Notes under the pieces: generated by a model
The model's database searches: none
Told to the model about the DNA's origin: nothing
The model's input: only the letters and a program-made list of their open reading frames with translations
Source: Negativicoccus massiliensis
GTDB taxonomy: Bacteria > Bacillota > Negativicutes > Veillonellales > Negativicoccaceae
Direction: 5' to 3'
Assembly: GCA_900155405.1 (NCBI GenBank)
Contig: LT700188.1
Span: forward strand, 992,001 to 1,056,000
DNA length: 64,000 bases
Program-made: the position numbers and the translations under genes
Shown: piece by piece, positions 1 through 64,000 of the stretch
How positions within the stretch are numbered: position 1 is the stretch's first letter
How the letters are laid out: every line of letters begins with the position of its first letter

Positions 1-2
1 AC

Positions 3-1346
3 GAACTCGACCGCGCCCGCGCTCGCGAGCACATCGTCGAAGGCTTGTTGATCGCGCTCGATCATATCGACGCCATCATCAAAACGATCCGCGCGTCCGA
101 AACCGATGAGATCGCGAAAAACGCGTTGATGGAAAACTTCGGACTGTCCGAAAAACAATCACTTGCGATTCTCGACATGCGCTTGCGTCGTTTGACCGGA
201 CTCGAACGTGAAAAACTCGAAGCGGAATATCAGGACTTGAAAGAGCGGATTGAATACCTGCTCGGCCTTTTGGGTGACGAAGCGAAAGTCATGCAGGTCG
301 TCAAAGAAGAACTGCTCGACGTCAAACAGCGCTTCACGGACGAACGTCGCAGTGAAATTGTCCGCGATGAATCCGGTTTGGACGATTTGGATCTGATTCC
401 CGACGAACCGATGATCATCACGCTCACGCAGCAGGGTTATATTAAACGCATGCATGCGAATACCTACCGCACGCAACGCAAAGGCGGCGCCGGCATCACG
501 GGCATCAAGACAAAAGATGACGACTTTGTCACCAAAGTGCTCACGACATCGACGCACAACACGCTGCTCTTCTTTACCACCGCCGGTCGCGTCTACAAAC
601 TGGTCGCCAACGACATTCCGAAAGCGTCCACGCGTACCGCTCGCGGAACGCATCTCGTCAACTGCATCCCCGCGCTCGAAAAAGATGAACAGGTCACCGA
701 AATTTACGACATCTCGTCGTTCGCGAATTACGAATACCTGCTCATGGTTACTCGTCAAGGCTTTGTCAAAAAGACGCTCCTTTCCGAATACACCAACGTG
801 CGGCAGAGCGGCCTGATCGCCATCAACCTGCGCGAAGGCGACGAACTCATCAAAGTCGTCACCACCACCGGTGAAGATGATATCATTATCGGCACCAAGA
901 CCGGCATGGCCATTGTCTTCTCCGAAGCCGATGTCAATCCGACCGGCCGCGCCTCGCTCGGCGTCATCGGCGTCCGCTTCAAACAGGGCAGCCAAGATGA
1001 AGTCGTCGGCGCCGACGTCTTGACTTCAACCGATGAAGTCCTCACGCTCAGCAGCGACGCTTACGCCAAACGCAACAAAGCCACCGCATACAGCGTACAG
1101 CAACGCGGCGGCCAAGGCGCGCGTAACTTCAAGAAAGGCAGCACCGTTGTCGGTCTTCTGACCGTCAAAGGCAACGAGGAAATGCTCGTCATTACCGAAA
1201 GCGGCATCGTCATCCGCGTTCCGGTCGACTCCATCAGTCTGAAAAAAGGCAAGAACACCATCGGCGTCAAAGTCCAGCGCTTGGACGACACCGATCGCAT
1301 CGCCTCCGTCGCCCTCGCTCCCATGGAAGAAACGGAAGAAGACTGA
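3..1346 (+). CDS. gyrA: DNA gyrase subunit A, C-terminal part (5' end outside window)
   Basis: The reading frame is open from the window edge and encodes the end of the GyrA breakage-reunion/coiled-coil region (ELDRARAREHIVEGLLIALD) followed by the six-bladed C-terminal DNA-wrapping beta-pinwheel. GyrA with GyrB introduces negative supercoils. The first blade carries QRKGGAG at about 472-492, a GyrA-box (family consensus QRRGGRG), which separates gyrase from topoisomerase IV ParC. A related QQRGGQGA turn occurs at about 1099-1122. The protein ends in an acidic EETEED tail, as many gyrases do. A strong terminator follows 22 bases after the stop, so gyrA is the last gene of its transcript. Identification is secure; only the N-terminal catalytic part is missing. 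Confidence 0.97.
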   Translation, partial: ELDRARAREHIVEGLLIALDHIDAIIKTIRASETDEIAKNALMENFGLSEKQSLAILDMRLRRLTGLEREKLEAEYQDLKERIEYLLGLLGDEAKVMQVVKEELLDVKQRFTDERRSEIVRDESGLDDLDLIPDEPMIITLTQQGYIKRMHANTYRTQRKGGAGITGIKTKDDDFVTKVLTTSTHNTLLFFTTAGRVYKLVANDIPKASTRTARGTHLVNCIPALEKDEQVTEIYDISSFANYEYLLMVTRQGFVKKTLLSEYTNVRQSGLIAINLREGDELIKVVTTTGEDDIIIGTKTGMAIVFSEADVNPTGRASLGVIGVRFKQGSQDEVVGADVLTSTDEVLTLSSDAYAKRNKATAYSVQQRGGQGARNFKKGSTVVGLLTVKGNEEMLVITESGIVIRVPVDSISLKKGKNTIGVKVQRLDDTDRIASVALAPMEETEED

Positions 1347-1365
1347 AAAACAAATGCGCAATAAA

Positions 1366-1390
1366 AAAAGCCCCCGCGGGGGCTTTTTTT
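1366..1390. terminator. Intrinsic terminator after gyrA (bidirectional)
   Basis: An 8-bp GC-rich perfect stem (AGCCCCCG/CGGGGGCT) is flanked by A7 on the left and T7 on the right. It can terminate gyrA on the plus strand and the rep fragment on the minus strand, whose stop codon lies 5 bases away. Confidence 0.93.
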
Positions 1391-1394
1391 ATAT

Positions 1395-1679
1395 TCACCG
1401 TTTAAGGTTAAAAAACTTTCGATTTGTTTCAGCTATACAATCTATAAGGTCCTTATTATTAGCAAAGGATGTTGGGTCAATAATCTTTTTAATTTCATCA
1501 AAAGTTAAAACTAAGCTGTATTCACGTTCTTTCATAAGACCACAGATTAAGAAAAAGAGATTTAATTCCCGTGCGGTAAATCCCCCAAACGAAAAAACAT
1601 TCATATCGTTATGATACTTCAATACAATTTTCCCTCCTTTCTGTATTAATGTTTCCACTTCATGATCAATCTTAAACAT
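1395..1679 (-). pseudogene. Truncated RepB/Rep_3-family plasmid replication initiator
   Basis: The 94 residues match the N-terminal winged-helix start of RepB (Rep_3 superfamily) plasmid initiators: a KYHNDMN motif near residues 21-27, then FTARELNLFFLICGLMKE and LVLTFDEIKKI. Full family members run to roughly 300 residues or more, so about two thirds is missing; the frame stops beside the gyrA terminator. The start is convincing (AAAGGAG eight bases before ATG). Upstream on the same strand lies a set of iterons, the expected partner of this initiator. AT-rich composition and codon use differ sharply from gyrA. I infer a relic of an integrated plasmid, probably not functional. The family call rests on motif recognition and not on a search. 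Confidence 0.8.
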
Positions 1680-1790
1680 TTACACCACTCCTTTCAACGA
1701 GTTAGTGCAAATGTACTCATGAAAATGGTATAATACAAAAACAAGGGTACTTTTGCTCTAATATGATCTTCGCCAAAGACATCAATCACC

Positions 1791-1900
1791 CAAAGGTATC
1801 CTTGCCAATATATGATTGATACCTTTGGTTAAGTTTTGGTATAAAAAGAGATACCTTTCAATAAATTTTGATACCTTTGGGTATAAAAAAGATACCTTTG
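1791..1900. repeat. Iteron-like repeats of a theta plasmid origin
   Basis: The core GATACCTTTG(G) occurs as direct copies at 1818-1828, 1850-1859 (last base differs), 1870-1880 and 1891-1900, with an inverted copy at 1791-1800. Start-to-start spacing is 32, 20 and 21 bases, near two or three helical turns. A longer match links 1834-1857 and 1875-1898 (GGTATAAAAA before each core). The array lies just upstream of the truncated RepB gene, as in iteron-controlled Rep_3 plasmids where the initiator binds such repeats. The flanking sequence is very AT-rich. Confidence 0.82.
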
Positions 1901-2063
1901 TGTCTAGAAACCCTTGCCCCGCAAGGCCTCGCGGACCCCTAAAAAGGTTTTAGAAAAGTTATTTAAAAAAGTTAAAAAACACCTTTTTCTTTTTTAACTG
2001 ATAAACAAAAAACTACCGGCTAAAAATAAAAAGCGGCAAGCAAGGAAAGGGAGTTATGAATAA

Positions 2064-2838
2064 ATGAAAAAAGTTTCTTCGGCATTTTATATGCTGGAAC
2101 CAAAGTTTTTCGATGAATTTGGATTACTCGGAAATTTTGGCGGGAAAAATAAGATTAAAAAAATAATCAATACGCCGCACTATATATTTTTTGTAGAGCA
2201 AAAATACTGGGCGGTGCCGGTAAAGAAATTAGATGCAAAGTATTACGGCGCGCGCCGAACGCGTTCTCGGATCGGAAGACTGTATATCGACGTTTTCTTT
2301 TTAGGAAGCAAAGCCTACTTACAAATGGACGAAATGTTTCCCATCCATCCGATTTTTATCAAAGCTCCTTTTTATGAAAATAAAGAAACTCAATCCGGCA
2401 TTATCCGACTGGATATAGAAACAGAAGATCAAATTCTTAAAGCATATAAAGACCAACGAATTTTAGATATTCAAAATATTATCCCTGCCGCCTATGACTT
2501 AACGTATCTTTTAAAGGCTTATGACGAAACAAACACCAACCAAAAACTGTTGTTAGAGATGATTCATCAAAATGCTTCAAAAATAGGCTATATTTCAAAA
2601 TCTTTGCGCGGGGACTGGGACTTTTGTCAAGAAAACCGTGCAGAGCGAAAATTACCGTGATTTTGTTTATTTTATTCCGTCTTCCGTGTGGGGCGACAAG
2701 AAAAAGCTGCTGCGCTGGATCAGTGCGAACGGATTACTGATTGAGTTTGCGGCCAAAGAACTGCAAAGAGATCCGGAAGTAATAAAAGCAGCGGTGGCAC
2801 AAAATCCGGATGCTATGCTGTTATTAGCCAAGAAGTAA
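2064..2838 (+). pseudogene. DUF4116-like protein gene, broken by a single-base frameshift
   Basis: Two overlapping frames (2064-2660 and a continuation ending at 2838) join into one protein if one T is removed from the TTTT run at 2622-2625, giving ...GDWDFVKKTVQSENYRDFV... The last part (LIEFAAKELQRDPEVIKAAV, then AQNPDAMLLLAKK) resembles DUF4116 helical repeats, whose pattern is a residue block with A..L..D..V...AV..N..A. The first 190 residues match no family I recognise. ATG at 2064 has GGAAAGGGAG upstream. The gene is AT-rich like the rest of the island. It may be a true pseudogene, a sequencing error in a homopolymer, or less likely a programmed shift. Function unknown. Confidence 0.6.
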
Positions 2839-2839
2839 C

Positions 2840-2867
2840 TTGAATGTTAGCTATTTCGTGCTAAAAT
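2840..2867 (+). promoter_or_regulatory. Promoter of first antisense RNA copy
   Basis: TTGAAT (2840-2845), 16-base spacer, TAAAAT (2862-2867), the latter preceded by TG to give an extended -10 (TGCTAAAAT). It precedes the first copy of the tandem small RNA unit. Confidence 0.6.
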
Positions 2868-2873
2868 GAAATC

Positions 2874-2938
2874 AGGCGAAACGTACACAGCCAAAGCTAC
2901 AAACGAAAAGGACGGGGGGCTGCCCGTCCTTTTCCCTT
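2874..2938 (+). ncRNA. Antitoxin-like small RNA, copy 1 (orphan)
   Basis: This is the first of two tandem ~102-base units. It has its own promoter, a ~30-base 5' segment and an 11-bp terminator stem (2906-2916 with 2923-2933, AAAAGGACGGG/CCCGTCCTTTT). The unit is nearly identical to copy 2 except in the segment expected to contact the toxin mRNA: AAACGTACACA here against AAACGCATATA in copy 2. No toxin with the matching sequence is visible in the window, so it may be an unpaired antitoxin RNA. The exact 5' end is inferred from the promoter. Confidence 0.55.
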
Positions 2939-2940
2939 AC

Positions 2941-2969
2941 TTGACTAAAAAAGAAACGTGTTCTACAAT
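2941..2969 (+). promoter_or_regulatory. Promoter of antisense RNA copy 2
   Basis: TTGACT (2941-2946), 17-base spacer, TACAAT (2964-2969). This near-consensus sigma-70-type promoter drives an RNA that runs towards the toxin gene. Confidence 0.75.
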
Positions 2970-2980
2970 GAAATCAGGCG

Positions 2981-2991
2981 AAACGCATATA
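2981..2991 (+). repeat. Direct repeat DRa of toxin/antitoxin pair
   Basis: AAACGCATATA, identical to 3122-3132. One copy lies at the 5' end of the antisense RNA and the other within the first codons of the toxin, providing complementarity between the two RNAs. Confidence 0.75.
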
Positions 2992-3007
2992 GCCAAAACT
3001 ACAAACG

Positions 3008-3035
3008 AAAAGGACGGGGGGCTGCCCGTCCTTTT
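3008..3035. terminator. Shared bidirectional terminator of toxin and antitoxin RNAs
   Basis: Eleven-bp stem AAAAGGACGGG/CCCGTCCTTTT with a 6-base loop and A/T runs on both sides. It ends the plus-strand antisense RNA and the minus-strand toxin mRNA (toxin stop at 3042-3044). An almost identical stem at 2906-2933 ends the first antisense copy. Confidence 0.82.
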
Positions 3036-3041
3036 CCCTTT

Positions 3042-3140
3042 CTATTTTCGCCGCTGGAGGTAGTCCTTGTAGGCAGCAAGGACCATACCAACCGCAAGCG
3101 GGGCAAGAAAGGTAGCCCCAAAAACGCATATAACCTCCAC
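3042..3140 (-). CDS. Fst-family type I toxin (small membrane peptide)
   Basis: A 32-residue peptide starting at GTG, with a hydrophobic helix (residues about 4-24) and a charged tail YKDYLQRRK. The core FLAPLAVGMVLAAY follows the Fst/Ldr signature (AP..VG.VL, then a polar C-terminus), so the family call is good although the gene is too short for normal gene finders. A strong Shine-Dalgarno GGGGAGGTG lies 6 bases before GTG and is buried in a 10-bp mRNA hairpin (3144-3171). Fst peptides damage the membrane when their antisense RNA is lost, stabilising plasmids. The neighbouring RepB relic and iterons fit a plasmid origin. The known controls (5' hairpin, paired repeats, shared terminator) are all present. 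Confidence 0.78.
   Translation of the reverse strand: MEVICVFGATFLAPLAVGMVLAAYKDYLQRRK
3122..3132 (+). repeat. Direct repeat DRb within toxin start region
   Basis: AAACGCATATA, the second copy of the 11-base repeat at 2981-2991. In the toxin mRNA it corresponds to codons 4-7, just downstream of the start, where pairing with the antitoxin RNA would block ribosomes. Confidence 0.75.
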
Positions 3141-3143
3141 TAA

Positions 3144-3179
3144 AAACACCTCCCCTCTGTCGGAGGTGTTTCTATTTTA
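3144..3179 (-). promoter_or_regulatory. Toxin promoter -10 and RBS-sequestering 5' hairpin
   Basis: On the minus strand an extended -10 TGCTAAAAT (TAAAAT at 3179-3174) precedes a perfect 10-bp stem, AAACACCTCC/GGAGGTGTTT (3144-3153 with 3162-3171, 8-base loop). The stem includes the toxin Shine-Dalgarno sequence. Such a 5' structure delays toxin translation in Fst systems. No good -35 is visible. Confidence 0.65.
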
Positions 3180-3302
3180 GCAAAATTTTGCCGAATCTAA
3201 AAAATAAATTTACAATCTTAAATATGCATCTTTCTAAAAATCTATAATTCTAATATTTTATCATTCTTAAATGTTGGAATGCTAAGATATTTAAGCAAAC
3301 AA

Positions 3303-3328
3303 AAAAGGACGGGGCATCCGTCCTTTTA
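3303..3328 (-). terminator. Terminator after lipoprotein gene
   Basis: AAAAGGACGG/CCGTCCTTTT stem with a 5-base loop, between the toxin locus and the lipoprotein stop at 3341. Its sequence is close to the two toxin-locus terminators. Confidence 0.8.
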
Positions 3329-3340
3329 AAATGCACGATT

Positions 3341-3757
3341 TTATTCTTCTACAAACTTATCATATTTTTGCGCTTCGGATTTGGAAACCTTTTTAAATGT
3401 ATCTGAATGCATTTTATCGAATCCTACACTAGATAAATCTTCATTAAAAAACAGGGGCCGATGATTTAGCGGGTTGTTATTTGGGTCAGCAACCATTTGC
3501 TTTATATCCGGGTTAAATTTAGATACCCAGTGCGTGGAACTTTTTTTATACTTTCTGTTGTTTTCATCAACATAAAAACCGGAGCATTCATATAAATTAT
3601 CATTATTTTTCTTTTCTAAAATAATAATCGAGCTAACGCCATTTATGTTTTTGTTATAAGCAGTGTACGTTCCCGACACGTCCGGAGTGCTGCTGCATCC
3701 GGCAATAAAGAAGGCCATGCATAATACCGTTAAGAATCCTATCAGTTTTTTTATCAT
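3341..3757 (-). CDS. Small exported lipoprotein, unknown function
   Basis: The 138-residue product has a lipoprotein signal: MIKK, a hydrophobic stretch, then a lipobox FIAGC with the modifiable Cys near residue 21. The mature part is polar and rich in Asn, Lys and Tyr (GTYTAYNKNINGVSS...), with short beta-like segments similar in style to small lipocalin-like lipoproteins, but I recognise no family. AGGAGG lies 7-8 bases before ATG. The gene is AT-rich like the rest of the island and has its own terminator. It is probably part of the acquired DNA between gyrA and tRNA-Ser. Confidence 0.75.
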   Translation of the reverse strand: MIKKLIGFLTVLCMAFFIAGCSSTPDVSGTYTAYNKNINGVSSIIILEKKNNDNLYECSGFYVDENNRKYKKSSTHWVSKFNPDIKQMVADPNNNPLNHRPLFFNEDLSSVGFDKMHSDTFKKVSKSEAQKYDKFVEE

Positions 3758-3895
3758 AATGTCCTCCTAAGTTTTTTAGATGTTAAAATGATAAGTTTTT
3801 AACATCTCAACATTTATTATGTTTTAATTATATCATCTTAAAAGGAAGATGCAATTTTATAAAAAATTTAACTCGCAATATTTATTTCGCGCAGC

Positions 3896-3919
3896 AAAAA
3901 AGCGCGACAGGGTCGCGCT
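3896..3919 (-). terminator. Terminator after tRNA-Ser
   Basis: AGCGCGAC/GTCGCGCT stem (3901-3908 with 3912-3919) with a T run on the minus strand, directly downstream of the tRNA. Confidence 0.8.
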
Positions 3920-3933
3920 ACGGTTTGGTTCAA

Positions 3934-4022
3934 TGGCGGAGAGGGTGGGATTCGAACCCACGGCCCCTTGCGGGATCACCGGTTTTCAAGACCGGCTCCT
4001 TAAACCACTCGGACACCTCTCC
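3934..4022 (-). tRNA. tRNA-Ser (UGA anticodon)
   Basis: The 89-nt gene encodes CCA, a perfect GGAGAGG/CCTCTCC acceptor stem, a long variable arm (GATCCCGCAAGGGG region) typical of class II tRNAs, and the anticodon loop CTTGAAA with TGA. The T-loop reads GGTTCGAATCC. It borders the AT-rich plasmid-like island, so its 3' end is a possible integration site, though I found no att repeat. Confidence 0.96.
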
Positions 4023-4073
4023 AAGGTTGTGACTTCTCTATGATACCGAAATCGTTACCAAAAAGAAAGAAAA

Positions 4074-5030
4074 TTATAAATAATGACGTCGCCAGAGAAT
4101 GAAGAGCGCAACCACCGTCGATACAAAAGCGATGCCGAGGACACCCCAGAAACCGATCATCTGACCTTCCCACGGCACGCCCGTGTTGATTCCCCACAGG
4201 CTGAATACCGCCGTCGGCACGGCGAGCAAAATCGTCACCGAGGTGAGCAGCTTCATGACCTGACTCAAGTTGTTGCTGATGATGGAGGCGAACGCGTCCA
4301 TCATGCTGTTCGAGTTTTGCGAATACATCTGAACCATCTCGATCGCCTGCTTGTTTTCGATGATGACATCTTCGAGCAGATCTTCATCTTCCTCATACAT
4401 TTTCAAAAGCGGGCGCGGCTGCACGTTATTGCGCAGACGCAGGAGGCGTTCCATCACGACGCCGTTCGCCTTGAGCGCGCTGGTGAAGTACGTGAGCGAT
4501 TTCGAAAGTTCGAGCAGCTGGAAAAATTCTTTATTTTCCGCCGTTTCCCGCAAGCGGGCTTCGATGACGTCGGTACGCTTGTTGATTTTTCCCAAGGCTT
4601 GCAAAAAGAGCGTCGCGGTCCGGTTCATCAGTTGGAACAGAAAGCGCGTCTTTTTGTACGTGCGGAACGTGTTGTACGTATTGCCGTGAAACGGCGCGAG
4701 CACGGCGCTTTCTTCAAGGCAGACCGTGATGAAATGTTTTTCAGTAATAAAAATACCGAGCGGCAACGCGTCATAGCTGTCTTCCGTTTCCCGCACGACC
4801 GGCGTATTGATGACGACGAAAATGTAATCGTCTTCCAATTCCACGTGGGAACGTTCTTCCGGGTCCAATGCCGAACGGAAATCTTCAATCGGAATCGGCG
4901 TAATCTTGGCCAGACGGACCAATTCCTCTTCCGTCGGATTCACGACGTTAAGCCAGGAGCCTTTTTCCGCCGCTTCCGGCACGACCTCTTGCAGGATTTG
5001 ATCTTCGTCATGTTTGTACGCGATGAGCAC
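4074..5030 (-). CDS. CorA-family divalent metal ion transporter (GIN variant)
   Basis: A soluble helical N-terminal domain (starting near LIAYKHDEDQ, with NPTEEEL and FRSALDPEERSHVE) is followed by a long stalk helix and two C-terminal membrane helices. The first ends at FSLWGIN and the second runs LGIAFVSTVVALFILWRR. This is the CorA/MIT fold, which forms pentameric Mg2+ (or Co2+, Ni2+, Zn2+) channels. The signature GMN tripeptide reads GIN here. I place the start at GTG 5030-5028 because AAGGA lies 9-10 bases upstream; ATG at 5048 or 5099 would add residues without a good ribosome site. Length (318 residues) is normal for the family. Single gene, substrate not assignable. Confidence 0.85.
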   Translation of the reverse strand: MLIAYKHDEDQILQEVVPEAAEKGSWLNVVNPTEEELVRLAKITPIPIEDFRSALDPEERSHVELEDDYIFVVINTPVVRETEDSYDALPLGIFITEKHFITVCLEESAVLAPFHGNTYNTFRTYKKTRFLFQLMNRTATLFLQALGKINKRTDVIEARLRETAENKEFFQLLELSKSLTYFTSALKANGVVMERLLRLRNNVQPRPLLKMYEEDEDLLEDVIIENKQAIEMVQMYSQNSNSMMDAFASIISNNLSQVMKLLTSVTILLAVPTAVFSLWGINTGVPWEGQMIGFWGVLGIAFVSTVVALFILWRRHYL

Positions 5031-5152
5031 CGTTCCACATCCTTTCATTTCCGTCTTGTCATGAACGCTCCGCGGGCGAAAACATCCCCGCACAGACATG
5101 CTTATTATACAATACGAAGGCGCAAAACAAAAGTGCCGCGCCGAAAGAAAAC

Positions 5153-5181
5153 TTGTAAAGTAAAAATAAATACGCTATAAT
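5153..5181 (+). promoter_or_regulatory. Promoter of rpsF-ssb-rpsR operon
   Basis: TTGTAA (5153-5158), 17-base spacer, TATAAT (5176-5181). The ~75-base leader that follows contains a GCCCTTTgtacGAAAGGGC stem and a CCG (5205-5207); some Firmicutes rpsF leaders contain a CCG-bearing S6:S18-binding structure, so autoregulation is possible but unproven here. Confidence 0.7.
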
Positions 5182-5260
5182 ATATAAGCTGTGTATCGAA
5201 AGATACCGCTCCTAGCCCTTTGTACGAAAGGGCCATATGTCCAAAAGAGGAGGTGTCCAA

Positions 5261-5551
5261 ATGAACAAAAACTATGAAGTCATGTTCATCATCAATGCCG
5301 GACTGGACGAAGAGGCGGCTGACGCGATTGTGAAACGCGTCGAAGACCTCATCACCAAAAATGGCGGCACGGTGAACAACATTGACCGCATGGGCAAACG
5401 TCGTCTCGCTTACGAAGTCCAAAAGCAGACCGACGGCAACTATGTGCTCGTTGAATTTGCCATTGATCCGGCGCAGATCAAAGAAATCGACCGCGTCATC
5501 AAGATCAATGAAAAAATCATTCGTCATTTGATTGTCAAACAGGACAAATAA
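5261..5551 (+). CDS. rpsF: 30S ribosomal protein S6
   Basis: The 96-residue product begins MNKNYEVMFIINAGLDEE, the ferredoxin-like fold of S6, and contains the typical MGKRRLAYEVQKQTDGNYVL segment. S6 binds S18 on the platform of the small ribosomal subunit. I chose ATG 5261 because AGGAGGTG lies 5 bases upstream; an in-frame ATG at 5237 would place that ribosome site inside the coding region. It heads the conserved rpsF-ssb-rpsR operon. Confidence 0.97.
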   Translation: MNKNYEVMFIINAGLDEEAADAIVKRVEDLITKNGGTVNNIDRMGKRRLAYEVQKQTDGNYVLVEFAIDPAQIKEIDRVIKINEKIIRHLIVKQDK

Positions 5552-5566
5552 GTCCGGAGGTAGACT

Positions 5567-6031
5567 ATGAATTCCGTACAAATCATCGGCAACCTCACCC
5601 GGGATCCTGAAGTTCGTTACACGAAAACAGGAAAACCTGTCGCATCGTTCACCGTTGCGGTCAACCGCAGCTGGGTCAGCGTGCAGGGGGAAAAACGTGA
5701 AAGTACAGATTTTATTCCGGTCGTTGCGTGGGGCAAACTCGCCGAGCTCGTCGGCAACCGCCTGAAAAAAGGCACCCGCACATTCGTCGAAGGTCGCTTC
5801 CAAACCCGCTCGTATGAGACGCAGGAAGGCGAGAAACGCTACATCACCGAAGTCGTAGCGAACCTCGTCGCGCCGAACGTCGATTACGACAAGCAGCCGT
5901 CCGCTGCGCCGGAACCGCGCGCTGACTATAGTCAGTTCGGGGCCCAGCCGCAAGCCGGCGGCAACTTTGGTAACCAGCCGAGCGGACAAGTGTTCGGCGG
6001 TAATGGCAACGACGACGATATCCCGTTCTAA
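5567..6031 (+). CDS. ssb: Single-stranded DNA-binding protein
   Basis: The 154-residue product has an N-terminal OB fold ([44 protein letters not shown]), a Gly/Gln/Asn-rich flexible linker, and the acidic tip DDDIPF that recruits repair and replication partners. It binds single-stranded DNA as a tetramer. GGAGG lies 7 bases before ATG. It is the middle gene of rpsF-ssb-rpsR, the usual arrangement, which couples it to ribosomal protein supply. Confidence 0.97.
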
Positions 6032-6056
6032 CGCAAGACCGATAGGGAGGCAAATT

Positions 6057-6287
6057 ATGAGAAGAGATCGTCAACGTCGACCGCGCCGGAAAGTTTGCGC
6101 CATTTGCGCCGACAAAATCCAGCACGTCGATTATAAAGATATCAATTTACTGCGTCGGTTCACTTCCGAACGCGGCAAAATTCTGCCGCGCCGTGTGACC
6201 GGTGCCTGCGCGAAACATCAGCGCAAAGTCAATCTGGCGATTAAACAGGCTCGCGCGATTGCGCTCTTGCCGTTTTCGGTAGATTAA
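6057..6287 (+). CDS. rpsR: 30S ribosomal protein S18
   Basis: The 76-residue basic protein contains [20 protein letters not shown] and [20 protein letters not shown], the S18 core. The N-terminal CxxC and a later Cys suggest a zinc-type (C+) form of S18. It pairs with S6 on the small subunit platform. ATG 6057 is preceded by GGGAGG. Last gene of the operon; a terminator follows directly. Confidence 0.97.
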
Positions 6288-6290
6288 TCA

Positions 6291-6315
6291 AAACCGCCTT
6301 CGGGCGGTTTTTTTT
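6291..6315 (+). terminator. Terminator of rpsF operon
   Basis: AAACCGCC-TTCG-GGCGGTTT stem-loop with a T run ending near 6315. Confidence 0.92.
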
Positions 6316-6564
6316 GTGCGTGAAAATAAGCGGGAGCCGTTCCTGTGAGCTGCAGTTTTATTTCTTAGCAAGAGCAATGCGATCATGCGTTGCCACCGCT
6401 GTCGGAAATACAATCGCATGCCGCGCTATTGATATGGCCAAATCGATGACGAAAAAATAACGCAAGGCGCTTTTATGGTGGAAAAAGGGTCTTTGCGAGG
6501 AATCCCCAAAATGAATTATAAAAAAAATCGCCTGTAAATGGGACATTCTTAACGCAACCTTTTC
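6316..6564. other. Intergenic region without a supportable gene
   Basis: About 250 bases between the rpsR terminator and the next promoter. Short open frames occur on both strands (for example 62 codons at 6358-6546 minus), but none has a ribosome site or recognisable product. It may be decayed DNA. Confidence 0.5.
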
Positions 6565-6593
6565 TTGACTTAAACTAAGTATAATAATATACT
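6565..6593 (+). promoter_or_regulatory. Promoter of autotransporter gene
   Basis: TTGACT (6565-6570), 17-base spacer, TATACT (6588-6593). The transcript would have a ~125-base leader with small hairpins (CGATTTTAATCG near 6648-6659; CCAAACGACTCATTTGG near 6663-6679), leaving room for post-transcriptional control. Confidence 0.72.
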
Positions 6594-6723
6594 GGAACTA
6601 ATCGGCAGACTGTACGCGTTTGTGAGCGCATAGCGGGTCGCCACCAACGATTTTAATCGTTTGCCAAACGACTCATTTGGTGTCGTAGAATACCCGGTCG
6701 TCAAACTATCAGGAGGTTTTGAC

Positions 6724-8082
6724 ATGAGCAAAAAATGGTTGGGAGTATTGGTCGGTCTTTCCGTCATCGGCGGCAGCACGATGGCATTCGCCGCGCCGGC
6801 GCCGGAGGAAGCGCAAGCGTTGAAACACATCGACCTCGGCGGTAACTACTACTACGCGGGCCAACAGCAGCAAGTTTCGCATGATCAGGTATTGAGCCAT
6901 ATCGAAAAGCTGAACAATTTGTTGGAAAAAGATGCCGGCTGGGGAAAAACCGGTTTGGCGGCGGGGTACAACCAGATCCTGCAACATAACGATGCCATTC
7001 AGAATGCGATTGCTGCAATGGGACCGAAATATGCTACCAAATTGACCGGAGCGTATGTAGCCGCGATCACGGGTATAACGGATAAGCTCGTTACAGAATT
7101 CGACATCAAAGGTGAGGGCGATACTCCAGAGGCCGCTCGTGCTCGGGTAACTGAACTCATTAAAGCGATCTCTACAGGCAACGACATTTCGAAAAACGAA
7201 AACGAGAAAAAGCTCGTGGAAGCTGCCAAAGCCGGTTACTATGCGCGCCGCATGGAAACGGAACTGATGGGCGCGTTCCCGGGTGTGGTGAACACCGTAA
7301 ACAAAACGATTGATCAGGTCAACACCAACACCAAAGCTATCGCGGATAACACCAAGGCGCTCGATACCAAAGTAGATAAAGACGCTCAGGCTAAAGTGGA
7401 CGCAGCACAGGACAATAAAATCGCGGCCAACACCGCAGCGCTCGATACCAAAGTAGATAAAGACGCTCAGGCTAAAGTTGATGCCGCGCAGGACAAGAGA
7501 ATTACGACCAACACCGGTGCTATCGCGGCCAACACCAAGGCGCTCGATACTAAAGTAGATAAAACCGCTCAGGCCAAAGTCGACGCCGCGCAAGATAAAG
7601 GCATCGCGGCCAACAAAGCGGCGATCGCGGATATGAACACCAGCTTCAATCAGCGTTTCGGCGAATTGGATCAACGTGTCGACAAAGTTGGCGCGCTCAC
7701 CGGCGCCCTCGCCGGTTTGAAACCGATGCAGTATGATCCTATCGCGCCGACGCAGATCATGGCGGCCGCTTCGACCTATGAAGGCGAACAGGGATTCGCC
7801 CTGGGCATCGCGCACTACACGAAAGAAGATCTCATGCTGCACGCGGGCGTCGCTTACGATGGCGATGACGACTTCATGGGCAACATCGGCGTCACCATGA
7901 AAGTCGGTTCGTCCGCTGACCGCGAAGTTATTCCGGAACGTTACCAAGCCGGTCCGATCTCGTCCGTCTATGTCATGCAGGATGAAATCACCGACTTGCA
8001 GGCGAGAAATGCCGCGCTTACCGCGCAAAATGAAAGAATCCTGGCGGAACTGCAGGCGCTTCGTCAGCACGTCGGCATGTAA
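6724..8082 (+). CDS. Trimeric autotransporter (YadA-type anchor) with C-terminal coiled-coil extension
   Basis: The 452-residue product starts with a Sec signal peptide (cut after AFA, about residue 23), then a helical head, then a low-complexity coiled-coil stalk with three ALDTKVDK..QAKVDAAQD units (about residues 212-300). A YadA-like anchor follows: RFGELDQRVDKVGALTGALA, then four beta-strand segments ending near IGVTMKVG (about residue 396). Such proteins trimerise and form one 12-strand barrel in the outer membrane. Unusually, ~55 more residues follow the barrel, ending in a coiled coil (DEITDLQARNAALTAQNERI). Anchors normally end at the barrel's last strand. ATG 6724 has AGGAGG upstream. 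It probably acts as an adhesin or an outer-membrane tether. A terminator follows. Confidence 0.85.
   Translation: MSKKWLGVLVGLSVIGGSTMAFAAPAPEEAQALKHIDLGGNYYYAGQQQQVSHDQVLSHIEKLNNLLEKDAGWGKTGLAAGYNQILQHNDAIQNAIAAMGPKYATKLTGAYVAAITGITDKLVTEFDIKGEGDTPEAARARVTELIKAISTGNDISKNENEKKLVEAAKAGYYARRMETELMGAFPGVVNTVNKTIDQVNTNTKAIADNTKALDTKVDKDAQAKVDAAQDNKIAANTAALDTKVDKDAQAKVDAAQDKRITTNTGAIAANTKALDTKVDKTAQAKVDAAQDKGIAANKAAIADMNTSFNQRFGELDQRVDKVGALTGALAGLKPMQYDPIAPTQIMAAASTYEGEQGFALGIAHYTKEDLMLHAGVAYDGDDDFMGNIGVTMKVGSSADREVIPERYQAGPISSVYVMQDEITDLQARNAALTAQNERILAELQALRQHVGM
7357..7580 (+). repeat. Three in-frame repeats in the autotransporter stalk
   Basis: A ~41-base unit beginning GCGCTCGATACCAAAGTAG occurs at 7357-7397, 7438-7478 and 7540-7580. 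Copies 1 and 2 are identical over 41 bases; copy 3 differs at a few positions. Spacing is 81 and 102 bases (27 and 34 codons), so the frame is kept and stalk length could change by recombination. Confidence 0.85.
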
Positions 8083-8102
8083 GCACCGTTTTCTATGGAA
8101 TC

Positions 8103-8131
8103 AAAAAGGACATCCGCGGATGTCCTTTTTT
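8103..8131 (+). terminator. Terminator of autotransporter gene
   Basis: AAAAGGACATCCG/CGGATGTCCTTTT, a 13-bp stem with a T run. Confidence 0.9.
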
Positions 8132-8253
8132 ATTTGCCCGAATTTCATTAAAGAAAGCCGGACGCGGAAAGGGTAAATTATTTTCTCGATTTACGCGGTG
8201 CTTCGCTCGCATGCGCAGGCTGCGAGTAGAGGCATTCACATCGCGATTTTATT

Positions 8254-8823
8254 TCAGCGGCCGAGCAGAGGATCCATGACGGCGGTGAAGTAGCCGGCGA
8301 TTTCTTCGGGCGTTTGCCGCATGTCGCTTTCGATCCACCAGTGAATGGTCTCAACGAAAGTGCAGGCGAAATGGTTGCGCAAAAAATCAGCGGGCACGGC
8401 GGGGCGTTCGCCTTCTTCGTGATTGAGCCAATATTCGCCGAGCTGCAATTTCAAATGCTCTTTGAGATAACGTAAAAAGATGTCGCGACTGTCGGAACGC
8501 AAGAGCCGCATAAAGGCTTCGCGCTGATTACTGATGTGGTAGAGAATGTGCGTGGTGTACGCGCGGTAACCGTTGCCTTGCGGTGTGAATTCGGGAATGG
8601 GACAATGCACGCCGACGCCGGCGAAAACATGACCGAAGAGTTCGGTCAAAAGCGCTTCCATGAGCGCCTCTTTCGTGGGAAAGTGGGAGTAAAATGTACT
8701 GCGCCCGATATTGGCGGCATCGATGATTTGTTGCACGGTGATTTGCGCGTAACGGCGGCGGGCTAAAAGTTCGGTGAACGCCTGAAAAATGGCGTTGCGC
8801 GTTTTGATTTGACGGCGATCCAT
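8254..8823 (-). CDS. TetR/AcrR-family transcriptional regulator
   Basis: The 189-residue protein has an N-terminal helix-turn-helix (RNAIFQAFTELLARR, then ITVQQIIDAANIGRSTFYSHFPTKEAL at about residues 30-57), the TetR signature, followed by an all-helical ligand domain with WLNHEEGERP and an FAC..VETIHWWIE segment. I chose ATG 8823 because AAAGGA lies upstream; an earlier in-frame start lacks one. It is transcribed divergently from the metal ATPase gene with a ~210-base shared region that holds an inverted repeat, so it probably represses that gene and perhaps itself. Ligand unknown. Confidence 0.88.
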   Translation of the reverse strand: MDRRQIKTRNAIFQAFTELLARRRYAQITVQQIIDAANIGRSTFYSHFPTKEALMEALLTELFGHVFAGVGVHCPIPEFTPQGNGYRAYTTHILYHISNQREAFMRLLRSDSRDIFLRYLKEHLKLQLGEYWLNHEEGERPAVPADFLRNHFACTFVETIHWWIESDMRQTPEEIAGYFTAVMDPLLGR

Positions 8824-8973
8824 AATTTCCTTTCCGCGCCGACGCAAAAGCGGCGCGCGCGACAGCGATTATTTTATTGAACAAATCCAAGATTCTATTC
8901 AGTAACGAACGATTCCTCTCGTTTGCGTCTGGTCAAAGCACTGAATATTTTTTACAATGAAGACAAATAAGAA

Positions 8974-9002
8974 ACAATGTGTTCATTAAATACTTACATT
9001 GT
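8974..9002. promoter_or_regulatory. Candidate TetR operator between divergent genes
   Basis: ACAATGT (8974-8980) and ACATTGT (8996-9002) form an inverted repeat with a 15-base gap, between the TetR gene and the ATPase gene and 30 bases before the ATPase start. A further half-like TTACAATG lies at 8952-8959. Assignment is by position and symmetry only. Confidence 0.45.
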
Positions 9003-9035
9003 AACGATACAGAGTAGATTTGACAAGGAGGAACT

Positions 9036-10955
9036 ATGTGGGATCGCTGGTGGGAGTGGGCGCTTAGACCGCGCATGATGGTACTGATGACCGTGTTGCT
9101 GCTCGTGAGCGCGTATGGTCATTTGACGAATAACGCTTTTTTGCAAATGTATGATCCCGGTTGGGGCGTGCTTTTGTTGGCGGGCATACCGCTGTTGTTC
9201 GGCGGGATCGAGTATCTCGTGAAAGACAAAGAATTAACGTCGTGGCTCTTGGTCGGGATCGCGCTGGTCGCCTGCGTCGCGCTGGGCGAAGTGTTCGCGG
9301 CCACGGAAGTGGCGTGGATCATGGCGTTCGGCGAATGGCTCGAAGGACGCACGGTGCAACGGGCGCGCCGCGGCTTGGAGCAAATTTTGGCGCAGACGCC
9401 GGCGCAGGGGCGGCGGATCAATGACGCGGGCGAAACGGAAATGGTGGCAGCGGAAGAGATCCGCGTCGGTGATCGCCTGAGCGTGCACCCGGGCGAAACG
9501 ATTCCGGCGGACGGCGTGGTGCTGACGGGCGCGACGGCGGTCGATGAAGCGATGCTCACGGGCGAATCGCTGCCGGTGGATAAACGTGACGGCTCGGAAG
9601 TGTTCGGCGGCACGGTGAACGGTTTCGGCGCGATCGAAATGCGCGCGACGAAAGTCGGCGCGGATGCTTCGATGCAAAGACTGGTGCGCTTGGTGCGCGA
9701 GGCGGAAAACGAGCAGGCGCCGGTGCAACGCACGGTGGATCGTTGGGTGCGTTACCTCGTGCCGACGGCGATTGCTCTGTCGCTTATCGTCTTTGCGCTT
9801 AATTTTTGGTGGGGCACACCGCTCACGGAAACGATTTACCGAACCGTGACGGTGCTGATCGTCTTTTGTCCGTGCGCGCTTGCGCTTTCCACGCCGACGG
9901 CGATTGTGGCGGCGATCGGACAGGCGACAAAGGCCGGCGTGATTATCAAATCGGGGGCGGCGCTCGAAGTGATGGGGCGCATCGATACGCTCGCGTTGGA
10001 TAAAACGGGCACGATTACGACCGGCGCACTCGCGGTGACGGATGTGTTGCCGCTGCGGGAAGATGTTTCCGAGCAAGAGCTCTTGGCGCTGGCGGCGGCG
10101 GCGGAAGAACAAAGCGAGCATCCGCTCGGCAAGGCGATTCTGCAAAAGGCGCGAGAGGTCGGTGTCACGCTGCCCGAGCATACCGATTTTGTGATGACGG
10201 GCGGCCGCGGCGTGAGCGTTCGGCTGACCGACGGCAGCGTTCTTTACGCGGGCAGCGAACGGTACCTCGCGCAAGAAGGAATCGACATCGCGCCGACGGT
10301 GGAAGCCACGCTGAACGAGTTACGCAGCAACGGCAAAATTGCGGTGCTTGTGGCGCAAGCGGATCAACTTATCGGCGTGGTCGCTTTCGCGGATACGGTG
10401 CGCGCGCAGATGCCGGCGGTGACGGCGGCGTTGCAACGCGCTCGACTTACGCCGGTCATGTTGACGGGCGATAATGCGCAAACGGCGCAATTTGTCGGCA
10501 CAACCGTGGGCATTGACGAAGTGCACGCGCGCCTGTTGCCGGAAGATAAAGTGGCGTACATTGCCGCGCAGCAAAAAGCGGGCCGACGCGTGGCGATGGT
10601 CGGCGACGGCGTGAACGACGCGGCGGCGCTGAAACGCGCCGATGTCGGAATCGCGATTGGCGGCACGGCGGGCGATATGGCGATCGAAGCGGCGGATATT
10701 ATTTTGCCGGGGAGCGACATGACGCGCTTACCGTACCTCGCGCGGCTTTCGCAAAAAACCTTGCGTACGATTCACATCAACTTGGCGATCGCGTTGTCGC
10801 TGAATATTCTCGGCGTCATTTTATCGCTTTTCGGTTGGCTGACACCGGTGACGGGCGCGATCGTGCATAACGCGGGCTCGATTATCGTGTCGTTGCATGC
10901 GATTTGGCTTTACGAAACCAAAATTTTAACCGGCGTGCAAGAGGCGGATGCGTGA
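9036..10955 (+). CDS. P1B-type heavy-metal-transporting ATPase lacking an N-terminal metal-binding domain
   Basis: The 639-residue protein has the P-type ATPase core in order: TGES (about 174), the membrane metal motif CPC (about 277, in FCPCALALSTPTA), phosphorylation site DKTGT (about 322), SEHPLGKAI, and GDGVNDAAAL (about 523). CPC and the HP motif mark the P1B heavy-metal class, which exports Cu+, Zn2+, Cd2+ or similar. No GxTCxxC domain precedes the first helix. The last helix contains VHNAGSIIV, unlike the typical ZntA (DxG) or CopA forms I know, so the metal cannot be set. AAGGAGG lies 5 bases before ATG. The divergent TetR gene suggests inducible expression. Confidence 0.9.
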   Translation: MWDRWWEWALRPRMMVLMTVLLLVSAYGHLTNNAFLQMYDPGWGVLLLAGIPLLFGGIEYLVKDKELTSWLLVGIALVACVALGEVFAATEVAWIMAFGEWLEGRTVQRARRGLEQILAQTPAQGRRINDAGETEMVAAEEIRVGDRLSVHPGETIPADGVVLTGATAVDEAMLTGESLPVDKRDGSEVFGGTVNGFGAIEMRATKVGADASMQRLVRLVREAENEQAPVQRTVDRWVRYLVPTAIALSLIVFALNFWWGTPLTETIYRTVTVLIVFCPCALALSTPTAIVAAIGQATKAGVIIKSGAALEVMGRIDTLALDKTGTITTGALAVTDVLPLREDVSEQELLALAAAAEEQSEHPLGKAILQKAREVGVTLPEHTDFVMTGGRGVSVRLTDGSVLYAGSERYLAQEGIDIAPTVEATLNELRSNGKIAVLVAQADQLIGVVAFADTVRAQMPAVTAALQRARLTPVMLTGDNAQTAQFVGTTVGIDEVHARLLPEDKVAYIAAQQKAGRRVAMVGDGVNDAAALKRADVGIAIGGTAGDMAIEAADIILPGSDMTRLPYLARLSQKTLRTIHINLAIALSLNILGVILSLFGWLTPVTGAIVHNAGSIIVSLHAIWLYETKILTGVQEADA

Positions 10956-11002
10956 GTGATTTGCATCATCATCGCGCGATATCATCCGCGGCAGACAGTA
11001 AT

Positions 11003-11032
11003 AAAAAAGACCTCATGTGAGGTCTTTTTTTG
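11003..11032. terminator. Bidirectional terminator between ATPase and DUF951 genes
   Basis: AAAAAGACCTCA/TGAGGTCTTTTT stem with A and T runs on both sides, placed between convergent genes. Confidence 0.9.
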
Positions 11033-11036
11033 TTGG

Positions 11037-11294
11037 TTAATTTTGCGCGGCATCGTCCGTGGGAAAAGAATGGTCGGTCGGCGGCGCGAAATCGTCGCGA
11101 TCGGCGACCTTGGTAACGACGCCGCGCACCGCTTTCATGAATTTCGGACGGGCGATCATCACGGTATGACCGCAACCGCGGCAGCGAATGCGAAAATCCG
11201 CGCCGATGCGCAAGACTTCCCATTCCTTACTGCCGCAGGGATGCGGTTTTTTCATGGTGACGATATCGCCGATGTCTACTTTTAAATACGCCAT
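11037..11294 (-). CDS. DUF951 family protein
   Basis: The 85-residue protein contains DIVTMKKPHPCGSKEWEVLR and IRCRGCGHTVMIARPKF, the signature of DUF951, a small Firmicutes family of unknown function. Three Cys (one in PHPCG, two in CRGCG) suggest a small metal-binding or OB-like domain. Its acidic C-terminal tail (TDHSFPTDDAAQN) is beyond the usual core. AAGGAG precedes ATG. It is transcribed just after the LarA-like gene with 9 bases between, so probably in one operon. Confidence 0.9.
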   Translation of the reverse strand: MAYLKVDIGDIVTMKKPHPCGSKEWEVLRIGADFRIRCRGCGHTVMIARPKFMKAVRGVVTKVADRDDFAPPTDHSFPTDDAAQN

Positions 11295-11303
11295 GGTTTC
11301 TCC

Positions 11304-12575
11304 TTACGCCTTTTTCACAAGCCGAGGCACCGTGTAGCTGCCTTGCGGCATGAGGCAAATGTCCGCGTTCGGACCGAGTTTTTGCTCCACCAGCGCCAGC
11401 GCTTCTTCGACCGAATGCACCGGCGTGAAAAGGGCGGCGCGGGCCGCGTCGTCGGGCATTTCGGAAAGCAAATAAAAATCCGCTTTTTTCATCAGACGCG
11501 TGACCGCGTACGCTTTGTGACGGCCGATTTGAAAATCTTCGCGCACGTACGCTTCGATTTTTTCCGGCGAAGGATACGCGCGCACCGTCGCGTCAAATTC
11601 ACTGTTGCCCGAACCTTCCGGACAGGCGGCGAGCAAGATGACGACACCGCCTTCCTGTACGGCGCAAACGGCGTTGTCCATCGTTTTTTGGCTCTGGTAA
11701 ATATTGATGTCTTTCGGATAGCCGCCGCACGTCACGATGACGATCGGATATTCACGCGGAATTTCGACGCCGTTCATGCGGTCGACCAACTCGCAGGCTT
11801 TTTCGTGCGCGGTGATGTAGTCGCCGGCGAACACGCCGATGAATTCTTTCTTTTCATTCAAGACGGTATTGAGCAAAAAGGTCGGACGATGCATTTCACA
11901 GCCTTCGACCTGATCGAGATAGATCGGATTGGTTTTGATCTCACCGATGACCGCGTGCGGATCGAGCATCAGCGAGTGGTTGTGGCGGATGGTTTCCCGA
12001 TGCGCCACGCCCGGAAAGAGCGCTTTGCGACCGCCGCCGAAACCGGCGAAGAAATGGTGAACGACGCTGCCGGTCAGAATTAATTTATCCGCGGCCAGCG
12101 CGTCTTTGTGAAACGCGACCGGCGTGCCGTACGAGGTCGTGCCGATTTTGATATAATCCTCGTCATGCCGCGCTTCGGCGTTGACCGTGCGCAGACGGCG
12201 AAAGAGATCTTCCGTGATTTGCGAAATCATTTCTTCGTCCGTCATCGGGCGATGCATGCCCAGCGCGAAAAGAATCGTGATATCTTTGTCCGCCACGCCG
12301 CGTTCGTTGAGCATTTCCACCATGACCGGCAGAAAAATATCCGTGTGCGCGACGCGTGTCGTATCATTGACGATGATCGCGACTTTGTCGCCGGCGTCAA
12401 TCAGTTCCGGCAGAGGGGCGGAGTCGATCGGATGCAACAGCGCTTCACGAATCGCTCGGATCGGATCGGCGAGCGGTTGCATTTGCGCCATGGTTAAACA
12501 ATTTTTTACCCGTTCGTCGGGCAATGTAAATGAAATTTCTTGGCGGCCGTAGGGCCAGGTGTAGGTGGTTTCCAT
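11304..12575 (-). CDS. LarA-family nickel-pincer-type racemase/epimerase
   Basis: The 423-residue length equals lactate racemase LarA. The family's key features are present: VIVNDTTR near residue 90, ALGMHRPMTDEEM (catalytic His near 107), HHFFAGFGGGRKALFPGVA (second His and the Lys that bonds the nickel-pincer cofactor, about 170-188), and a following NH pair. LarA interconverts D- and L-lactate; many homologues act on other 2-hydroxyacids, so the substrate is uncertain. No larB, larC or larE maturation genes lie in this window, so the cofactor would have to be made elsewhere. AAAGGAG precedes ATG. It appears to be co-transcribed with the gene upstream (20-base gap). Confidence 0.85.
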   Translation of the reverse strand: METTYTWPYGRQEISFTLPDERVKNCLTMAQMQPLADPIRAIREALLHPIDSAPLPELIDAGDKVAIIVNDTTRVAHTDIFLPVMVEMLNERGVADKDITILFALGMHRPMTDEEMISQITEDLFRRLRTVNAEARHDEDYIKIGTTSYGTPVAFHKDALAADKLILTGSVVHHFFAGFGGGRKALFPGVAHRETIRHNHSLMLDPHAVIGEIKTNPIYLDQVEGCEMHRPTFLLNTVLNEKKEFIGVFAGDYITAHEKACELVDRMNGVEIPREYPIVIVTCGGYPKDINIYQSQKTMDNAVCAVQEGGVVILLAACPEGSGNSEFDATVRAYPSPEKIEAYVREDFQIGRHKAYAVTRLMKKADFYLLSEMPDDAARAALFTPVHSVEEALALVEQKLGPNADICLMPQGSYTVPRLVKKA

Positions 12576-12595
12576 GGGACTCCTTTCCGAATGAT

Positions 12596-13111
12596 TTACA
12601 TCATTTGCGCGGCGGCGTGAAGTTTTTCTTCTTTCAATACACCTCTGCCTTGCTTGCCGGTCAGTGTTTCAATTTTGAGATAAAAAACCGCGACTTCATT
12701 CAGATATTGATCGACGAAAGCTTCCACCGTGTGCTCATGTTGTGGCAGGTAATGATTGCCGAAGCTCTGCATCAACATTTTTATTTCCGCTACGTCGCGG
12801 ACGACGGTGAGCGGTCCGAAGGCGATAACGCTTTTAAAATACGTAGTAAATTCCGCCGCATGGATATCGGCGCGGTCAATTACGCAAAACGAGCCTTGCG
12901 GGTGCGCGGCGATGGCGCTCATTTTATGTCCCTGCGGGGCGCCATGAAAGTAGAGCGTATTATCGTGGTACCAATAATTGAGCGGAACGGCGTATGGTTG
13001 ACCGTCGGCATCAATCAAAGCAAGCACGCCTTCATGGTGCTTCTGTAAAATTTTCTGACAGTCTGCATTGCTGAGCGCCTGCTCAGGACGACGCATTGCT
13101 ACTGATTTCAT
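12596..13111 (-). CDS. Pyridoxamine 5'-phosphate oxidase-like flavin-binding protein (NimA-type)
   Basis: The 171-residue protein has the split-barrel fold of the PNPOx-like family: EGVLALIDADGQPYAVPLNYWY, LYFHGAPQGHKMSAI and a C-terminal EVAVFYLKIETLTGKQGRG. Members bind FMN, haem or F420; NimA-type proteins reduce nitroimidazoles or act in redox stress. ATG 13111 follows AAGGAG. Its start overlaps the stop of the upstream hydrolase gene (ATGA), so the two are translationally coupled. The actual substrate is unknown. Confidence 0.82.
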   Translation of the reverse strand: MKSVAMRRPEQALSNADCQKILQKHHEGVLALIDADGQPYAVPLNYWYHDNTLYFHGAPQGHKMSAIAAHPQGSFCVIDRADIHAAEFTTYFKSVIAFGPLTVVRDVAEIKMLMQSFGNHYLPQHEHTVEAFVDQYLNEVAVFYLKIETLTGKQGRGVLKEEKLHAAAQMM

Positions 13112-13875
13112 AGTTTCTCCTTTTTGCCCGTGTACAAAAAGCGTTTGCCGAGCCAATCGGTGGCGGACACGAGCATGCCTGTCGTCATGAAGTGACCGAG
13201 ATCGTCAATGGATTCCGTTTTGACATCGGCGCCGGCGTCTTGCAAAATATTGGCGAACGCCGCGTCCGCGCGCGGATCAACGGAGTTGTCGGCGGCGCCG
13301 TGAATGAGGTAGAACGGTTTTTTCTTGAGGGCCTGCGCGTGCATATGCGGCGACATTTCCTCCACAGATTTATTGATTTCAGCGGCCAGCGGATACATTT
13401 GTCCGAAGCGCGCCTGGAAGAAAAGATGGCTCAGCGGCCAATGACCGGAACCGTTGATCGCGACCACGCCGGACACCGCTTTTTGCTGCGCGGCGACGCC
13501 GAGCGCGGAGAAACCGCCCATGGAATGGCCGGATGGCACGATCAATTTGTAACCGTTTTCCCGCGCGTAATCTATCCAAATATCGCTTTCGCGCACGTTC
13601 TGGAACAGCGTTTTCCAAAAGTACGGATAGGATTTCGGATCTTCGTAATCGATTTCGCCGCGGTTGTCATGGTAGATCGCCGCCGGCACGATGACCTCCC
13701 AACCGGCGTTCGCAAAGGCCAGCGCCCGTAGTTCTTGTCCGGCCATCTTCGAGCTCCAGCCGTGGTACCAAATCACCAGGCCGCGCGGATTGACGGGGGT
13801 GTAGCGGATGGCATCGATGCCCTGGCGCGTAATGGTGGAAATATTCACCATGAACGCGCGTGCTTGTTCGCTCAT
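13108..13875 (-). CDS. Alpha/beta-hydrolase (esterase-like)
   Basis: The 255-residue protein has LVIWYHGWSSKMAGQELRAL (oxyanion-hole region), nucleophile elbow GHSMGG (Ser near residue 120), FYLIHGAADNSVDP (acid region) and a late DDLGHFMT (catalytic His). This full triad marks an alpha/beta-hydrolase of the prolyl-oligopeptidase/BAAT-like esterase group. No signal peptide, so cytoplasmic. I chose ATG 13875 (AAAGGAG upstream) over earlier in-frame starts. First gene of a likely operon running through the PNPOx-like, LarA-like and DUF951 genes. Substrate unknown. Confidence 0.85.
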   Translation of the reverse strand: MSEQARAFMVNISTITRQGIDAIRYTPVNPRGLVIWYHGWSSKMAGQELRALAFANAGWEVIVPAAIYHDNRGEIDYEDPKSYPYFWKTLFQNVRESDIWIDYARENGYKLIVPSGHSMGGFSALGVAAQQKAVSGVVAINGSGHWPLSHLFFQARFGQMYPLAAEINKSVEEMSPHMHAQALKKKPFYLIHGAADNSVDPRADAAFANILQDAGADVKTESIDDLGHFMTTGMLVSATDWLGKRFLYTGKKEKL

Positions 13876-14052
13876 TACATTCGACTCCTTTATTTTATCG
13901 GGAACGTATTGTTTTACGCTTAGTTTCATTCTATTACAAAAACGATGCGCCGCCAACCGCGCGCCCGCGGAAGGCGCAAGCGGCGGAAAAATTCGCGCTT
14001 GCGGTAGTTGCTGTCAGACGCTTGTCAAAATGCTTATACAAATTTTGCATTA

Positions 14053-14107
14053 TACAATATCTTGTAACCGAAAAAAGAAGATGTATAATAGATATACAAG
14101 TTATTGA
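14053..14107 (+). promoter_or_regulatory. nrdJ promoter with two candidate NrdR boxes
   Basis: A promoter TTGTAA (14062-14067), 16-base spacer, TATAAT (14084-14089) is bracketed by two AT-rich palindromes: ACAATATCTTGT (14054-14065, overlapping -35) and ACAAGTTATTGA (14096-14107, just after -10). Their centres are 42 bases apart, four helical turns, which is the style of paired NrdR boxes (consensus acaCwATATwGtgt). Match to consensus is partial. Confidence 0.5.
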
Positions 14108-14149
14108 TTACCTGCTTGTTGGTTTAAAGATATCGCATGGAGGAGAAAT

Positions 14150-16201
14150 ATGAGTCGTTTTACCAGTTTCAGTGAGGAATTTATTCAGCAATATCCGCAT
14201 TTTCCGGCGCATATGACGCAGTTGGCGAAGTTCGTTTACTATCGCACGTATTCGCGTTGGCTGGCGAAGGAAGGGCGGCGGGAAACATGGCGGGAGACCG
14301 TCGTGCGCGCGCTCACGTATAATTGCCAAATGGCGGCGGAAAATCAGGAAGACGCGGAAGCGCTGTTTGACAATGTTTTTAACCTGCGCCAGTTTATTTC
14401 GGGACGCAGCTTGTGGATCGGCGGTTCGAGCGCGTCGGAAAGCCTGATCACGGCGAATTTCAATTGCGCTTTTACGGTGATGGACAATGTGCACGCGTTT
14501 GTTGATCTGTTTTACCTTTTGATGGTCGGCACGGGCGTGGGCTTCCGCATTTTGAAAGACGATGTGGCGAAGTTGCCGAAGTTCCGCCATGACGTTATTT
14601 TGGAAAACTTGCCGTTTGAGCCCTTGCCGTCGAATGAGCGCGTCGATCCGACGTCGATTATTTTCCGCACGGACGATATCGCGACGATTGTGGTCGGCGA
14701 TTCCAAAGAAGGCTGGGTGCAGGCGCTGCAGTTTTATCTTGATATTCACACGCGCCATGATTACCGCAAAATTAAGCGGATCCGTATCAATTACAACGGC
14801 GTGCGTCCGAAAGGCGAGCGGCTGGTGACGTTCGGCGGTACCGCGTCAGGGTATGAATCGCTGGCGACGATGTTTGAAAAAATTCATAAAGTGCTGACGA
14901 CGGAAGAATTCGCGCCCGCGCCGGTCGAAGGGCAGTTGCGCCCGATCCACGTGCTCGATATTTGCAATATCATCGGCGAAAACGTGGTGGTCGGCGGCGT
15001 ACGTCGCACGGCGGAAACGGCGATTATTTCGCCGGACGATGATGAAGTTATCGAGGCCAAAACCGATCTTACGCCGAACAAGTTCCACCGCTTCATGAGC
15101 AACAACAGCATTTATTTTACGGAAAAACCGTCGCGCGAACGCTTTCAGCAAATTTTTCACACCTTGCGCTATACGGGCGAACCGGGCTTCGTGAATGCGG
15201 CGGAGGGCAAACGCCGTCGCGCCGATTTCGAGGGCTTGAACCCCTGCTTTGAAATTTTGTTGCCACGCAATTCCGTCTGCAACCTGACGACGGTCAATAT
15301 TCTCGCCTTCGTGAAAGACGGCAAATTGTTGAAAGAGGAACTTTTGGCGGCGGAACGGTTGAGCGCGCGCGCGTGCTATCGCATGACCTGCATGAATCTC
15401 GAATTGCACAATTGGAATCAAACGCATCAGCGCGACCGTTTGCTCGGCTGCTCGATGACGGGCTGGCAGGACGCGATGAGCGCGCTCGGCTACGATCGGG
15501 AGCAGCAGATCGAATTGATGCGGGAACTGCATGACGCGGTCCGCGCGGCGGCGGATGAATACGCGGACGAGCTCGGCACGCCGCGTTCGCTCCTGGTGAC
15601 GGCGGTCAAACCGGAAGGCACGCTCTCGCTGGTGGCGGGCGGCGTCAGTCCGGGATTGCATTATTCGCACAGCGAATATTTTATTCGCCGGATTCGCGTC
15701 AACGCCAGCGACCCGCTCGCCAAGACGGCGGAGGCGCTCGGCTGGAGCGTGCATCCCGAAGTGGGGCAGGAAGAACCGAATGTGCGCACGAAAGTCATCG
15801 ATTTCCCGTGTTATTCGCCAGTCAAGCGCACGAAGTACGATGTGTCGGCGATGGAGCAACTGCAGACGTATTACGATTTCCAGAAGTACTACACGGAGCA
15901 GAACAGTTCCAATACGATTTCGATTAAAGACGACGAATGGGACGACGTTTGCCAAAACGTGTACGACCACTGGGACGAAATGCTCGCCTGCTCGTTTTTG
16001 AGCCTGTCGGATCATCACTATGAACTCGCGCCGTACGAAGCGATCACGAAGGAAGAGTACGAGGCGATGACGGCGACGATGCAGGACTTCAACCCCAATT
16101 TGCTGAATTACTACGAACAGGCGACGGGGAACGAAGGCAAGGAGTTTGAAATTTTGGACGATCGTGAAGAATGTGCGTCGGGAGTTTGCCCGATCAAATA
16201 A
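14150..16201 (+). CDS. nrdJ: Adenosylcobalamin-dependent (class II) ribonucleoside-triphosphate reductase
   Basis: The 683-residue protein resembles the monomeric class II reductase RTPR: NFNCAFTVMD (first active-site Cys near 105), a long finger loop, LNPCFEILLPRNSVCNLTTVN (thiyl-radical Cys near 364 and the second disulfide Cys near 374), VKPEGTLSLVAGG, and a C-terminal redox pair CASGVC. It converts ribonucleotides to deoxyribonucleotides using B12 radical chemistry and works with or without oxygen. AGGAG precedes ATG by 6 bases. It is slightly shorter than the ~739-residue Lactobacillus enzyme. No B12 riboswitch is seen upstream. Substrate level (tri- versus diphosphate) is inferred from family. 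Confidence 0.93.
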   Translation: MSRFTSFSEEFIQQYPHFPAHMTQLAKFVYYRTYSRWLAKEGRRETWRETVVRALTYNCQMAAENQEDAEALFDNVFNLRQFISGRSLWIGGSSASESLITANFNCAFTVMDNVHAFVDLFYLLMVGTGVGFRILKDDVAKLPKFRHDVILENLPFEPLPSNERVDPTSIIFRTDDIATIVVGDSKEGWVQALQFYLDIHTRHDYRKIKRIRINYNGVRPKGERLVTFGGTASGYESLATMFEKIHKVLTTEEFAPAPVEGQLRPIHVLDICNIIGENVVVGGVRRTAETAIISPDDDEVIEAKTDLTPNKFHRFMSNNSIYFTEKPSRERFQQIFHTLRYTGEPGFVNAAEGKRRRADFEGLNPCFEILLPRNSVCNLTTVNILAFVKDGKLLKEELLAAERLSARACYRMTCMNLELHNWNQTHQRDRLLGCSMTGWQDAMSALGYDREQQIELMRELHDAVRAAADEYADELGTPRSLLVTAVKPEGTLSLVAGGVSPGLHYSHSEYFIRRIRVNASDPLAKTAEALGWSVHPEVGQEEPNVRTKVIDFPCYSPVKRTKYDVSAMEQLQTYYDFQKYYTEQNSSNTISIKDDEWDDVCQNVYDHWDEMLACSFLSLSDHHYELAPYEAITKEEYEAMTATMQDFNPNLLNYYEQATGNEGKEFEILDDREECASGVCPIK

Positions 16202-16216
16202 AACGAGGTGCTGAGC

Positions 16217-17089
16217 ATGGAACAAGCGCCGATTTTGGTGATTTGCTATGATTTTGACCACACGCTTTCTCCGGACGACATGCAGGCCGCGGGCTACATC
16301 CAGTCCGTCGGCTTCGCCGTGGAGGATTTTTGGCGAAAGTCGCGGAAACTTGCGGAACAAAATGAAATGGATCGCAATCTCGCGTACATGTACCTGATGG
16401 CGAAGACGGCGCGCGGCAAAGTGTTGTTCACGCGCGAGCGATTGGCGGAGTACGGCGCGCAAGTGCCGTTGTATCCGGGCGTGCGCGAATGGTTCGCCAA
16501 CGTGAATGCGCTGGGCGACGCGGCGGGCGTGCAGGTGGAGCATTACATCATCTCGTCGGGATTGAAAGAAATGATCGCGGGTACGGCGATTGCGAACGAA
16601 TTCAAAGCGATTTACGCGAGCTCCTTTTTCTACGATGGAGACGGGGTGGCGGTATGGCTGGCGCAAGCGGTCAACTACACGAATAAAACGCAATTTCTGT
16701 TTCGCATTAAAAAAGGCGTGCTTGATGTCAATGACGACCGCATCAACGAATATTTTTCGAACGAAGAGATGCGCGTGCCGTTTCGCAATATCGTCTACAT
16801 CGGCGACAGCGCGACGGATATTCCGTGCATGAAACTGGTGGCGAGTTCGGGCGGTCACGCGATCGGCGTGTACGCGCCGGGCGAATCGACCGCCATGGTG
16901 GACGGGTTGCTGCGTGACGGGCGAATTCAGTACAAAGCGCCGGCGGATTATCGGCAAGGCGCGCCGCTGGAACAGCTGATCGGCGCGATTATCGCGCGGA
17001 CGGCGACGCGTGAAAAGTTGGAGCGACGGAAGGTAGCTGACCTTCATGACGCGAAAAGCCGACTCGCGAACGCAAAGCAAGGGCAATAA
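16217..17089 (+). CDS. HAD-superfamily phosphatase
   Basis: The 290-residue cytoplasmic protein starts VICYDFDHTLSPDDM, the DxD catalytic motif I of HAD hydrolases, has YIISSGLKEMI (motif II Ser) and IVYIGDSATDIPCM (motif IV). A region between motifs (ANVNALGDAAGVQVEHYI) forms a cap. It removes phosphate from an unknown small molecule. ATG 16217 has GAGGTG upstream; a GTG three codons earlier is less likely. It follows nrdJ by 15 bases and shares a terminator, so it is probably co-transcribed. The basic C-terminal tail is extra. Confidence 0.85.
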   Translation: MEQAPILVICYDFDHTLSPDDMQAAGYIQSVGFAVEDFWRKSRKLAEQNEMDRNLAYMYLMAKTARGKVLFTRERLAEYGAQVPLYPGVREWFANVNALGDAAGVQVEHYIISSGLKEMIAGTAIANEFKAIYASSFFYDGDGVAVWLAQAVNYTNKTQFLFRIKKGVLDVNDDRINEYFSNEEMRVPFRNIVYIGDSATDIPCMKLVASSGGHAIGVYAPGESTAMVDGLLRDGRIQYKAPADYRQGAPLEQLIGAIIARTATREKLERRKVADLHDAKSRLANAKQGQ

Positions 17090-17136
17090 ATTTTTCGAAA
17101 ATCAGCATCACAAAATAAAAAATAAAAAGAGGACAC

Positions 17137-17164
17137 AAAAAAACCGCCGTACGGCGGTTTTTTA
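17137..17164. terminator. Bidirectional terminator
   Basis: AAAACCGCCG/CGGCGGTTTT around GTAC with A and T runs, between convergent genes. Confidence 0.9.
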
Positions 17165-17761
17165 TTACGGTAATTCATACGGCTGATCGCCGCGCGGCGG
17201 CCCGAAGATGGCGGCCATGATGATGCCTTTTCGCCAATCATCGCGCGTTAAACGGCGTCCTTTCATGCCGAAGCGTCGCGCCGATAAGGGCGTCGCCTTC
17301 AGCGTCGCGAGCGGATTGTCGTTGCCGATCGGGAGCGACGGTTTTTTAAGATCACGTACGGAAGCGGGCGCTTGCCGCAACGGATGCCCGGCGTGGTCAT
17401 GTCCGGCATGCGCCAACGTCGCGGAGTGACCGGGTTCTTCGATCGGCATTCCCGAATGCCGTGCCGGTGTTTCCATAGGCGGTTTTTCTTTCGGCGCGCG
17501 TTCCGGTGGCGGATCTTGTTTCGGAACGGGATCGGTGACCGACGGATCGTCCGCGTCATCGGGCGGCGACGCTTCGAAAGGCGCGAACCATTCTTTTTTC
17601 ATGCGTTCGATGAATTCCTCCGGCGTGATCTCCGTCAGCGAGGAAGGGTCGAGATGATCCGTCGGCAGCGAATGATGTTGTGATTTTTTACGTCGTTTGG
17701 ATTGCAGTGAATCGACAATGACGATAGCGATAACAAGCAGGATGCCCAGTAATGACTCCAT
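17165..17761 (-). CDS. Membrane-anchored protein with proline-rich linker, unknown function
   Basis: The 198-residue protein has one N-terminal membrane helix (LLGILLVIAIVIV) followed by a basic stretch QSKRRKK, a long disordered acidic and Pro-rich region (DPVPKQDPPPERAPKEKP), a His/Gly patch (AHAGHDHAGHP) and a conserved-looking C-terminal segment LTRDDWRKGIIMAAIFGPPR. The last segment resembles short C-termini in other Negativicutes proteins but I know no function. AAAGGA precedes ATG. It lies downstream of the FloA-NfeD genes and may belong to the same unit. Confidence 0.72.
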   Translation of the reverse strand: MESLLGILLVIAIVIVDSLQSKRRKKSQHHSLPTDHLDPSSLTEITPEEFIERMKKEWFAPFEASPPDDADDPSVTDPVPKQDPPPERAPKEKPPMETPARHSGMPIEEPGHSATLAHAGHDHAGHPLRQAPASVRDLKKPSLPIGNDNPLATLKATPLSARRFGMKGRRLTRDDWRKGIIMAAIFGPPRGDQPYELP

Positions 17762-17853
17762 AGGTTGTCCTTTCCTGTGCGGTGAACTTCAGCAAAAGCA
17801 ACGAAAGCCGTTGCCGTTAAACGAATAGAAACGACATCGTCGCCTTTTTTATG

Positions 17854-17982
17854 TCAGTGGCGTTTCCGTTTTTTGCGAAACACGCGGAAGAGACCGCGGC
17901 CGAGCGTGACGTAGAGCAACACTTGCAGTAAAGTGGCGGTCGTCACCGCGATGGCGCGGATGATACTGCCGATAAAGCCCAT
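17854..17982 (-). CDS. 42-residue membrane micro-protein
   Basis: A short frame encodes MGFIGSIIRAIAVTT, a membrane helix (ATLLQVLLYVTLG), and a strongly basic tail RVFRKKRKRH. A good ribosome site GGAGG lies 8 bases before ATG. It follows the 37-residue micro-protein and floA on the same strand. I know no family. Its single helix plus basic tail suggest a peptide at the inner membrane, perhaps working with FloA. Confidence 0.6.
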   Translation of the reverse strand: MGFIGSIIRAIAVTTATLLQVLLYVTLGRGLFRVFRKKRKRH

Positions 17983-18017
17983 AAGCTTGCGCCTCCTTTA
18001 GAGATCCCGGCAAGCCG

Positions 18018-18131
18018 TCAACGACGGTTTAACCATTTGGCAATCGCGTACGCGATGCCGCAGCCGGCGATGAAATACAGCGTCAAGCGCAAAAATGATA
18101 AAAAGAACGCGGCTCGTAAAAATGCACCCAT
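18018..18131 (-). CDS. 37-residue membrane micro-protein
   Basis: The frame starts 2 bases after the floA stop codon (ATG 18131-18129; GTGAGGA upstream inside floA). It encodes MGAFLRAAFFLSFLR, a hydrophobic helix (TLYFIAGCGIAYAIA) and a basic end KWLNRR. It matches no family I recognise. Tight spacing to floA argues that it is real and co-translated. Confidence 0.58.
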   Translation of the reverse strand: MGAFLRAAFFLSFLRLTLYFIAGCGIAYAIAKWLNRR

Positions 18132-18133
18132 GA

Positions 18134-19102
18134 TTATTCCTCACTTTCCGGTTTGGCAATCGCCTCACGCATTTCCGTGTCGGCGTTAATATTTTGTAAA
18201 CGATAGTAATCCATGACGCCCAATTTGCCCGACTTAAGCGCTTCCGCGAACGCGATCGGCACTTCCGCCTGTGCGCGGACCACTTCGGCCTGCATTTCCT
18301 GCGTTTGAGCGCGCATTTCCTGCTCTTTGGCGACCGCCATCGCGCGGCGTTCTTCGGCGCGCGCCTGGGCGATGCGTTTGTCGGCTTCCGCCTGGTCGGT
18401 TTGCAGTTCCGCGCCGATGTTGCGTCCGACATCGACGTCAGCGATATCAATGGACAAAATTTCAAAGGCCGTGCCGGCATCCAAACCTTTTTCCAACACG
18501 GTGCGAGAAATGTGGTCGGGATTTTCCAAGACGTCGGTGTGACGTTCGGACGATCCGACGGTCGTGACAATGCCTTCGCCGACACGGGCGATGATTGTCG
18601 CTTCGCCGGCGCCGCCGACCAAGCGGTCGATGTTGGCGCGAACGGTGACGCGCGCCCGCACGCGCAATTCGATACCGTTTTTCGCCATCGCGGAGATGAT
18701 CGGCGTTTCAATAACTTTCGGGTTAACGCTCATTTGCACCGCTTCGAGCACGTTGCGTCCGGCGAGATCAATCGCGGCGGAGCGCTCGAAGGTCAGCGGA
18801 ATCGAAGCGCGGTGCGCGGCGATCAGCGCGTCGACGACGCGGTCGACATCACCGCCGGCGAGGTAGTGCGCTTCCAGCTGATTGACGTTGACCTCGAGGC
18901 CTGCTTTCGAGCCCTTGACGAGCGGCAACACGATCACGCGCGGCGGCACGCGACGTAAGCGCATCCCGATAAGATCAAAGATGCTGATATGAACGCCGGC
19001 CGCCAATGCGGAAATCCACAACCCAATCGGCACGAAATGCTGCAAAATCAGGATAAAAAAGACAATCAGCACAATGGTGAAGCCGGGAAAAATAAAGTCC
19101 AT
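18134..19102 (-). CDS. floA: Flotillin-like protein FloA
   Basis: The 322-residue protein has an N-terminal membrane hairpin ([18 protein letters not shown]), an SPFH-like domain ([18 protein letters not shown], ...), and a C-terminal coiled coil rich in Ala/Glu ([40 protein letters not shown]). This matches FloA (YqfA), which oligomerises at the membrane and organises functional microdomains and membrane fluidity. It follows nfeD with a 9-base gap, the usual FloA-NfeD pairing. AGGAGG precedes ATG. Length is standard. Confidence 0.94.
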
Positions 19103-19111
19103 ATTTCCTCC

Positions 19112-20416
19112 TTATAACTCGTTTTCGCTGTCGGAACGCGCGGCAACGATGATACGATTACCGATGACGCGACGCACAATGATCGGCGTGCCGCGCGGGA
19201 TGAATTCGCCCTGCGTCACGACATCATAAGGACGACCGTCGATTTTGGCCGTGCCTGCCGGTCGTAACGGCGTGGCGGTTATGCCGGCGTGTCCGCTAAG
19301 AAAAGTATAGTCGTCATTGCTGGTGTAACCCGACGCGCTGTCGCTCCGTTGCGAAAGCGTCAGACGCCGCCAGAGTCGACCTGTTGTCAGATGTTTGGCC
19401 AGGTGCCAGAACACGATGATCGAGAGCACCAGCCCGCCGGCGATGATATACAGCGCCGAGCTGCTGCCGCCGAGCAACAGGAACAGACCGCCGATGCATA
19501 AAGCGATCCCCGCCGCCGTGACAAAACCGGTCATGGCGAAGAAGATATCGGCCAAGATGATGAGCACGCCGCCCGCGAGCATGAGCGCGGCCAAAAGCGA
19601 CGGATTGCCGGTTTGCCATTGCCCGAAAAAGAGCAGGGCCGTTGCCACGAAAGCGACTAGGCCGCCGCCGGAAAAGCCGGCGGTTTTAATTTCCGCGAAT
19701 AATGAAACGAAAATAATCGCGATTAAAATGGTTTGCAACAAGGGCGACGCGAGCCAGCCGACAAGCGTGTCGGACCACTCGGGCGCGACGGTAATGAGGC
19801 GGGCGTTTTGCCAGCCGTAATGCGCGAGCAATGAGGACAGATCTTCCGCTGACGCCTGCGCGAGACCTGCGGCCTGCGCCTGTTGTTCCGTCAGCGAAAG
19901 AATCGTGCCCGACGCGGCGTAAGGCGGATAGCCGAGCGTTTTATCGACCATCGCCGCGGCGAGTTCCGGAGAACGGTTGCGCCGTTCCGCTGTCGCGGCG
20001 AATTCACCGCGCACGGCCGCAATCGTTTTTTCGGTGGCGGGAATCGGTTCCGCCGCACCGATGGAACTGCCCGGCGCCATTACGAGATCCTGTCCGGCGA
20101 GCGCCAGGAGTGCGCCGGCGGACCAGGCGCGCGGATGCACGTAGACGACCACCCGCTGCGGTGAAGAAAGAATTTCATCACGCATCGCGGTGGCATGCGT
20201 CAAGACGCCACCGAAACTGTCCAAATCAAGTACCACCGGCGCGTTTTCCTGCTGCGCCGTCGCAAGCGACCGATGGAGTTGCGCTGCAGTTTGGGCGTTG
20301 ATTTCACCGTGGATCGGTACCAACACCACATTTTGCGCAAAAGCGGTCAGCGCCAAACAGCAAAAAAGGCAGAGCAACTGAAGGACGCGCCAATCGAACC
20401 GAGGACGCGGCATCAT
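19112..20416 (-). CDS. NfeD-like membrane serine protease
   Basis: The 434-residue protein has a signal peptide, an extracytoplasmic ClpP-class serine protease domain (VPIHGEINAQTAAQLHRSL, LDLDSFGGVLTHATAMRDEI, WSAGALLALAGQDLVMAPGS with the Ser in SAG), four or five membrane helices, and a C-terminal OB-fold NfeD domain (GTAKIDGRPYDVV, GTPIIVRRVIGNRIIV). Long NfeD proteins pair with stomatin or flotillin partners and cleave them or their complexes. It lies directly upstream of floA and overlaps the preceding gene by 4 bases (ATGA). Confidence 0.9.
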   Translation of the reverse strand: MMPRPRFDWRVLQLLCLFCCLALTAFAQNVVLVPIHGEINAQTAAQLHRSLATAQQENAPVVLDLDSFGGVLTHATAMRDEILSSPQRVVVYVHPRAWSAGALLALAGQDLVMAPGSSIGAAEPIPATEKTIAAVRGEFAATAERRNRSPELAAAMVDKTLGYPPYAASGTILSLTEQQAQAAGLAQASAEDLSSLLAHYGWQNARLITVAPEWSDTLVGWLASPLLQTILIAIIFVSLFAEIKTAGFSGGGLVAFVATALLFFGQWQTGNPSLLAALMLAGGVLIILADIFFAMTGFVTAAGIALCIGGLFLLLGGSSSALYIIAGGLVLSIIVFWHLAKHLTTGRLWRRLTLSQRSDSASGYTSNDDYTFLSGHAGITATPLRPAGTAKIDGRPYDVVTQGEFIPRGTPIIVRRVIGNRIIVAARSDSENEL

Positions 20417-20856
20417 GACGCGCCTTGTATTTGTGCGGCGTATTTATCGCCTTTCGCTTCGGCGTGAAAATAATTCATCAGCGCCTGCGCGCGCTCGATG
20501 GTGAGATGGGCGTAGCACGCGTATTCGAGCAGCGGATTACCGCGCTCCTTGCGCTTTTGCGCCATATACGCGCGGCGTTCGTCCAACGTCATGTCGGCGA
20601 CATATTCCAGATCCTTTTGCCGACGTTCGTAACGAAATTCCATATACTTTTGGGTAGCGTTCGCTTCCTCGCGAGTCATCACGCCGGCGCGCACGGCATC
20701 GTCCAAATAGTAACGGATCGCTTGCGGATGGTGCGGTGAAAGTTCGCGCACGGCCGGCGGCATCGCCTGCGGTACGGGCGGCGGCGGAGCCGCGATGGTG
20801 GCGGTGATTCCCAGCAGACACGCGCTGCAAAGAAGAGCGCTGATTCGTTTTATCAT
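20413..20856 (-). CDS. Exported protein, unknown function, first gene of floA operon
   Basis: The 147-residue protein has a signal peptide (MIKRISALLCSACLLGITAT, then AAP) and a Pro-rich start followed by an amphipathic helical region (DAVRAGVMTREEANATQKYM, RYERRQKDLEYVADM, LTIERAQALMNYFHAEAKGD). This resembles small periplasmic helical proteins of the Spy/DUF2680 style, but I cannot name a family. AAAGGAG precedes ATG. Its stop overlaps the nfeD start, implying coupled expression. Confidence 0.72.
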   Translation of the reverse strand: MIKRISALLCSACLLGITATIAAPPPPVPQAMPPAVRELSPHHPQAIRYYLDDAVRAGVMTREEANATQKYMEFRYERRQKDLEYVADMTLDERRAYMAQKRKERGNPLLEYACYAHLTIERAQALMNYFHAEAKGDKYAAQIQGAS

Positions 20857-20959
20857 AGTATCTCCTTTCTAAAGCGGAAAAATAACATTTATATCTTGAA
20901 TATACCTGACGGAAAAAGCAGTGTCAAACGCGCGGCAAGTGACGGATCACATATTGCCC

Positions 20960-20988
20960 TTGCCCGTCGGGAGGGAGTTCGTTACAAT
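20960..20988 (+). promoter_or_regulatory. Promoter of PH-like/cobN transcript
   Basis: TTGCCC (20960-20965), 17-base spacer, TACAAT (20983-20988), 16 bases before the start of the next gene. Confidence 0.6.
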
Positions 20989-21004
20989 AATATAAGGAGG
21001 CTGT

Positions 21005-21466
21005 ATGCAGGAACGAAAATCATTAACGAAAATTACTTTGGAGACATCCGTGCGTGCGGCGGCTCCGTTCCAACTCATTTATACGGCGATGGGCATTGTT
21101 TTCGGCATGCAAATGGTGATGACGCCGCGTTCCCTTTTACAGGGAGAATACGCCCTGGCCGTTTTAGTTTGCGTTTGGTTGATTCATAGCGCCAAGCGCG
21201 TGCTTGTCGTGCTCGATGCCGAGACGATGGAAGTCACGTTGCGGCCGACGACGCTCCGCGGCTTGCTTGGAGAAACGTTCGGCAAAAAAAGGACCGTCAC
21301 GGTGGAATACCGATCGGTTGTCGGCGTGTCGGAGACATGGCGCGAATTATATGTAGTCAATCGCAATGGCGGTATGAGCGTAATACCGGTCACGTGGCAT
21401 GAACTTTCCGCCCATGATCGCGGTGTGATTTTACGTCGCTTTCAGGAAGCGAAACAGGAAAGTTAA
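21005..21466 (+). CDS. Small membrane protein, unknown function
   Basis: The 153-residue protein has two membrane helices (FQLIYTAMGIVFGMQMVM and ALAVLVCVWLIHSA) and then a beta-rich cytoplasmic domain with VLDAETMEVTLRPTTLRGLL, VTVEYRSVVGVSETWRELYV and PVTWHELSAHDRGVIL. The layout resembles bacterial PH-like (YcxB/YdbT style) proteins. AAGGAGG lies 4 bases before ATG. The cobN-like gene follows after 25 bases, so they are probably co-transcribed. Confidence 0.7.
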   Translation: MQERKSLTKITLETSVRAAAPFQLIYTAMGIVFGMQMVMTPRSLLQGEYALAVLVCVWLIHSAKRVLVVLDAETMEVTLRPTTLRGLLGETFGKKRTVTVEYRSVVGVSETWRELYVVNRNGGMSVIPVTWHELSAHDRGVILRRFQEAKQES

Positions 21467-21491
21467 CGGCTAGAAATATAAAGGAGAAACT

Positions 21492-24400
21492 ATGAAACGA
21501 GTTTATTGGCTGACCAATATCGACAGTCAGGCTGACCACGTCGCGCGGGCATTGCGCTCGTTGCGCGAAAAAAATGAAACGATTCCGGCCGAGGTTATTT
21601 CGGTCAAAAACGGTGACGTGACGGATTTCACTCCGCCCTCATTTCAAGACGCGGCGCTGGTCGTGGTGTCGTTCATGGGCGGTCAGACGCTGGTGGAAGA
21701 AGCGCTGAACGCGCTGAATGAGTATCCCGATGTGCCGTACCTGGTGCTGGCGCACGGACCGAACCCCGCCCGTCCGCGCGGCGTGGAGCCGGAAACGATC
21801 GAACAAGTGACGCGGTATCTCGCGTACAGCGGTTTGCGCAATATCGAAAACCTCTGGCGCTATCTCGCGAACACCTTTTTGCATATCGGCAAAGGCGCGA
21901 CGGCGGAACCGGAACAACTGCGCACGGACGGATTATACTATCCCGGTGAAGAGCCGTACGGAACGCTTGCGGAATTCGCCGCGGCGCATCTCGATCCGGA
22001 TAAATATACGGTCGGGTTTTTCTTCTTGCGCGATGATTGGCTTTGGGGCAATTTGCGTTTTTACAATGCGCTGATCGCGGAAATCGAATGCGCCGGCATG
22101 AACGCGTTGCCGCTTTTCACGCATTGGGGCAGCGGCGCGAGTCAGGAACGCACGCTCGAAACCTGCGTGCAGGAATATTTTTATGACGCCGACGGCAAGG
22201 TCGTGCCCGATGTGATCATCAATAATCACCGCATGTCGTTGCGACTGGGACGCTCGAACGATCCGAAATTTTTGGAAAAACTCGGCGTGCCGACATTGCA
22301 GGCGTACCATTCCAAACAGGATGAGGCGACCTGGCGCGCCAATCCCGCCGGTTTGACGCCGACGGAAATCTCGGCGACGGTGGCGATGATCGAAACCGAC
22401 GGCATCTTGCACGGGCCGGTCGCGTCGCATCGCGAGGTCGAGCCGGGCGGTGAACCGCAACGCGAACCCTGGGCGTACGGTTTGGAACTTTTGGTACGCA
22501 AGGCGAAACGCTGGGCGACGCTGCGGCACAAACCGAACGCGGAGAAAAAAGTGGCGATCGTGTTGCACAATTATCCCGCGAATAATACCAATATCGGTTG
22601 CGCGGCGGATCTCGACTCGGGGGCGAGTCTGTTCCGTATTTTGCAGGCCATGCAAAAAGACGGTTACGATGTCGGCGCGTTGCCGGACACGGCGGCGGAG
22701 CTTTGGGAAGAAGTGCTCGCGCACATGACTAACGACCGTCGTTATCTGAGCGAAACGATGCAACGCGACGCGACGAAAATCGCGGGCAGCGATGTTATCA
22801 AGTATGAAAAAACATTGCCCGCAAGCGTTGTCCAAAAGATGAATGAGACATGGGGGAACGCGCCGGGCGACGCCTTTGTCAACAATGACGAAGAGCTTTT
22901 GCTGCCGGGCTTACGGCGCGGCAATATTTACATCGCTTTGCAACCGCCGCGCGGCTTCGGTGAAGATCCGTCGGCGATCATTCACAGCCCGACGCTTGCG
23001 CCGACGCATCATTACTTGGCGTACTACCATTACTTGCGCGACGTGTTCGGCGCGGACGCGTTCGTTCACCTCGGCACGCACGGCTCGCAGGAATGGCTGC
23101 CCGGCAAACAAATGGGTCTGTCGGATGAATGTTACTCGCAAATTACGATGGACGACATGCCGAATATTTATCCCTATTTAACGACGATTATCGGCGAAGG
23201 CATCCAGGCCAAGCGACGCGGTCAGGCGGCGTTGATCGGCTACCTGCCCGCGCCGACGGCGCAAGGCGGTCTGTACGGCGACTGGGAAGCGCTGGCGCCT
23301 CTTTTGGATGAATATCGGCATTACAAAATCTACGAACCGAAACACACGGAAAGCGTGGTCGCGGATATCGCGGCCTTGGTGGAAAAACTGGGCATGACCG
23401 AAATGTTCGGCACGCCGACGGCGGACACTCAGGAAGAATACATGCTTAAAGTACACAATTTCCTGGATGATATGGAAAGCAGTGAAACCCATACCGGTCT
23501 GCATATTCTGGGAGAAGTGCCGACAGGGGATGAATTATACGCGCTCGTGCGTAAGCTCGTCATGGTGGCGCACGGCGATGTGCCGTCACTCGTCGACGCG
23601 CTCGCGGAAGCGCTTGATATTTCCTACGCGGAAATCGCGCAAAAACCGCTCGCCACGCCGGAGGAAATCGCGCAAAAACGTGACATCGACCGCAAAGCGG
23701 AGGAGCTTTTACAGGCGCTCGCCGCGCGTGACTGGCAGGCGGATACCTGGCAGGATCTCGTCGCGGATACGCCGCAATCGCCCGCGTTGGACGCGGTGCT
23801 GGCGTTGATCACCGAATCGATTTTGCCGAAAATTCAAGACGTCGGCGCGGAATTGACGAATCTTGTCGCCGCGCTGTCCGGCGTGATGGTGCCGGCGGGG
23901 CCGGGCGGATCGGCCGCGTCGGGCAATTTGGAAGTGTTGCCGACCGGCCGCAATTTCTACGGCATCGACCCGACGAAAATGCCTTCGGCGACCGCTTGGA
24001 AATTGGGCACGGCGCTGGGCGACGCGCTCTTGGAACAATACGTGGCGGAAGAAGGCAAGTATCCCGAACAGGTCGGCATCATCGTTTGGGCCGGCCCGAA
24101 CTTGCGCAGCAACGGGCAGTGCATCGCGGAAATTTTATATTTACTCGGGGTTAAACCGGTTTGGCGGGCGGAAACGGGACGCGTGGAACGGCTCGAAGTG
24201 CTTCCGCTTAACGAACTCGGTCGCCCGCGTATCGATGTGACCGCGCGTATCAGCGGCCTGGTGCGCGATTCGTTGCCACAGGCGGTCGCGCTTATCAATC
24301 AGGCGGTCGCGTTGGTCGCGGATCTGGACGAACCGACGAATATCAATTTTGTTAAAAAACATATCGAAGCGGACGCGGCGGAACTGGCGGCGGCCGGTAC

Positions 24401-25154
24401 CGATCCCGCGGCGGCGCTCAAAGAGGCGCGCTACCGCGTCTTCGGTTGCCCGCCCGGCGCGTACGGCGCCGGTGTTGGCAATGTGTTGGATGAGAAAAAT
24501 TGGGAAAACGAATCCGATCTCGCCGACGCGTACTTGGCATGGGGCGGCTACGCTTACGATGAAAACGGCACGGCGCACGCGTCAAAAGAGGCCTTCGCGC
24601 AACGTCTTAAAACGCTTGACGTCACCGTGAAAAATGAAGACACGAGCGATCTGAACCTGATGAGTTCGGACGACTTTAACGCGTACCACGGCGGCATGGT
24701 GGCGGCCAGCCGCGCGTTGGGCGGGAAGGCGCCGCGTTCCTACGTCGGCGACAGCTCGCAGCGCAGTCGGGTGCAGGTGCGCACGCTCGCCGAAGAATTT
24801 CAACGTGTCGTGCAGGGCGAAGCGCTTAACCCGAAATACATCAAGGGAATGATGGAGCACGGTTATAAAGGCGCGCTGGAACTTGCCAAGCGAGCGATGC
24901 TTTCCTACAGTTGGGACGCGACGTCGGGCGTCATGAATGACGCGCTTTACAATCGCATCACCGAATCCTACGTGCTCGATCCCGAAGTGCGGGAATGGAT
25001 GCAAAAAGTCAATCCATGGGCGTTGCACGAAATCAGCGAGACGATGCTCGAAGCGCGACAACGCGGCATGTGGAACGCGCCGGACGAAATGCTCGCCGAA
25101 CTGCGCGACATTTACCTTTCGACGGAAGGCGACTTGGAAGAACGCAGCGAATAA
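21492..25154 (+). CDS. cobN: CobN/Mg-chelatase-type metallochelatase large subunit
   Basis: The 1220-residue protein matches the large H/CobN subunit of ATP-dependent chelatases: VVVSFMGGQTLVEEALNAL in the N-terminal part, IVLHNYPANNTNIGCAADLD, LGTHGSQEWLPGKQMGLSD (metal/substrate His region), RNFYGIDPTKMPSATAWKLG, and a late VFGCPPGAYGAGVGNVLDE. CobN with CobS and CobT inserts cobalt into hydrogenobyrinate diamide; BchH/ChlH insert Mg into protoporphyrin. No CobS/T or ChlI/D genes are near, and a bacterium of this type would usually use an anaerobic single-subunit cobalt chelatase, so the substrate is open. AAGGAG precedes ATG. Confidence 0.88.
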   Translation: MKRVYWLTNIDSQADHVARALRSLREKNETIPAEVISVKNGDVTDFTPPSFQDAALVVVSFMGGQTLVEEALNALNEYPDVPYLVLAHGPNPARPRGVEPETIEQVTRYLAYSGLRNIENLWRYLANTFLHIGKGATAEPEQLRTDGLYYPGEEPYGTLAEFAAAHLDPDKYTVGFFFLRDDWLWGNLRFYNALIAEIECAGMNALPLFTHWGSGASQERTLETCVQEYFYDADGKVVPDVIINNHRMSLRLGRSNDPKFLEKLGVPTLQAYHSKQDEATWRANPAGLTPTEISATVAMIETDGILHGPVASHREVEPGGEPQREPWAYGLELLVRKAKRWATLRHKPNAEKKVAIVLHNYPANNTNIGCAADLDSGASLFRILQAMQKDGYDVGALPDTAAELWEEVLAHMTNDRRYLSETMQRDATKIAGSDVIKYEKTLPASVVQKMNETWGNAPGDAFVNNDEELLLPGLRRGNIYIALQPPRGFGEDPSAIIHSPTLAPTHHYLAYYHYLRDVFGADAFVHLGTHGSQEWLPGKQMGLSDECYSQITMDDMPNIYPYLTTIIGEGIQAKRRGQAALIGYLPAPTAQGGLYGDWEALAPLLDEYRHYKIYEPKHTESVVADIAALVEKLGMTEMFGTPTADTQEEYMLKVHNFLDDMESSETHTGLHILGEVPTGDELYALVRKLVMVAHGDVPSLVDALAEALDISYAEIAQKPLATPEEIAQKRDIDRKAEELLQALAARDWQADTWQDLVADTPQSPALDAVLALITESILPKIQDVGAELTNLVAALSGVMVPAGPGGSAASGNLEVLPTGRNFYGIDPTKMPSATAWKLGTALGDALLEQYVAEEGKYPEQVGIIVWAGPNLRSNGQCIAEILYLLGVKPVWRAETGRVERLEVLPLNELGRPRIDVTARISGLVRDSLPQAVALINQAVALVADLDEPTNINFVKKHIEADAAELAAAGTDPAAALKEARYRVFGCPPGAYGAGVGNVLDEKNWENESDLADAYLAWGGYAYDENGTAHASKEAFAQRLKTLDVTVKNEDTSDLNLMSSDDFNAYHGGMVAASRALGGKAPRSYVGDSSQRSRVQVRTLAEEFQRVVQGEALNPKYIKGMMEHGYKGALELAKRAMLSYSWDATSGVMNDALYNRITESYVLDPEVREWMQKVNPWALHEISETMLEARQRGMWNAPDEMLAELRDIYLSTEGDLEERSE

Positions 25155-25213
25155 TTTTTACGAAAAAGACACGACGTACGCATAAAGATAAACATACATG
25201 ATGGGTAGGTATT

Positions 25214-26173
25214 ATGGAGACAAAAACATCGGCCGATTTGGCCAACAATGTACATGATAAGGTGGGCAAGGCGGCTACGAACGTCAGCCACGAGGTCACC
25301 GAGCAGGTCGACACCGCCGCGCAATGGACCGCCGATGCCTGGGACTTTTTTTCAACGCACTTGGTTGATTTTCTGATGGCGATCCTGATCTTCGCGATCG
25401 GTTACTACATCGCCCGCTTTCTGCGTGACAGTCTGGCGCGGATGATGAAACGCTCCCGCCTGGATCAGCTGGTAGTCGATTTCGTGACGCAGGGCTTGTA
25501 TTTTTTCATTCTGATCCTGGTCGCGTTGGCGGCGCTGAACAAAATCGGCGTGCCGACAGACTCGTTTGTCATGGCCTTGGGTGGTATGGGTTTAGGTGTC
25601 GGCTTGGCCTTAAAAGACAATATCAGCAACATGGCGGCCGGCATTCTGATCCTGGTTTTCCGACCGTTTCGGATCGGAAATTACGTGCAGGTCAGCAGCG
25701 CGGAGGGGACCGTGACGCAGATTACGTTGATGAATACGCACTTGCGCACGATCGGTCGCCAGGAAACCGTCGTGCCGAACGCGGTGATGATCTCGAACGC
25801 GATCGTCAATTATTCCGTGTATCCGACGCGCTGCATGGAGCTTTTGCTCGATGTGGCGTACAGTTCCGATTTGAATCAGGTCGTCAGCGTGTTGAAAGAT
25901 GTCGTCAAACGTGACGGCGGCGTTCTGAATGCGGACGATATGCTGATCGGCGTGCGTGAATTCGCCGATAACAGCGTGCGCGTGTATATGCGCCCCGAAG
26001 TGGATTCGTTGGAATATTGGCCGACATATCATCGCTTAATGCAATCGATCAAGGAAGCGTTTGATGAGAACGACATTGATATTCCGTTCCCGCATCGCGT
26101 GCTCATCTTAGAAAAAGCGCAGGACGCGCCGCCTCTGGCGGGCGTGTCGCCGGAGCAGAACAACGTTAAATAG
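25214..26173 (+). CDS. MscS-family mechanosensitive channel
   Basis: The 319-residue protein has three membrane helices (VDFLMAILIFAIGYYIARFL; LYFFILILVALAAL; and pore helix VMALGGMGLGVGLALKDNIS), then the MscS beta domain (FRIGNYVQVSSAEGTVTQIT, RQETVVPNAVMISNAIVNYS) and the alpha/beta portal domain. MscS channels open under membrane tension to release solutes after osmotic downshift. The N-terminus adds ~40 polar, helical residues. The ribosome site is weak (TAGGT). It follows cobN by 60 bases and may share its transcript. Confidence 0.92.
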   Translation: METKTSADLANNVHDKVGKAATNVSHEVTEQVDTAAQWTADAWDFFSTHLVDFLMAILIFAIGYYIARFLRDSLARMMKRSRLDQLVVDFVTQGLYFFILILVALAALNKIGVPTDSFVMALGGMGLGVGLALKDNISNMAAGILILVFRPFRIGNYVQVSSAEGTVTQITLMNTHLRTIGRQETVVPNAVMISNAIVNYSVYPTRCMELLLDVAYSSDLNQVVSVLKDVVKRDGGVLNADDMLIGVREFADNSVRVYMRPEVDSLEYWPTYHRLMQSIKEAFDENDIDIPFPHRVLILEKAQDAPPLAGVSPEQNNVK

Positions 26174-26228
26174 ATTTTGGCATCGCGACCGGCGCAGGCG
26201 ATGACTGTCGCGTAACATATAATGAAAT

Positions 26229-26257
26229 AAAAAAGACACCGTACGGTGTCTTTTTTA
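26229..26257. terminator. Bidirectional terminator
   Basis: AAAAAAGACACCG/CGGTGTCTTTTTT around TA, between convergent mscS-like and permease genes. Confidence 0.9.
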
Positions 26258-26258
26258 T

Positions 26259-27842
26259 TTATTTCAATTTATGTAGCAGTCCTTCGTGCTTTAGAAATTC
26301 GCGCGCGACTTTCGCCGGATCCTGTTGCTCTTCGTCGACCTTGTAGTTCAAATCCTGCGCGACTTGATTAGTGAGATGCGAGCCCAGTTCGTTCAAAACG
26401 GCAATGACTTCCGGATGCTTTTCCGCGGCGTCCGTACGCAAGAGCGGGGTCGCGAAGTACGGCGGGAAGTAGTGCTGATCATCGACGAGCGCGACCAGGT
26501 TGAATTTACGGACCAAGCCGTCGGTGGTGTACGCGTCTACGACCTGCACGTCATCATTGAGGAGGGCGATGTAACGCGAGGAGCCGTCCAGTCCGGTGGT
26601 GCCGGCGAAATTCATGCCGTAGTAAGCGGTCAGACCGGGGAGTCCGTCTTTGCGATTGGTAAATTCGAACGTAGAGCCGACGACCAAGTGCGGCGCGGCG
26701 GCGATCAAATCGCTCATTGTTTGCAAGCGGTATCGCTCGGCGGTGTCTTGCCGTACGGCGAGCGCGTACGTATTGTCGAAACCGTATTGCGGGAGCATCA
26801 TGATGCCCATGGTCGCGAGTTCATCGCGGCTGCGACGATATACTTCATCGACATCGGTCAGCGGCTCGTGGCGCAATATGGAAACATAGACGGTGCCGGT
26901 GTAATCCATGTAGAGATCGATGCTGCCCGTTTTCAAGGCCTCATAGGCGACCTGCGTGCCGCCGAGATTCGTGTGGCGGGTGACGCGCAGATCGGTACGG
27001 TCTTCAATCATATCCGCCATCAGATGCGCCATGATAACGCCTTCCGTGAAATCTTTCGAGCCGACGATAATATCGCTTTGCGTTTCGGCGTAATTGCGCC
27101 AGGCGGCGTTTCCCGCGCCGATGATGAGAAGCGCCATGACGAGACCGATCAGCCATTTGGCGCGGCGGCGTTCTTTTCGAATTATCGAGCGCGTATGTTC
27201 CGGCGTAATCAGGGTGGCCATCGGCGTAACGAGTTCTTCCACGAGGCCGAGCAGGTAATCCACGGCGAGCGCCAGCAAACAGGCGGGGATCGCGCCCGCG
27301 ACAATCATATTGTTATCGACGGTGCGAATGCCGGCGAAGACGAGATCGCCCAAGCCGCCCGCGCCGATGAAGGCCGCGATCGTCATCAAACCGACCGCGG
27401 TGACGGCGCTGATACGAATGCCGGCCATGATGACGGGCAGCGCCAGCGGAAATTCCACTTTACGCAGCACTTGCCAAGGGGAAAGACCGATTCCGACGGC
27501 GACTTCCTTGGTGTCGGGAGAAATTTGCGTCAGTCCCGTGTACGTGTTTTTGATGATGGGCAAGAGGGAATAAATAATGACGACGAGGACCGCCGGCACG
27601 CGACCGATTCCGAAGAAGGGAATCGCGAAGCCCAGCAGCGCCATGCTCGGAATCGCCTGCATGATATTCGCCGTCTGCAATACCGGCGCTTGTAAAGGGC
27701 GACGTTTCGCGATCAGAATACCCAGCGGCACGCCGATCAAAATCGAAATGCTGACGGCGATCACGGTCAGCTCGATGTGCTCCCAAAGAAGCTCCATGAT
27801 ATGCGGCCAAGCGTTGGCGATGTAATTCAGAAAAGGATTCAT
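26259..27842 (-). CDS. ABC transporter permease fused to substrate-binding domain (OpuC/EgtU type), copy B
   Basis: Of 527 residues, the first ~215 are a BPD_transp_1 permease (MQAIPSMALLGFAIPFFGIG, MAGIRISAVTAVGLMTIAAF with the EAA-type loop), and from about residue 255 a QAT-type binding domain follows (IIVGSKDFTEGVIMAHLMAD, LGGTQVAYEALKTGSIDLYM, DYTGTVYVS). Such fusions import glycine betaine, choline or carnitine; the EgtU branch imports ergothioneine. It is a paralogue of the next gene upstream (28140-29717) but has no ATPase of its own, so it probably uses the neighbouring one. TAAGGAG precedes ATG. Confidence 0.9.
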   Translation of the reverse strand: MNPFLNYIANAWPHIMELLWEHIELTVIAVSISILIGVPLGILIAKRRPLQAPVLQTANIMQAIPSMALLGFAIPFFGIGRVPAVLVVIIYSLLPIIKNTYTGLTQISPDTKEVAVGIGLSPWQVLRKVEFPLALPVIMAGIRISAVTAVGLMTIAAFIGAGGLGDLVFAGIRTVDNNMIVAGAIPACLLALAVDYLLGLVEELVTPMATLITPEHTRSIIRKERRRAKWLIGLVMALLIIGAGNAAWRNYAETQSDIIVGSKDFTEGVIMAHLMADMIEDRTDLRVTRHTNLGGTQVAYEALKTGSIDLYMDYTGTVYVSILRHEPLTDVDEVYRRSRDELATMGIMMLPQYGFDNTYALAVRQDTAERYRLQTMSDLIAAAPHLVVGSTFEFTNRKDGLPGLTAYYGMNFAGTTGLDGSSRYIALLNDDVQVVDAYTTDGLVRKFNLVALVDDQHYFPPYFATPLLRTDAAEKHPEVIAVLNELGSHLTNQVAQDLNYKVDEEQQDPAKVAREFLKHEGLLHKLK

Positions 27843-28105
27843 GTCGGCATCTCCTTACTGTCTTTATGCAAGTATTGACGCGCGCTGATGGCGTCATCAG
27901 ACAGAGCATTTTTCGGATTCGATCACCATATTGTTTTCGCCGGGGCGGCGGATTTTGTTTTTCCGAGCGGGCATGCGCGGGAATACGCGTTTACGTTGCA
28001 CTCAGTATAGCACGCCGTTTACGAAAAAAACGGAACACGCATAATTTTGCCCTCCGAAAAGTTATTTCGTCGACAATGACATGAAATTTTTTGTTCTCAC
28101 ACAAT
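27843..28105 (-). other. Intergenic leader of permease fusion copy B
   Basis: About 260 bases with no gene. A minus-strand TATACT (28016-28011) is a possible -10 with a poor -35, and an imperfect dyad CTGATGGCGTCATCAG lies at 27886-27901. Nothing else is supportable. Confidence 0.35.
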
Positions 28106-28135
28106 AAAAAAGCTCCCGCGGGAGCTTTTTTATCG
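28106..28135 (-). terminator. Terminator after permease fusion copy A
   Basis: AAAAAGCTCCCG/CGGGAGCTTTTT stem with A/T runs. It separates the two tandem fusion genes, so copy B is likely to have its own promoter between 27843 and 28105. Confidence 0.9.
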
Positions 28136-28139
28136 GCGT

Positions 28140-29717
28140 TTACTTTTTCAATAAGTTTTGCGAAGCGAGGAACTCATGGGCCACTTTTTCCGGATCCTGA
28201 CGTTCTTCGTCCACTTTATAATTCAATTCACGCATGACTTCATCCGTCAGGAGCGGCGCGAGTTCATTCAGCGCGTCCACCACTTCCGGATGTTCTTCGG
28301 CGACTTCCGTACGCAGAAGCGGCGTCGCGTAGTACGGCGGGAAGTAATGCCGATCGTCTTCCAGTACTTTCAGGTTGAATTTCTTCAAAAGACCGTCGGT
28401 CATGAACGCGTCGATCGCCTGGACTTCATCGTTGTTAATGGCGATGTAACGCGAGGAGCTGTCAATACCGAGCGCGTTGGCGAACTGCAGACCGTACATT
28501 TGCGTCATGCCGTCCAAACCGTCGGGTCGGTTTTTAAATTCGAACGTCGTGCCGACATTCATATTCGACGCGACGGCGCGCAGATCACTGATCGTTTCCA
28601 GGTTGTGCGCGGCCGCGAAATCCGGACGGACGGCGATCGCGTACGTGTTATTGAAGGCGTATTGCGGCAGCATGGTGATGGAAAGCGGCGCCAGCCCCGC
28701 TTTGCTTTCGTCATACACACGCTGCATGTCGCTGATCGGTTCGTTTTTCAAAAGCGAAACGTAGACCGTGCCCGTGTAATCAAGATAAAGATCGATTTCT
28801 TTGCTCTTGAGCGATTCAAAGGCGACGTTGGTGCCGCCCAAGTTGATGCGTCGCTCTACATTCAGGCCCGTATGATCTTCGATGATCTCCGCCATCATGT
28901 GACCCATCAGGATGTTTTCGGTGAAATCTTTCGTGCCGACGACCACATCCGCTTTCGGAGCGAACGCTTGCCGGATGCCGGCGTAGCCGCCGCCGAGCAC
29001 GAGTAAAATCGCCAGCGACGCGATCAGAATTTTGGAGCGACGGTGGCGGCCGATGACCGCTTGACGATCCGTTGTCGGCGAAAGTTGGGTGGCGATCGGC
29101 GTGACAAGCTGTTCGACCCGACCCAAGATGTAATCGACGGACAGAGCTAAAATACAGGCGGGAATCGCGCCCGCGAGAATCATGTTGTTATCGACGGTGC
29201 GAATGCCGGCGAAGACGAGATCACCCAAGCCGCCCGCGCCGATGAAGGCCGCGATCGTCATCAGGCCGACCGCGGTGACCGAACTGATGCGCACGCCCGC
29301 CATGATGACCGGCAAGGCCTGCGGCAATTCGACTTTGCGCAATACCTGCCAGCGCGAAAGACCGATGCCGATCGCCGCTTCACGCATCTCCGGACTGATT
29401 TGCGAAATGCCCGTATACGTATTTTTAATAATCGGCAGCAGTGAGTATAAAATAACGACGATAATCGCCGGCAGACGACCGATCCCGAAAAACGGAATCG
29501 CGAAGCCCAACAGCGCCATGCTCGGGATCGCCTGCATGATGTTCGCCGATTGCAATATCGGCGACTGCAGTTTGCGTTGGTACGAGATCAAAATTCCGAG
29601 CGGCACGCCGATGAGCACCGAGATTGCGACCGCGATGGCGGTTAATTCGATATGCTCCCACAAAAGAGAAAGAATGTAGGACCAATTGGAAGTGATATAG
29701 GAGGTAAAACCGCTCAT
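28140..29717 (-). CDS. ABC transporter permease fused to substrate-binding domain (OpuC/EgtU type), copy A
   Basis: The 525-residue paralogue of copy B has the same order: permease helices with MQAIPSMALLGFAIPFFGIG and TAVGLMTIAAFIGAGGLGDL, then a binding domain (VVVGTKDFTENILMGHMMAE, LGGTNVAFESLKSKEIDLYL, DYTGTVYVSLL). Its ATG overlaps the stop of the ATPase gene (ATGA), with GAGGAGG upstream, so the two form the basic transporter. Substrate could be a quaternary amine or ergothioneine; the binding-site residues cannot be judged by eye. Confidence 0.92.
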   Translation of the reverse strand: MSGFTSYITSNWSYILSLLWEHIELTAIAVAISVLIGVPLGILISYQRKLQSPILQSANIMQAIPSMALLGFAIPFFGIGRLPAIIVVILYSLLPIIKNTYTGISQISPEMREAAIGIGLSRWQVLRKVELPQALPVIMAGVRISSVTAVGLMTIAAFIGAGGLGDLVFAGIRTVDNNMILAGAIPACILALSVDYILGRVEQLVTPIATQLSPTTDRQAVIGRHRRSKILIASLAILLVLGGGYAGIRQAFAPKADVVVGTKDFTENILMGHMMAEIIEDHTGLNVERRINLGGTNVAFESLKSKEIDLYLDYTGTVYVSLLKNEPISDMQRVYDESKAGLAPLSITMLPQYAFNNTYAIAVRPDFAAAHNLETISDLRAVASNMNVGTTFEFKNRPDGLDGMTQMYGLQFANALGIDSSSRYIAINNDEVQAIDAFMTDGLLKKFNLKVLEDDRHYFPPYYATPLLRTEVAEEHPEVVDALNELAPLLTDEVMRELNYKVDEERQDPEKVAHEFLASQNLLKK

Positions 29718-30847
29718 GCCTGTACCTCCTCATCTTCGATATATTGTTGGGAAAGCGTCGTGACAAGACTTGACTGCGTAATCAGGCCGAGCAGCGATCG
29801 TTTTTCATCGACGACCGGAATATAGTAGAGGTCGTGCGCGTTGATTTTCGTCAACGTGTCGACCAGCGTATCCGACGGCGAGACGGTTTCCACATGCGTT
29901 TCCATTACGTCGGCGACCGGCGTCTGCAGATCATCCAATGCGCGCAACTTCTGCGCGAAGACCGAGCCCAGCAGCTCGCGCGTGCGCAGATCGATGACCA
30001 AAAGACCGTTGACGTGCGCCCGACGCATGCGTTCCAACGCGCGGAACGCGGTCAGATCCGGCCCGCAGGTATGCGCGCTGGTGACCATGATGTCTTCCGC
30101 GCGGATCAGTTCCGGCGAATTCCAAATTCGGTTTTTACCGATGAAATCGGCGACGAACTGATTGGCCGGATTTTTCAAAATATTTTCCGGCGTGTCATAC
30201 TGCGCAATCACGCCTTTGTCGATAATGCAAATGCGATCGCCCAGACGGATCGCTTCGTCCATATCATGCGTGACGAACACGATCGTTTTATGCAATTTGT
30301 TTTGCAACGAGCTGACTTCGTCCTGCAGCGCCGTGCGCGTGAGCGGATCCAACGCGGAAAAAGGCTCGTCCATTAAAATAATATTCGGATCGCAGGCGAA
30401 CGCGCGGGCGACGCCGATGCGTTGCTGCTGACCGCCGGACAGTTCCGACGGATACCGATGCAGAAAATGTTCCGCGTCCAAGCCCACCATATCCAACAGG
30501 TGCGCCGTGCGGTCTTTGATCTGCTCGACCGGCATTTTCAGCGCGCGCGGAATGACTTCGATGTTTTCGGCAATCGTCATATGCGGGAAAAGTCCCGTTT
30601 GCTGAATGACGTAGCCGATGTTGCGCCGCAACGCGAGCACATCTTTTTTCGCGATATTTTCGCCGTCAATACGAATTTCTCCCGATGACGGCTGAATGAG
30701 CCGGTTGATCATTTTCAACAGCGTCGTCTTGCCGCTGCCGGATTCACCGATCAGGCAAACCGTTTCCCCCGCGGGAATGGTGAGAGTGACATCGCGTAAT
30801 ACTTCGGTTCCTTTGTAACGTTTCGTAATATGGTCAAATTCAATCAA
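29714..30847 (-). CDS. ABC transporter ATPase with C-terminal CBS domains (OpuCA type)
   Basis: The ~377-residue protein has Walker A GESGSGKTT, Q-loop VIQQTGLFPH, signature LSGGQQQR, Walker B ILMDEPFSALDP and H-loop VTHD, then two CBS domains (EDIMVTSAHT...NGLLVIDLRT; VADVMETHVETVSPSDTL...YYIPVVDEK). OpuA/OpuCA ATPases use CBS domains to sense ionic strength. I favour the TTG start at 30847 (MIEFDHITKRYKG) because AAGGA lies 10 bases upstream; GTG at 30856 is too close to that site. It is the first gene of the operon and probably also energises copy B. Confidence 0.9.
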   Translation of the reverse strand: MIEFDHITKRYKGTEVLRDVTLTIPAGETVCLIGESGSGKTTLLKMINRLIQPSSGEIRIDGENIAKKDVLALRRNIGYVIQQTGLFPHMTIAENIEVIPRALKMPVEQIKDRTAHLLDMVGLDAEHFLHRYPSELSGGQQQRIGVARAFACDPNIILMDEPFSALDPLTRTALQDEVSSLQNKLHKTIVFVTHDMDEAIRLGDRICIIDKGVIAQYDTPENILKNPANQFVADFIGKNRIWNSPELIRAEDIMVTSAHTCGPDLTAFRALERMRRAHVNGLLVIDLRTRELLGSVFAQKLRALDDLQTPVADVMETHVETVSPSDTLVDTLTKINAHDLYYIPVVDEKRSLLGLITQSSLVTTLSQQYIEDEEVQA

Positions 30848-31003
30848 TACGACCACTTCCTTTCGTAGCTGACAATCATCAAATAAGCATGTAAACCGGC
30901 CCGAAGTATGCATAAATACATACAAAGAATACTAATATTATAACATTTTTTGAGATTTCATGCGAATTGACGTCGCGGCAAGCGCTTATGGCGCGTGTTT
31001 TCT

Positions 31004-31032
31004 TTGACAAGCGCGGGCCCGCTCGGTATACT
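31004..31032 (+). promoter_or_regulatory. Promoter of thiT riboswitch transcript
   Basis: Consensus TTGACA (31004-31009), 17-base spacer, TATACT (31027-31032), about 10 bases before the TPP riboswitch. Confidence 0.8.
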
Positions 31033-31041
31033 GGTTCTAAT

Positions 31042-31126
31042 GGTGCGGGGGAACTGCGTACGCGGTTGAGAGGACGAGGTCCGACCCTTTGAACCTGTAG
31101 GTTAAGACCTGCGTAGGGAGCACACC
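31042..31126 (+). promoter_or_regulatory. TPP riboswitch (THI element)
   Basis: The sequence GGTGCGGGGGAACTGCG opens the element; the core TTGAGAGG, then ACCCTTTGAACCTG and GCGTAGGGAG match the conserved thiamine pyrophosphate aptamer, closing with CACACC. It precedes the thiamine transporter gene by 42 bases. A GCGGCGGGCGTTGCCGC hairpin (31134-31150) sits close to the ribosome site, which suggests translational control; no clear terminator stem follows. Confidence 0.9.
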
Positions 31127-31167
31127 CGTCTGAGCGGCGGGCGTTGCCGCAAAGAAGGGAGAGAAAA

Positions 31168-31689
31168 ATGAAATTATCGACACGTGTATTAACGGAAAGC
31201 GGTCTTTGCATCGCATTGAGTTTGCTCTTGGGGATGATCGTCTTTTGGCGCATGCCGCAGGGCGGATCGATTCATGCGGCGCATATGGTACCGCTTTTAT
31301 TATTGGCGCTGCGGCGCGGACCGAAAGTCGGCATGCTGGGCGGTTTGACCTACGGGTTGTTGCATTTCCTGTTGGGGGCAAAATATTCCCTGCATCCGCT
31401 GAGCATTATTTTAGATTACCTGCTTGCTTACGCCGCGCTTGGTCTGGCGGGCTACGCGAAAGAGTATAGTCGCGCTAGCGCGTTGGTTTGGTCGACGCTG
31501 GCGATGTTCGGTCGCTATGTGATGACCGTATTGTCGGGCGCGATCGTGTTCAGATCGTATGCGCCGGCGGGCATGAACCCCTGGTGGTACTCAATTACGT
31601 ATAACGCGACGGTGATTCCTCCGGACGCGATCATCAATTTGATAGTACTGGCGTTGATTTACGCGCCGATCATGCGCATTCGCCGCTGA
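31168..31689 (+). CDS. thiT: ECF-type thiamine transporter S component
   Basis: The 173-residue protein has six predicted membrane helices and the ThiT-like motifs TESGLCIALSLLLGMIVFWR, MPQGGSIHAAHMVPLLLLAL and GLTYGLLHFLLGAKYSLHPL, followed by NPWWYSITYNATVIPPDAII. The S component binds thiamine and works with the shared EcfA/A'/T energising module, which is not in this window. ATG 31168 has GGGAG upstream. The TPP riboswitch confirms the thiamine role. Confidence 0.95.
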   Translation: MKLSTRVLTESGLCIALSLLLGMIVFWRMPQGGSIHAAHMVPLLLLALRRGPKVGMLGGLTYGLLHFLLGAKYSLHPLSIILDYLLAYAALGLAGYAKEYSRASALVWSTLAMFGRYVMTVLSGAIVFRSYAPAGMNPWWYSITYNATVIPPDAIINLIVLALIYAPIMRIRR

Positions 31690-31697
31690 TAGAAATA

Positions 31698-31730
31698 AAA
31701 AAAATACGCGCTTCGGCGCGTATTTTTTAT
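31698..31730 (+). terminator. Terminator after thiT
   Basis: AAATACGCG-CTTCGG-CGCGTATTT stem with A and T runs. Confidence 0.88.
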
Positions 31731-31860
31731 GGCATGATAAAACCTTTAGGGGCGAGTAAGAAGCAGAGCGAAATGGCCGCTTTATCCGCGCTTTGCTATC
31801 GAGCAAGCCGGTGGGAAAGTGATGCGCATTGGTTTCCGAGAGAACGTACTACGACCAATA

Positions 31861-31890
31861 AAAAAGCACCGCTGCTGCGGTGCTTTTCGT
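31861..31890 (-). terminator. Terminator after DcuC-like gene
   Basis: AAAAGCACCGC/GCGGTGCTTTT stem directly after the stop of the minus-strand carrier gene. Confidence 0.88.
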
Positions 31891-31891
31891 T

Positions 31892-33274
31892 TTAGAACAA
31901 CAAGAAGTTCGCGAGCACGAGTGTGATACAAGAACCGATCATCGGGATCGCGGTACGTTTGACAAGATCGAACGACGAGATGTTCGCCATGCCGCTGACG
32001 ACGATAATAACGGCCGTAATCGGCGAAATCGCGCGGGCGGAGCTGGCGATGAAGTGCATCGGCAAGATCATCGTTACCGCGGCAATACCGCTCTTGGCGG
32101 CGATATCCGGAACGAGGTTGGCGAACGCGAAGAACGGAGCGTTACCCGAACCCATAACGACGGCGCACACGCCGATGATGGCGATCATGACGAGCGAAAG
32201 CGCGATCGCGCCGAAGCCGCTGCTTTGCGTGCCGGAGATCAGCGCGTCGATCATGCCGCTGACCATGAGGCCGCGGGCGAACGTTTCACCGGCGACGATC
32301 AACGTGACGACGTTGGCCATCTGACGGCCCATGCCGTCAAAGAAAATTTGCAACTCTTCCGCTACCTGCTTGCCATTGCGGGTGCGGATATACTGTGCCA
32401 GCATGCCGACGGCGGTACCGATGAGCATCGCCTTGATGATGTCCATCTTAATGTCGGGAATCATCAACGGGCTGAAGACCAAAATCAAAGCCAAAGGAAC
32501 GATCGGCAACAACGCGTAAATAAGAGGCGGATGCGCATTGTCCAAGTTCACGTTCTCGGTCGATACTTCGACATCTTCTTTGCGCATCGGTTGCACTACG
32601 TGACCGTCGCGTTTATCCATGTATTTTTGGGTAAAATAATGCAAAATCGCGACCACCGGGAAGACGCAGAGCGCTACCGGCACCTGGTAATCATGCCAGT
32701 ACATTACCGGATCGATGCCGGAAAGTTCCGCCGCGAAAATCGTACCGGTGTCACTCGGGCTCCAGTCGAGGCAAAGCGTGGTCGCGATCGCGGCCGCGGC
32801 CGAAAGGCGGCTGACGCCGAGCGCTACCAGGATCGGGAACATCGTTACCATCAAGAGCATCGCCAAGCCCGACGCGCTGTTAATGGCCAGACCCAGTACC
32901 ATGCCGAGCGCCCAGCAGGCGGACAAAACGAGGTACGGCGATTTTAAGCGCAAGAGCGGCTGGATTGTCAGGTTGACGAGCGCGCGGCTCGCGCCGATGT
33001 GATCCATGTAGCGGGCGAAACCGGCGACGGCCATAATGTTCAAGCCGAGTTTACCGGCGCGCGAGGAAAGCACCGAACGAATAAATTCAAAGAGATCGAA
33101 GAGCAAAGAACCGGTGCTGCCTTTGCCGCCCGGGAAGATTTCCCCGTACCCTGCAATGACGGACACGAGCATCAGGAACATGCCGCCGATGAATAAAATG
33201 GTCTGCGGTTTATAGCGCTTCACAATGAAGTAGGCCACCCAGACGGTTACCAAAAGTGCCAATACAATATTCAC
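31892..33274 (-). CDS. dcuC: C4-dicarboxylate carrier of the DcuC family
   Basis: The 460-residue protein has about 12 membrane helices and the DcuC layout: NIVLALLVTVWVAYFIVKRY, GLAINSASGLAMLLMVTMFP, CLDWSPSDTGTIFAAELSG, VMGSGNAPFFAFANLVPD and SSARAISPITAVIIVVSG. DcuC carries C4-dicarboxylates, in E. coli mainly succinate efflux during fermentation. I chose GTG 33274 because GGGGTGAT lies 5 bases upstream; the earlier ATG at 33313 has no ribosome site. An extended -10 TGCTATAAT lies at 33342-33334. A role in succinate export or dicarboxylate exchange fits this group of bacteria. Confidence 0.9.
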   Translation of the reverse strand: MNIVLALLVTVWVAYFIVKRYKPQTILFIGGMFLMLVSVIAGYGEIFPGGKGSTGSLLFDLFEFIRSVLSSRAGKLGLNIMAVAGFARYMDHIGASRALVNLTIQPLLRLKSPYLVLSACWALGMVLGLAINSASGLAMLLMVTMFPILVALGVSRLSAAAAIATTLCLDWSPSDTGTIFAAELSGIDPVMYWHDYQVPVALCVFPVVAILHYFTQKYMDKRDGHVVQPMRKEDVEVSTENVNLDNAHPPLIYALLPIVPLALILVFSPLMIPDIKMDIIKAMLIGTAVGMLAQYIRTRNGKQVAEELQIFFDGMGRQMANVVTLIVAGETFARGLMVSGMIDALISGTQSSGFGAIALSLVMIAIIGVCAVVMGSGNAPFFAFANLVPDIAAKSGIAAVTMILPMHFIASSARAISPITAVIIVVSGMANISSFDLVKRTAIPMIGSCITLVLANFLLF

Positions 33275-33456
33275 AACATCACCCCTCACAACCCTTACTA
33301 AGCTTATATTCACAAAGCTTATATATTGGTATTATTATAGCATGATAAAGAATAAAAACGGCTATAAAATTTTTGGGATAGGGGCGTATTTTTTGCTGTT
33401 TACGCATATGAACTTGCCATAACGCGCTGCACTTCCGGTTATTCGCCAAATACGCA

Positions 33457-33482
33457 CAAAAAAACCGCCGTGCGGCGGTTTT
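33457..33482 (-). terminator. Terminator after ArsR-family gene
   Basis: AAAACCGCCG/CGGCGGTTTT stem; its right end touches the stop codon of the arsR-like gene. Confidence 0.85.
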
Positions 33483-33826
33483 TATTCGAAATCACAAACT
33501 TGCGCGTCCTCTTTGCAATACTTAATCTGCTGGCATATACATTTGTCTTTTTCGCGGAAAAGTTGAGGCAAGAAGCGCAACAATTCTTCAAAACGCTCTT
33601 CATTGATTGAATAGCGAGTCCATAAACCTTCGCGACGGGATTTGACAATCCTCGCTTCGACAAGAATTTTCATGTGGTAACTCAGCGTCGACTGCGAGAG
33701 CGAAAAACTCTGCAGAATATCGCAGGCGGAGAGTTCGGAACAGGAAAGCATATCGACAATGCGCAGACGCGTTTCGTCGCTCAATGCTTTGAAAATATCG
33801 GCGTAGGTTTTGTAAGTGAGTTCCAT
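33482..33826 (-). CDS. ArsR/SmtB-family metalloid- or metal-responsive regulator
   Basis: The 114-residue protein is a winged helix: YADIFKALSDETRLRIVDML, SELSACDILQSFSLSQSTLS (recognition helix) and YHMKILVEARIVKSRREGLW. A Cys in the alpha3 segment ELSAC, another in LSCSEL, and a Cys-rich tail CICQQIKYC..C could bind As(III), Cd(II) or a similar ion. ArsR proteins release DNA on metal binding. ATG 33826 with AAAGGA is preferred. No arsenic efflux gene is adjacent, so the target is elsewhere or the flanking carriers. Confidence 0.88.
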   Translation of the reverse strand: MELTYKTYADIFKALSDETRLRIVDMLSCSELSACDILQSFSLSQSTLSYHMKILVEARIVKSRREGLWTRYSINEERFEELLRFLPQLFREKDKCICQQIKYCKEDAQVCDFE

Positions 33827-34127
33827 GTCAAAATTCCTTTCTGTATCGGTCGCGGGGATGATCTGCAGCGACGCGTTCCGCGCATGCGTGCGCAAGTCGG
33901 CGCAACCGATGCGGCAGATCTTTCCGGCGCTTGCGATTTGCTTCACGGGTTTCGGTCCGAAGCGTTTACGGGAGCGTATTGCCTTTGTTCGGCGCTTCAC
34001 CAGTAAAAATCGCAAATTCCAATCGCATGATTTTATATTGAAAATATTCTTTCTATTACTTTACCCGATTTTGACGGTATTGTCAAAATTTTCGATATGG
34101 TGTTGAAAGGATTATTTTTGCGAAATC
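33827..34127 (-). promoter_or_regulatory. Leader region with operator-like dyad
   Basis: No gene is supportable here. ATTTTGAC-GGTATT-GTCAAAAT (34068-34089) is a perfect 8-bp inverted repeat. It overlaps a minus-strand -35 TTGACA (34086-34081) whose -10 TAAAGT lies 17 bases further on (34063-34058). It may control the arsR-like gene, leaving a long leader (~230 bases). Confidence 0.5.
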
Positions 34128-34155
34128 AAAAGGAGAGCCCGCGGGCTCTCCTTTG
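34126..34155 (-). terminator. Terminator after symporter gene
   Basis: AAAGGAGAGCCCG/CGGGCTCTCCTTT stem. Confidence 0.88.
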
Positions 34156-34169
34156 AAAAAGGGGATTAT

Positions 34170-35429
34170 TTATAATGCGACGGCTTCTTCATTGACGCTC
34201 GTTTCACTTTCCGTTTTTTCCTGCGCGATATTTTTGCCTTCCCATTGATTGACAATGGCGGCGCAGGTCATATCGCCCGTGACGTTTAAGCAGGTGCGGA
34301 TCATGTCCAAAATGCGATCGACGCCGGCGACAAGCGCGATGCCTTCTAACGGCAAACCGGTGGTTTGCAAGACCAGCATGAGCATGATCATGCCGGCGCC
34401 CGGAACACCCGCGGTACCGATGGAAGCGAGGGTCGCCGTCAGAATAATCATTAATTGGTGAGCGATATCGAGGTTGATGCCGTAAACCTGCGCGATGAAG
34501 ATCGCGCAAACGCCCTGATAAATCGCCGTGCCGTCCATGTTGATGGTCGCGCCCAAGGGCAATACGAAACTGGTAACGGATTTATCTATGTTCAAGTTTT
34601 CTTCGCAGCATTGCATCGACACCGGTAATGTACCCGAGGAACTCGAAGTGGTAAAGGCCACGGCCATGGCAGGGAAAACGGCGCGGAAGAAAGTCAGCGG
34701 GCTCAATTTACCCAGCATTCGCACCAAGCCGCCGTAAATAACGGCGACATGAATGAGACTCGCCAGCGCCGCCACGCCGATCAATTTCATCAGCGGCAAC
34801 AGGACCGACGCGCCGCTTGCCGCGACGACCGGCACGATCAGACCGAACACGCCGATCGGTGCGAGCTGCATGATCCACGCGGTGACTTTGTACATGACTT
34901 CGGCGAGGCCGGTGAAGAAACGTTCCACGACGTGCGCTTTTTGACCGACGGCGAGGATGCCGCAACCGAAGAGCAGCGCGAAGAAAATAATTTGCAGCAT
35001 ATTGCCTTCCGCCAGCGCTTTGATCGGATTCGTCGGAATGATACCGAGCAGTACGGATGCGATCGAAGGAGCTTCTTTCACTTTCACGCTGAGTTCACCG
35101 GTCGGCAGCACGAAACCCGCGCCGACGCTTAACGCGTTGGCTAGCACCAGACCGAGCGTGACGGCAAAACCGGTCGTCAGCATGTAAAAGCCGAATGCTT
35201 TGCCGCCGATCGCGCCGAGGCGTTTGATGTCACCCAAGCCGCACACACCGACGATCAGCGAGGCGAATACGAGCGGAACGATAATCAATTTAATACAATT
35301 CAGGAACAATGTGCCGAGCGGTTTGATCCAAGCGGTCGCGATGGCGGGACTGCCCTGCAACATGAGCCCGACGATAACCCCCAAAATGAGCGCGATGAAA
35401 ATGCGCGCCGATAAACCTAAGTTTTTCAT
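34170..35429 (-). CDS. Dicarboxylate/amino acid:cation symporter (DAACS family)
   Basis: The 419-residue protein carries the GltP/DctA family marks: LIIVPLVFASLIVGVCGLGD, the serine-rich loop TTSSSSGTLPVSMQC, NMDGTAIYQGVCAIF (Na+ and substrate site) and SIGTAGVPGAGMIMLML, then VDRILDMIRTCLNVTGD. These trimeric elevator transporters import glutamate, aspartate or C4-dicarboxylates with Na+ or H+. The Arg in DMIRTCLN favours an acidic amino acid (Arg near this site coordinates the side-chain carboxylate in GltPh), but this is only a hint. GGGGAG precedes ATG. Confidence 0.92.
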   Translation of the reverse strand: MKNLGLSARIFIALILGVIVGLMLQGSPAIATAWIKPLGTLFLNCIKLIIVPLVFASLIVGVCGLGDIKRLGAIGGKAFGFYMLTTGFAVTLGLVLANALSVGAGFVLPTGELSVKVKEAPSIASVLLGIIPTNPIKALAEGNMLQIIFFALLFGCGILAVGQKAHVVERFFTGLAEVMYKVTAWIMQLAPIGVFGLIVPVVAASGASVLLPLMKLIGVAALASLIHVAVIYGGLVRMLGKLSPLTFFRAVFPAMAVAFTTSSSSGTLPVSMQCCEENLNIDKSVTSFVLPLGATINMDGTAIYQGVCAIFIAQVYGINLDIAHQLMIILTATLASIGTAGVPGAGMIMLMLVLQTTGLPLEGIALVAGVDRILDMIRTCLNVTGDMTCAAIVNQWEGKNIAQEKTESETSVNEEAVAL

Positions 35430-35900
35430 GTCTTTCTCCCCTTTTCTATTGTTTTATACAGGTATCATTATAAAAAGAAGATACGCGAATAACAATAGCG
35501 TATACTGAAAAATACTGTATACATAATTTTGAACGGGGCGAACATTTAAAAATAATATGCAAAAATATTTTGGAAGAAAATGGGTGTTCACTTGTGTTTA
35601 GGGGATTTCGTAAAAAATGAATCAGAACGAAACGGAGATAAACCATCTTAATCATTCGTGCTTTGTATACAATATACTTGTGTAGGCAAAAGAAAAATAC
35701 TTGTGCGTACGAAATAAAGGCGGTTCGTTTGGCGATGTGCGTGACGAGGGCGAATAAGCGCAAGAACTTCTCTTAGGATCGGTCCAAACGGTGTGGAAGC
35801 GGATAGGAACGATTGCGCGGCTTGTATTTTCTGTTTGGAGCATGATCGTTTTTATAGAGTATAAACATACGTAAGTCTGCCGAGAAGTGAAAATGGGCAC
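35430..35900. other. AT-rich intergenic region with dyad
   Basis: About 470 bases with no supportable gene. GTATAC-N11-GTATAC (35500-35522) lies 70 bases upstream of the symporter start and is a possible operator. A weak 105-codon minus-strand frame here (35446-35763) has no ribosome site or recognisable product. Confidence 0.4.
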
Positions 35901-35901
35901 A

Positions 35902-35933
35902 AAAAAAGAACGCGCTCGCGCGTTCTTTTTTAT
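35902..35933 (-). terminator. Terminator after purA
   Basis: AAAAAGAACGCG-CTCG-CGCGTTCTTTTT stem with T run on the minus strand. Confidence 0.9.
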
Positions 35934-35937
35934 ATGC

Positions 35938-37242
<1,305 letters not shown>

Positions 37243-38535
37243 TTATAAGCCGAAGCGTGCGAAGACCTCGTCCACGTGCGTCAGCATGGCGTGCGGATCG
37301 AAACGGGCGCGAATTTCATCTTCATTTAAATAGCGACGGATATCTTTATCTTTCAACAGATTTTCGAGGAAGTCTTCCCCTTCCAGCCAACGTTTCATCG
37401 CGTTGCGCTGTACCCAGCGGTACGCGTCGTCGCGCATCGCACCTTTGTCGACAAGCGCCAAAAGCACGCGTTGGCTGTAGATGAGACCGCCGGTTTTGTT
37501 CAGGTTGGCGCGCATGGTATCCGGATAGACGAGCAGTTTATCGACGACGCGCGTGAAAATCTGCAGCATGTAGTCCAACGTGATCGTCGCGTCGGCCAAG
37601 ATGACGCGTTCGACCGAGGAGTGCGAGATGTCGCGTTCATGCCACAGCGCCACGTCTTCGAGCGCCGGAATACTGTAACCGCGCATGACGCGCGCGAGAC
37701 CGCTGACGCGTTCGCAGGTGATCGGGTTGCGTTTGTGCGGCATGGCCGACGAACCTTTTTGTTTCGGCGAGAAATATTCTTCCGCTTCACGAATATCCGT
37801 GCGTTGCAGGTTGCGGATTTCGGTGGCGAATTTGTCCAGGGAGCTGGCGATGACGGCGAGCGTCGTGATGTAGGCCGCATGGCGATCACGCTGCAACACC
37901 TGCGTCGAAATCTTGGCCGGCGTGAGGCCCAATTTTTCGCAAACGTATTTTTCTACGAAGGGATCGACGTTAGCGTACGTTCCGACCGCGCCGGAAATTT
38001 TACCGACGGCGATTTCTTCACGGGCCGTACGCAGACGGCGCAGATTGCGTTCCGTCTCATCGTACCAAAGGAGCAATTTCAGACCGAATGTGGTCGGTTC
38101 CGCGTGAATGCCGTGCGTCCGGCCGACCATTTCCGTATATTTGAATTCCACGGCGCGGCGACGCAATACTTCGTGGAACGCTTCCAGGTCTTTGATTAAA
38201 AGATCGGTCGCGTCGCAGAGCATCGAGCAGAGCGCGGTGTCCTTGACATCCGTCGAGGTGAGACCCATGTGGATGTATTTCGAATCTTCGCCGACGAATT
38301 CGCCGACGGCGGTTAAAAAGGAAATAATGTCATGGTTGATTTCCGCTTCGATTTCATGAATGCGTTCCACTTTGAAATCCGCTTTTTCACGAATCGTTTT
38401 CACGGCTTCTTTCGGAATGACGCCTAACTCCGCCTGCGCTTCACAAGCGTAAATTTCGACATCAAGCATGCGGCGGAATTCGTGTTCTTCCGTCCAAATT
38501 TTACCCATTTCGGGTTTCGTATAACGTTCAATCAT
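37243..38535 (-). CDS. purB: Adenylosuccinate lyase
   Basis: The 430-residue enzyme has the fumarase/aspartase superfamily signature GSSAMPHKRNPI (about residue 262), GLTSTDVKDTA and GRTHGIHAEPTTFGLK (catalytic His). It splits adenylosuccinate to AMP and fumarate and acts also on SAICAR. AAAGGAGG precedes ATG, which overlaps the end of the preceding oxidoreductase gene by 8 bases. The fumarate made feeds the succinate pathway. Confidence 0.97.
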   Translation of the reverse strand: MIERYTKPEMGKIWTEEHEFRRMLDVEIYACEAQAELGVIPKEAVKTIREKADFKVERIHEIEAEINHDIISFLTAVGEFVGEDSKYIHMGLTSTDVKDTALCSMLCDATDLLIKDLEAFHEVLRRRAVEFKYTEMVGRTHGIHAEPTTFGLKLLLWYDETERNLRRLRTAREEIAVGKISGAVGTYANVDPFVEKYVCEKLGLTPAKISTQVLQRDRHAAYITTLAVIASSLDKFATEIRNLQRTDIREAEEYFSPKQKGSSAMPHKRNPITCERVSGLARVMRGYSIPALEDVALWHERDISHSSVERVILADATITLDYMLQIFTRVVDKLLVYPDTMRANLNKTGGLIYSQRVLLALVDKGAMRDDAYRWVQRNAMKRWLEGEDFLENLLKDKDIRRYLNEDEIRARFDPHAMLTHVDEVFARFGL

Positions 38536-39931
38536 GCGAATGGCCTCCTTTGGCTTCGGTTTCCCGACGGCGGATCTCGCGACCCACGATAACGCCGGCG
38601 ACAGATGCCTGAATCAGACCGCGGGTGATACCGGCTCCGTCACCGGCGGCGAAAAAGTTGGGAATAGTCGTTTCCAATTGATCGGATAATTGCAGGCGCG
38701 AGGAATAGAATTTCGCTTCCACGCCGTATAACAGCGTGTGTCGCGAATTCGCTCCGGGTGCGACGGCATCCAGTGCTTCAAACATTTCCATAATATCGAC
38801 CAGATGGCGATACGGCAGTACCAGCGAGAGATCGCCGGGCGTCGCCGACGGCATCGTCGGATGGACCAGACCGCGGCGGATCCGTTCGGGCGTCGAGCGA
38901 CGTCCGTCACGTAAATCGCCGAGCCGTTGCACGATCGGGCCGTCGCCCAAAAGATTGGCGAGACGGGCGATCGATTTACCGTAGGCGATCGGTTCTTTGA
39001 ACGGCTGCGTGAAACGTTTTGAAACGAGCAGCGCGAAGTTCGTGTTGGGACTTTTCTTGTGCGCGTAGCTGTGTCCGTTCACCGTCAGCAGGCCGCCGTT
39101 GTTTTCCGTGACGACAAAGCCGTTCGGATTCATGCAAAAAGTGCGCACCTGATCGTCAAATGAGCGCGAGAAGTAAAGCAACTTCGACTCGTAAACGATA
39201 TCGGTAATGTGTTGGAAGATTTCCGCGGGCGTTTCGACACGTACGCCGATATCGACGGCGTTGCTCGAAAGTTCAAGACCGTAATGCTTGGCCTGCGTCA
39301 CGAACCATTCTGAACCTTCGCGCCCCGGCGCGGCGACGAGGTACTTGGCGCCGATATATTCGTCGCCGACCTTGACGCCTTGCACGCGTCCGCCTTCAAA
39401 CACGAGTTCGGTCACTTCCGTATCGCAACGGATATCGACTTTACCCGCGAGCGCTTCGCGCATGTTCTTCAGGATTTCGACGTTGACATCCGTGCCGAGA
39501 TGGCGAATACGCGCCGGGATCAGCGCGAGATCAGCGGCGGCCGCGCGCCGTTTCAGCTGCGCGATCGCTTCCGCGTGCTCATCGCCGTAGACCTTGCGAT
39601 CCGCCCCGCCGTATTGACTGTATACGGCATCGACATGGTCGATCTCTTTTTGCAGGGCGGCCTTGCTCATGAAGTCATCCAAATTGCCGCCGTACTCCGT
39701 TGTCAGCGTCAGCTTGCCGTCGGAAAACGCGCCGGCGCCGCCCCAGCCGCAAACGATATTTCGGCGGCGCTCTTCAAGCGGCGTCGCACGATCCGCGTTT
39801 TGGGACGCGCGCGTGGCGATGTCATGCCCTTTTTCCAGGATTAAGACTTTTTGTCCGGTATCGGCCAGCTCCAGCGCCGTGAAAATTCCGGCGGGTCCGG
39901 CGCCAATAATGACCACGTCGTAATCGGCCAA
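38528..39931 (-). CDS. FAD-dependent oxidoreductase
   Basis: The 467-residue protein begins with the dinucleotide-binding motif VVIIGAGPAGIFTALELADT, has CGWGGAGAFSDGKLTL, a large insertion, and ends with the FAD site FFAAGDGAGITRGLIQASVA. It belongs to the NAD(P)/FAD-dependent dehydrogenase group seen beside purB/purA in some Firmicutes; substrate unknown. The start appears to be TTG (39931) with GGAAGG upstream. It is the first gene of an operon with purB and purA and has a strong upstream hairpin. Confidence 0.85.
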   Translation of the reverse strand: MADYDVVIIGAGPAGIFTALELADTGQKVLILEKGHDIATRASQNADRATPLEERRRNIVCGWGGAGAFSDGKLTLTTEYGGNLDDFMSKAALQKEIDHVDAVYSQYGGADRKVYGDEHAEAIAQLKRRAAAADLALIPARIRHLGTDVNVEILKNMREALAGKVDIRCDTEVTELVFEGGRVQGVKVGDEYIGAKYLVAAPGREGSEWFVTQAKHYGLELSSNAVDIGVRVETPAEIFQHITDIVYESKLLYFSRSFDDQVRTFCMNPNGFVVTENNGGLLTVNGHSYAHKKSPNTNFALLVSKRFTQPFKEPIAYGKSIARLANLLGDGPIVQRLGDLRDGRRSTPERIRRGLVHPTMPSATPGDLSLVLPYRHLVDIMEMFEALDAVAPGANSRHTLLYGVEAKFYSSRLQLSDQLETTIPNFFAAGDGAGITRGLIQASVAGVIVGREIRRRETEAKGGHSHD

Positions 39932-39960
39932 GGAAATCTTCCTTCCTTACTCATAAAAAC

Positions 39961-39992
39961 AGCTCAAAAAAGTGCGGGGACTTTTTTGAGCT
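39961..39992 (-). promoter_or_regulatory. 5' leader hairpin (attenuator-like) of oxidoreductase-purB-purA operon
   Basis: A perfect 13-bp inverted repeat AGCTCAAAAAAGT-GCGGGG-ACTTTTTTGAGCT lies in the leader. On the minus strand it is followed by GTTTTT, terminator-like, and it lies between the promoter and the start codon, so it may act as an attenuator. No competing antiterminator stem is obvious. Confidence 0.55.
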
Positions 39993-40012
39993 CTCTGTTA
40001 TTTCCCTTTCAC

Positions 40013-40041
40013 ATAATACCAGCAGGAAGGTAGACTGTCAA
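40013..40041 (-). promoter_or_regulatory. Promoter of oxidoreductase-purB-purA operon
   Basis: Minus strand TTGACA (40041-40036), 17-base spacer, TATTAT (40018-40013). Confidence 0.8.
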
Positions 40042-40137
40042 TAAATATCGAACAATTCACAAAAGAAATATAAAATCGTTCGCAATTTTTTGAGGAGGTG
40101 TATTTCGTAGATCAAATGGGGCATGCTTGCGTAAATA

Positions 40138-40162
40138 AAAAACCGGCTTGCGCCGGTTTTAA
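40138..40162 (-). terminator. Terminator after lrgB-like gene
   Basis: AAAACCGGC-TTGC-GCCGGTTTT stem, downstream of the minus-strand gene. Confidence 0.85.
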
Positions 40163-40165
40163 AAT

Positions 40166-40855
40166 TTAAAATATATGCAACAGCAACGGAACGAGAAAAG
40201 GTGCGATGAGAGCGGTGATGACACCCATGAAAATCATCGCCACCGACGCCATGACGCCGGCCTTTTCATTCTCTTCGTACGCGCGCGCCGTGCCCGTGCC
40301 GTGCGCTGTAAAGCCGAAGAGCAACCCTTTCAGCAAGGGATTGCGGATATTCAAAAACCGAATGATCGCGACCGTCATCAACATGCCGATCACGCCCGTC
40401 AAAATAACGAATACCGCGGTGATCGTTTCATTGCCGCCGAGCATCACCGAGACGTTCATCGCCAGCGGCGTCGTGATGGAACGCGGCGCGAGACTCAGCA
40501 CGTAGCTTTCATCCACGCCGAAGAGGTGCACGATGCCCATCGTCGTCGTGATCGCGGTGATGGCCGCGACGATGCCGACAATCGAAAGCTCCGCCAGATA
40601 TTTTCGGATTAAGTTTTGTTGCCGGTAAAGCGGCACGGCGAATGCCACCGTCGCCGGTCCCAACAGCCATTGCAACACCGAACCGCCGCCGCGGTATTCT
40701 TCATACGGCACGCCCGCAAAAAGCAGCAACGCGACAATCGCGATCGGACATAAGACGAGCGGCATGAACCAAAGCGAACCGGTACGCAGGTACAATGCCT
40801 TGATCAGGTAGTAGGCCGCGAGCGTTCCGCATAGGGAGAGTATAATCGCGATCAT
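40166..40855 (-). CDS. LrgB/CidB-family membrane protein
   Basis: The 229-residue protein has the LrgB pattern: GGGSVLQWLLGPATVAFAVP, LSLAPRSITTPLAMNVS (conserved helix), and FGFTAHGTGTARAYEENEKA near the C-terminus, with about seven membrane helices. With LrgA/CidA it controls murein hydrolase activity and overflow-metabolite (pyruvate or acetate-type) uptake. I chose ATG 40855, overlapping the LrgA stop by 4 bases (ATGA). A LysR regulator is divergent. Lrg or Cid subtype not distinguishable here. Confidence 0.92.
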   Translation of the reverse strand: MIAIILSLCGTLAAYYLIKALYLRTGSLWFMPLVLCPIAIVALLLFAGVPYEEYRGGGSVLQWLLGPATVAFAVPLYRQQNLIRKYLAELSIVGIVAAITAITTTMGIVHLFGVDESYVLSLAPRSITTPLAMNVSVMLGGNETITAVFVILTGVIGMLMTVAIIRFLNIRNPLLKGLLFGFTAHGTGTARAYEENEKAGVMASVAMIFMGVITALIAPFLVPLLLHIF

Positions 40856-41226
40856 AACCGTTTCCATCCTTTCCGTCGCGCGCGCATCACCAGCACCGTG
40901 CACAGCGAAATGATCCACAACACGATCAGGATGCTGATCGCCACCGCGCTGATGAGTTTCGAGCCGAGCACGCCGAATAAATCGGTATACTGCATGATGC
41001 CGACGGCCGGCGGAATAAAAAACAGGAGCAGATCGCGAATTAAGAGATCCGCGCCGTCTTCCACCCATTCCAGTCGCACGATTTTGTATTGGAGCGCGAT
41101 GAACAGCAGCGCCATGCCCAAGAGCGCGCCGGGGATCGGCACGCCGATCGCGCGTACGGTTCGTTCACTCAAATAAAAAATGCCGCTTAAAAGGACGATT
41201 TGCCAAGCGGCCCTAAACCACCACAT
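40852..41226 (-). CDS. LrgA/CidA-family holin-like protein
   Basis: The 124-residue protein has four membrane helices and the CidA/LrgA motif GVPIPGALLGMALLFIAL, followed by DLLLFFIPPAVGIMQY. Its C-terminus is strongly basic (RARRKGWKRL). It is a holin-like partner of LrgB. TAGGAG precedes ATG. First gene of the lrgAB-like pair and divergent from the LysR regulator. Confidence 0.92.
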   Translation of the reverse strand: MWWFRAAWQIVLLSGIFYLSERTVRAIGVPIPGALLGMALLFIALQYKIVRLEWVEDGADLLIRDLLLFFIPPAVGIMQYTDLFGVLGSKLISAVAISILIVLWIISLCTVLVMRARRKGWKRL

Positions 41227-41303
41227 AAAATTCTCCTAAAATGGTAAATATATAGTAAAATAAGAACAATGAGGCGCAAAGGCCTGTTAAGTCCACAGAA
41301 AAT

Positions 41304-41320
41304 AGTAGATTTATTCTACT
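41304..41320. promoter_or_regulatory. Candidate LysR-type operator
   Basis: Perfect inverted repeat AGTAGA-TTTAT-TCTACT lies between the divergent lrgA-like and lysR-like genes, 30 bases before the regulator start. It fits the T-N11-A pattern of LysR-type binding sites (TAGATTTATTCTA). Confidence 0.6.
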
Positions 41321-41351
41321 CTCTTCATCGGTAAAAGTAAAGGGGAAGCTC

Positions 41352-42272
41352 ATGGAGTTATTGCATTTACAATACTTCAGCGAAGTCGCGCACTGGAAAT
41401 CTTTCACGCGCGCCTCGCAAAGTCTGCACATCAGCCAGCCGTCGATTTCCAAAGCCATCCGCGCGTTGGAAGAGCGTTGGGGCGTGCAACTTTTTCATCG
41501 CCAGGGTAAGACGATCGCGCTGACCGATGCGGGTGAAGTCATCCTGCCGAAAGTGGAAGAATTTCTCGACCAATACTATCGGCTGGAAGCGGATATTGTC
41601 TCGCCGGAATTGCGCCGTCAGGGAAAAATCGTTCTCGGCGTCGCGCCGATGGTTGGCACGATTTATCTGCCGGAGCTGCTGCGTGATTTTTCCGCCGCGT
41701 ATCCTTACCTCGCCATCGAACTCGTCGAACGTCCGACGGCGATCGTGGAAGAACTGCTGGAAAGCGGCGCGGTGCATTGCGGTTTTTGCATCGTTCCGAC
41801 GATTAACGGCGATCATGAGACGCTGCTTTTGCCGCGCGAAGAAGTGCACGCGTTTTTGCACAAAGACCATCCGCTCGCGGCCAAAGACGCGCTTACCATT
41901 GAGGATCTCGCCACGACCAAACTCATTACGTTTACGAACGAAACCACCTTGTACCGCAGCATCATCCGCAATTTCCAGGCGCGTGAAATGCGTCCGCAAA
42001 TCGCCATTCAGGCCTATGAGTGGAGTTTGCTCGCGGCCTTTGCCGATGCGAATGTCGGCGTCACCTTATTGCCCGAACCGCTCGGGCAATTCGTGCCGCA
42101 ACTGTATCCGAATCTCGTGGATCGACCGCTCGTCGACACCGACCTTGCCTGGCGCGCCGCGCTCGTTTGGCAGGACAAACGTTACGCCGGCACCGTCGTC
42201 GAACTCTTCGTCGAATATTTTCGCATGCATCAGGGACTCGACACAGCCGCTTCCGCCGCGCACAAAAAATAA
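41352..42272 (+). CDS. LysR-family transcriptional regulator (CidR-like)
   Basis: The 306-residue protein has an N-terminal helix-turn-helix (LQYFSEVAHWKSFTRASQSL, HISQPSISKAIRALEERWGV) and a C-terminal periplasmic-binding-like effector domain (VLGVAPMVGTIYLPELLRDF). LysR regulators activate a divergent gene with a small-molecule ligand. Its location opposite the lrgA/lrgB pair matches the CidR-cidABC arrangement in staphylococci, where acetate-type metabolites act. AGGGGAAG precedes ATG. Confidence 0.93.
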   Translation: MELLHLQYFSEVAHWKSFTRASQSLHISQPSISKAIRALEERWGVQLFHRQGKTIALTDAGEVILPKVEEFLDQYYRLEADIVSPELRRQGKIVLGVAPMVGTIYLPELLRDFSAAYPYLAIELVERPTAIVEELLESGAVHCGFCIVPTINGDHETLLLPREEVHAFLHKDHPLAAKDALTIEDLATTKLITFTNETTLYRSIIRNFQAREMRPQIAIQAYEWSLLAAFADANVGVTLLPEPLGQFVPQLYPNLVDRPLVDTDLAWRAALVWQDKRYAGTVVELFVEYFRMHQGLDTAASAAHKK

Positions 42273-42346
42273 TTCGCGGGGGACAGATCATCGCGAAATC
42301 ATGGCCGCATCGCGGAGAGAAACAGCTCTTGCGATTTGGGAAAACG

Positions 42347-42377
42347 AAAAGCCACGGTAAGCATCCGTGGCTTTATT
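42347..42377 (+). terminator. Terminator after lysR-like gene
   Basis: AAAGCCACGG-TAAGCAT-CCGTGGCTTT stem. Confidence 0.82.
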
Positions 42378-42413
42378 GTATTACTATATAAAGAAATAAT
42401 AGGAACAAAAGAA

Positions 42414-42443
42414 AAAAGCATTCCCTATTACGGGGAATGCTTT
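42414..42443 (-). terminator. Terminator after ogt
   Basis: AAAAGCATTCCC-TATTAC-GGGGAATGCTTTT stem just after the stop on the minus strand. Confidence 0.85.
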
Positions 42444-42977
42444 TCATATGCGCACGCCTTCGTGACGCAATAAAAACAATTTCGTTTGTACGCCTTCCAC
42501 ATCGTGGTAGCCGCCGGGACCGTTTTGCGCGACGACGCGGTGACAGGGAATGAAAAGCGGCAAGGGATTGCGACCGCAGGCGTTGGCGACGGCGCGAGCG
42601 GCGCCGGGACGACCGAGCGCTTGCGCGACGCGACCGTAAGTGACGGTTTCGCCGTAGGGAATTTCCTGCAGCAAACGCCAGACCGACCGATCAAATTCCG
42701 TGCCTGCAAGATCAAAGGGCACAATGAAATGTTGCCGCGTGCCGGCGAGGTATTCGTCGATTTGCAAAAGCGCGGTGTCGAGCCAGTTAGTCGCCTGCTC
42801 GATACCGAAGCCGCAACCGGCGATATCAAATTGTTCGGCGGGCGTTTCCCAATGCGCGCGCGCGGCGAGCGCCGCGGCCGGCGTGAAAGCGATCAAACCG
42901 TTTTCGGAGGCGCTGAGCGTGGCGCGCCCTTTGCCGTACGACCAGGTGTACCGCGCGAGCGGCGTCGGTGTTGGCAT
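42444..42977 (-). CDS. ogt: Methylated-DNA-protein-cysteine methyltransferase
   Basis: The 177-residue protein ends with the O6-alkylguanine transferase domain: FDRSVWRLLQEIPYGETVTY, GAARAVANACGRNPLPLFIP and the catalytic PCHRVV (Cys near residue 145), then GGYHDVEGVQTKLFLLRHEG. It moves the alkyl group from O6-methylguanine to its own Cys, once per molecule. The N-terminal part (residues 1-80) is a poorly conserved lead domain as in Ogt. AAGGAG precedes ATG by 5 bases. Single-gene unit. Confidence 0.93.
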   Translation of the reverse strand: MPTPTPLARYTWSYGKGRATLSASENGLIAFTPAAALAARAHWETPAEQFDIAGCGFGIEQATNWLDTALLQIDEYLAGTRQHFIVPFDLAGTEFDRSVWRLLQEIPYGETVTYGRVAQALGRPGAARAVANACGRNPLPLFIPCHRVVAQNGPGGYHDVEGVQTKLFLLRHEGVRI

Positions 42978-43046
42978 AAAAACTCCTTATCAAAAAATAC
43001 GATTTACGTAAATACATCAAAACCGCATTTGCGTATGCGCAGAAGG

Positions 43047-43634
43047 TCAGAATAGCGCGCCTTGCGTCCAGCCGGCTTCGCCTAAAAAAGCGTGCGGGCC
43101 GAGGCCGAGCTCTCGGAACATGGCGATCGCATCTGTGTGCTCTGTTTCTTGCAACGCGTGGCGGACGATTTCACCGCAGATCAACGCGTCTTCATCGGCG
43201 CGGTGATGATGAAATGTCAGGCCGAGAAAATCGCCGACGCGATTGAGCGCGTACGCCGGCAGATCGGGCCACACGCGCCGCGCGAGCGTGACGGTGTCGC
43301 CGTATTGAAAGGAAGGCAGCGTCAGTCCGTAGTAGGAAAGTGACGCGCGTAAAACTTCCGTGTCGAATTTCGCATTGTGCGCGACGCAAAACGTGCCGTC
43401 AAAATACGGCGTGAAGTCTTCCCAAATGGCGGGCAATGTCGGCAGGTCCGCGACGTCGGCGGGACGAATTTGATGGATGCGAATATTGTCATCATCAAAT
43501 TTCATCTCCGGCGGCGGAAATAAATGCGCGACGGTTTCCTGCACGCCGTCTTCGGTGAAACGTACGACGGCGAGCGAGCAGGCGCTGGCGGGCGACTGCG
43601 TCGCTGTTTCAAAATCAAAAGCGATAAATTCCAT
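43047..43634 (-). CDS. DEDDh 3'-5' exonuclease (DnaQ-like)
   Basis: The 195-residue protein has Exo I FDFETATQ (Asp and Glu), VAHNAKFDTEVL (Exo II) and HHHRADEDALICGEI (His and Asp of Exo III), the complete DEDDh active site of the DnaQ/epsilon family. It lacks the polymerase-binding and BRCT parts of larger relatives. It probably trims DNA or RNA ends. AAAGGAG precedes ATG. Confidence 0.9.
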   Translation of the reverse strand: MEFIAFDFETATQSPASACSLAVVRFTEDGVQETVAHLFPPPEMKFDDDNIRIHQIRPADVADLPTLPAIWEDFTPYFDGTFCVAHNAKFDTEVLRASLSYYGLTLPSFQYGDTVTLARRVWPDLPAYALNRVGDFLGLTFHHHRADEDALICGEIVRHALQETEHTDAIAMFRELGLGPHAFLGEAGWTQGALF

Positions 43635-43765
43635 AACGACTCCTTTGTAATGAGGTCATTATACCATGACGCGGGGGCAGGTGACATGCCCTCGGAGCTG
43701 TGCTAAAATAGTAAATAGAAAAAAATCGATAATATTGGGAAGACTACGAACAGGAGTGAACTATC

Positions 43766-44695
43766 ATTAATTTTCAACCGTTTGCCATCGAAGATAAACC
43801 GATTTTAGATCGATTTTTCAGTGAGCATCATTACGAACAATCGGAATGCGCGTTCGGTACGCTTTTTATTTGGCAAGACGCGTTTCGTTTAGCCTGGGCG
43901 GTCGAAGACGATATTCTGTTTATTCGCGCGGGTCGGTACGGGCACGAGTTTTTGCTGCCGCCGTTCGCGGGCGAAAACAATTCCTTTGTGGCGGGACTGC
44001 GCAAAGCCGAAGACTGGTTTGCGGAACAACATTTACCGTTTCTTTTGAAAGGTGTTTCACCGTGGGTTGTGGAACGGATGCGAGAGCTGTGTCCGAACTG
44101 CTATCGTTACGAACGTGACCGCGATAACTTTGAATACATTTATAAGACAAGCGATTTAATTAACCTGCCGGGCAAGTCGTTGCGGCAAAAGAAAAATCAC
44201 GTGAACGCGTTTCGGCGGGATTATGTGGGTTACGAGTATGTGAATCTCGGACCGGAGCACAAAGAAGAATGCTTGGCGGTGGCCGATGAATGGCTGGACG
44301 AACACCAGACGACGGAAGATATGGCGGCGGAACGAGTCGGCATCGAACGGGTGTTCGACAACTGGGACGCGCTCGGCGTGAAGGGCGGCGCAATTCGGAT
44401 TTACGGCAAGATCATCGCGTTTTCAATCGGCGAATATATTCACCCGAAGTTGGCGGTAGTTCACTTTGAAAAAGCGAATCCGAATGTGCGCGGCAGTTTT
44501 CAAATCATCAATCAGGAATTTGTCAGCCGCGCTTGGGCGGATACCGAATTCATCAACCGCGAGGAAGATATGGGGATCGAGGGTTTGCGGCAAGCGAAAG
44601 AAAGCTACCATCCGGATCATTTCGCGGAAAAGTATGATGTGTATTTGGCCGACGGCGTTTGTGAAAAGCCGTTGGCGCGGGAGCTCGATGAATGA
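43766..44695 (+). CDS. DUF2156 protein with apparent ATT start codon
   Basis: The frame from 43766 encodes INFQPFAIEDKPILDRFFSE, ECAFGTLFIWQDAFRLAW, and GENNSFVAGLRKAEDW, then DLINLPGKSLRQKKNHVNAF and WLDEHQTT; this matches the DUF2156 family (acyltransferase-like, related to the lysylphosphatidylglycerol synthase C-terminus), whose members start near this point. An in-frame TGA at 43757-43759 bars earlier starts, no ATG, GTG or TTG occurs until far downstream (first ATG 44078), and AGGAGTG sits 7-10 bases before ATT. So AUU initiation is the best reading, unless one base is wrong. The gene ends overlapping the next gene (ATGA). Confidence 0.75.
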   Translation: MNFQPFAIEDKPILDRFFSEHHYEQSECAFGTLFIWQDAFRLAWAVEDDILFIRAGRYGHEFLLPPFAGENNSFVAGLRKAEDWFAEQHLPFLLKGVSPWVVERMRELCPNCYRYERDRDNFEYIYKTSDLINLPGKSLRQKKNHVNAFRRDYVGYEYVNLGPEHKEECLAVADEWLDEHQTTEDMAAERVGIERVFDNWDALGVKGGAIRIYGKIIAFSIGEYIHPKLAVVHFEKANPNVRGSFQIINQEFVSRAWADTEFINREEDMGIEGLRQAKESYHPDHFAEKYDVYLADGVCEKPLARELDE

Positions 44696-45861
44696 TACGC
44701 AGGGCGGAAGAGCGTGACCGCGCGGCGGTGGAGGCGCTCTGGGATTACCATTTTGAAAAACGCGACGAACCGTTTTTTCAATTTTATTTCCGAGAATGTT
44801 ACCGTCCCGAGGAAACGCTTTTATATACCACGGAAACGGGGCTTGCGGCGGCGTTGCATTTACGGCGCTACACGCTTTCGATTCGCGGCGCGTCCGTGCC
44901 GGTGGCGTATATCGTGGGACTGGCGACGCATCCGGCGGCGCGCGGCCGCGGCTATGCCGGTGCGCTTTTACAGGCGGCGCTGGAAGAAGGCAATCGCCTC
45001 GGGCGTTACGCGAATATTTTGATGCCGTCGGCGGCGGGTTTTTATATTCCGCGCGGCTGGTCGCTGTATTGCCACCAGTGGCGGCAGCGGAGCGCGTTTG
45101 AGTCGCGCGCGCAGGCGTACGCGTTGCCGGAGGGCGATATTCATTACGAATGGTTGGCGGGGGAAAGTTCCGTGCAACCGCTTGTCGATTTATATCGGGC
45201 GGCGATGACGGGAGTTTCCGGCTGCGCTGAGCGGAATGCGGAAACGTTTGCACGACTGGTGCGCGGCCAGCTGGCGGAAGGACACGCGGTAGTCGCGTAT
45301 GAAGGAGCGCAACCGCTCGGTTATGTATTTTTCTCGCGCCAGGACGAAACGCTGCTGGTCGGAGAATGGATCGCGCCGACCGCGGCGGGCGATCGCGCGT
45401 TGTATCAATTCATTCGTCAACAGGCGGGCGAGTTCAAAGACTGGGTGCGTTTCGCCCCGCTGCATGACGCTTCCTATCTGGAGTGGCCGGACGGCGCGGA
45501 ACATATTTATACGCAAAACGAAACGTTTCCGTTTATGATGATTCGTATCGCCGATGTGGCGAAATTTTGGTCGCAAATTCCGGCGGCGACTGCCGGCGCG
45601 CTGAATGTCGCGGTCACATGGCCCGAGGGCGCGACGGAAACATATCGCGTGACCGCGACGGACGGTTGCAGTCGCGTCGAACCGACGCAAGCTGCGGCGG
45701 ATGTGACGACGGATATCGGCACGCTCGGCGTCATGCTCATCGGGCGTCTGACGGCCGGTGACTTGGCGCGCGCGGGGCGTCTGACGGGTAAGGCGGAAGC
45801 GATCGCGTTGCTGGATCGACTGTATCCGGCGCAGCGCGTATATATTAATGAGTGGTATTGA
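44692..45861 (+). CDS. Eis-like GNAT acetyltransferase with SCP2-like C-terminal domain
   Basis: The 389-residue protein has a GNAT core with VAYIVGLATHPAARGRGYAG (acetyl-CoA binding), GWSLYCHQWRQRSAF, and a C-terminal region (VAVTWPEGATETYRVTATDG ... GTLGVMLIGRLTAGDLARAG) typical of the sterol-carrier-like fold of Eis/Acetyltransf_9 enzymes, which acetylate amino groups on small molecules. ATG 44692 overlaps the upstream stop. Substrate unknown; coupling to the DUF2156 gene suggests a shared job. Confidence 0.88.
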   Translation: MIRRAEERDRAAVEALWDYHFEKRDEPFFQFYFRECYRPEETLLYTTETGLAAALHLRRYTLSIRGASVPVAYIVGLATHPAARGRGYAGALLQAALEEGNRLGRYANILMPSAAGFYIPRGWSLYCHQWRQRSAFESRAQAYALPEGDIHYEWLAGESSVQPLVDLYRAAMTGVSGCAERNAETFARLVRGQLAEGHAVVAYEGAQPLGYVFFSRQDETLLVGEWIAPTAAGDRALYQFIRQQAGEFKDWVRFAPLHDASYLEWPDGAEHIYTQNETFPFMMIRIADVAKFWSQIPAATAGALNVAVTWPEGATETYRVTATDGCSRVEPTQAAADVTTDIGTLGVMLIGRLTAGDLARAGRLTGKAEAIALLDRLYPAQRVYINEWY

Positions 45862-45937
45862 GCGGCTGACAGTATGCCGCAGACGGTCTTTTATCGCCGC
45901 GGCATTTTAGGCGAGCGGCAAGGACGAGGAGGACGCA

Positions 45938-46501
45938 ATGCGGGAAATTTACTTGGCGGGAGGATGTTTCTGGGGACTGGAAGAAGTGTTTTCACGCTTG
46001 CCCGGAGTGATCGCGACGGAAGTCGGTTACGCCAACAGCCGACAGGCGGCGCCGAGCTATGAAGATGTATGCACGGATGAAACCGGCGCGGCCGAAACGG
46101 TCAAGGTAACGTATGATCCGCAAAAGATCGCATTGACGGACATCCTCGGTGTTTTCTTCACCGTCATTGATCCGTACAGTAAGAACCGTCAGGGCAATGA
46201 CATCGGCAGTCAATATCGGACCGGCGTGTACTATACCGATCCCGCCGACGAGCCGTTGTTGGAGCAATATTTTAACCGCTTGCGGCAACGCGACCAAGAG
46301 AGCGCGGTGACGATTCATGAAACAACGGCGGCTCTTGGCGGTAAAACAATACAGACGGAATTATTGCCGTTGGAAAATTTTTACACCGCGGAAGAGGAGC
46401 ATCAAAACTATTTGAAGAAACATCCGCAGGGCTATTGCCATATTAATCTGGCGGCGCTGGAACGCGCCGGCGTGATTACTGCGGCGGAAACGAAGGAGTG
46501 A
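45938..46501 (+). CDS. msrA: Peptide methionine sulfoxide reductase A
   Basis: The 187-residue enzyme has GGCFWGLEEVF (catalytic Cys in GCFWG near residue 10), GYANSRQAAPSYEDVCT and IDPYSKNRQGNDIGSQYRTG, the MsrA marks. It reduces the S-epimer of methionine sulfoxide in damaged proteins. GAGGAGG precedes ATG. It is followed by two more genes with 0-1 base gaps, so the three form a redox-repair-like unit. Confidence 0.96.
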   Translation: MREIYLAGGCFWGLEEVFSRLPGVIATEVGYANSRQAAPSYEDVCTDETGAAETVKVTYDPQKIALTDILGVFFTVIDPYSKNRQGNDIGSQYRTGVYYTDPADEPLLEQYFNRLRQRDQESAVTIHETTAALGGKTIQTELLPLENFYTAEEEHQNYLKKHPQGYCHINLAALERAGVITAAETKE

Positions 46502-46502
46502 C

Positions 46503-47498
46503 GTGGAGTTGAGCAATATGACCTATGCGCTGGCGGTTCATTTCGCCACCAAAGGCGAAGGACGAAAGGCGTTTTTGAAGACGGCGGAAGACGCGGCGAA
46601 AATGTATCAGGCGAGCATTATTCTGCAGCCGAACGGCGATGTGACGCTGGCGGGAATCGCCGCCGATGAAGTCGCGCCGCTGTTGATCGCGACGGGCATG
46701 TCGCCGTACGCGGAATGGCCGCAGGATGTCGTCACCTGCGATATCGAGACGCCGCTGCCGTTGCGCGCGGTCGGCATGGAAGACGGCTGGGAAGTGTTTC
46801 TCGGCGAGAATGTCTTTGTCGGTTTCGTGAGCATGCCCGACGATGCCGTGCGGATTTTGGAACGCGCGGGCGCTTTTTACACAAACCAGGAAAAATTTGA
46901 AACCTTGCCGCATTTTGTGGAACGCATCGGGCTGGACGCGTTTCGTCGTGAAGTGCTCGGCGTCGAACCGCTGACGGATGTTTCGGCATTGCCTCCGGAA
47001 TACACGTCGGGGGGCGATTTTTACAATCTCGCGTATGATCCCGCGCCACCGACTGACTGGGATGAACGCCCGGCGGCGCGGACGCTGCATCATGGCGATT
47101 TCGTGCGCCCGGATGACAATTTGATGCAAATTCTGACGGTTTACCCGGAAATGGGTCCGTTGTTTATGGAGTACGGCATGCATTGCATCGGTTGCGTCAT
47201 TTCCTATGACGAAAGTCTGTGGGAAGCGTGCCAGGTGCACGGCCTCGATATTTTTGAAATCATGGGCGAAATGAATGAATATCTTGCCGATAAACTTGGT
47301 AAGGAACTGATCACGGGAGATACGCCGCTGCAGGAATTATTCACCATGTATCCGCAGACGGTGAGCGTATTGCAGGAGTACGGCATTTCGTTGCCCGATG
47401 AAATGTCCACGACCTTGGGCGCGCTCGCGGCGGAGCAGTCCGTCAGCGAACCGGATCTTTTGGCGCAAATTCATCGGAAATTGCGCAAGGAGGTCTGA
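46503..47498 (+). CDS. DUF1858-containing redox protein
   Basis: The 331-residue protein has two parts. Residues 1-150 contain LAVHFATKGEGRKAFLKTAE and GDVTLAGIAADEVAP, similar to the ferredoxin-like half of nitrite/sulfite reductases, though no FeS Cys cluster is present. Residues about 200-260 are a DUF1858 domain (MQILTVYPEMGPLFMEYGMH then CIGC), whose CxxC redox pair occurs in hybrid-cluster-protein-associated proteins. A second, Cys-free copy follows (LQELFTMYPQTVSVLQEYGI). Start GTG 46503 has GGAG upstream; ATG 46518 is an alternative. Its stop overlaps the next start (TGATG). Confidence 0.75.
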   Translation: MELSNMTYALAVHFATKGEGRKAFLKTAEDAAKMYQASIILQPNGDVTLAGIAADEVAPLLIATGMSPYAEWPQDVVTCDIETPLPLRAVGMEDGWEVFLGENVFVGFVSMPDDAVRILERAGAFYTNQEKFETLPHFVERIGLDAFRREVLGVEPLTDVSALPPEYTSGGDFYNLAYDPAPPTDWDERPAARTLHHGDFVRPDDNLMQILTVYPEMGPLFMEYGMHCIGCVISYDESLWEACQVHGLDIFEIMGEMNEYLADKLGKELITGDTPLQELFTMYPQTVSVLQEYGISLPDEMSTTLGALAAEQSVSEPDLLAQIHRKLRKEV

Positions 47499-48151
47499 TG
47501 GAAAAGGACAGAGCAGCGCTTATTTACGCGCAGGCGGCCGCGAGTGACGGCCGTTTTCTGCGCTTGCATGAAGCGGCGCGACGCGTTTTCGGACAGGAGG
47601 CGGATCGGCGATACGCGGAGGTCATTTTGCAATACGGCAAACCGCAAACGCCGGACTACCGTTTGGAAGATCTGTTACCCGCCGCGGCGGACGATCTGAC
47701 GCCGTTGCTGACAGTGGCGCGCGCGGCGCTTGCGCGCGAGGCGGCATATATCGCCGCGCTCTATGATTTCGAGGTGGCGCCGGCATCGGAACTGACCGCC
47801 GGTATTTGGACGCGCGACGGCCAACGCCAAGGCATGGCGGCGCGACGAATGGCGATGCCGGCGGATACCGCGTTGCAAGCGGCGCAGACGTTGGCGCAAA
47901 GTCTTTGGGGGCTCCCGACGTGGCCGCAGGAAGTCAACGTATTGGCGGCCAGTGACGAGCTTTTTGCCTGGGAAATGCCGTTGCCGTTTTTGCAGGATAT
48001 TTGGCGGGACATCGAGCTCGCGCAGGAAGAATGGTTGACGCTTTGGGCGCTGTGGTTGCGCGCGTACGTACACGCGCTCACGCCCGCGTGCCATTTCGTC
48101 GCGGACGAGACGACCTCACCGCAACGCTTCATCATCACGAAAGTAAAATAA
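47498..48151 (+). CDS. Conserved-looking cytoplasmic protein, unknown function
   Basis: The 217-residue acidic protein (MEKDRAALIYAQAAASDGRF, ...VLAASDELFAWEMPLPFLQD..., CHFVADETTSPQRFIITKVK) matches no family I recognise. It is all soluble, rich in Ala and helices. Translational coupling to the DUF1858 gene (TGATG overlap) and the msrA gene upstream suggests a shared redox or repair context. It is followed by a terminator. Confidence 0.7.
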   Translation: MEKDRAALIYAQAAASDGRFLRLHEAARRVFGQEADRRYAEVILQYGKPQTPDYRLEDLLPAAADDLTPLLTVARAALAREAAYIAALYDFEVAPASELTAGIWTRDGQRQGMAARRMAMPADTALQAAQTLAQSLWGLPTWPQEVNVLAASDELFAWEMPLPFLQDIWRDIELAQEEWLTLWALWLRAYVHALTPACHFVADETTSPQRFIITKVK

Positions 48152-48156
48152 GACAA

Positions 48157-48187
48157 TAAAAAAGCACTCCGTACGGAGTGTTTTTTT
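48157..48187. terminator. Bidirectional terminator
   Basis: AAAAGCACTCCG/CGGAGTGTTTTT around TA, between convergent genes. Confidence 0.9.
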
Positions 48188-48192
48188 ATTAT

Positions 48193-48759
48193 TCAAAATT
48201 CGTACACCACATTACCTAAAATATGGCTGATCGGAACGGGCCCGATGTAGCGGCTGTCGCTGGAGTGGTTGCGGTTGTCGCCCATGACGAACACGGTGCC
48301 TTCGGGAACGATAAATTCACCGTCTAAATGAAATTGCATCGGCTCGTTGATGTACGGTTCGTTCAGCGCGCGGCCGTTGCGATAGACATGCCCGTCGCGG
48401 AAACCGAGACGATCGCCCGGATGAGCGATAACGCGTTTGACCCAAATGTAATTCGCCGCGTACGAGGAATCCACAAGCGACATGTAGTTGTACGCAGGCT
48501 CCGCGAAATCATCGCCCCAATCGCGCGGCCGTTGCGTGCGGCTGTCGATGATGACGATTTGCCCGTAGTCGGGCAGCTCGCGCAGTACATGACTGATTTT
48601 GGAAACCAATAAATATTGACCGTTATGCAGCGTCGGCACCATCGAGTCGCCGGCGACGCGGGTCGGCACAAAAATAAAAATATGAATCAGCATGGCCAAT
48701 GCCAATGCTACGACGATCGAATAAACCCAATCCCATACTTCTTTCCAAAAATGATTCAT
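48193..48759 (-). CDS. lepB: Type I signal peptidase
   Basis: The 188-residue enzyme has one membrane helix (YSIVVALALAMLIHIFIFVP) then the Ser site GDSMVPTL (Ser near residue 39), Lys site WVKRVIAHPGDRLGF, and MGDNRNHSSDSR, the complete Ser/Lys signature. It cleaves Sec signal peptides outside the membrane, needed for the exported proteins of this diderm. GAGGAGG precedes ATG 48759; an earlier in-frame ATG at 48780 has no good site. Confidence 0.95.
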   Translation of the reverse strand: MNHFWKEVWDWVYSIVVALALAMLIHIFIFVPTRVAGDSMVPTLHNGQYLLVSKISHVLRELPDYGQIVIIDSRTQRPRDWGDDFAEPAYNYMSLVDSSYAANYIWVKRVIAHPGDRLGFRDGHVYRNGRALNEPYINEPMQFHLDGEFIVPEGTVFVMGDNRNHSSDSRYIGPVPISHILGNVVYEF

Positions 48760-48980
48760 AAGTCCTCCTCGCAGTTTCATTCATTTATTTATTGTAGCAA
48801 TTGACCCTAAAACTGGCAAGAATAAAAGCGCGGTCACGAAAATTTATCAGCTTATGCTAATCATTCATGAAATGCAAATAGTATACAACATATATTCATT
48901 TCGTATATACGGTATTTTTCGTAAGTTTTTGTGATAGTATAGAAAACGTAATGTTTTTAACAGAAGAAAGAGGAGAATAA

Positions 48981-50441
48981 ATGGAGCTGTTTCGGAAAAA
49001 GTCGTTGGGAATGTTTCAACATAATTTAGCGCAGAGTTCGCTGAAAAAAGGTTTGAACGCGATCGACATCACGCTGCTCGGTTTGGGCATTATTATCGGC
49101 ACGGGCATTTTCGTGCTGACGGGCGTAGTCGCGGCGGATTACGCCGGACCGGGCATCATGCTGTCGTTTATTTTGGCGGGGATCACCTGCGCGTTCGTCG
49201 CGCTCGCGTACTCGGAACTGGCGGCGGCTTTGCCGGTGGCGGGATCGGGCTACACGTACACGTACAGCACGCTCGGTGAAATCGTCGCGTGGCTCGTCGG
49301 CTGGGGACTGATTTTGGAATACTCCGTCGGTTCGGCGACAGTCGCCGTCGGATGGAGCGCGTACCTGTCCGGTTTGTTGAAATCGACCGGTTTCCATTTA
49401 CCGCAGGCGCTTACGGCGGGACCGATGGAAGGCGGGCTGATCAATTTGCCGGCGATGCTCATTGTCGGGATTATCACCTTGCTTTTGATTCGCGGCACGA
49501 AAGAATCCGCGCGCGTCAATAAAATTCTCGTCTTCATCAAAGTCGCGGCGATTTTTATTTTCCTTTTCCTCGCGGCGCCGAGTGTGGAACCTGCCAACTG
49601 GGTACCGGTGTTGCCTTTCGGTTGGCACGGCGTCTCGGCGGGCACGGCGGTTATTTTCTTCTCGTACATCGGCTTTGACTGCATCGCTACCGCGGCGGAA
49701 GAAACGAATAATCCGAATCGCGACATGCCGATCGGCATCATCGCGTCGCTTTTGATCTGCACATTGCTTTACATCGCAGTCAGCGCCGTCTTGACCGGCG
49801 TGGTTCCTTACAGCGATTTGAATAACGCGGAACCGGTCGCCTATGTATTGCGCTATCTCGGCTATTCGTTCGGCTCGGCGCTGGTCGGCACCGGCGCGCT
49901 TTGCGGCCTTTCGACCGTCATTTTGGTGTTCCTTTTCGCGCAAAGCCGCGTCTTTTTCGCCATGAGTCGTGACGGTCTGTTGCCGAAATCATTTTCCAAA
50001 GTAAACGCCAAAACCGGCACGCCGGTGGAAGTCACGTTGATCGTCGGCACGCTCGTTGCCGTCATGGCGGGTCTTACCCCGATTCACGTCATCGCGGAAA
50101 TGACGAGCGCGGGCACACTCTTCGCGTTCCTTTGCTCTTTAGTCGGCGTCATGCTCTTGCGGAAACGGCATCCGGAATTGCCGCGCCCGTTCCGCTGTCC
50201 GGCACTGTACCCGATGGCCACGTTGGGCATCGTCTTCTGCGGCTATATTTTCAGCAATCTTTCCGTGCATACGTTCATGATGTTCGGTGGCTGGCTTTTC
50301 GCGGGATTGTTGATTTATTTATTCTACGGTCATAAACACAGCGTACTCTCCGTCGGCAGTGACGCTCATCGGCGCTACCGCGCGCAAGTGGAAGCGTCCG
50401 AAACATTTGGCGCCGGCACGACCGCCGCGTCCGAATCATAA
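48981..50441 (+). CDS. APC-family amino acid permease (cationic amino acid type)
   Basis: The 486-residue protein has 12 to 14 helices and the APC/CAT pattern: LLGLGIIIGTGIFVLTGVVA, YSELAAALPVAGSGYTYTYS, VIFFSYIGFDCIATAAEETN and LVFLFAQSRVFFAMSRDGLL. Related transporters (YfnA type) exchange cationic or branched-chain amino acids. GAGGAG precedes ATG by 7 bases. The upstream gap (48760-48980) has a GTATAC and a TAGTAT -10-like sequence but no clear operator. Confidence 0.92.
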   Translation: MELFRKKSLGMFQHNLAQSSLKKGLNAIDITLLGLGIIIGTGIFVLTGVVAADYAGPGIMLSFILAGITCAFVALAYSELAAALPVAGSGYTYTYSTLGEIVAWLVGWGLILEYSVGSATVAVGWSAYLSGLLKSTGFHLPQALTAGPMEGGLINLPAMLIVGIITLLLIRGTKESARVNKILVFIKVAAIFIFLFLAAPSVEPANWVPVLPFGWHGVSAGTAVIFFSYIGFDCIATAAEETNNPNRDMPIGIIASLLICTLLYIAVSAVLTGVVPYSDLNNAEPVAYVLRYLGYSFGSALVGTGALCGLSTVILVFLFAQSRVFFAMSRDGLLPKSFSKVNAKTGTPVEVTLIVGTLVAVMAGLTPIHVIAEMTSAGTLFAFLCSLVGVMLLRKRHPELPRPFRCPALYPMATLGIVFCGYIFSNLSVHTFMMFGGWLFAGLLIYLFYGHKHSVLSVGSDAHRRYRAQVEASETFGAGTTAASES

Positions 50442-50460
50442 ACTCGCTTTCCCGTACATA

Positions 50461-50491
50461 CGAAACGCCCCTCGCACGGAGGGGCGTTTTT
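50461..50491 (+). terminator. Terminator after permease gene
   Basis: AAACGCCCCT-CGCACGG-AGGGGCGTTT stem with T run. Confidence 0.85.
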
Positions 50492-50547
50492 GGATGCGGC
50501 AACAAATGAAATAGAAAAGCAAACATATTTTTTGTATATCGAAACGC

Positions 50548-50576
50548 TTGAATATTAAAAATGAGCGTGGTATAAT
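50548..50576 (+). promoter_or_regulatory. Promoter of aldehyde dehydrogenase gene
   Basis: TTGAAT (50548-50553), 17-base spacer, TATAAT (50571-50576). This places the transcription start near 50583 and rules out coding starts upstream. Confidence 0.78.
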
Positions 50577-50577
50577 C

Positions 50578-50600
50578 ATTTTATCTCATATAGATAAAAT
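50578..50600. promoter_or_regulatory. Operator-like inverted repeat at transcription start
   Basis: ATTTTATC-TCATATA-GATAAAAT, a perfect 8-bp inverted repeat directly at the predicted start of transcription, the standard position for a repressor site. No regulator is assignable. Confidence 0.6.
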
Positions 50601-50637
50601 TCGAAATGCAGACAAGTATGCAGAGAGGATGGTATTG

Positions 50638-52128
50638 ATGAAAGCAAAGTTGCAAAAGAAATACGATCTTTATATTGGCGGTGAATGGGTCGCGGCCGGC
50701 GATCAAGAACTGATTGCCGTACACAGCCCGATTGACGGTAAAGAACTGGCGAAAATCGCGGAAGCCACCGAAGCCGATGTGGAAAAAGCGGTAGTGGCGG
50801 CGCAGGAAGCGTTTGAAAGCTGGAAAAAAACCACGCCGCAGGAACGTCAGCAAGTGCTGACGGCGATCGCGGATCTGATCGATGCCAATAAAGAACATTT
50901 GGCGACGGTGGAAACGCTTGACAACGGTAAACCGATTCGTGAAACGATGGCGGCCGATGTTCCGTTCGCGGCGGATCACTTCCGTTACTTCGGCGGTCTG
51001 CTGCGCGGTCGGGAAGGTTCGGCGACAATGCTTGACGAAAACACGCTCAGCCTCATTCTTCGCGAACCGATCGGCGTCGTCGGTCAGATCATTCCGTGGA
51101 ACTTCCCGTTCCTGATGGCGGCTTGGAAATTGGCGCCGGCATTGGCGGCGGGCTGCACGGTTGTCTTAAAACCGTCGAGCCACACCTCGCTTTCCGTCTT
51201 GGAATTGGCGCGCTTAATCGATGAAGCAGGCATTTTACCGAAAGGTGTTCTGAACATCATCACCGGCAGCGGCTCCAAAGCGGGAGAATACATGCTGCAA
51301 AACAAAGGTTTCAATAAATTGGCGTTCACCGGTTCGACCGCTGTCGGCCAGGACGTATATGAAGCGGCCTGCTCGCACATGATTCCGGCCACTTTGGAAC
51401 TCGGCGGCAAATCGGCCAATATCTTCTTTGAGGATATGGACTGGGACATCGCCATGGACGGCGCGCAACTCGGCATCCTCTTCAACCAGGGTCAGGTCTG
51501 CTGCGCGGGTTCGCGTATTTTCGTTCAGGAATCGATTTACGATGAATTCGTAGAACGTCTGGCGAAACTCTTCAAGAAAGTCAAAGTCGGCAACCCGCTC
51601 GATGCGGATACGCAGATGGGCGCCTTGATTTATGAAGATCAGCTCAAGAAAGTGCTCAAATATGTGGAAATCGGTAAAGAAGAAGGAGCGCGCCTTGTGG
51701 CCGGCGGCAAACGTATTACCAAAGACGGCCTCGACAAAGGTTTCTTCATCGAACCGACGATCTTCGCCGATGTGACCAACGACATGAAGATCGCGCAGGA
51801 AGAAATCTTCGGACCGGTCGTTGCTATACAGAAATTTAAAGATGAAGAAGAAGTCATTCGCTTGGCCAACGACAGCATTTACGGCCTCGGCGGCGGCGTC
51901 TTCACCACCAACATCAACAAAGCCATTCGTGTGGCGCGCGGCATTGAAACCGGCCGCATGTGGGTCAACGCCTACAACCAGATCCCGGCGGGCGCTCCGT
52001 TCGGCGGCTACAAACAGTCCGGTATCGGTCGTGAAACCCATGCCATGATCTTGGATCACTACACGCAGGTGAAGAGCATCCTGATCAACATCAACGAAGA
52101 ACCGAGCGGCATGTATCAAACGAAATAA
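50638..52128 (+). CDS. NAD(P)-dependent aldehyde dehydrogenase
   Basis: The 496-residue enzyme has the ALDH marks: FLMAAWKLAPALAAGCTVVL, FTGSTAVGQDV (NAD site), LELGGKSANI (Glu general base near residue 260) and FNQGQVCCAGSR (catalytic Cys near 295), then EEIFGPVVAIQKF. It oxidises an aldehyde to an acid with NAD(P). I chose ATG 50638 (GAGAGG upstream); a longer frame from 50548 would begin within the promoter. Single-gene transcript under an operator-like palindrome, so probably inducible by aldehyde or an alcohol. Confidence 0.94.
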   Translation: MKAKLQKKYDLYIGGEWVAAGDQELIAVHSPIDGKELAKIAEATEADVEKAVVAAQEAFESWKKTTPQERQQVLTAIADLIDANKEHLATVETLDNGKPIRETMAADVPFAADHFRYFGGLLRGREGSATMLDENTLSLILREPIGVVGQIIPWNFPFLMAAWKLAPALAAGCTVVLKPSSHTSLSVLELARLIDEAGILPKGVLNIITGSGSKAGEYMLQNKGFNKLAFTGSTAVGQDVYEAACSHMIPATLELGGKSANIFFEDMDWDIAMDGAQLGILFNQGQVCCAGSRIFVQESIYDEFVERLAKLFKKVKVGNPLDADTQMGALIYEDQLKKVLKYVEIGKEEGARLVAGGKRITKDGLDKGFFIEPTIFADVTNDMKIAQEEIFGPVVAIQKFKDEEEVIRLANDSIYGLGGGVFTTNINKAIRVARGIETGRMWVNAYNQIPAGAPFGGYKQSGIGRETHAMILDHYTQVKSILININEEPSGMYQTK

Positions 52129-52148
52129 TCGTGCGCATACCCGCACAG

Positions 52149-52178
52149 CAAAAGGAGCGCCGCGGCGCTCCTTTTTTG
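52149..52178 (+). terminator. Terminator after ALDH gene
   Basis: AAAAGGAGCGCCG/CGGCGCTCCTTTT stem with T run. Confidence 0.9.
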
Positions 52179-52564
52179 TTGCGCGTAAATGATCGGCAAG
52201 CGTTTACGCCGTACGCATATAAGGATATATAAATAAAGGACGTCGATACGTCACATTATGTCGGCATAAATAAAAAAGGAATTGGCAAGTTTATTTTCTT
52301 GTGTTACAATAAGCCTCGCTTGCGTACTACGAACTCAACGTAGAAGCTCTGTCAACGAGCGGCTAAAAAATGGTTAAGAACGAAAATAAATTCTTGACAG
52401 TCGGAGTCGGTACGTGATACTATAAATGAAGTCGCATGAAGCGACGCGGTTCTTTGAAAACTGAACAATGCAAAGAATTAACGCCAATGTGCGGGTCTGA
52501 TATACAGACTCGAGTCAATTACAAAAGTCCTTGGCAACAAGGCAAACAAATGAGCAATCAAACT
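52179..52564 (+). promoter_or_regulatory. rRNA operon promoters and leader
   Basis: Two promoters are visible: P1 TTGGCA (52282-52287), 17-base spacer, TACAAT (52305-52310); P2 TTGACA (52394-52399) with TACTAT 18 bases on (52418-52423). The leader contains GGTTCTTTGAAAACTGAACAA near 52448, a typical Firmicutes box A/processing segment. The first ~100 bases hold no gene. Confidence 0.75.
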
Positions 52565-54133
<1,569 letters not shown>

Positions 54134-54244
54134 AGACCGAACCGATCATAACGAAAGTTAAGATCCGGTCACTTAGGTCGACACATTGGCAATTTGCATT
54201 GTTTAGTTTTGAGAGAATCGTAAGATTCCTCAAGTGGAAAGCAT

Positions 54245-54321
<77 letters not shown>

Positions 54322-54433
54322 GTTTATTTCACCTGAACGTAAAGTACGGACGAAATAAACAAAGGCAAGCGAACGTATCAAGTACCGAGACGGTATACCA
54401 GAGTATACGAACCCGGTAAAGCATACGCGACGT

Positions 54434-54509
54434 GGGGGTGTAGCTCAGCTGGGAGAGCACCTGCCTTGCAAGCAGGGGGTCAGGAGTTCGATTCTCCTCA
54501 TCTCCACCA
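54434..54509 (+). tRNA. tRNA-Ala (UGC anticodon)
   Basis: 76-nt cloverleaf with anticodon TGC in CTTGCAA and encoded CCA. The acceptor stem has G-U pairs (GGGGGTG with CATCTCC). Second spacer tRNA, the usual Ile-Ala order. Confidence 0.97.
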
Positions 54510-54598
54510 CATTGTTCTTTGAAAACTACACAGAAGAAGAAGAAAGAAACTCTTGTAAAACAAGAGAACACCGAACGTAGAGAAACATTCGATACGAA

Positions 54599-57522
<2,924 letters not shown>

Positions 57523-57601
57523 GAAAGTACGAATGAACTACGAAGGTGATCTACTTCTTCTGTATAGTTTTGAGGGAGCAAACAGCGAACTCAGCAAGTA
57601 A

Positions 57602-57717
<116 letters not shown>

Positions 57718-57723
57718 TACGCG

Positions 57724-57754
57724 AAGAGACCGTCGACATGACGGTCTCTTTTTT
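57724..57754 (+). terminator. rRNA operon terminator
   Basis: AGAGACCGTC-GACA-TGACGGTCTCT-type stem followed by a T6 run. Confidence 0.9.
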
Positions 57755-57921
57755 ATTACAAGCAAGATGGATTGGAAGAAGCGTAAGTGACGCGCATGTG
57801 TCGACTTGTAATCGACGGTAAGGCGTTTTCGGTAATAGCTGCTCTTTCATTTTCATCGTATCAGTATGTAACAAATAGCGGCAGATATGAGAGAGGTTTG
57901 CATTCATATGGAAAAGCAAAG

Positions 57922-57950
57922 AAAAAAGAGGGCGAGTGCCCTCTTTTTTG
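57922..57950 (-). terminator. Terminator after TonB-dependent receptor gene
   Basis: AAAAGAGGGC-GAGT-GCCCTCTTTT stem with A/T runs, just after the receptor stop. Confidence 0.88.
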
Positions 57951-57957
57951 AAAATAC

Positions 57958-60123
57958 TTAGAAACGGTACTGCAAGGAGACGGTGTAAGTTCTTTCACGA
58001 GCGGCCTCGCCTGCGTAGAATTTTTTGTCGAACAGGTTGTAGATGTCGCCTTGTAAGACGAGCCCTTCTTGGATTTCATAGTTGGCGGAAAGGCTGGTGA
58101 TGAAGTAGGAGTCTTCCGATTGGTATTCTCCGGTATCGACGTCAGGGGCCTGTCTTTTGCTGACATAGGTGTTATCCAAGAGGACCTGCCAGGGTTTGGC
58201 ATCCCATTGCACGCCGAAATGAACGAGATGGCGCGGGATATAGTAGTAACGATCGCCACTGATTTTGGCGTCGGTCAGGGTATAGTTGGCATAAGCCGAC
58301 CAGTTTTGGTTGAAGCGGTACTGCGCACCGAATTCGATGCCGCGCCGAGTGAGATCTTCGGCGCTGTTATAGTAGGCCTTGGGCTGTCCTTTCGGGGTCA
58401 TGAGGTTAATAAGGTCTTTCGTTTTAGCGTGGAACATGGTGACGTCCCAATTCATTTTCGCGTCTTTGTGTTTGTAGCCGATCTCCCATGTGTCGGTCGT
58501 TTCCGGTCCCAGGTCGGGGTTGGGATGAATCGTTGATGATCGGCGATATACCCGGTAAATGATCGGCGGGTTGAAGGAGTGACCGTAGCTGATAAAGGCG
58601 GAGTTGTTCTCATCGAAGCGATGCTCCACCGCCACTTTCGGAGACCATTCGCCATACGTTCCGGAACCGAAGTCATTGTATTTCCAGGTACCGTCTTTCT
58701 GCAAGGTGTTGTTGTAGCCCTTTTCTTTCTTGTAGCGGTCGTAACGCATGCCTAAGTAGAGATCGGTCGTATCCGCGACTTGCCATTTATCTTGGAGATA
58801 AAATGCGTGCAAGATCCCGCGTCCGCCATTGTATTCATAGGGGCTGCGGCCGGTATCCCGAGCGATGTCCCGCCAGTGCTCCATGTCAAAGCGGGTTTGC
58901 GCGAAGGATTCGCGATTGTAGTTGTAGCCGACCGTGAGCGTATGGTCTTTGATGTCTATGTTTTTGTGAATATCGAAGTTATACGCTTTGCTCGGATAGT
59001 AGGAGAATCCGCCGGGGCCGTTCCAAGCGTTCAAAGTGTCCGTGTTGACGATATCGGGGGCGCTACCGGAAGTACTGAAGCCGTCGTTGAAACGGTTTGT
59101 GTAGCCGAAATTCGCGAAAAGCTGATTTTTGCGATCGGTGAATTGCAGGCGATGGACGTCCATATCGCGGACACCGTAGTACCCGAGATAATCATCCGGG
59201 TAAATCGTCAAAATTTTCTTATTGGGCAATTCCCAAACGCCGCCCCAAACGGGATTACCGTCTTTGTCGTAAACATAGGTGAAGGGATTGCGATAGTCGT
59301 AATTGTGTTTCGAGCGGGTGAAGGCGTAGTCTAAGCTGCGATCTTCATCGAAATCATAGCCCAAGGAAAAGGACCATGTTTCCGTGTCGTTCAATTTCTC
59401 GCCACGCGAGCCGATGATGTATCGATTTCTTGCCGATTGCGCCAAGTCGACCTTGTGCGTTGGCGTGACCGGTTTGTCAGGGTTTTGCGCTTTGGCTTTT
59501 TTGTCGATGTAGTAGCCGACATAGCCGTCCGTGGAGCGTTTTTCATAACCGACGCCCATGCGCCAGTTGTCCTTTCTTACCTTTGTGTTCAAACCGAAAC
59601 GTTTCGTTTTATTGCTTCCGTAAGAAAGGACGGCATTGCCGCTGAAATCTTCCTGCGATTTCGCGGTGATGATGTTGATGACGCCGCCGACGGCGCGACC
59701 GCCGTAAAGCGACGAGCCGGCGCCGCGGACGACTTCGATTTTTTCAATATCCGTGGTCGGTAAGACGGCCCAGTCGACGGTACCGTTCCAGCCGGAGTTC
59801 AAAGGTTGTCCGTCGAGCATGATCAGGGTTTCATCGGAACCGAAACCGCGCATCATCAAGTCGGAAGATGTTCCTCCGTCCGCGACCGGCGAACGATAGA
59901 TGCCGGGCGTATGCGCTAACGCGTCGGCAAGGTTTTGCACCGGCCGTTTTTTCATTTCTTCCGCCGTGACGACATTGACGGATGCCGGTACATGTTGCGT
60001 GTTCTCCTCAAGCCGCGTCGCGGTGACGATCACTTCCCCCAGATCGTACTGCGGTGCGGCATACGCCATGCTCGTTCCGGCAACCATCGCCAAGACGAGC
60101 GGTATGAGTTTCCTTTTTCCCAT
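57958..60123 (-). CDS. TonB-dependent outer-membrane receptor
   Basis: The 721-residue protein has a signal peptide (AYA-AP, about residue 22), a TonB-box-like LGEVIVTATR, a plug domain (VPASVNVVTAEEMKKRPVQN, DLMMRGFGSDETLIMLDGQP, IEKIEVVRGAGSSLYGGRAV GG, VINIITAK), a 22-strand barrel and a C-terminal Phe (YTVSLQYRF). It imports a bulky scarce nutrient such as an iron chelate or a cobalamin using the inner-membrane TonB-ExbBD motor, which is not in this window. Its Tyr/Asp-rich loops do not reveal the ligand. GAGGAGG lies 7 bases before ATG. Confidence 0.94.
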   Translation of the reverse strand: MGKRKLIPLVLAMVAGTSMAYAAPQYDLGEVIVTATRLEENTQHVPASVNVVTAEEMKKRPVQNLADALAHTPGIYRSPVADGGTSSDLMMRGFGSDETLIMLDGQPLNSGWNGTVDWAVLPTTDIEKIEVVRGAGSSLYGGRAVGGVINIITAKSQEDFSGNAVLSYGSNKTKRFGLNTKVRKDNWRMGVGYEKRSTDGYVGYYIDKKAKAQNPDKPVTPTHKVDLAQSARNRYIIGSRGEKLNDTETWSFSLGYDFDEDRSLDYAFTRSKHNYDYRNPFTYVYDKDGNPVWGGVWELPNKKILTIYPDDYLGYYGVRDMDVHRLQFTDRKNQLFANFGYTNRFNDGFSTSGSAPDIVNTDTLNAWNGPGGFSYYPSKAYNFDIHKNIDIKDHTLTVGYNYNRESFAQTRFDMEHWRDIARDTGRSPYEYNGGRGILHAFYLQDKWQVADTTDLYLGMRYDRYKKEKGYNNTLQKDGTWKYNDFGSGTYGEWSPKVAVEHRFDENNSAFISYGHSFNPPIIYRVYRRSSTIHPNPDLGPETTDTWEIGYKHKDAKMNWDVTMFHAKTKDLINLMTPKGQPKAYYNSAEDLTRRGIEFGAQYRFNQNWSAYANYTLTDAKISGDRYYYIPRHLVHFGVQWDAKPWQVLLDNTYVSKRQAPDVDTGEYQSEDSYFITSLSANYEIQEGLVLQGDIYNLFDKKFYAGEAARERTYTVSLQYRF

Positions 60124-60420
60124 AAAGGCCTCCTCAGAAATAAATAATAAATGATAACAATTGCATATAACTGCAAACCATATCGGTTACAATTGTATAT
60201 ATTATACATTCTCGAAGAGATTTGGTCAAAGAAAGAAAAGAAAAAAGTAAGAGTTTTCTTATTGCAATATTTGTTGCTATGGATTTACCAAAAGATCCAT
60301 GCGATGAATCTTTTGGCGCGGAACTTCAGACCGTTCACGGATGGATTTAAGGTGACAAAAAGATAAGCGTGATATAATAAACAAAATGAAATTTTACTTC
60401 ATCTCACGAGAGAGGGGATT
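60124..60420 (-). promoter_or_regulatory. TonB receptor promoter region
   Basis: On the minus strand TTGACC (60229-60224), 17-base spacer, TATAAT (60206-60201) lies ~75 bases before the start. The leader has TACAATTGTA (60188-60197) and AT-rich dyads around TGATAACAATTGCA (60152-60165), possible iron/metal-regulator sites, but the match to Fur boxes is weak. A plus-strand ATATAAT (60373-60379) may serve the DUF805 gene. Confidence 0.6.
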
Positions 60421-60423
60421 TTG

Positions 60424-60846
60424 ATGAACGAAATGAGACAAGCGCAAGTTGTGGAAGAAATGACGTTTAAGCGCGCCTTTGAACGTTGCGTACGAGAAAA
60501 GTACGTGGCTTTCAGCGGTCGCGCGTCACGTGCGGAATACTGGAAGTTCATGCTGATTTATGTGGTTATTTTGCTCGTTGCGCAGGCGTTGGACGTGGGA
60601 CTTTTTCCGCACACCGTAGACGAGACCGGAATGGGAGGGACGATCACGACGATCGTGACGATTCTGTTGTTCCTGCCGGCGTTTACGGCGCAAATTCGTC
60701 GTTTGCATGATATCGGCAAAAGCGGCTGGTGGATTTTGTGGCAGATTGTGCCGATCATCGGCACGTTGGTGTTGCTTTATTTCTTGGTTAAACCGTCGGA
60801 AAAAGGCGCGAACAAGTACGGCCCGCAGCCTTCGGAAACATTATAA
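60424..60846 (+). CDS. DUF805 inner-membrane protein
   Basis: The 140-residue protein contains FSGRASRAEYWKFMLIYVVI, a membrane pair, and RRLHDIGKSGWWILWQIVPI then GTLVLLYFLVKPSEKGANKY. This is the DUF805 (YhaH-like) signature with about four helices; function is unknown. ATG 60424 follows GAGAGGGG. It has its own promoter and terminator. Conserved GRASRAEYW and LHDIGKSGWW motifs fit the family fully. Confidence 0.93.
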   Translation: MNEMRQAQVVEEMTFKRAFERCVREKYVAFSGRASRAEYWKFMLIYVVILLVAQALDVGLFPHTVDETGMGGTITTIVTILLFLPAFTAQIRRLHDIGKSGWWILWQIVPIIGTLVLLYFLVKPSEKGANKYGPQPSETL

Positions 60847-60872
60847 AAGTCCGCTTCGGCGGGCTTTTTTAT
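60847..60872 (+). terminator. Terminator after DUF805 gene
   Basis: AAAGTCCGC-TTCG-GCGGGCTTT stem with T run. Confidence 0.85.
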
Positions 60873-61212
60873 TGGAAGCGATAAGGCGTGAATGTGAAAA
60901 CGAAAAAGTGACCGAATGAAATTTTACACGGATATTTTGCAAGTAAAAATATGGTCATGATTTTGGCATGATGACGGGAAAATTTCACGCGAAGCGGCAA
61001 ATAATCGGTAACGCGCCACTTTTTTGCGCGCTGCATTTCACTTGTTTTTGACAAAGCGCCGCGGCGGGAAATGGCCGTGCGGCACAGGCGGTATAGAACA
61101 GTTAATATGGTATAATAAGAACAGGAGTTTGTGAGCGGACCGGACAATTTTGATTGTCCATAGCAAGATCAGCAAGAATGTTCGGGACATCTACATATTG
61201 GGAGGTTTTATT
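60873..61212 (+). other. Intergenic region before RNase J gene
   Basis: About 340 bases with no supportable gene. A -10 TATAAT is at 61112-61117 (weak -35), and a TTGACA at 61048-61053 has no matching -10. The leader before RNase J is ~90 bases, with TTTTGATTGTCCATAGC near 61147-61163; no known riboswitch is evident. Confidence 0.4.
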
Positions 61213-62874
61213 TTGGCGAAAGAAAAATTGCAGATCATCCCCCTCGGAGGTTTGGGAGAGATCGGTAAAAACATGACGGTATTCCGTTATGGAGACGATA
61301 TTGTGGTGCTGGATTCGGGCTTGGCATTTCCGGATAACGAAATGTTGGGGATTGATATTGTCATTCCGGATTTCAGTTATTTGATTGAAAATAAGGATAA
61401 AGTACGCGCGATTGTGATCACGCACGGGCACGAGGACCATATCGGCTCGCTCTCGTACCTGTTGAAGGAAGTTTCGGCGCCGGTTTACGCGACGCGCCTG
61501 ACCTGCGGTTTGATCGAAGGCAAGTTGAAAGAAAATCGCGTGGGCAAGTACCAGCTGAATGTCGTTAAATCCGGCGATGAAATCACGGCCGGTGCTTTTA
61601 AAGTCGGGTTTTTCCATGTGAACCATTCGATTCCGGATTCCTGCGGGATTTATTTCCGCACGCCGGTGGGAACGGTGGTGCACAGCGGCGACTTTAAGAT
61701 CGACTACACGCCGGTGGACGGCAAGATGATGGATTTCAAAAAAATTACGGAGCTCGGCAATCGCGGCGTGCTCGTGTATTGCGCGGATTCGACGAACGCG
61801 GAACGCGCCGGGCATACGCCTTCGGAAAAAATGGTTTCCGCGGCGCTGATGCGGGAGTTTGAACAGGCGCGCGGCCGGATCATTTTAGCGACGTTTGCAT
61901 CGAATGTGTCCCGTTTGCAGATGGCGATTGACGCGGCGGTGGCGAATCAACGTAAAGTGGCGGTGTTCGGCCGTTCCATGGTGAATGTCGTCGGGATCGC
62001 GCTCGAAATCGGGTACCTCACGGCGCCGAAAGGAACGATTATCGACAGCGATGAAATTAATCGCTACGGCGCGGACCAGCTTTGCATTTTGACGACCGGC
62101 AGCCAGGGCGAACCGATGGCGGGGCTTTCACGGATGGCGGATGGCGCGCATCGACAGATCCAAATCCATCCGAACGATACGGTCATTCTCTCGGCGTCGC
62201 CGATTCCGGGTAACGAAACGAGCGTCGGCCGCACGATTGATAAATTGGTGAAACTGGGCGCGCATGTGGTGCACGGTTCGGATAAGAAAGTTCACGTATC
62301 CGGCCACGGCTCGCAGGAAGAATTGAAGATGATGTTGTCGCTGATTCGCCCGCGCTTCTTTATTCCGATGCACGGAGAATATCGCATGCTGCATAAACAC
62401 GCGGAAATCGCGGAGAGTTTGGGCGTGAAGCGCGACAATATTTTAATCGGTGAAAACGGACAGATATTTGAATTCACCGGTCGCAAAGGCCGGCTCGCGG
62501 ACAAAGTGCAGGCGGGCAAAGTGTATGTGGACGGCTTGGGCGTCGGCGATGTCGGCAATATTGTCATCCGCGATCGTCAGCAACTGTCGCAGGACGGTAT
62601 GGTCATAGTGACCATGGTGCTCGAAAAAGGATCCGCGCAAGTGCTCGCCGGACCGGATATCGTGTCCCGCGGCTTCATTTACATGCGCGATTCGGAAGCG
62701 TTGATCCGCGAAATGACGCGGCGCGTCGACGCGGTGATCGAGCGCTGCGCGGACAACAATATCACGGAATGGAATGTGATTAAAACGCAGATCCGCGATA
62801 CCTTGTCGCGTTACATCTTTGAAAAGACGCGTCGGCGTCCGATGATTCTGCCGATTATTCAGGAGGTTCATTAA
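61213..62874 (+). CDS. rnj: Ribonuclease J
   Basis: The 553-residue protein has the metallo-beta-lactamase/beta-CASP core: LGGLGEIGKNMTVF, the metal motif THGHEDHIG (about residues 70-78), FHVNHSIPDSCG, VVHSGDFKID, then beta-CASP HP-loop TTGSQGEPMAGLSRMADGAH, HVSGHGSQEELKMML and the C-terminal domain. RNase J is a 5'-3' exo- and endoribonuclease that matures rRNA and decays mRNA. The best start is TTG 61213 with GGGAGG 7 bases upstream; a longer form from 61150 lacks this. Its stop overlaps the next start (TAATG). Confidence 0.95.
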   Translation: MAKEKLQIIPLGGLGEIGKNMTVFRYGDDIVVLDSGLAFPDNEMLGIDIVIPDFSYLIENKDKVRAIVITHGHEDHIGSLSYLLKEVSAPVYATRLTCGLIEGKLKENRVGKYQLNVVKSGDEITAGAFKVGFFHVNHSIPDSCGIYFRTPVGTVVHSGDFKIDYTPVDGKMMDFKKITELGNRGVLVYCADSTNAERAGHTPSEKMVSAALMREFEQARGRIILATFASNVSRLQMAIDAAVANQRKVAVFGRSMVNVVGIALEIGYLTAPKGTIIDSDEINRYGADQLCILTTGSQGEPMAGLSRMADGAHRQIQIHPNDTVILSASPIPGNETSVGRTIDKLVKLGAHVVHGSDKKVHVSGHGSQEELKMMLSLIRPRFFIPMHGEYRMLHKHAEIAESLGVKRDNILIGENGQIFEFTGRKGRLADKVQAGKVYVDGLGVGDVGNIVIRDRQQLSQDGMVIVTMVLEKGSAQVLAGPDIVSRGFIYMRDSEALIREMTRRVDAVIERCADNNITEWNVIKTQIRDTLSRYIFEKTRRRPMILPIIQEVH

Positions 62875-63845
62875 TGCCGCAACGATCTACCCGCGCGCTT
62901 ACGGAAGCGGGCCTGCTCGTCGGTCTCACGGTGGTGTTGTCGCTGGTGGGGACGTACGTGCCGATCCTCTCGGCGGTAGCGCTGTTGTTGTGGCCGGTAC
63001 CGATCGCCTATTTGGGCGTTCGGTACGGCATGCGTTGGTCGCTGCTGGCAACGGTGGCGACTTTATTTATCTTGACGCTTTTCACGGGACCGGTGGTGGC
63101 GGCCGGCATCGGACTCACATTCGGCTCGATGGCGTTGACGTTGGGCGAGGGATTTCGTCAGAAGTGGTCGGCGGGACGCATCTTAACGGTCGCGACGATT
63201 GTTTTTCTGCTCGGTTTCGGGATTCAGTTCCTGCTGTCCTTTTACGTTATGGGCGTGAACGTTTTCGCGATGTACGAAGACGCGATGCGCCAATCGACGG
63301 AACAGGCGTTCCGAACCTTGGAAGGCATGGGTTACAATTCGATTGACCTGGCCGAGGCGAAGTCGCAATACTTGGCGCAACAGGCGCAAATCCGTCAGGT
63401 GGCGCCGTTCATTGTGGTGTCGGCGGGATTGCTGCTGTCGTACCTTGACATCGTTATCGCGCGGGCGATTTTACGTCGTTTGCAGATTGATTTACCGAAA
63501 TTTCCGCCGGTCGCGGAATGGGAAATGCCGCGGGCGGCGCTGTACCTGTATGTATTCGCGTTATTGCTCGGTTGGTTCGGACCGCAATATTTCCCGCAAC
63601 TGCCGGTGGAAATCGCGATGAATATCCAGGTCGCGGCGATGTACCTGATTTGGCTGCAGGGGATCGCGGTCGTTTTCTGGTGGGCCCGACGCCATCCGCG
63701 CTTGGCTTTCATGCGCTGGGTGATCGTGATCGGAAGCTTTATCATTCCGACATTTTTAGGATTTTTATTTTTAATCGGTTTAATTGATATGGGCATCAAT
63801 TATCGTAAGCGGAAAGGATATACTCCGACGAATGGAATATCGTAA
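62874..63845 (+). CDS. YybS-like DUF2232 membrane protein
   Basis: The 323-residue protein has about eight membrane helices (LTEAGLLVGLTVVLSLVGTY, ILSAVALLLWPVPIAYLGVR, ...), a central amphipathic stretch and basic C-terminus (YRKRKG). It belongs to DUF2232, the YybS family, usually placed right before gdpP. Function unknown; it resembles energy-coupling S components in size. Its start overlaps the RNase J stop, and gdpP overlaps its 3' end by 14 bases. Confidence 0.9.
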   Translation: MPQRSTRALTEAGLLVGLTVVLSLVGTYVPILSAVALLLWPVPIAYLGVRYGMRWSLLATVATLFILTLFTGPVVAAGIGLTFGSMALTLGEGFRQKWSAGRILTVATIVFLLGFGIQFLLSFYVMGVNVFAMYEDAMRQSTEQAFRTLEGMGYNSIDLAEAKSQYLAQQAQIRQVAPFIVVSAGLLLSYLDIVIARAILRRLQIDLPKFPPVAEWEMPRAALYLYVFALLLGWFGPQYFPQLPVEIAMNIQVAAMYLIWLQGIAVVFWWARRHPRLAFMRWVIVIGSFIIPTFLGFLFLIGLIDMGINYRKRKGYTPTNGIS

Positions 63846-64000
63846 TTTCTGGTTCAAAAATCGCAGTGACCGCGTATACGCGGCGATTGTGATCCTGCTC
63901 CTTGCGGTGCTGGCCTGGTTCAATCCGATCGTGGCGGGCTTGTGCGCTCTGGTCGCGTTCGGCGTGTACCTCGTGTTGCGCAAAACGGAGATCGAGCAGG
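63832..64000 (+). CDS. gdpP: GdpP (c-di-AMP phosphodiesterase), N-terminus, runs off the window
   Basis: The 56 visible residues, MEYRNFWFKNRSDRVYAAIV, then a hydrophobic pair (ILLLAVLAWF and AGLCALVAFGVYLVL), match the N-terminal two-helix membrane anchor of GdpP/YybT. GdpP then has PAS-like, GGDEF-like and DHH-DHHA1 domains that hydrolyse c-di-AMP, all beyond the window. The gene follows YybS with a 14-base overlap and the conserved YybS-GdpP order makes the call reasonable. Confidence 0.8.
   Translation, partial: MEYRNFWFKNRSDRVYAAIVILLLAVLAWFNPIVAGLCALVAFGVYLVLRKTEIEQ

What the first reader, a model, noticed from the sequence alone, without database searches (positions are those of the whole stretch)
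2840..3180. Complete Fst-type type I toxin-antitoxin module in a Negativicute
A 32-residue hydrophobic peptide (minus 3140-3042) with an Fst-like core (FLAPLAVGMVLAAY) and basic tail is paired with a convergent antisense RNA. All elements known from par/Fst loci are visible: consensus promoter for the antisense RNA (2941-2969), 11-base direct repeats at both 5' ends (2981-2991 and 3122-3132), a shared bidirectional terminator (3008-3035), and a 10-bp hairpin that buries the toxin Shine-Dalgarno (3144-3171). Fst systems are known mainly from Gram-positive monoderms, and this gene is too short for standard annotation.
Basis: partly seen in the sequence, partly recalled or inferred. Interest (0 to 1): 0.78.

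Follow-up and report, generated by a model that had tools for sequence, protein, structure and literature searches.

The report
Membrane-peptide toxin with antisense RNA antitoxins
A small bacterium with an outer membrane carries a likely membrane-poison gene silenced by an antisense RNA, built like the plasmid-addiction modules of Gram-positive bacteria, plus spare antidote RNAs, one of which matches a poison gene on a plasmid of a sister species.

Summary
In detail: a 32-codon ORF (minus 3140-3042, GTG start), a Shine-Dalgarno-burying 10-bp hairpin, an 11-nt direct repeat, a 12-bp bidirectional terminator and a convergent antisense promoter lie where stated. This is the anatomy of a par/Fst type I toxin-antitoxin locus. 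The peptide has the PXXXG motif and outscores 5000 of 5000 layout-preserving shuffles against a profile of other Fst peptides, but does not reach the curated Fst models: I call it par/Fst-like.

Relatives support this: a second locus in the same chromosome, a 78%-identical one in another genus beside corA, one on a ~3.97-kb circular plasmid of a sister species. Of 24 loci of the class, 20 have a toxin/antisense repeat longer than with any other locus. Fst peptides over the curated cut-off occur in 12 of 380 genomes of the class, so the host range is wider than the finding implies.

One matches the sister species' plasmid toxin, not its neighbour, suggesting anti-addiction. Expression and toxicity are untested.

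The parts
3042..3140 (-). toxin-like peptide CDS, 32 codons, GTG start, PXXXG motif, net +3 tail
   Evidence: 78% identical homologue in G108 with dN 0.13 / dS 0.56
3174..3201 (-). predicted promoter of the toxin mRNA (TTTAGA-16-TAAAAT, TG before the -10)
   Evidence: the -10 sequence is found at the same place in the four homologous intact loci
3144..3171 (-). 5' hairpin of the toxin mRNA (10 bp) burying the SD GGAGG (3149-3153)
   Evidence: z -3.71
3122..3132 (.). direct repeat copy at the toxin translation start region
2941..2969 (+). promoter of the cognate antisense RNA (TTGACT-17-TACAAT)
2976..3041 (+). predicted cognate antisense (antitoxin) RNA, about 66 nt
   Evidence: start is inferred from the -10 box
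2981..2991 (.). direct repeat copy at the 5' end of the antisense RNA
3007..3036 (.). shared bidirectional terminator, 12-bp stem
   Evidence: 3 of 12 stem pairs change on both sides among 7 homologous units, 1 pair is broken in 2 of 7
2840..2867 (+). promoter of the upstream orphan antisense RNA (TTGAAT-16-TAAAAT)
2874..2938 (+). predicted orphan antisense RNA; 2866-2938 is 69 of 73 nt identical to the cognate unit, 3 of the 4 differences fall in the 11-nt repeat
2905..2934 (.). terminator stem of the orphan antisense RNA
   Evidence: inverted repeat I15
1395..1679 (-). short plasmid replication-initiator remnant (Rep3_N)
   Evidence: E 9.8e-6, 26.4 bits over cut-off 22.4
1788..1910 (.). iteron-like repeats (ATACCTTTGG) beside the Rep remnant
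   Evidence: D3, D4, D7, I7, I9; the name iteron is my inference
2638..2838 (+). DUF4116 fragment directly upstream of the antisense pair; also present before the second locus

Best explanation
This is a chromosomal par/Fst-like type I toxin-antitoxin module lying in plasmid-derived DNA between gyrA and corA. Steps: (1) a mRNA of about 165 nt starting near 3168 (minus) encodes a 32-residue peptide with one hydrophobic segment and a basic tail; (2) its 5' hairpin hides the SD and restrains translation; (3) a convergent ~66-nt antisense RNA from the 2941-2969 promoter pairs with it at the direct repeat over the start region and at the complementary terminator loops, blocking translation; (4) if the antisense RNA runs short, the peptide is made and damages the inner membrane. 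The anatomy is shown by sequence; pairing is predicted; expression, translation block and toxicity are inferred from the known par/Fst systems. The extra upstream antisense RNA is a duplicate whose recognition repeat has changed, so it is predicted to pair poorly with the neighbouring toxin mRNA.
For: All anatomical elements are present. Cognate antisense and mRNA pairs share 11 to 14 nt of exact complement at four loci, against 5 to 8 in the non-cognate combinations of the five intact, cognate units; the fifth pair, G108:C19, has only 7 nt exact, but -30.4 kcal/mol and 0 of 500 shuffles as good. The window pair gives -28.2 kcal/mol, 3 of 500 shuffles as good. Cognate repeats beat all 23 other loci at 20 of 24 loci. 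The peptide changes under constraint against G108: dN 0.13, dS 0.56, 13 of 20 differences at third codon positions. The terminator stem co-varies at 3 of 12 pairs. A profile of nine other Fst peptides scores the peptide 19.6 bits; 0 of 5000 layout-preserving shuffles reach this (maximum 14.0), and among 1481 window reading frames the top one (16.9) is the toxin's own frame, the next 5.4. tblastn of 72,556 plasmids gives 3 records up to E 10, all annotated Fst toxins (E 0.2, 37.5% identity). A homologous module lies on a ~3.97-kb circular plasmid with Rep and Mob genes.
Against: No transcript or toxicity data. The curated Fst and Ldr models are not reached by the window peptide; in the class-wide search with the Fst model the window's genome has only one match at E 0.3 and G080, G108 and G205 none. 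In phage records tblastn gives 19 records at E 2 to 8, 18 of them annotated as holins, so the sequence match alone is weak. The conserved tryptophan is Y here. At the same site G080 kept only the toxin promoter and G205 has no module, so the module is dispensable. The shorter relatives (T2, T3, T5) lack PXXXG, and with the strict profile 27, 12 and 648 of 5000 shuffles score as well as they do.
Confidence: 0.87

Rival explanations
1. Anti-addiction array (an addition to the best explanation, not its opposite): the orphan antisense RNAs at the chromosomal loci act in trans on toxins of incoming plasmids, so that loss of such a plasmid does not harm the cell.
For: The orphan at the second locus (S_AS1) is 95 of 102 nt identical to the antisense unit of the sister species' plasmid. 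Its 5' part has 10 nt exact complement and -20.7 kcal/mol with the plasmid toxin mRNA (6 of 500 shuffles as good), but 6 nt and -8.0 with its neighbour (480 of 500). At DNA level and E up to 0.001, of the whole plasmid only the module has a match in the G000 chromosome, 91% in the antisense part and 82% in the terminator-toxin part. A third, toxin-less antisense unit in G000 has 20 nt exact complement to a G108 toxin mRNA, though it contains toxin coding sequence.
Against: No target was found for the window's own orphan: none of the matches listed in 380 genomes is exact, and the 5 viral contigs with the exact pattern show no Fst-like peptide there. Shared ancestry alone would give the S_AS1 match. 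One plasmid only. No expression data.
Confidence: 0.3
2. Decaying relic: the locus is an integrated plasmid fragment whose module and extra antisense copies drift without function.
For: Rep3_N remnant and iteron-like repeats upstream; only the promoter left at the same site in G080 and no module in G205; broken toxin copies in G108:C19 and G000:C1:32202.
Against: dN/dS about 0.24 against G108 over about 32 codons, intact promoters, stem and repeat, and the same site kept in another genus.
Confidence: 0.25
3. The small ORF is a leader peptide or other hydrophobic peptide (for example a holin-like one) under an attenuator, not a toxin of a type I system.
For: The 5' hairpin also scores as a terminator on the + strand; a weak Rfam Phe-leader match, 26.3 bits against gathering 55; holin matches at E 2 or worse.
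Against: The convergent antisense unit, the locus-specific repeat and the plasmid-borne homologue are not explained.
Confidence: 0.05

Closest known systems
par_pAD1 / Fst of Enterococcus faecalis plasmid pAD1 (PMC7472228, parts 1-3 of 5 read)
   Same: Convergent promoters, bidirectional terminator, direct repeats DRa/DRb with pairing over the start region, 5' stem-loop burying the SD, ~30-residue TM peptide with PXXXG; family on plasmids and chromosomes
   Different: Tail is basic, not acidic; one predicted 5' hairpin here instead of an upstream helix plus stem-loop; a second antisense unit with a different repeat; host has an outer membrane (inferred)
Fst family toxins of Staphylococcus plasmids (record NZ_CP096533.1)
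   Same: 37.5% identity over the whole peptide, same A-P-x-x-V-G core and Y-K-x-x-L before a basic end
   Different: Passes NF033608 (44.3 bits), the window peptide does not
Ldr/Rdl of Escherichia coli (Pfam PF13940)
   Same: Superfamily core; the G108 homologue gives a weak Ldr match, 13.3 bits
   Different: Below cut-off 27, and no match for the window peptide; Ldr loci are regulated in a hok/sok-like way (PMC7472228)
orz-only (orphan antitoxin) loci of E. coli zor/orz (PMC11264685, passages read)
   Same: A type I antitoxin RNA gene kept without its toxin, transcript confirmed by northern there
   Different: Different toxin family; here the extra RNA unit sits directly before a cognate antisense unit and toxin

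Membership tests
par/Fst type I toxin-antitoxin loci | Convergent promoters for toxin mRNA and antisense RNA | tested here: met
   + 2941-2969 and - 3201-3174 (consensus matches only)
par/Fst type I toxin-antitoxin loci | Shared bidirectional intrinsic terminator | tested here: met
par/Fst type I toxin-antitoxin loci | Direct repeats at the antisense 5' end and the toxin start region | tested here: met
par/Fst type I toxin-antitoxin loci | 5' stem-loop sequestering the toxin SD | tested here: met
   (prediction)
[quoted passage not shown]
   the single hairpin starts at the predicted 5' end; true 5' end unknown
Fst/Ldr toxin superfamily | Short TM peptide with P/D/S/TXXXG and charged tail | tested here: met
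   max 19-residue hydropathy 2.37 at residues 3-21, tail net +3; PLAVG
Fst/Ldr toxin superfamily | Conserved tryptophan between TM segment and tail | tested here: not met
   Y in the window peptide; PMC7472228 says the pAD1 prototype has V there and W is not essential
NCBIfam NF033608 / Pfam PF13955 (curated Fst models) | Score over the curated cut-off | tested here: not met
   no match listed for the window peptide; not filed as a member of these models
par/Fst type I toxin-antitoxin loci | Peptide toxic, antisense RNA protective | not testable with these tools
   no experiment
Type III toxin-antitoxin (CptIN) | CptIN toxin with tandem RNA repeats upstream (layout recalled, from no call) | tested here: not met
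   2064-2660 scores 29 bits, cut-off 90; the two RNA units lie downstream and are 102 nt apart

The most novel reading that the evidence does not exclude
Chromosomes of this lineage keep arrays of orphan par-type antisense RNAs, each with its own short recognition repeat, as an RNA-level memory that neutralises the addiction modules of plasmids met before; specificity is switched by changing only the repeat while promoter, terminator and toxin body stay the same.
Probability: 0.25. Interest if true: 0.78.

Novelty: new variant of a known kind. Interest (0 to 1): 0.55.

Why it matters
It describes par/Fst-like addiction modules in diderm Firmicutes, with a plasmid copy, two chromosomal copies and relatives across the class. 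It also gives a clear, cheap test of anti-addiction by a type I antitoxin RNA: a chromosomal orphan RNA and a plasmid toxin mRNA from sister species with matching repeats. The review read here (PMC7472228, parts 1-3) says the function of chromosomal par loci remains largely obscure.

Tried and rejected
Curated models: Pfam and NCBIfam scans gave no Fst match for the five peptides of this family. Rfam: nothing near gathering. Phage records: 19 matches at E 2 to 8, 18 of them annotated holins, treated as chance. Plasmid records: the plasmid-borne relative (T3) and the whole 3973-bp plasmid have no match, nor has window 1350-3900 as DNA. The single-peptide search of 300 class genomes gave 31 with a match at E up to 10, but only G000 and G108 below E 0.03; the profile A1 matched 110 of 380 at E up to 0.5, mostly weak matches that I did not follow. 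Target of the window's orphan RNA: a pattern with up to 2 mismatches matched in 124 of 380 genomes; no listed match is exact; the reversed control also matches in many genomes, but the output gives no total and I did not count it. The 5 viral contigs with the exact pattern have no Fst-like peptide or SD at the site. The core DNA pattern gave 0 viral contigs and 1 genome contig, whose length equals that of G108:C7. A first Fst profile (12 peptides) included L114 and L115, found with a profile holding the window peptide, and L129; one search repeated it without those three, and its lower scores are the ones used. Two units (S_AS-1 and G108C19_AS0) contain toxin coding sequence, so their large duplex energies are not comparable with the others. 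No structure prediction was run. Hits of the antisense model at E 0.0035 and worse were treated as palindromic terminators; only one (L137) was read, and it looks like an ordinary terminator.

Full report
What is there. Window 2840-3201 holds a compact locus of facing transcripts. On the minus strand a GTG-started ORF (3140-3042) encodes a 32-residue peptide with a hydrophobic stretch (residues 3-21, mean hydropathy 2.37) and a basic tail. Its predicted mRNA starts at a 10-bp hairpin (3144-3171) that pairs the SD GGAGG (3149-3153); 0 of 200 shuffles fold as well. On the plus strand a TTGACT-17-TACAAT promoter (2941-2969) faces it; both transcripts would end in one 12-bp stem (3007-3036) that scores as a terminator on both strands. 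The 11-mer AAACGCATATA occurs at the antisense 5' end (2981-2991) and over the toxin start region (3122-3132). This is unlikely by chance: 37 of 20,000 shuffles and 0 of 2048 other window pieces reach it.

Relatives. The window lies in a 1.36-Mb single-contig genome, G000. Of the 4 genomes of its family held, the peptide search finds G000 and G108, another genus, 78% identical. A small profile (A1, the five peptides of this family and one Staphylococcus peptide) finds intact modules at G000:C1:34829, G080:C9:2255, G108:C7:124 and G108:C19:7575 besides the window's, remnants at G000:C1:32202 and G108:C19:7230, and one partial match in G205 (E 0.5), which I do not count. G108:C7 sits next to a tRNA-like stretch and the corA-like gene as in the window. 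In G080, of the same genus, the same site keeps only the toxin promoter next to gyrA; in G205 the gyrA to corA interval has no module (read by eye). G080:C9 is a 4068-base contig with 95-base identical ends, so probably a circular plasmid of about 3973 bases, with Rep3_N (E 7.6e-18) and MobA/MobL (E 7.6e-21) genes. The window module itself follows a short Rep3_N remnant and iteron-like repeats, so it probably arrived on a plasmid (inference).

Which organism. The neighbourhoods of the two G000 loci encode a YadA anchor protein and an ShlB-type outer-membrane transporter, as expected of a diderm. No call names the species of the window. 'Sister species' for G080 rests on the tool's one genome per species and its 'same genus' label.

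Does the repeat code specificity? Using the antisense part before the terminator and the first 110 nt of each mRNA, the cognate exact complement is 11, 11, 14, 14 and 7 nt at the five intact loci; the last, G108:C19, pairs at -30.4 kcal/mol (0 of 500 shuffles as good). Non-cognate combinations of these give 5 to 8 nt; some still reach -24.2 kcal/mol in duplex energy, so energy separates less sharply than exact match. I then took 24 loci: the five of this family and 19 that I chose among the better hits, from 14 other genomes of the class (fetched, none dropped). At 20 of 24 the cognate repeat is longer than with any of the 23 others; the exceptions are G108:C19, L111 (no repeat found) and the related pair L127/L128. 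Cognate lengths run 4 to 17; of 552 swapped pairs 500 give 5 to 7. In the same call a perfect stem of 9 bp or more follows the stop at 18 of 24, and my strict pattern finds an antisense promoter at 12 of 24. The toxins of the second locus and of the plasmid differ at 5 of the first 6 codons and after that only at 2 codons, both synonymous: the repeat region changes while the body stays.

Wider range. The NCBIfam Fst model is over its cut-off in 12 of 380 genomes of the class; of its 14 control genomes 1 is over it. G000 has one match at E 0.3; G080, G108 and G205 have none. So par/Fst peptides are present elsewhere in this class, while this family's peptides lie below the model. The window peptide still scores 19.6 bits with a profile of nine Fst peptides that pass NF033608 (eight from this class, one from Staphylococcus), against a maximum of 14.0 in 5000 layout-preserving shuffles. 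Among 1481 window reading frames the best is the toxin's own frame (16.9 bits), the next 5.4. The G108:C7 peptide scores 30.2; T2, T3 and T5 score 6.0, 7.9 and 1.0, with 27, 12 and 648 of 5000 shuffles as good. The second locus is tied to the window by DNA homology, 67% over all 361 bases.

The extra antisense RNAs. Upstream of the cognate antisense unit lies a second one (2840-2938), 69 of 73 nt identical; 3 of the 4 differences are in the 11-nt repeat (p 0.01, a test chosen after seeing them), and its match to the neighbouring toxin falls to 5 nt, no better than shuffles (127 of 500). The second locus has the same arrangement. There the orphan unit is 95 of 102 nt identical to the antisense unit of the G080 plasmid, matches the plasmid toxin mRNA (10 nt, -20.7 kcal/mol, 6 of 500 shuffles) and not its neighbour (6 nt, -8.0, 480 of 500). 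At DNA level only this module of the plasmid matches the G000 chromosome. An antisense model finds 7 full-length strong units in the 4 genomes, all of them sequences it was built from; the next match is at E 0.0035. This fits anti-addiction, described for chromosomal antitoxins in general (PMC3920263 and PMC12548467, passages read), but shared descent alone could explain it, and no target of the window's own orphan was found.

What is known. The Weaver review (PMC7472228, parts 1-3 of 5 read) lists the same anatomy as conserved in par loci, calls them ubiquitous in Firmicutes, and says that the repeats are poorly conserved and that the pAD1 antitoxin does not protect against the chromosomal E. 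faecalis system. Searches for Fst with Negativicutes and for Fst with Selenomonas gave no paper; Fst with Veillonella gave one review on biofilms, and type I with Negativicutes and small RNA one paper on polymorphic toxins, both seen only in the listing. The library holds open-licence papers only, and two papers sought were not held, so I do not claim that the host range is unreported.

Verdict. A known kind of module in mechanism, correctly spotted, in a less studied group, with one unusual addition: paired antisense units with different repeats. The module reading is strong; the anti-addiction reading is a testable proposal.

Noticed in passing
window 2064-2660: ORF with a sub-threshold match to the type III toxin CptIN (29 bits, cut-off 90), apparently frameshifted against the DUF4116 ORF 2638-2838
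   Followed up: partly
L046 1186-1320 (G000:C1:32185-32319): Antisense-type promoter driving a unit that contains antisense of a toxin start region fused to a terminator: 20 nt exact complement to the G108:C19 toxin mRNA
   Followed up: partly
L048 1741-1965 (G108:C19): Two degraded toxin copies, one behind an antisense-type promoter without its own terminator (read by eye)
   Followed up: partly
G089 (class relative, family f14): Nine matches to the Fst model at E up to 0.5 in one genome, five over the cut-off; the three tested have clear repeats: a local expansion
   Followed up: partly
window 3341-3757: Small lipoprotein-like gene next to the module, with related sequence beside the second locus and in G080 (by eye)
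   Followed up: no
L130 (G080:C9): Probably circular ~3.97-kb Rep3/Mob plasmid with no DNA match in 72,556 plasmid records at E up to 0.001
   Followed up: partly

Follow-up and report, generated by a model that had tools for sequence, protein, structure and literature searches.

A conserved hinge and a coiled tail beyond the YadA-type anchor of a putative trimeric autotransporter in Negativicoccus massiliensis

Introduction

A gene of Negativicoccus massiliensis encodes a 452-residue protein with a YadA-type membrane anchor whose chain runs on past the last strand of the barrel. The gene lies in the window analyzed here (64,000 nucleotides; positions 992,001 to 1,056,000 of contig LT700188.1), and it raises the question of what such a tail is for. 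In the parts of the earlier literature covered here, all Veillonella trimeric autotransporters have a coiled or SLH domain past the anchor, similar domains are present in further Negativicutes as well as in Synergistetes and Fusobacteria, and Streptobacillus has versions of the tail with an OmpA domain (Bechon et al., 2020; PMC7549365). The SLH versions were assigned to the periplasm (Poppleton et al., 2017; PMC5491611, in the text covered). The function of the coil was left open in the covered text of Bechon et al. (2020). The post-anchor tail is already published, and the present protein is a further member. A preliminary description of the locus had presented the tail as a departure from the norm, a view that has to be given up: the trait was published in 2020 and is common to all of the ~107 sampled and 30 remote Negativicutes anchors considered below.

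Organization of the gene and its product

The features of the locus are collected in Table 1. The product has a start like that of a Sec signal peptide (from sequence reading), an N-terminal passenger and a stalk with computed repeats. A relative of the passenger head was found in one of the 60 other genomes of the order (61 searched), with 49% identity over 59 residues (genome G108). The direct repeats of the stalk are spaced 81 and 102 bases apart and are a likely site of copy-number change in stalk length. The promoter-like pair is suggestive only; about an equal number of such sites is expected by chance. The hairpin downstream of the gene was not picked up by a consensus terminator scan, probably because its T run pairs into the stem.

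Table 1. Features of the autotransporter locus, in positions of the window
Feature	Position	Strand	Evidence
Promoter-like pair TTGACT-17-TATACT	6565..6593	+	10/12 consensus matches
Ribosome-binding site AGGAGG, 7 bases 5' of ATG 6724	6711..6716	+	direct sequence reading
Putative trimeric autotransporter gene, 452 aa	6724..8082	+	open frame and PF03895
Putative signal peptide, residues 1-23 (MSKKWLGVLVGLSVIGGSTMAFA)	6724..6792	+	read from sequence
Passenger head, largely helical looking	6793..7320	+	no Pfam match over cut-off
Stalk, three imperfect copies of a ~120-base unit (ALDTKVDKDAQAKVDAAQD)	7324..7627	+	repeat search
Long helix into barrel, residues 280-330	7561..7713	+	AlphaFold2
Four anchor strands, residues 343-392	7750..7899	+	Pfam, AlphaFold2, Foldseek
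C-terminal tail, residues 396-452 (57 residues)	7909..8079	+	YadA alignment, relatives
Hinge motif IPERYQAGPISSVYVMQDE, residues 403-421	7930..7986	+	conserved in Negativicutes and Synergistota
Helix with heptads, residues 411-451 (41 residues), ~6 nm if straight	7954..8076	+	pooled heptads, AlphaFold2
Hairpin and T run, probable terminator	8103..8136	+	-17.2 kcal/mol, z -4.55

The anchor and the position of the chain end

The Pfam model YadA_anchor (PF03895) matches residues 335-392 with 39 bits, against a cut-off of 22.7. A single-chain AlphaFold2 model, made from an alignment of 53 relatives, has four strands at residues 343-392 and one helix at 411-451. The anchor shows the helix and four strands per chain of the Hia/YadA/AtaA fold, and a Foldseek search with it returned, at E of 0.001 or less, only the anchors of Hia, AtaA and YadA (3emo, 2gr7, 9vnj, 2lme). 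Judged from sequence and model, the protein is a YadA-type (type Vc) autotransporter, with a putative trimeric state.

An alignment with YadA (PDB 2lme, 105 residues) reaches YadA residue 100 at query residue 389, so that the usual chain end would fall near residue 394. The end at the last barrel strand that is usual in Proteobacteria is absent here; 57 residues, which read SSADREVIPERYQAGPISSVYVMQDEITDLQARNAALTAQNERILAELQALRQHVGM, follow G395. The alignment and the PF03895 bounds thus bear out the ~55 residues first estimated to lie past the last strand. An end at the last strand is not a criterion of the YadA-like family as now described.

BAM substrates carry the signal pattern G-x-x-Phi-x-Phi in their last strand. 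The last anchor strand here, NIGVTMKVG, contains this pattern internally, as do the last strands of 101 of the 107 Negativicutes and all 44 Synergistota anchors. This settles a concern raised by the preliminary description, in which the final residues of the strand form the BAM recognition signal: the pattern is kept in nearly all relatives, at an internal position.

The coil of the tail

Scored alone, the heptad pattern of the tail is modest, or borderline, with 233 of 5000 shuffles as good (p ~0.05). Because the single-tail scan was weak, the heptad columns of 34 non-redundant relatives, aligned on the proline of the hinge motif, were pooled. Hydrophobic columns fall at +4, 7, 11, 14, 21, 25, 28, 32, 35, 39, 42, 46 and 49 past the proline, with an Asn at +18. 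The 3-4 spacing is unbroken over more than six heptads, which argues that the coiled coil in the tail is real. Together with the AlphaFold2 helix, the pooled pattern upholds the original placing of a coiled coil at the end of the tail. The block pLDDT of the model is 93-96 in the tail helix and 65-75, a low-confidence value, in the hinge. The coil is probably trimeric, given the trimeric barrel to which it is joined. The protein thus has the coiled segment past the YadA anchor that is the trait of Negativicutes autotransporters with an extra C-terminal coil.

In the tail, Pfam and NCBIfam gave only weak, sub-cut-off coiled-coil matches (ZapB, DivIC, FtsB), and Pfam found no SLH domain (PF00395) in the protein. 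A PDB search with the tail alone matched FtsB and designed coils, which reflects generic coil similarity. A frameshift or read-through of a normal anchor is out, since the tail sequence is conserved and a tail occurs in all sampled relatives of the class. Placement of the tail within the barrel disagrees, at the level of one chain, with the AlphaFold2 model, which shows a separate long helix.

A hinge conserved across phyla

The hinge is the best conserved part and adjoins the membrane; the coil and the tip are less conserved. Its consensus, I-P-[ED]-R-Y-x-x-G-P-I-S-S-V-Y-V-[ML]-Q-[DK]-E, opens tails in Veillonellales and Synergistota, where Y, P and Q are invariant and the second Y, G and E nearly so. 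The mean information per position is highest in the hinge (3.3 bits), followed by the barrel (2.8) and the coil (1.7); the hinge value is partly a selection effect, since the set was chosen partly by part of the motif itself. Those positions that played no part in the selection (I, P, E/D and R ahead of the pattern; V, M/L, Q, D and E behind it) average ~3.15 bits. Counts of the hinge class (motif A) are slightly low, because a few sequences that deviate from motif A at a single residue, L028 and L111 among them, were placed in the class of other tails; L111, titled a Bacillota MAG, is counted as Synergistota, which leaves the conclusions unaffected. Fusobacterium has a shortened hinge, ETPQYVVQNEV, with the pattern Y..TP.Y.[IV]Q[DN]EV. 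When 150 genomes of the class were queried with the tail alone, matches came only from the order of N. massiliensis itself, in autotransporter-like frames.

The conservation of the hinge across Veillonellales and Synergistota, and its shorter form in Fusobacterium, appear to be new relative to earlier work. The covered text of PMC7549365 and PMC5491611 mentions neither a hinge motif nor SPOR tails and does not relate the type of tail to the type of barrel; the supplementary data of Bechon et al., which lie outside that scope, may imply some of these.

Tails are the rule in Negativicutes

This 1.36-Mb genome has six YadA anchors, and every one of them is tailed. The hinge described above occurs in the 452-residue protein and in two others (L001, L002), a different coil is found in L006, and the remaining two (L003, L004) have a coil followed by one SLH domain. 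Four of the six, including both SLH-tailed anchors, lie in one ~15-kb cluster (G000:C1:116000-135000), an arrangement that recalls the adhesin cluster in Veillonella parvula.

A class-wide search found YadA anchors in 140 of 300 genomes. From these genomes and from named Veillonella and Megasphaera, ~107 distinct Negativicutes anchors were collected (distinct sequences, not independent origins), and all extend at least 28 residues beyond the last strand; the one apparent exception is an anchor truncated where its locus ends. Thirty further anchors from remote Negativicutes families are also all tailed, by 13-154 residues, many of these tails being short or rich in Pro, Ala and Lys and not coiled. 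Low-complexity linker tails in this remote group (L222, L225, L233, L235, L240, L241, L243, L244) frequently close with a short amphipathic segment, for example IxxRVxKILxx, which may be a partner-binding peptide.

Outside the class, the sampled Synergistota anchors are all tailed. A Fusobacterium vincentii record (W01) holds two tailed anchors and one (L120, a short YadA-anchor frame) that stops at its last strand, in W, so both kinds of anchor coexist in Fusobacterium. In the eight gammaproteobacterial controls, all plasmid-borne, the chain stops with the last strand, its final residue being F or W. The statement that YadA anchors end at the last strand thus holds for these controls and fails for Negativicutes, in which a tail is the rule (~137 sampled).

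Tail type, barrel type and wall-binding domains

A tree of anchors built without their tails separates the motif-A rows, all on one side, from the 21 SLH rows, all on the opposite side. Being based on few columns, and with many of its forks weak, the tree is to be read as a trend of two large groups, not as a resolved history. As a trend in these sequences, tail type appears to follow barrel type. Both groups are present in this genome.

SLH and SPOR are families known to bind cell-wall material. The spacer between barrel and SLH domain has a median of 46 residues (range 40-52, n=21), and the coil-only Negativicutes tails a median of 57 (range 28-92). Three tails from two Synergistota genomes (L155, L165 and L166 in G394 and G331) have alike C-terminal ends after a long coil. 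In the two that were scanned, a SPOR domain is matched over the cut-off (E 8e-7 and 2e-7), starting ~110 residues past the barrel. The literature search turned up no trimeric autotransporter described with a SPOR tail. SPOR tails would be a third kind of peptidoglycan-binding module on these anchors, beside SLH and the published OmpA versions. In the present genome there are four OmpM-like SLH porins, and no OmpA-domain protein was found, which suggests SLH as the usual means of tethering to the wall here. On that basis the SLH-tailed paralogues are better candidates for a tether than the protein studied here.

Comparison with known systems

The nearest published relatives are VtaA-VtaI of Veillonella, from the same order of bacteria, which in the covered text of PMC7549365 and PMC5491611 also carry a coiled or SLH domain behind a YadA anchor; by comparison, the present protein is small (452 residues) and its head has no Pfam match. 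CbpF of Fusobacterium (PDB 9gh4/9gh5; PMC12012533) shares the YadA anchor, a short coil and a reduced hinge, YDETPQYVVQNEV, but differs in its beta-roll head, which binds CEACAM1. The words 'periplasm' and 'tail' are absent from the main text on CbpF. AtaA-TpgA of Acinetobacter and SadA-SadB of Salmonella have a trimeric periplasmic element below a YadA-type barrel that is thought to aid assembly or anchoring; there the element is a separate protein, whereas here it is predicted to be part of the same chain. The helpers SadB and TpgA have been taken as evidence for insertion of a pre-arranged trimer (PMC6604945), and TpgA about doubles the simulated force needed to extract the AtaA anchor (PMC13082670). 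OmpM, the SLH porin of Negativicutes (PMC10628300), likewise has a trimeric coiled-coil periplasmic stalk on an outer-membrane barrel in related bacteria. Its stalk is N-terminal, with an SLH domain and a 16-strand porin barrel per chain, whereas the present tail is C-terminal and lacks SLH.

Location and possible function of the tail

The preliminary description placed the tail in the periplasm, and this location is supported: each chain is predicted to have four strands, its passenger lying outside, and SLH or SPOR domains stand at the ends of sister tails. Its further proposal, a link between outer membrane and cell body, is plausible for the SLH and SPOR tails and less supported for this one, which lacks a binding domain and has a variable tip.

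Models can be proposed for what the tail does in the periplasm. The one we favor, at about an even chance, is a periplasmic trimer clamp at the mouth of the barrel, an in-cis counterpart of SadB and TpgA. The three tails would come together beneath the mouth of the barrel and form a trimeric coiled coil. The hinge would guide each chain from the rim of the barrel towards the threefold axis, packing on the rim or on a partner there. The coil would keep the trimer together during insertion by BAM and make the anchor harder to extract under load, doing in cis what separate trimeric helpers do in Proteobacteria. In the sister proteins of this genome, the single SLH domain added to the tail would probably make it a true peptidoglycan tether. 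The clamp is favored because the sequence and length of the tip vary, while conservation adjoins the membrane and goes with barrel type; the split between motif-A and SLH rows on the barrel tree is what would be expected if the hinge meets the barrel. The presence of tails on all sampled Negativicutes and Synergistota anchors, the tail-less ends of the gammaproteobacterial controls and the known trimeric periplasmic helpers also speak for it. Several points weigh against it. The structural model covers a single chain, and the conservation of the motif stems in part from the way the sequences were chosen. Many tails of remote Negativicutes are short or Pro/Ala-rich, which means that anchors of this kind can do without a coil, and barrel and tail could be co-inherited without contact.

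The coiled tail might itself bind peptidoglycan, or its polyamine modification, and so join outer membrane and wall. The occurrence of peptidoglycan-binding domains on related tails (SLH here, SPOR in Synergistota and OmpA in Streptobacillus, the last from the covered text of PMC7549365), the nearly constant SLH spacer, a length of SLH-less tails (median 57) mostly sufficient for the same gap, and a set of four OmpM-like SLH porins in a genome without any OmpA-domain protein all point this way. A tip that touched peptidoglycan would be expected to be conserved in sequence and length, and neither is: the distal part is poorly conserved in tails of 28 to 92 residues, the opposite of a ligand-bearing tip, the conserved part adjoins the membrane, and Pfam found no known binding domain in this tail. 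Direct binding by the coil is accordingly unlikely in our judgment; peptidoglycan contact by this SLH-less tail is possible, with less support than the clamp.

Alternatively, the hinge may be a docking site for one particular periplasmic partner (a component of BAM or TAM, a protein of the inner membrane or the stalk of OmpM) that delivers or positions the adhesin. The invariant and near-invariant residues shared by two phyla, with a short form in Fusobacterium, suggest an interface, but the barrel rim itself could be the partner, any candidate is hypothetical, and three paralogues of this genome (L003, L004, L006) look intact although their hinges differ. We consider docking doubtful. That the barrel merely tolerates additions past an internal BAM signal, with tails persisting at little function, would agree with the diverse, sometimes short or disordered-looking tails of remote families and is quite improbable, with no tail-less anchor in ~137 sampled of the class and a hinge strongly conserved across phyla.

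Implications

A broader and tentative proposal, to which we assign a low probability, is that IPERYxxGPISSVYVMQ[DK]E marks an ancient barrel-plus-tail class, found in diderm Firmicutes and Synergistota and reduced in Fusobacteria, and serves as a docking site for a putative periplasmic partner that would assemble or hold adhesins in OmpM-tethered bacteria. A membrane-near motif that spans phyla and a tail type that seems to follow the barrel give the question of coil function specific residues to mutate, and the two contrasting tail types inside one genome provide a basis for comparison. The tail also bears on how load-carrying adhesins may be held in envelopes without OmpA-type tethers.
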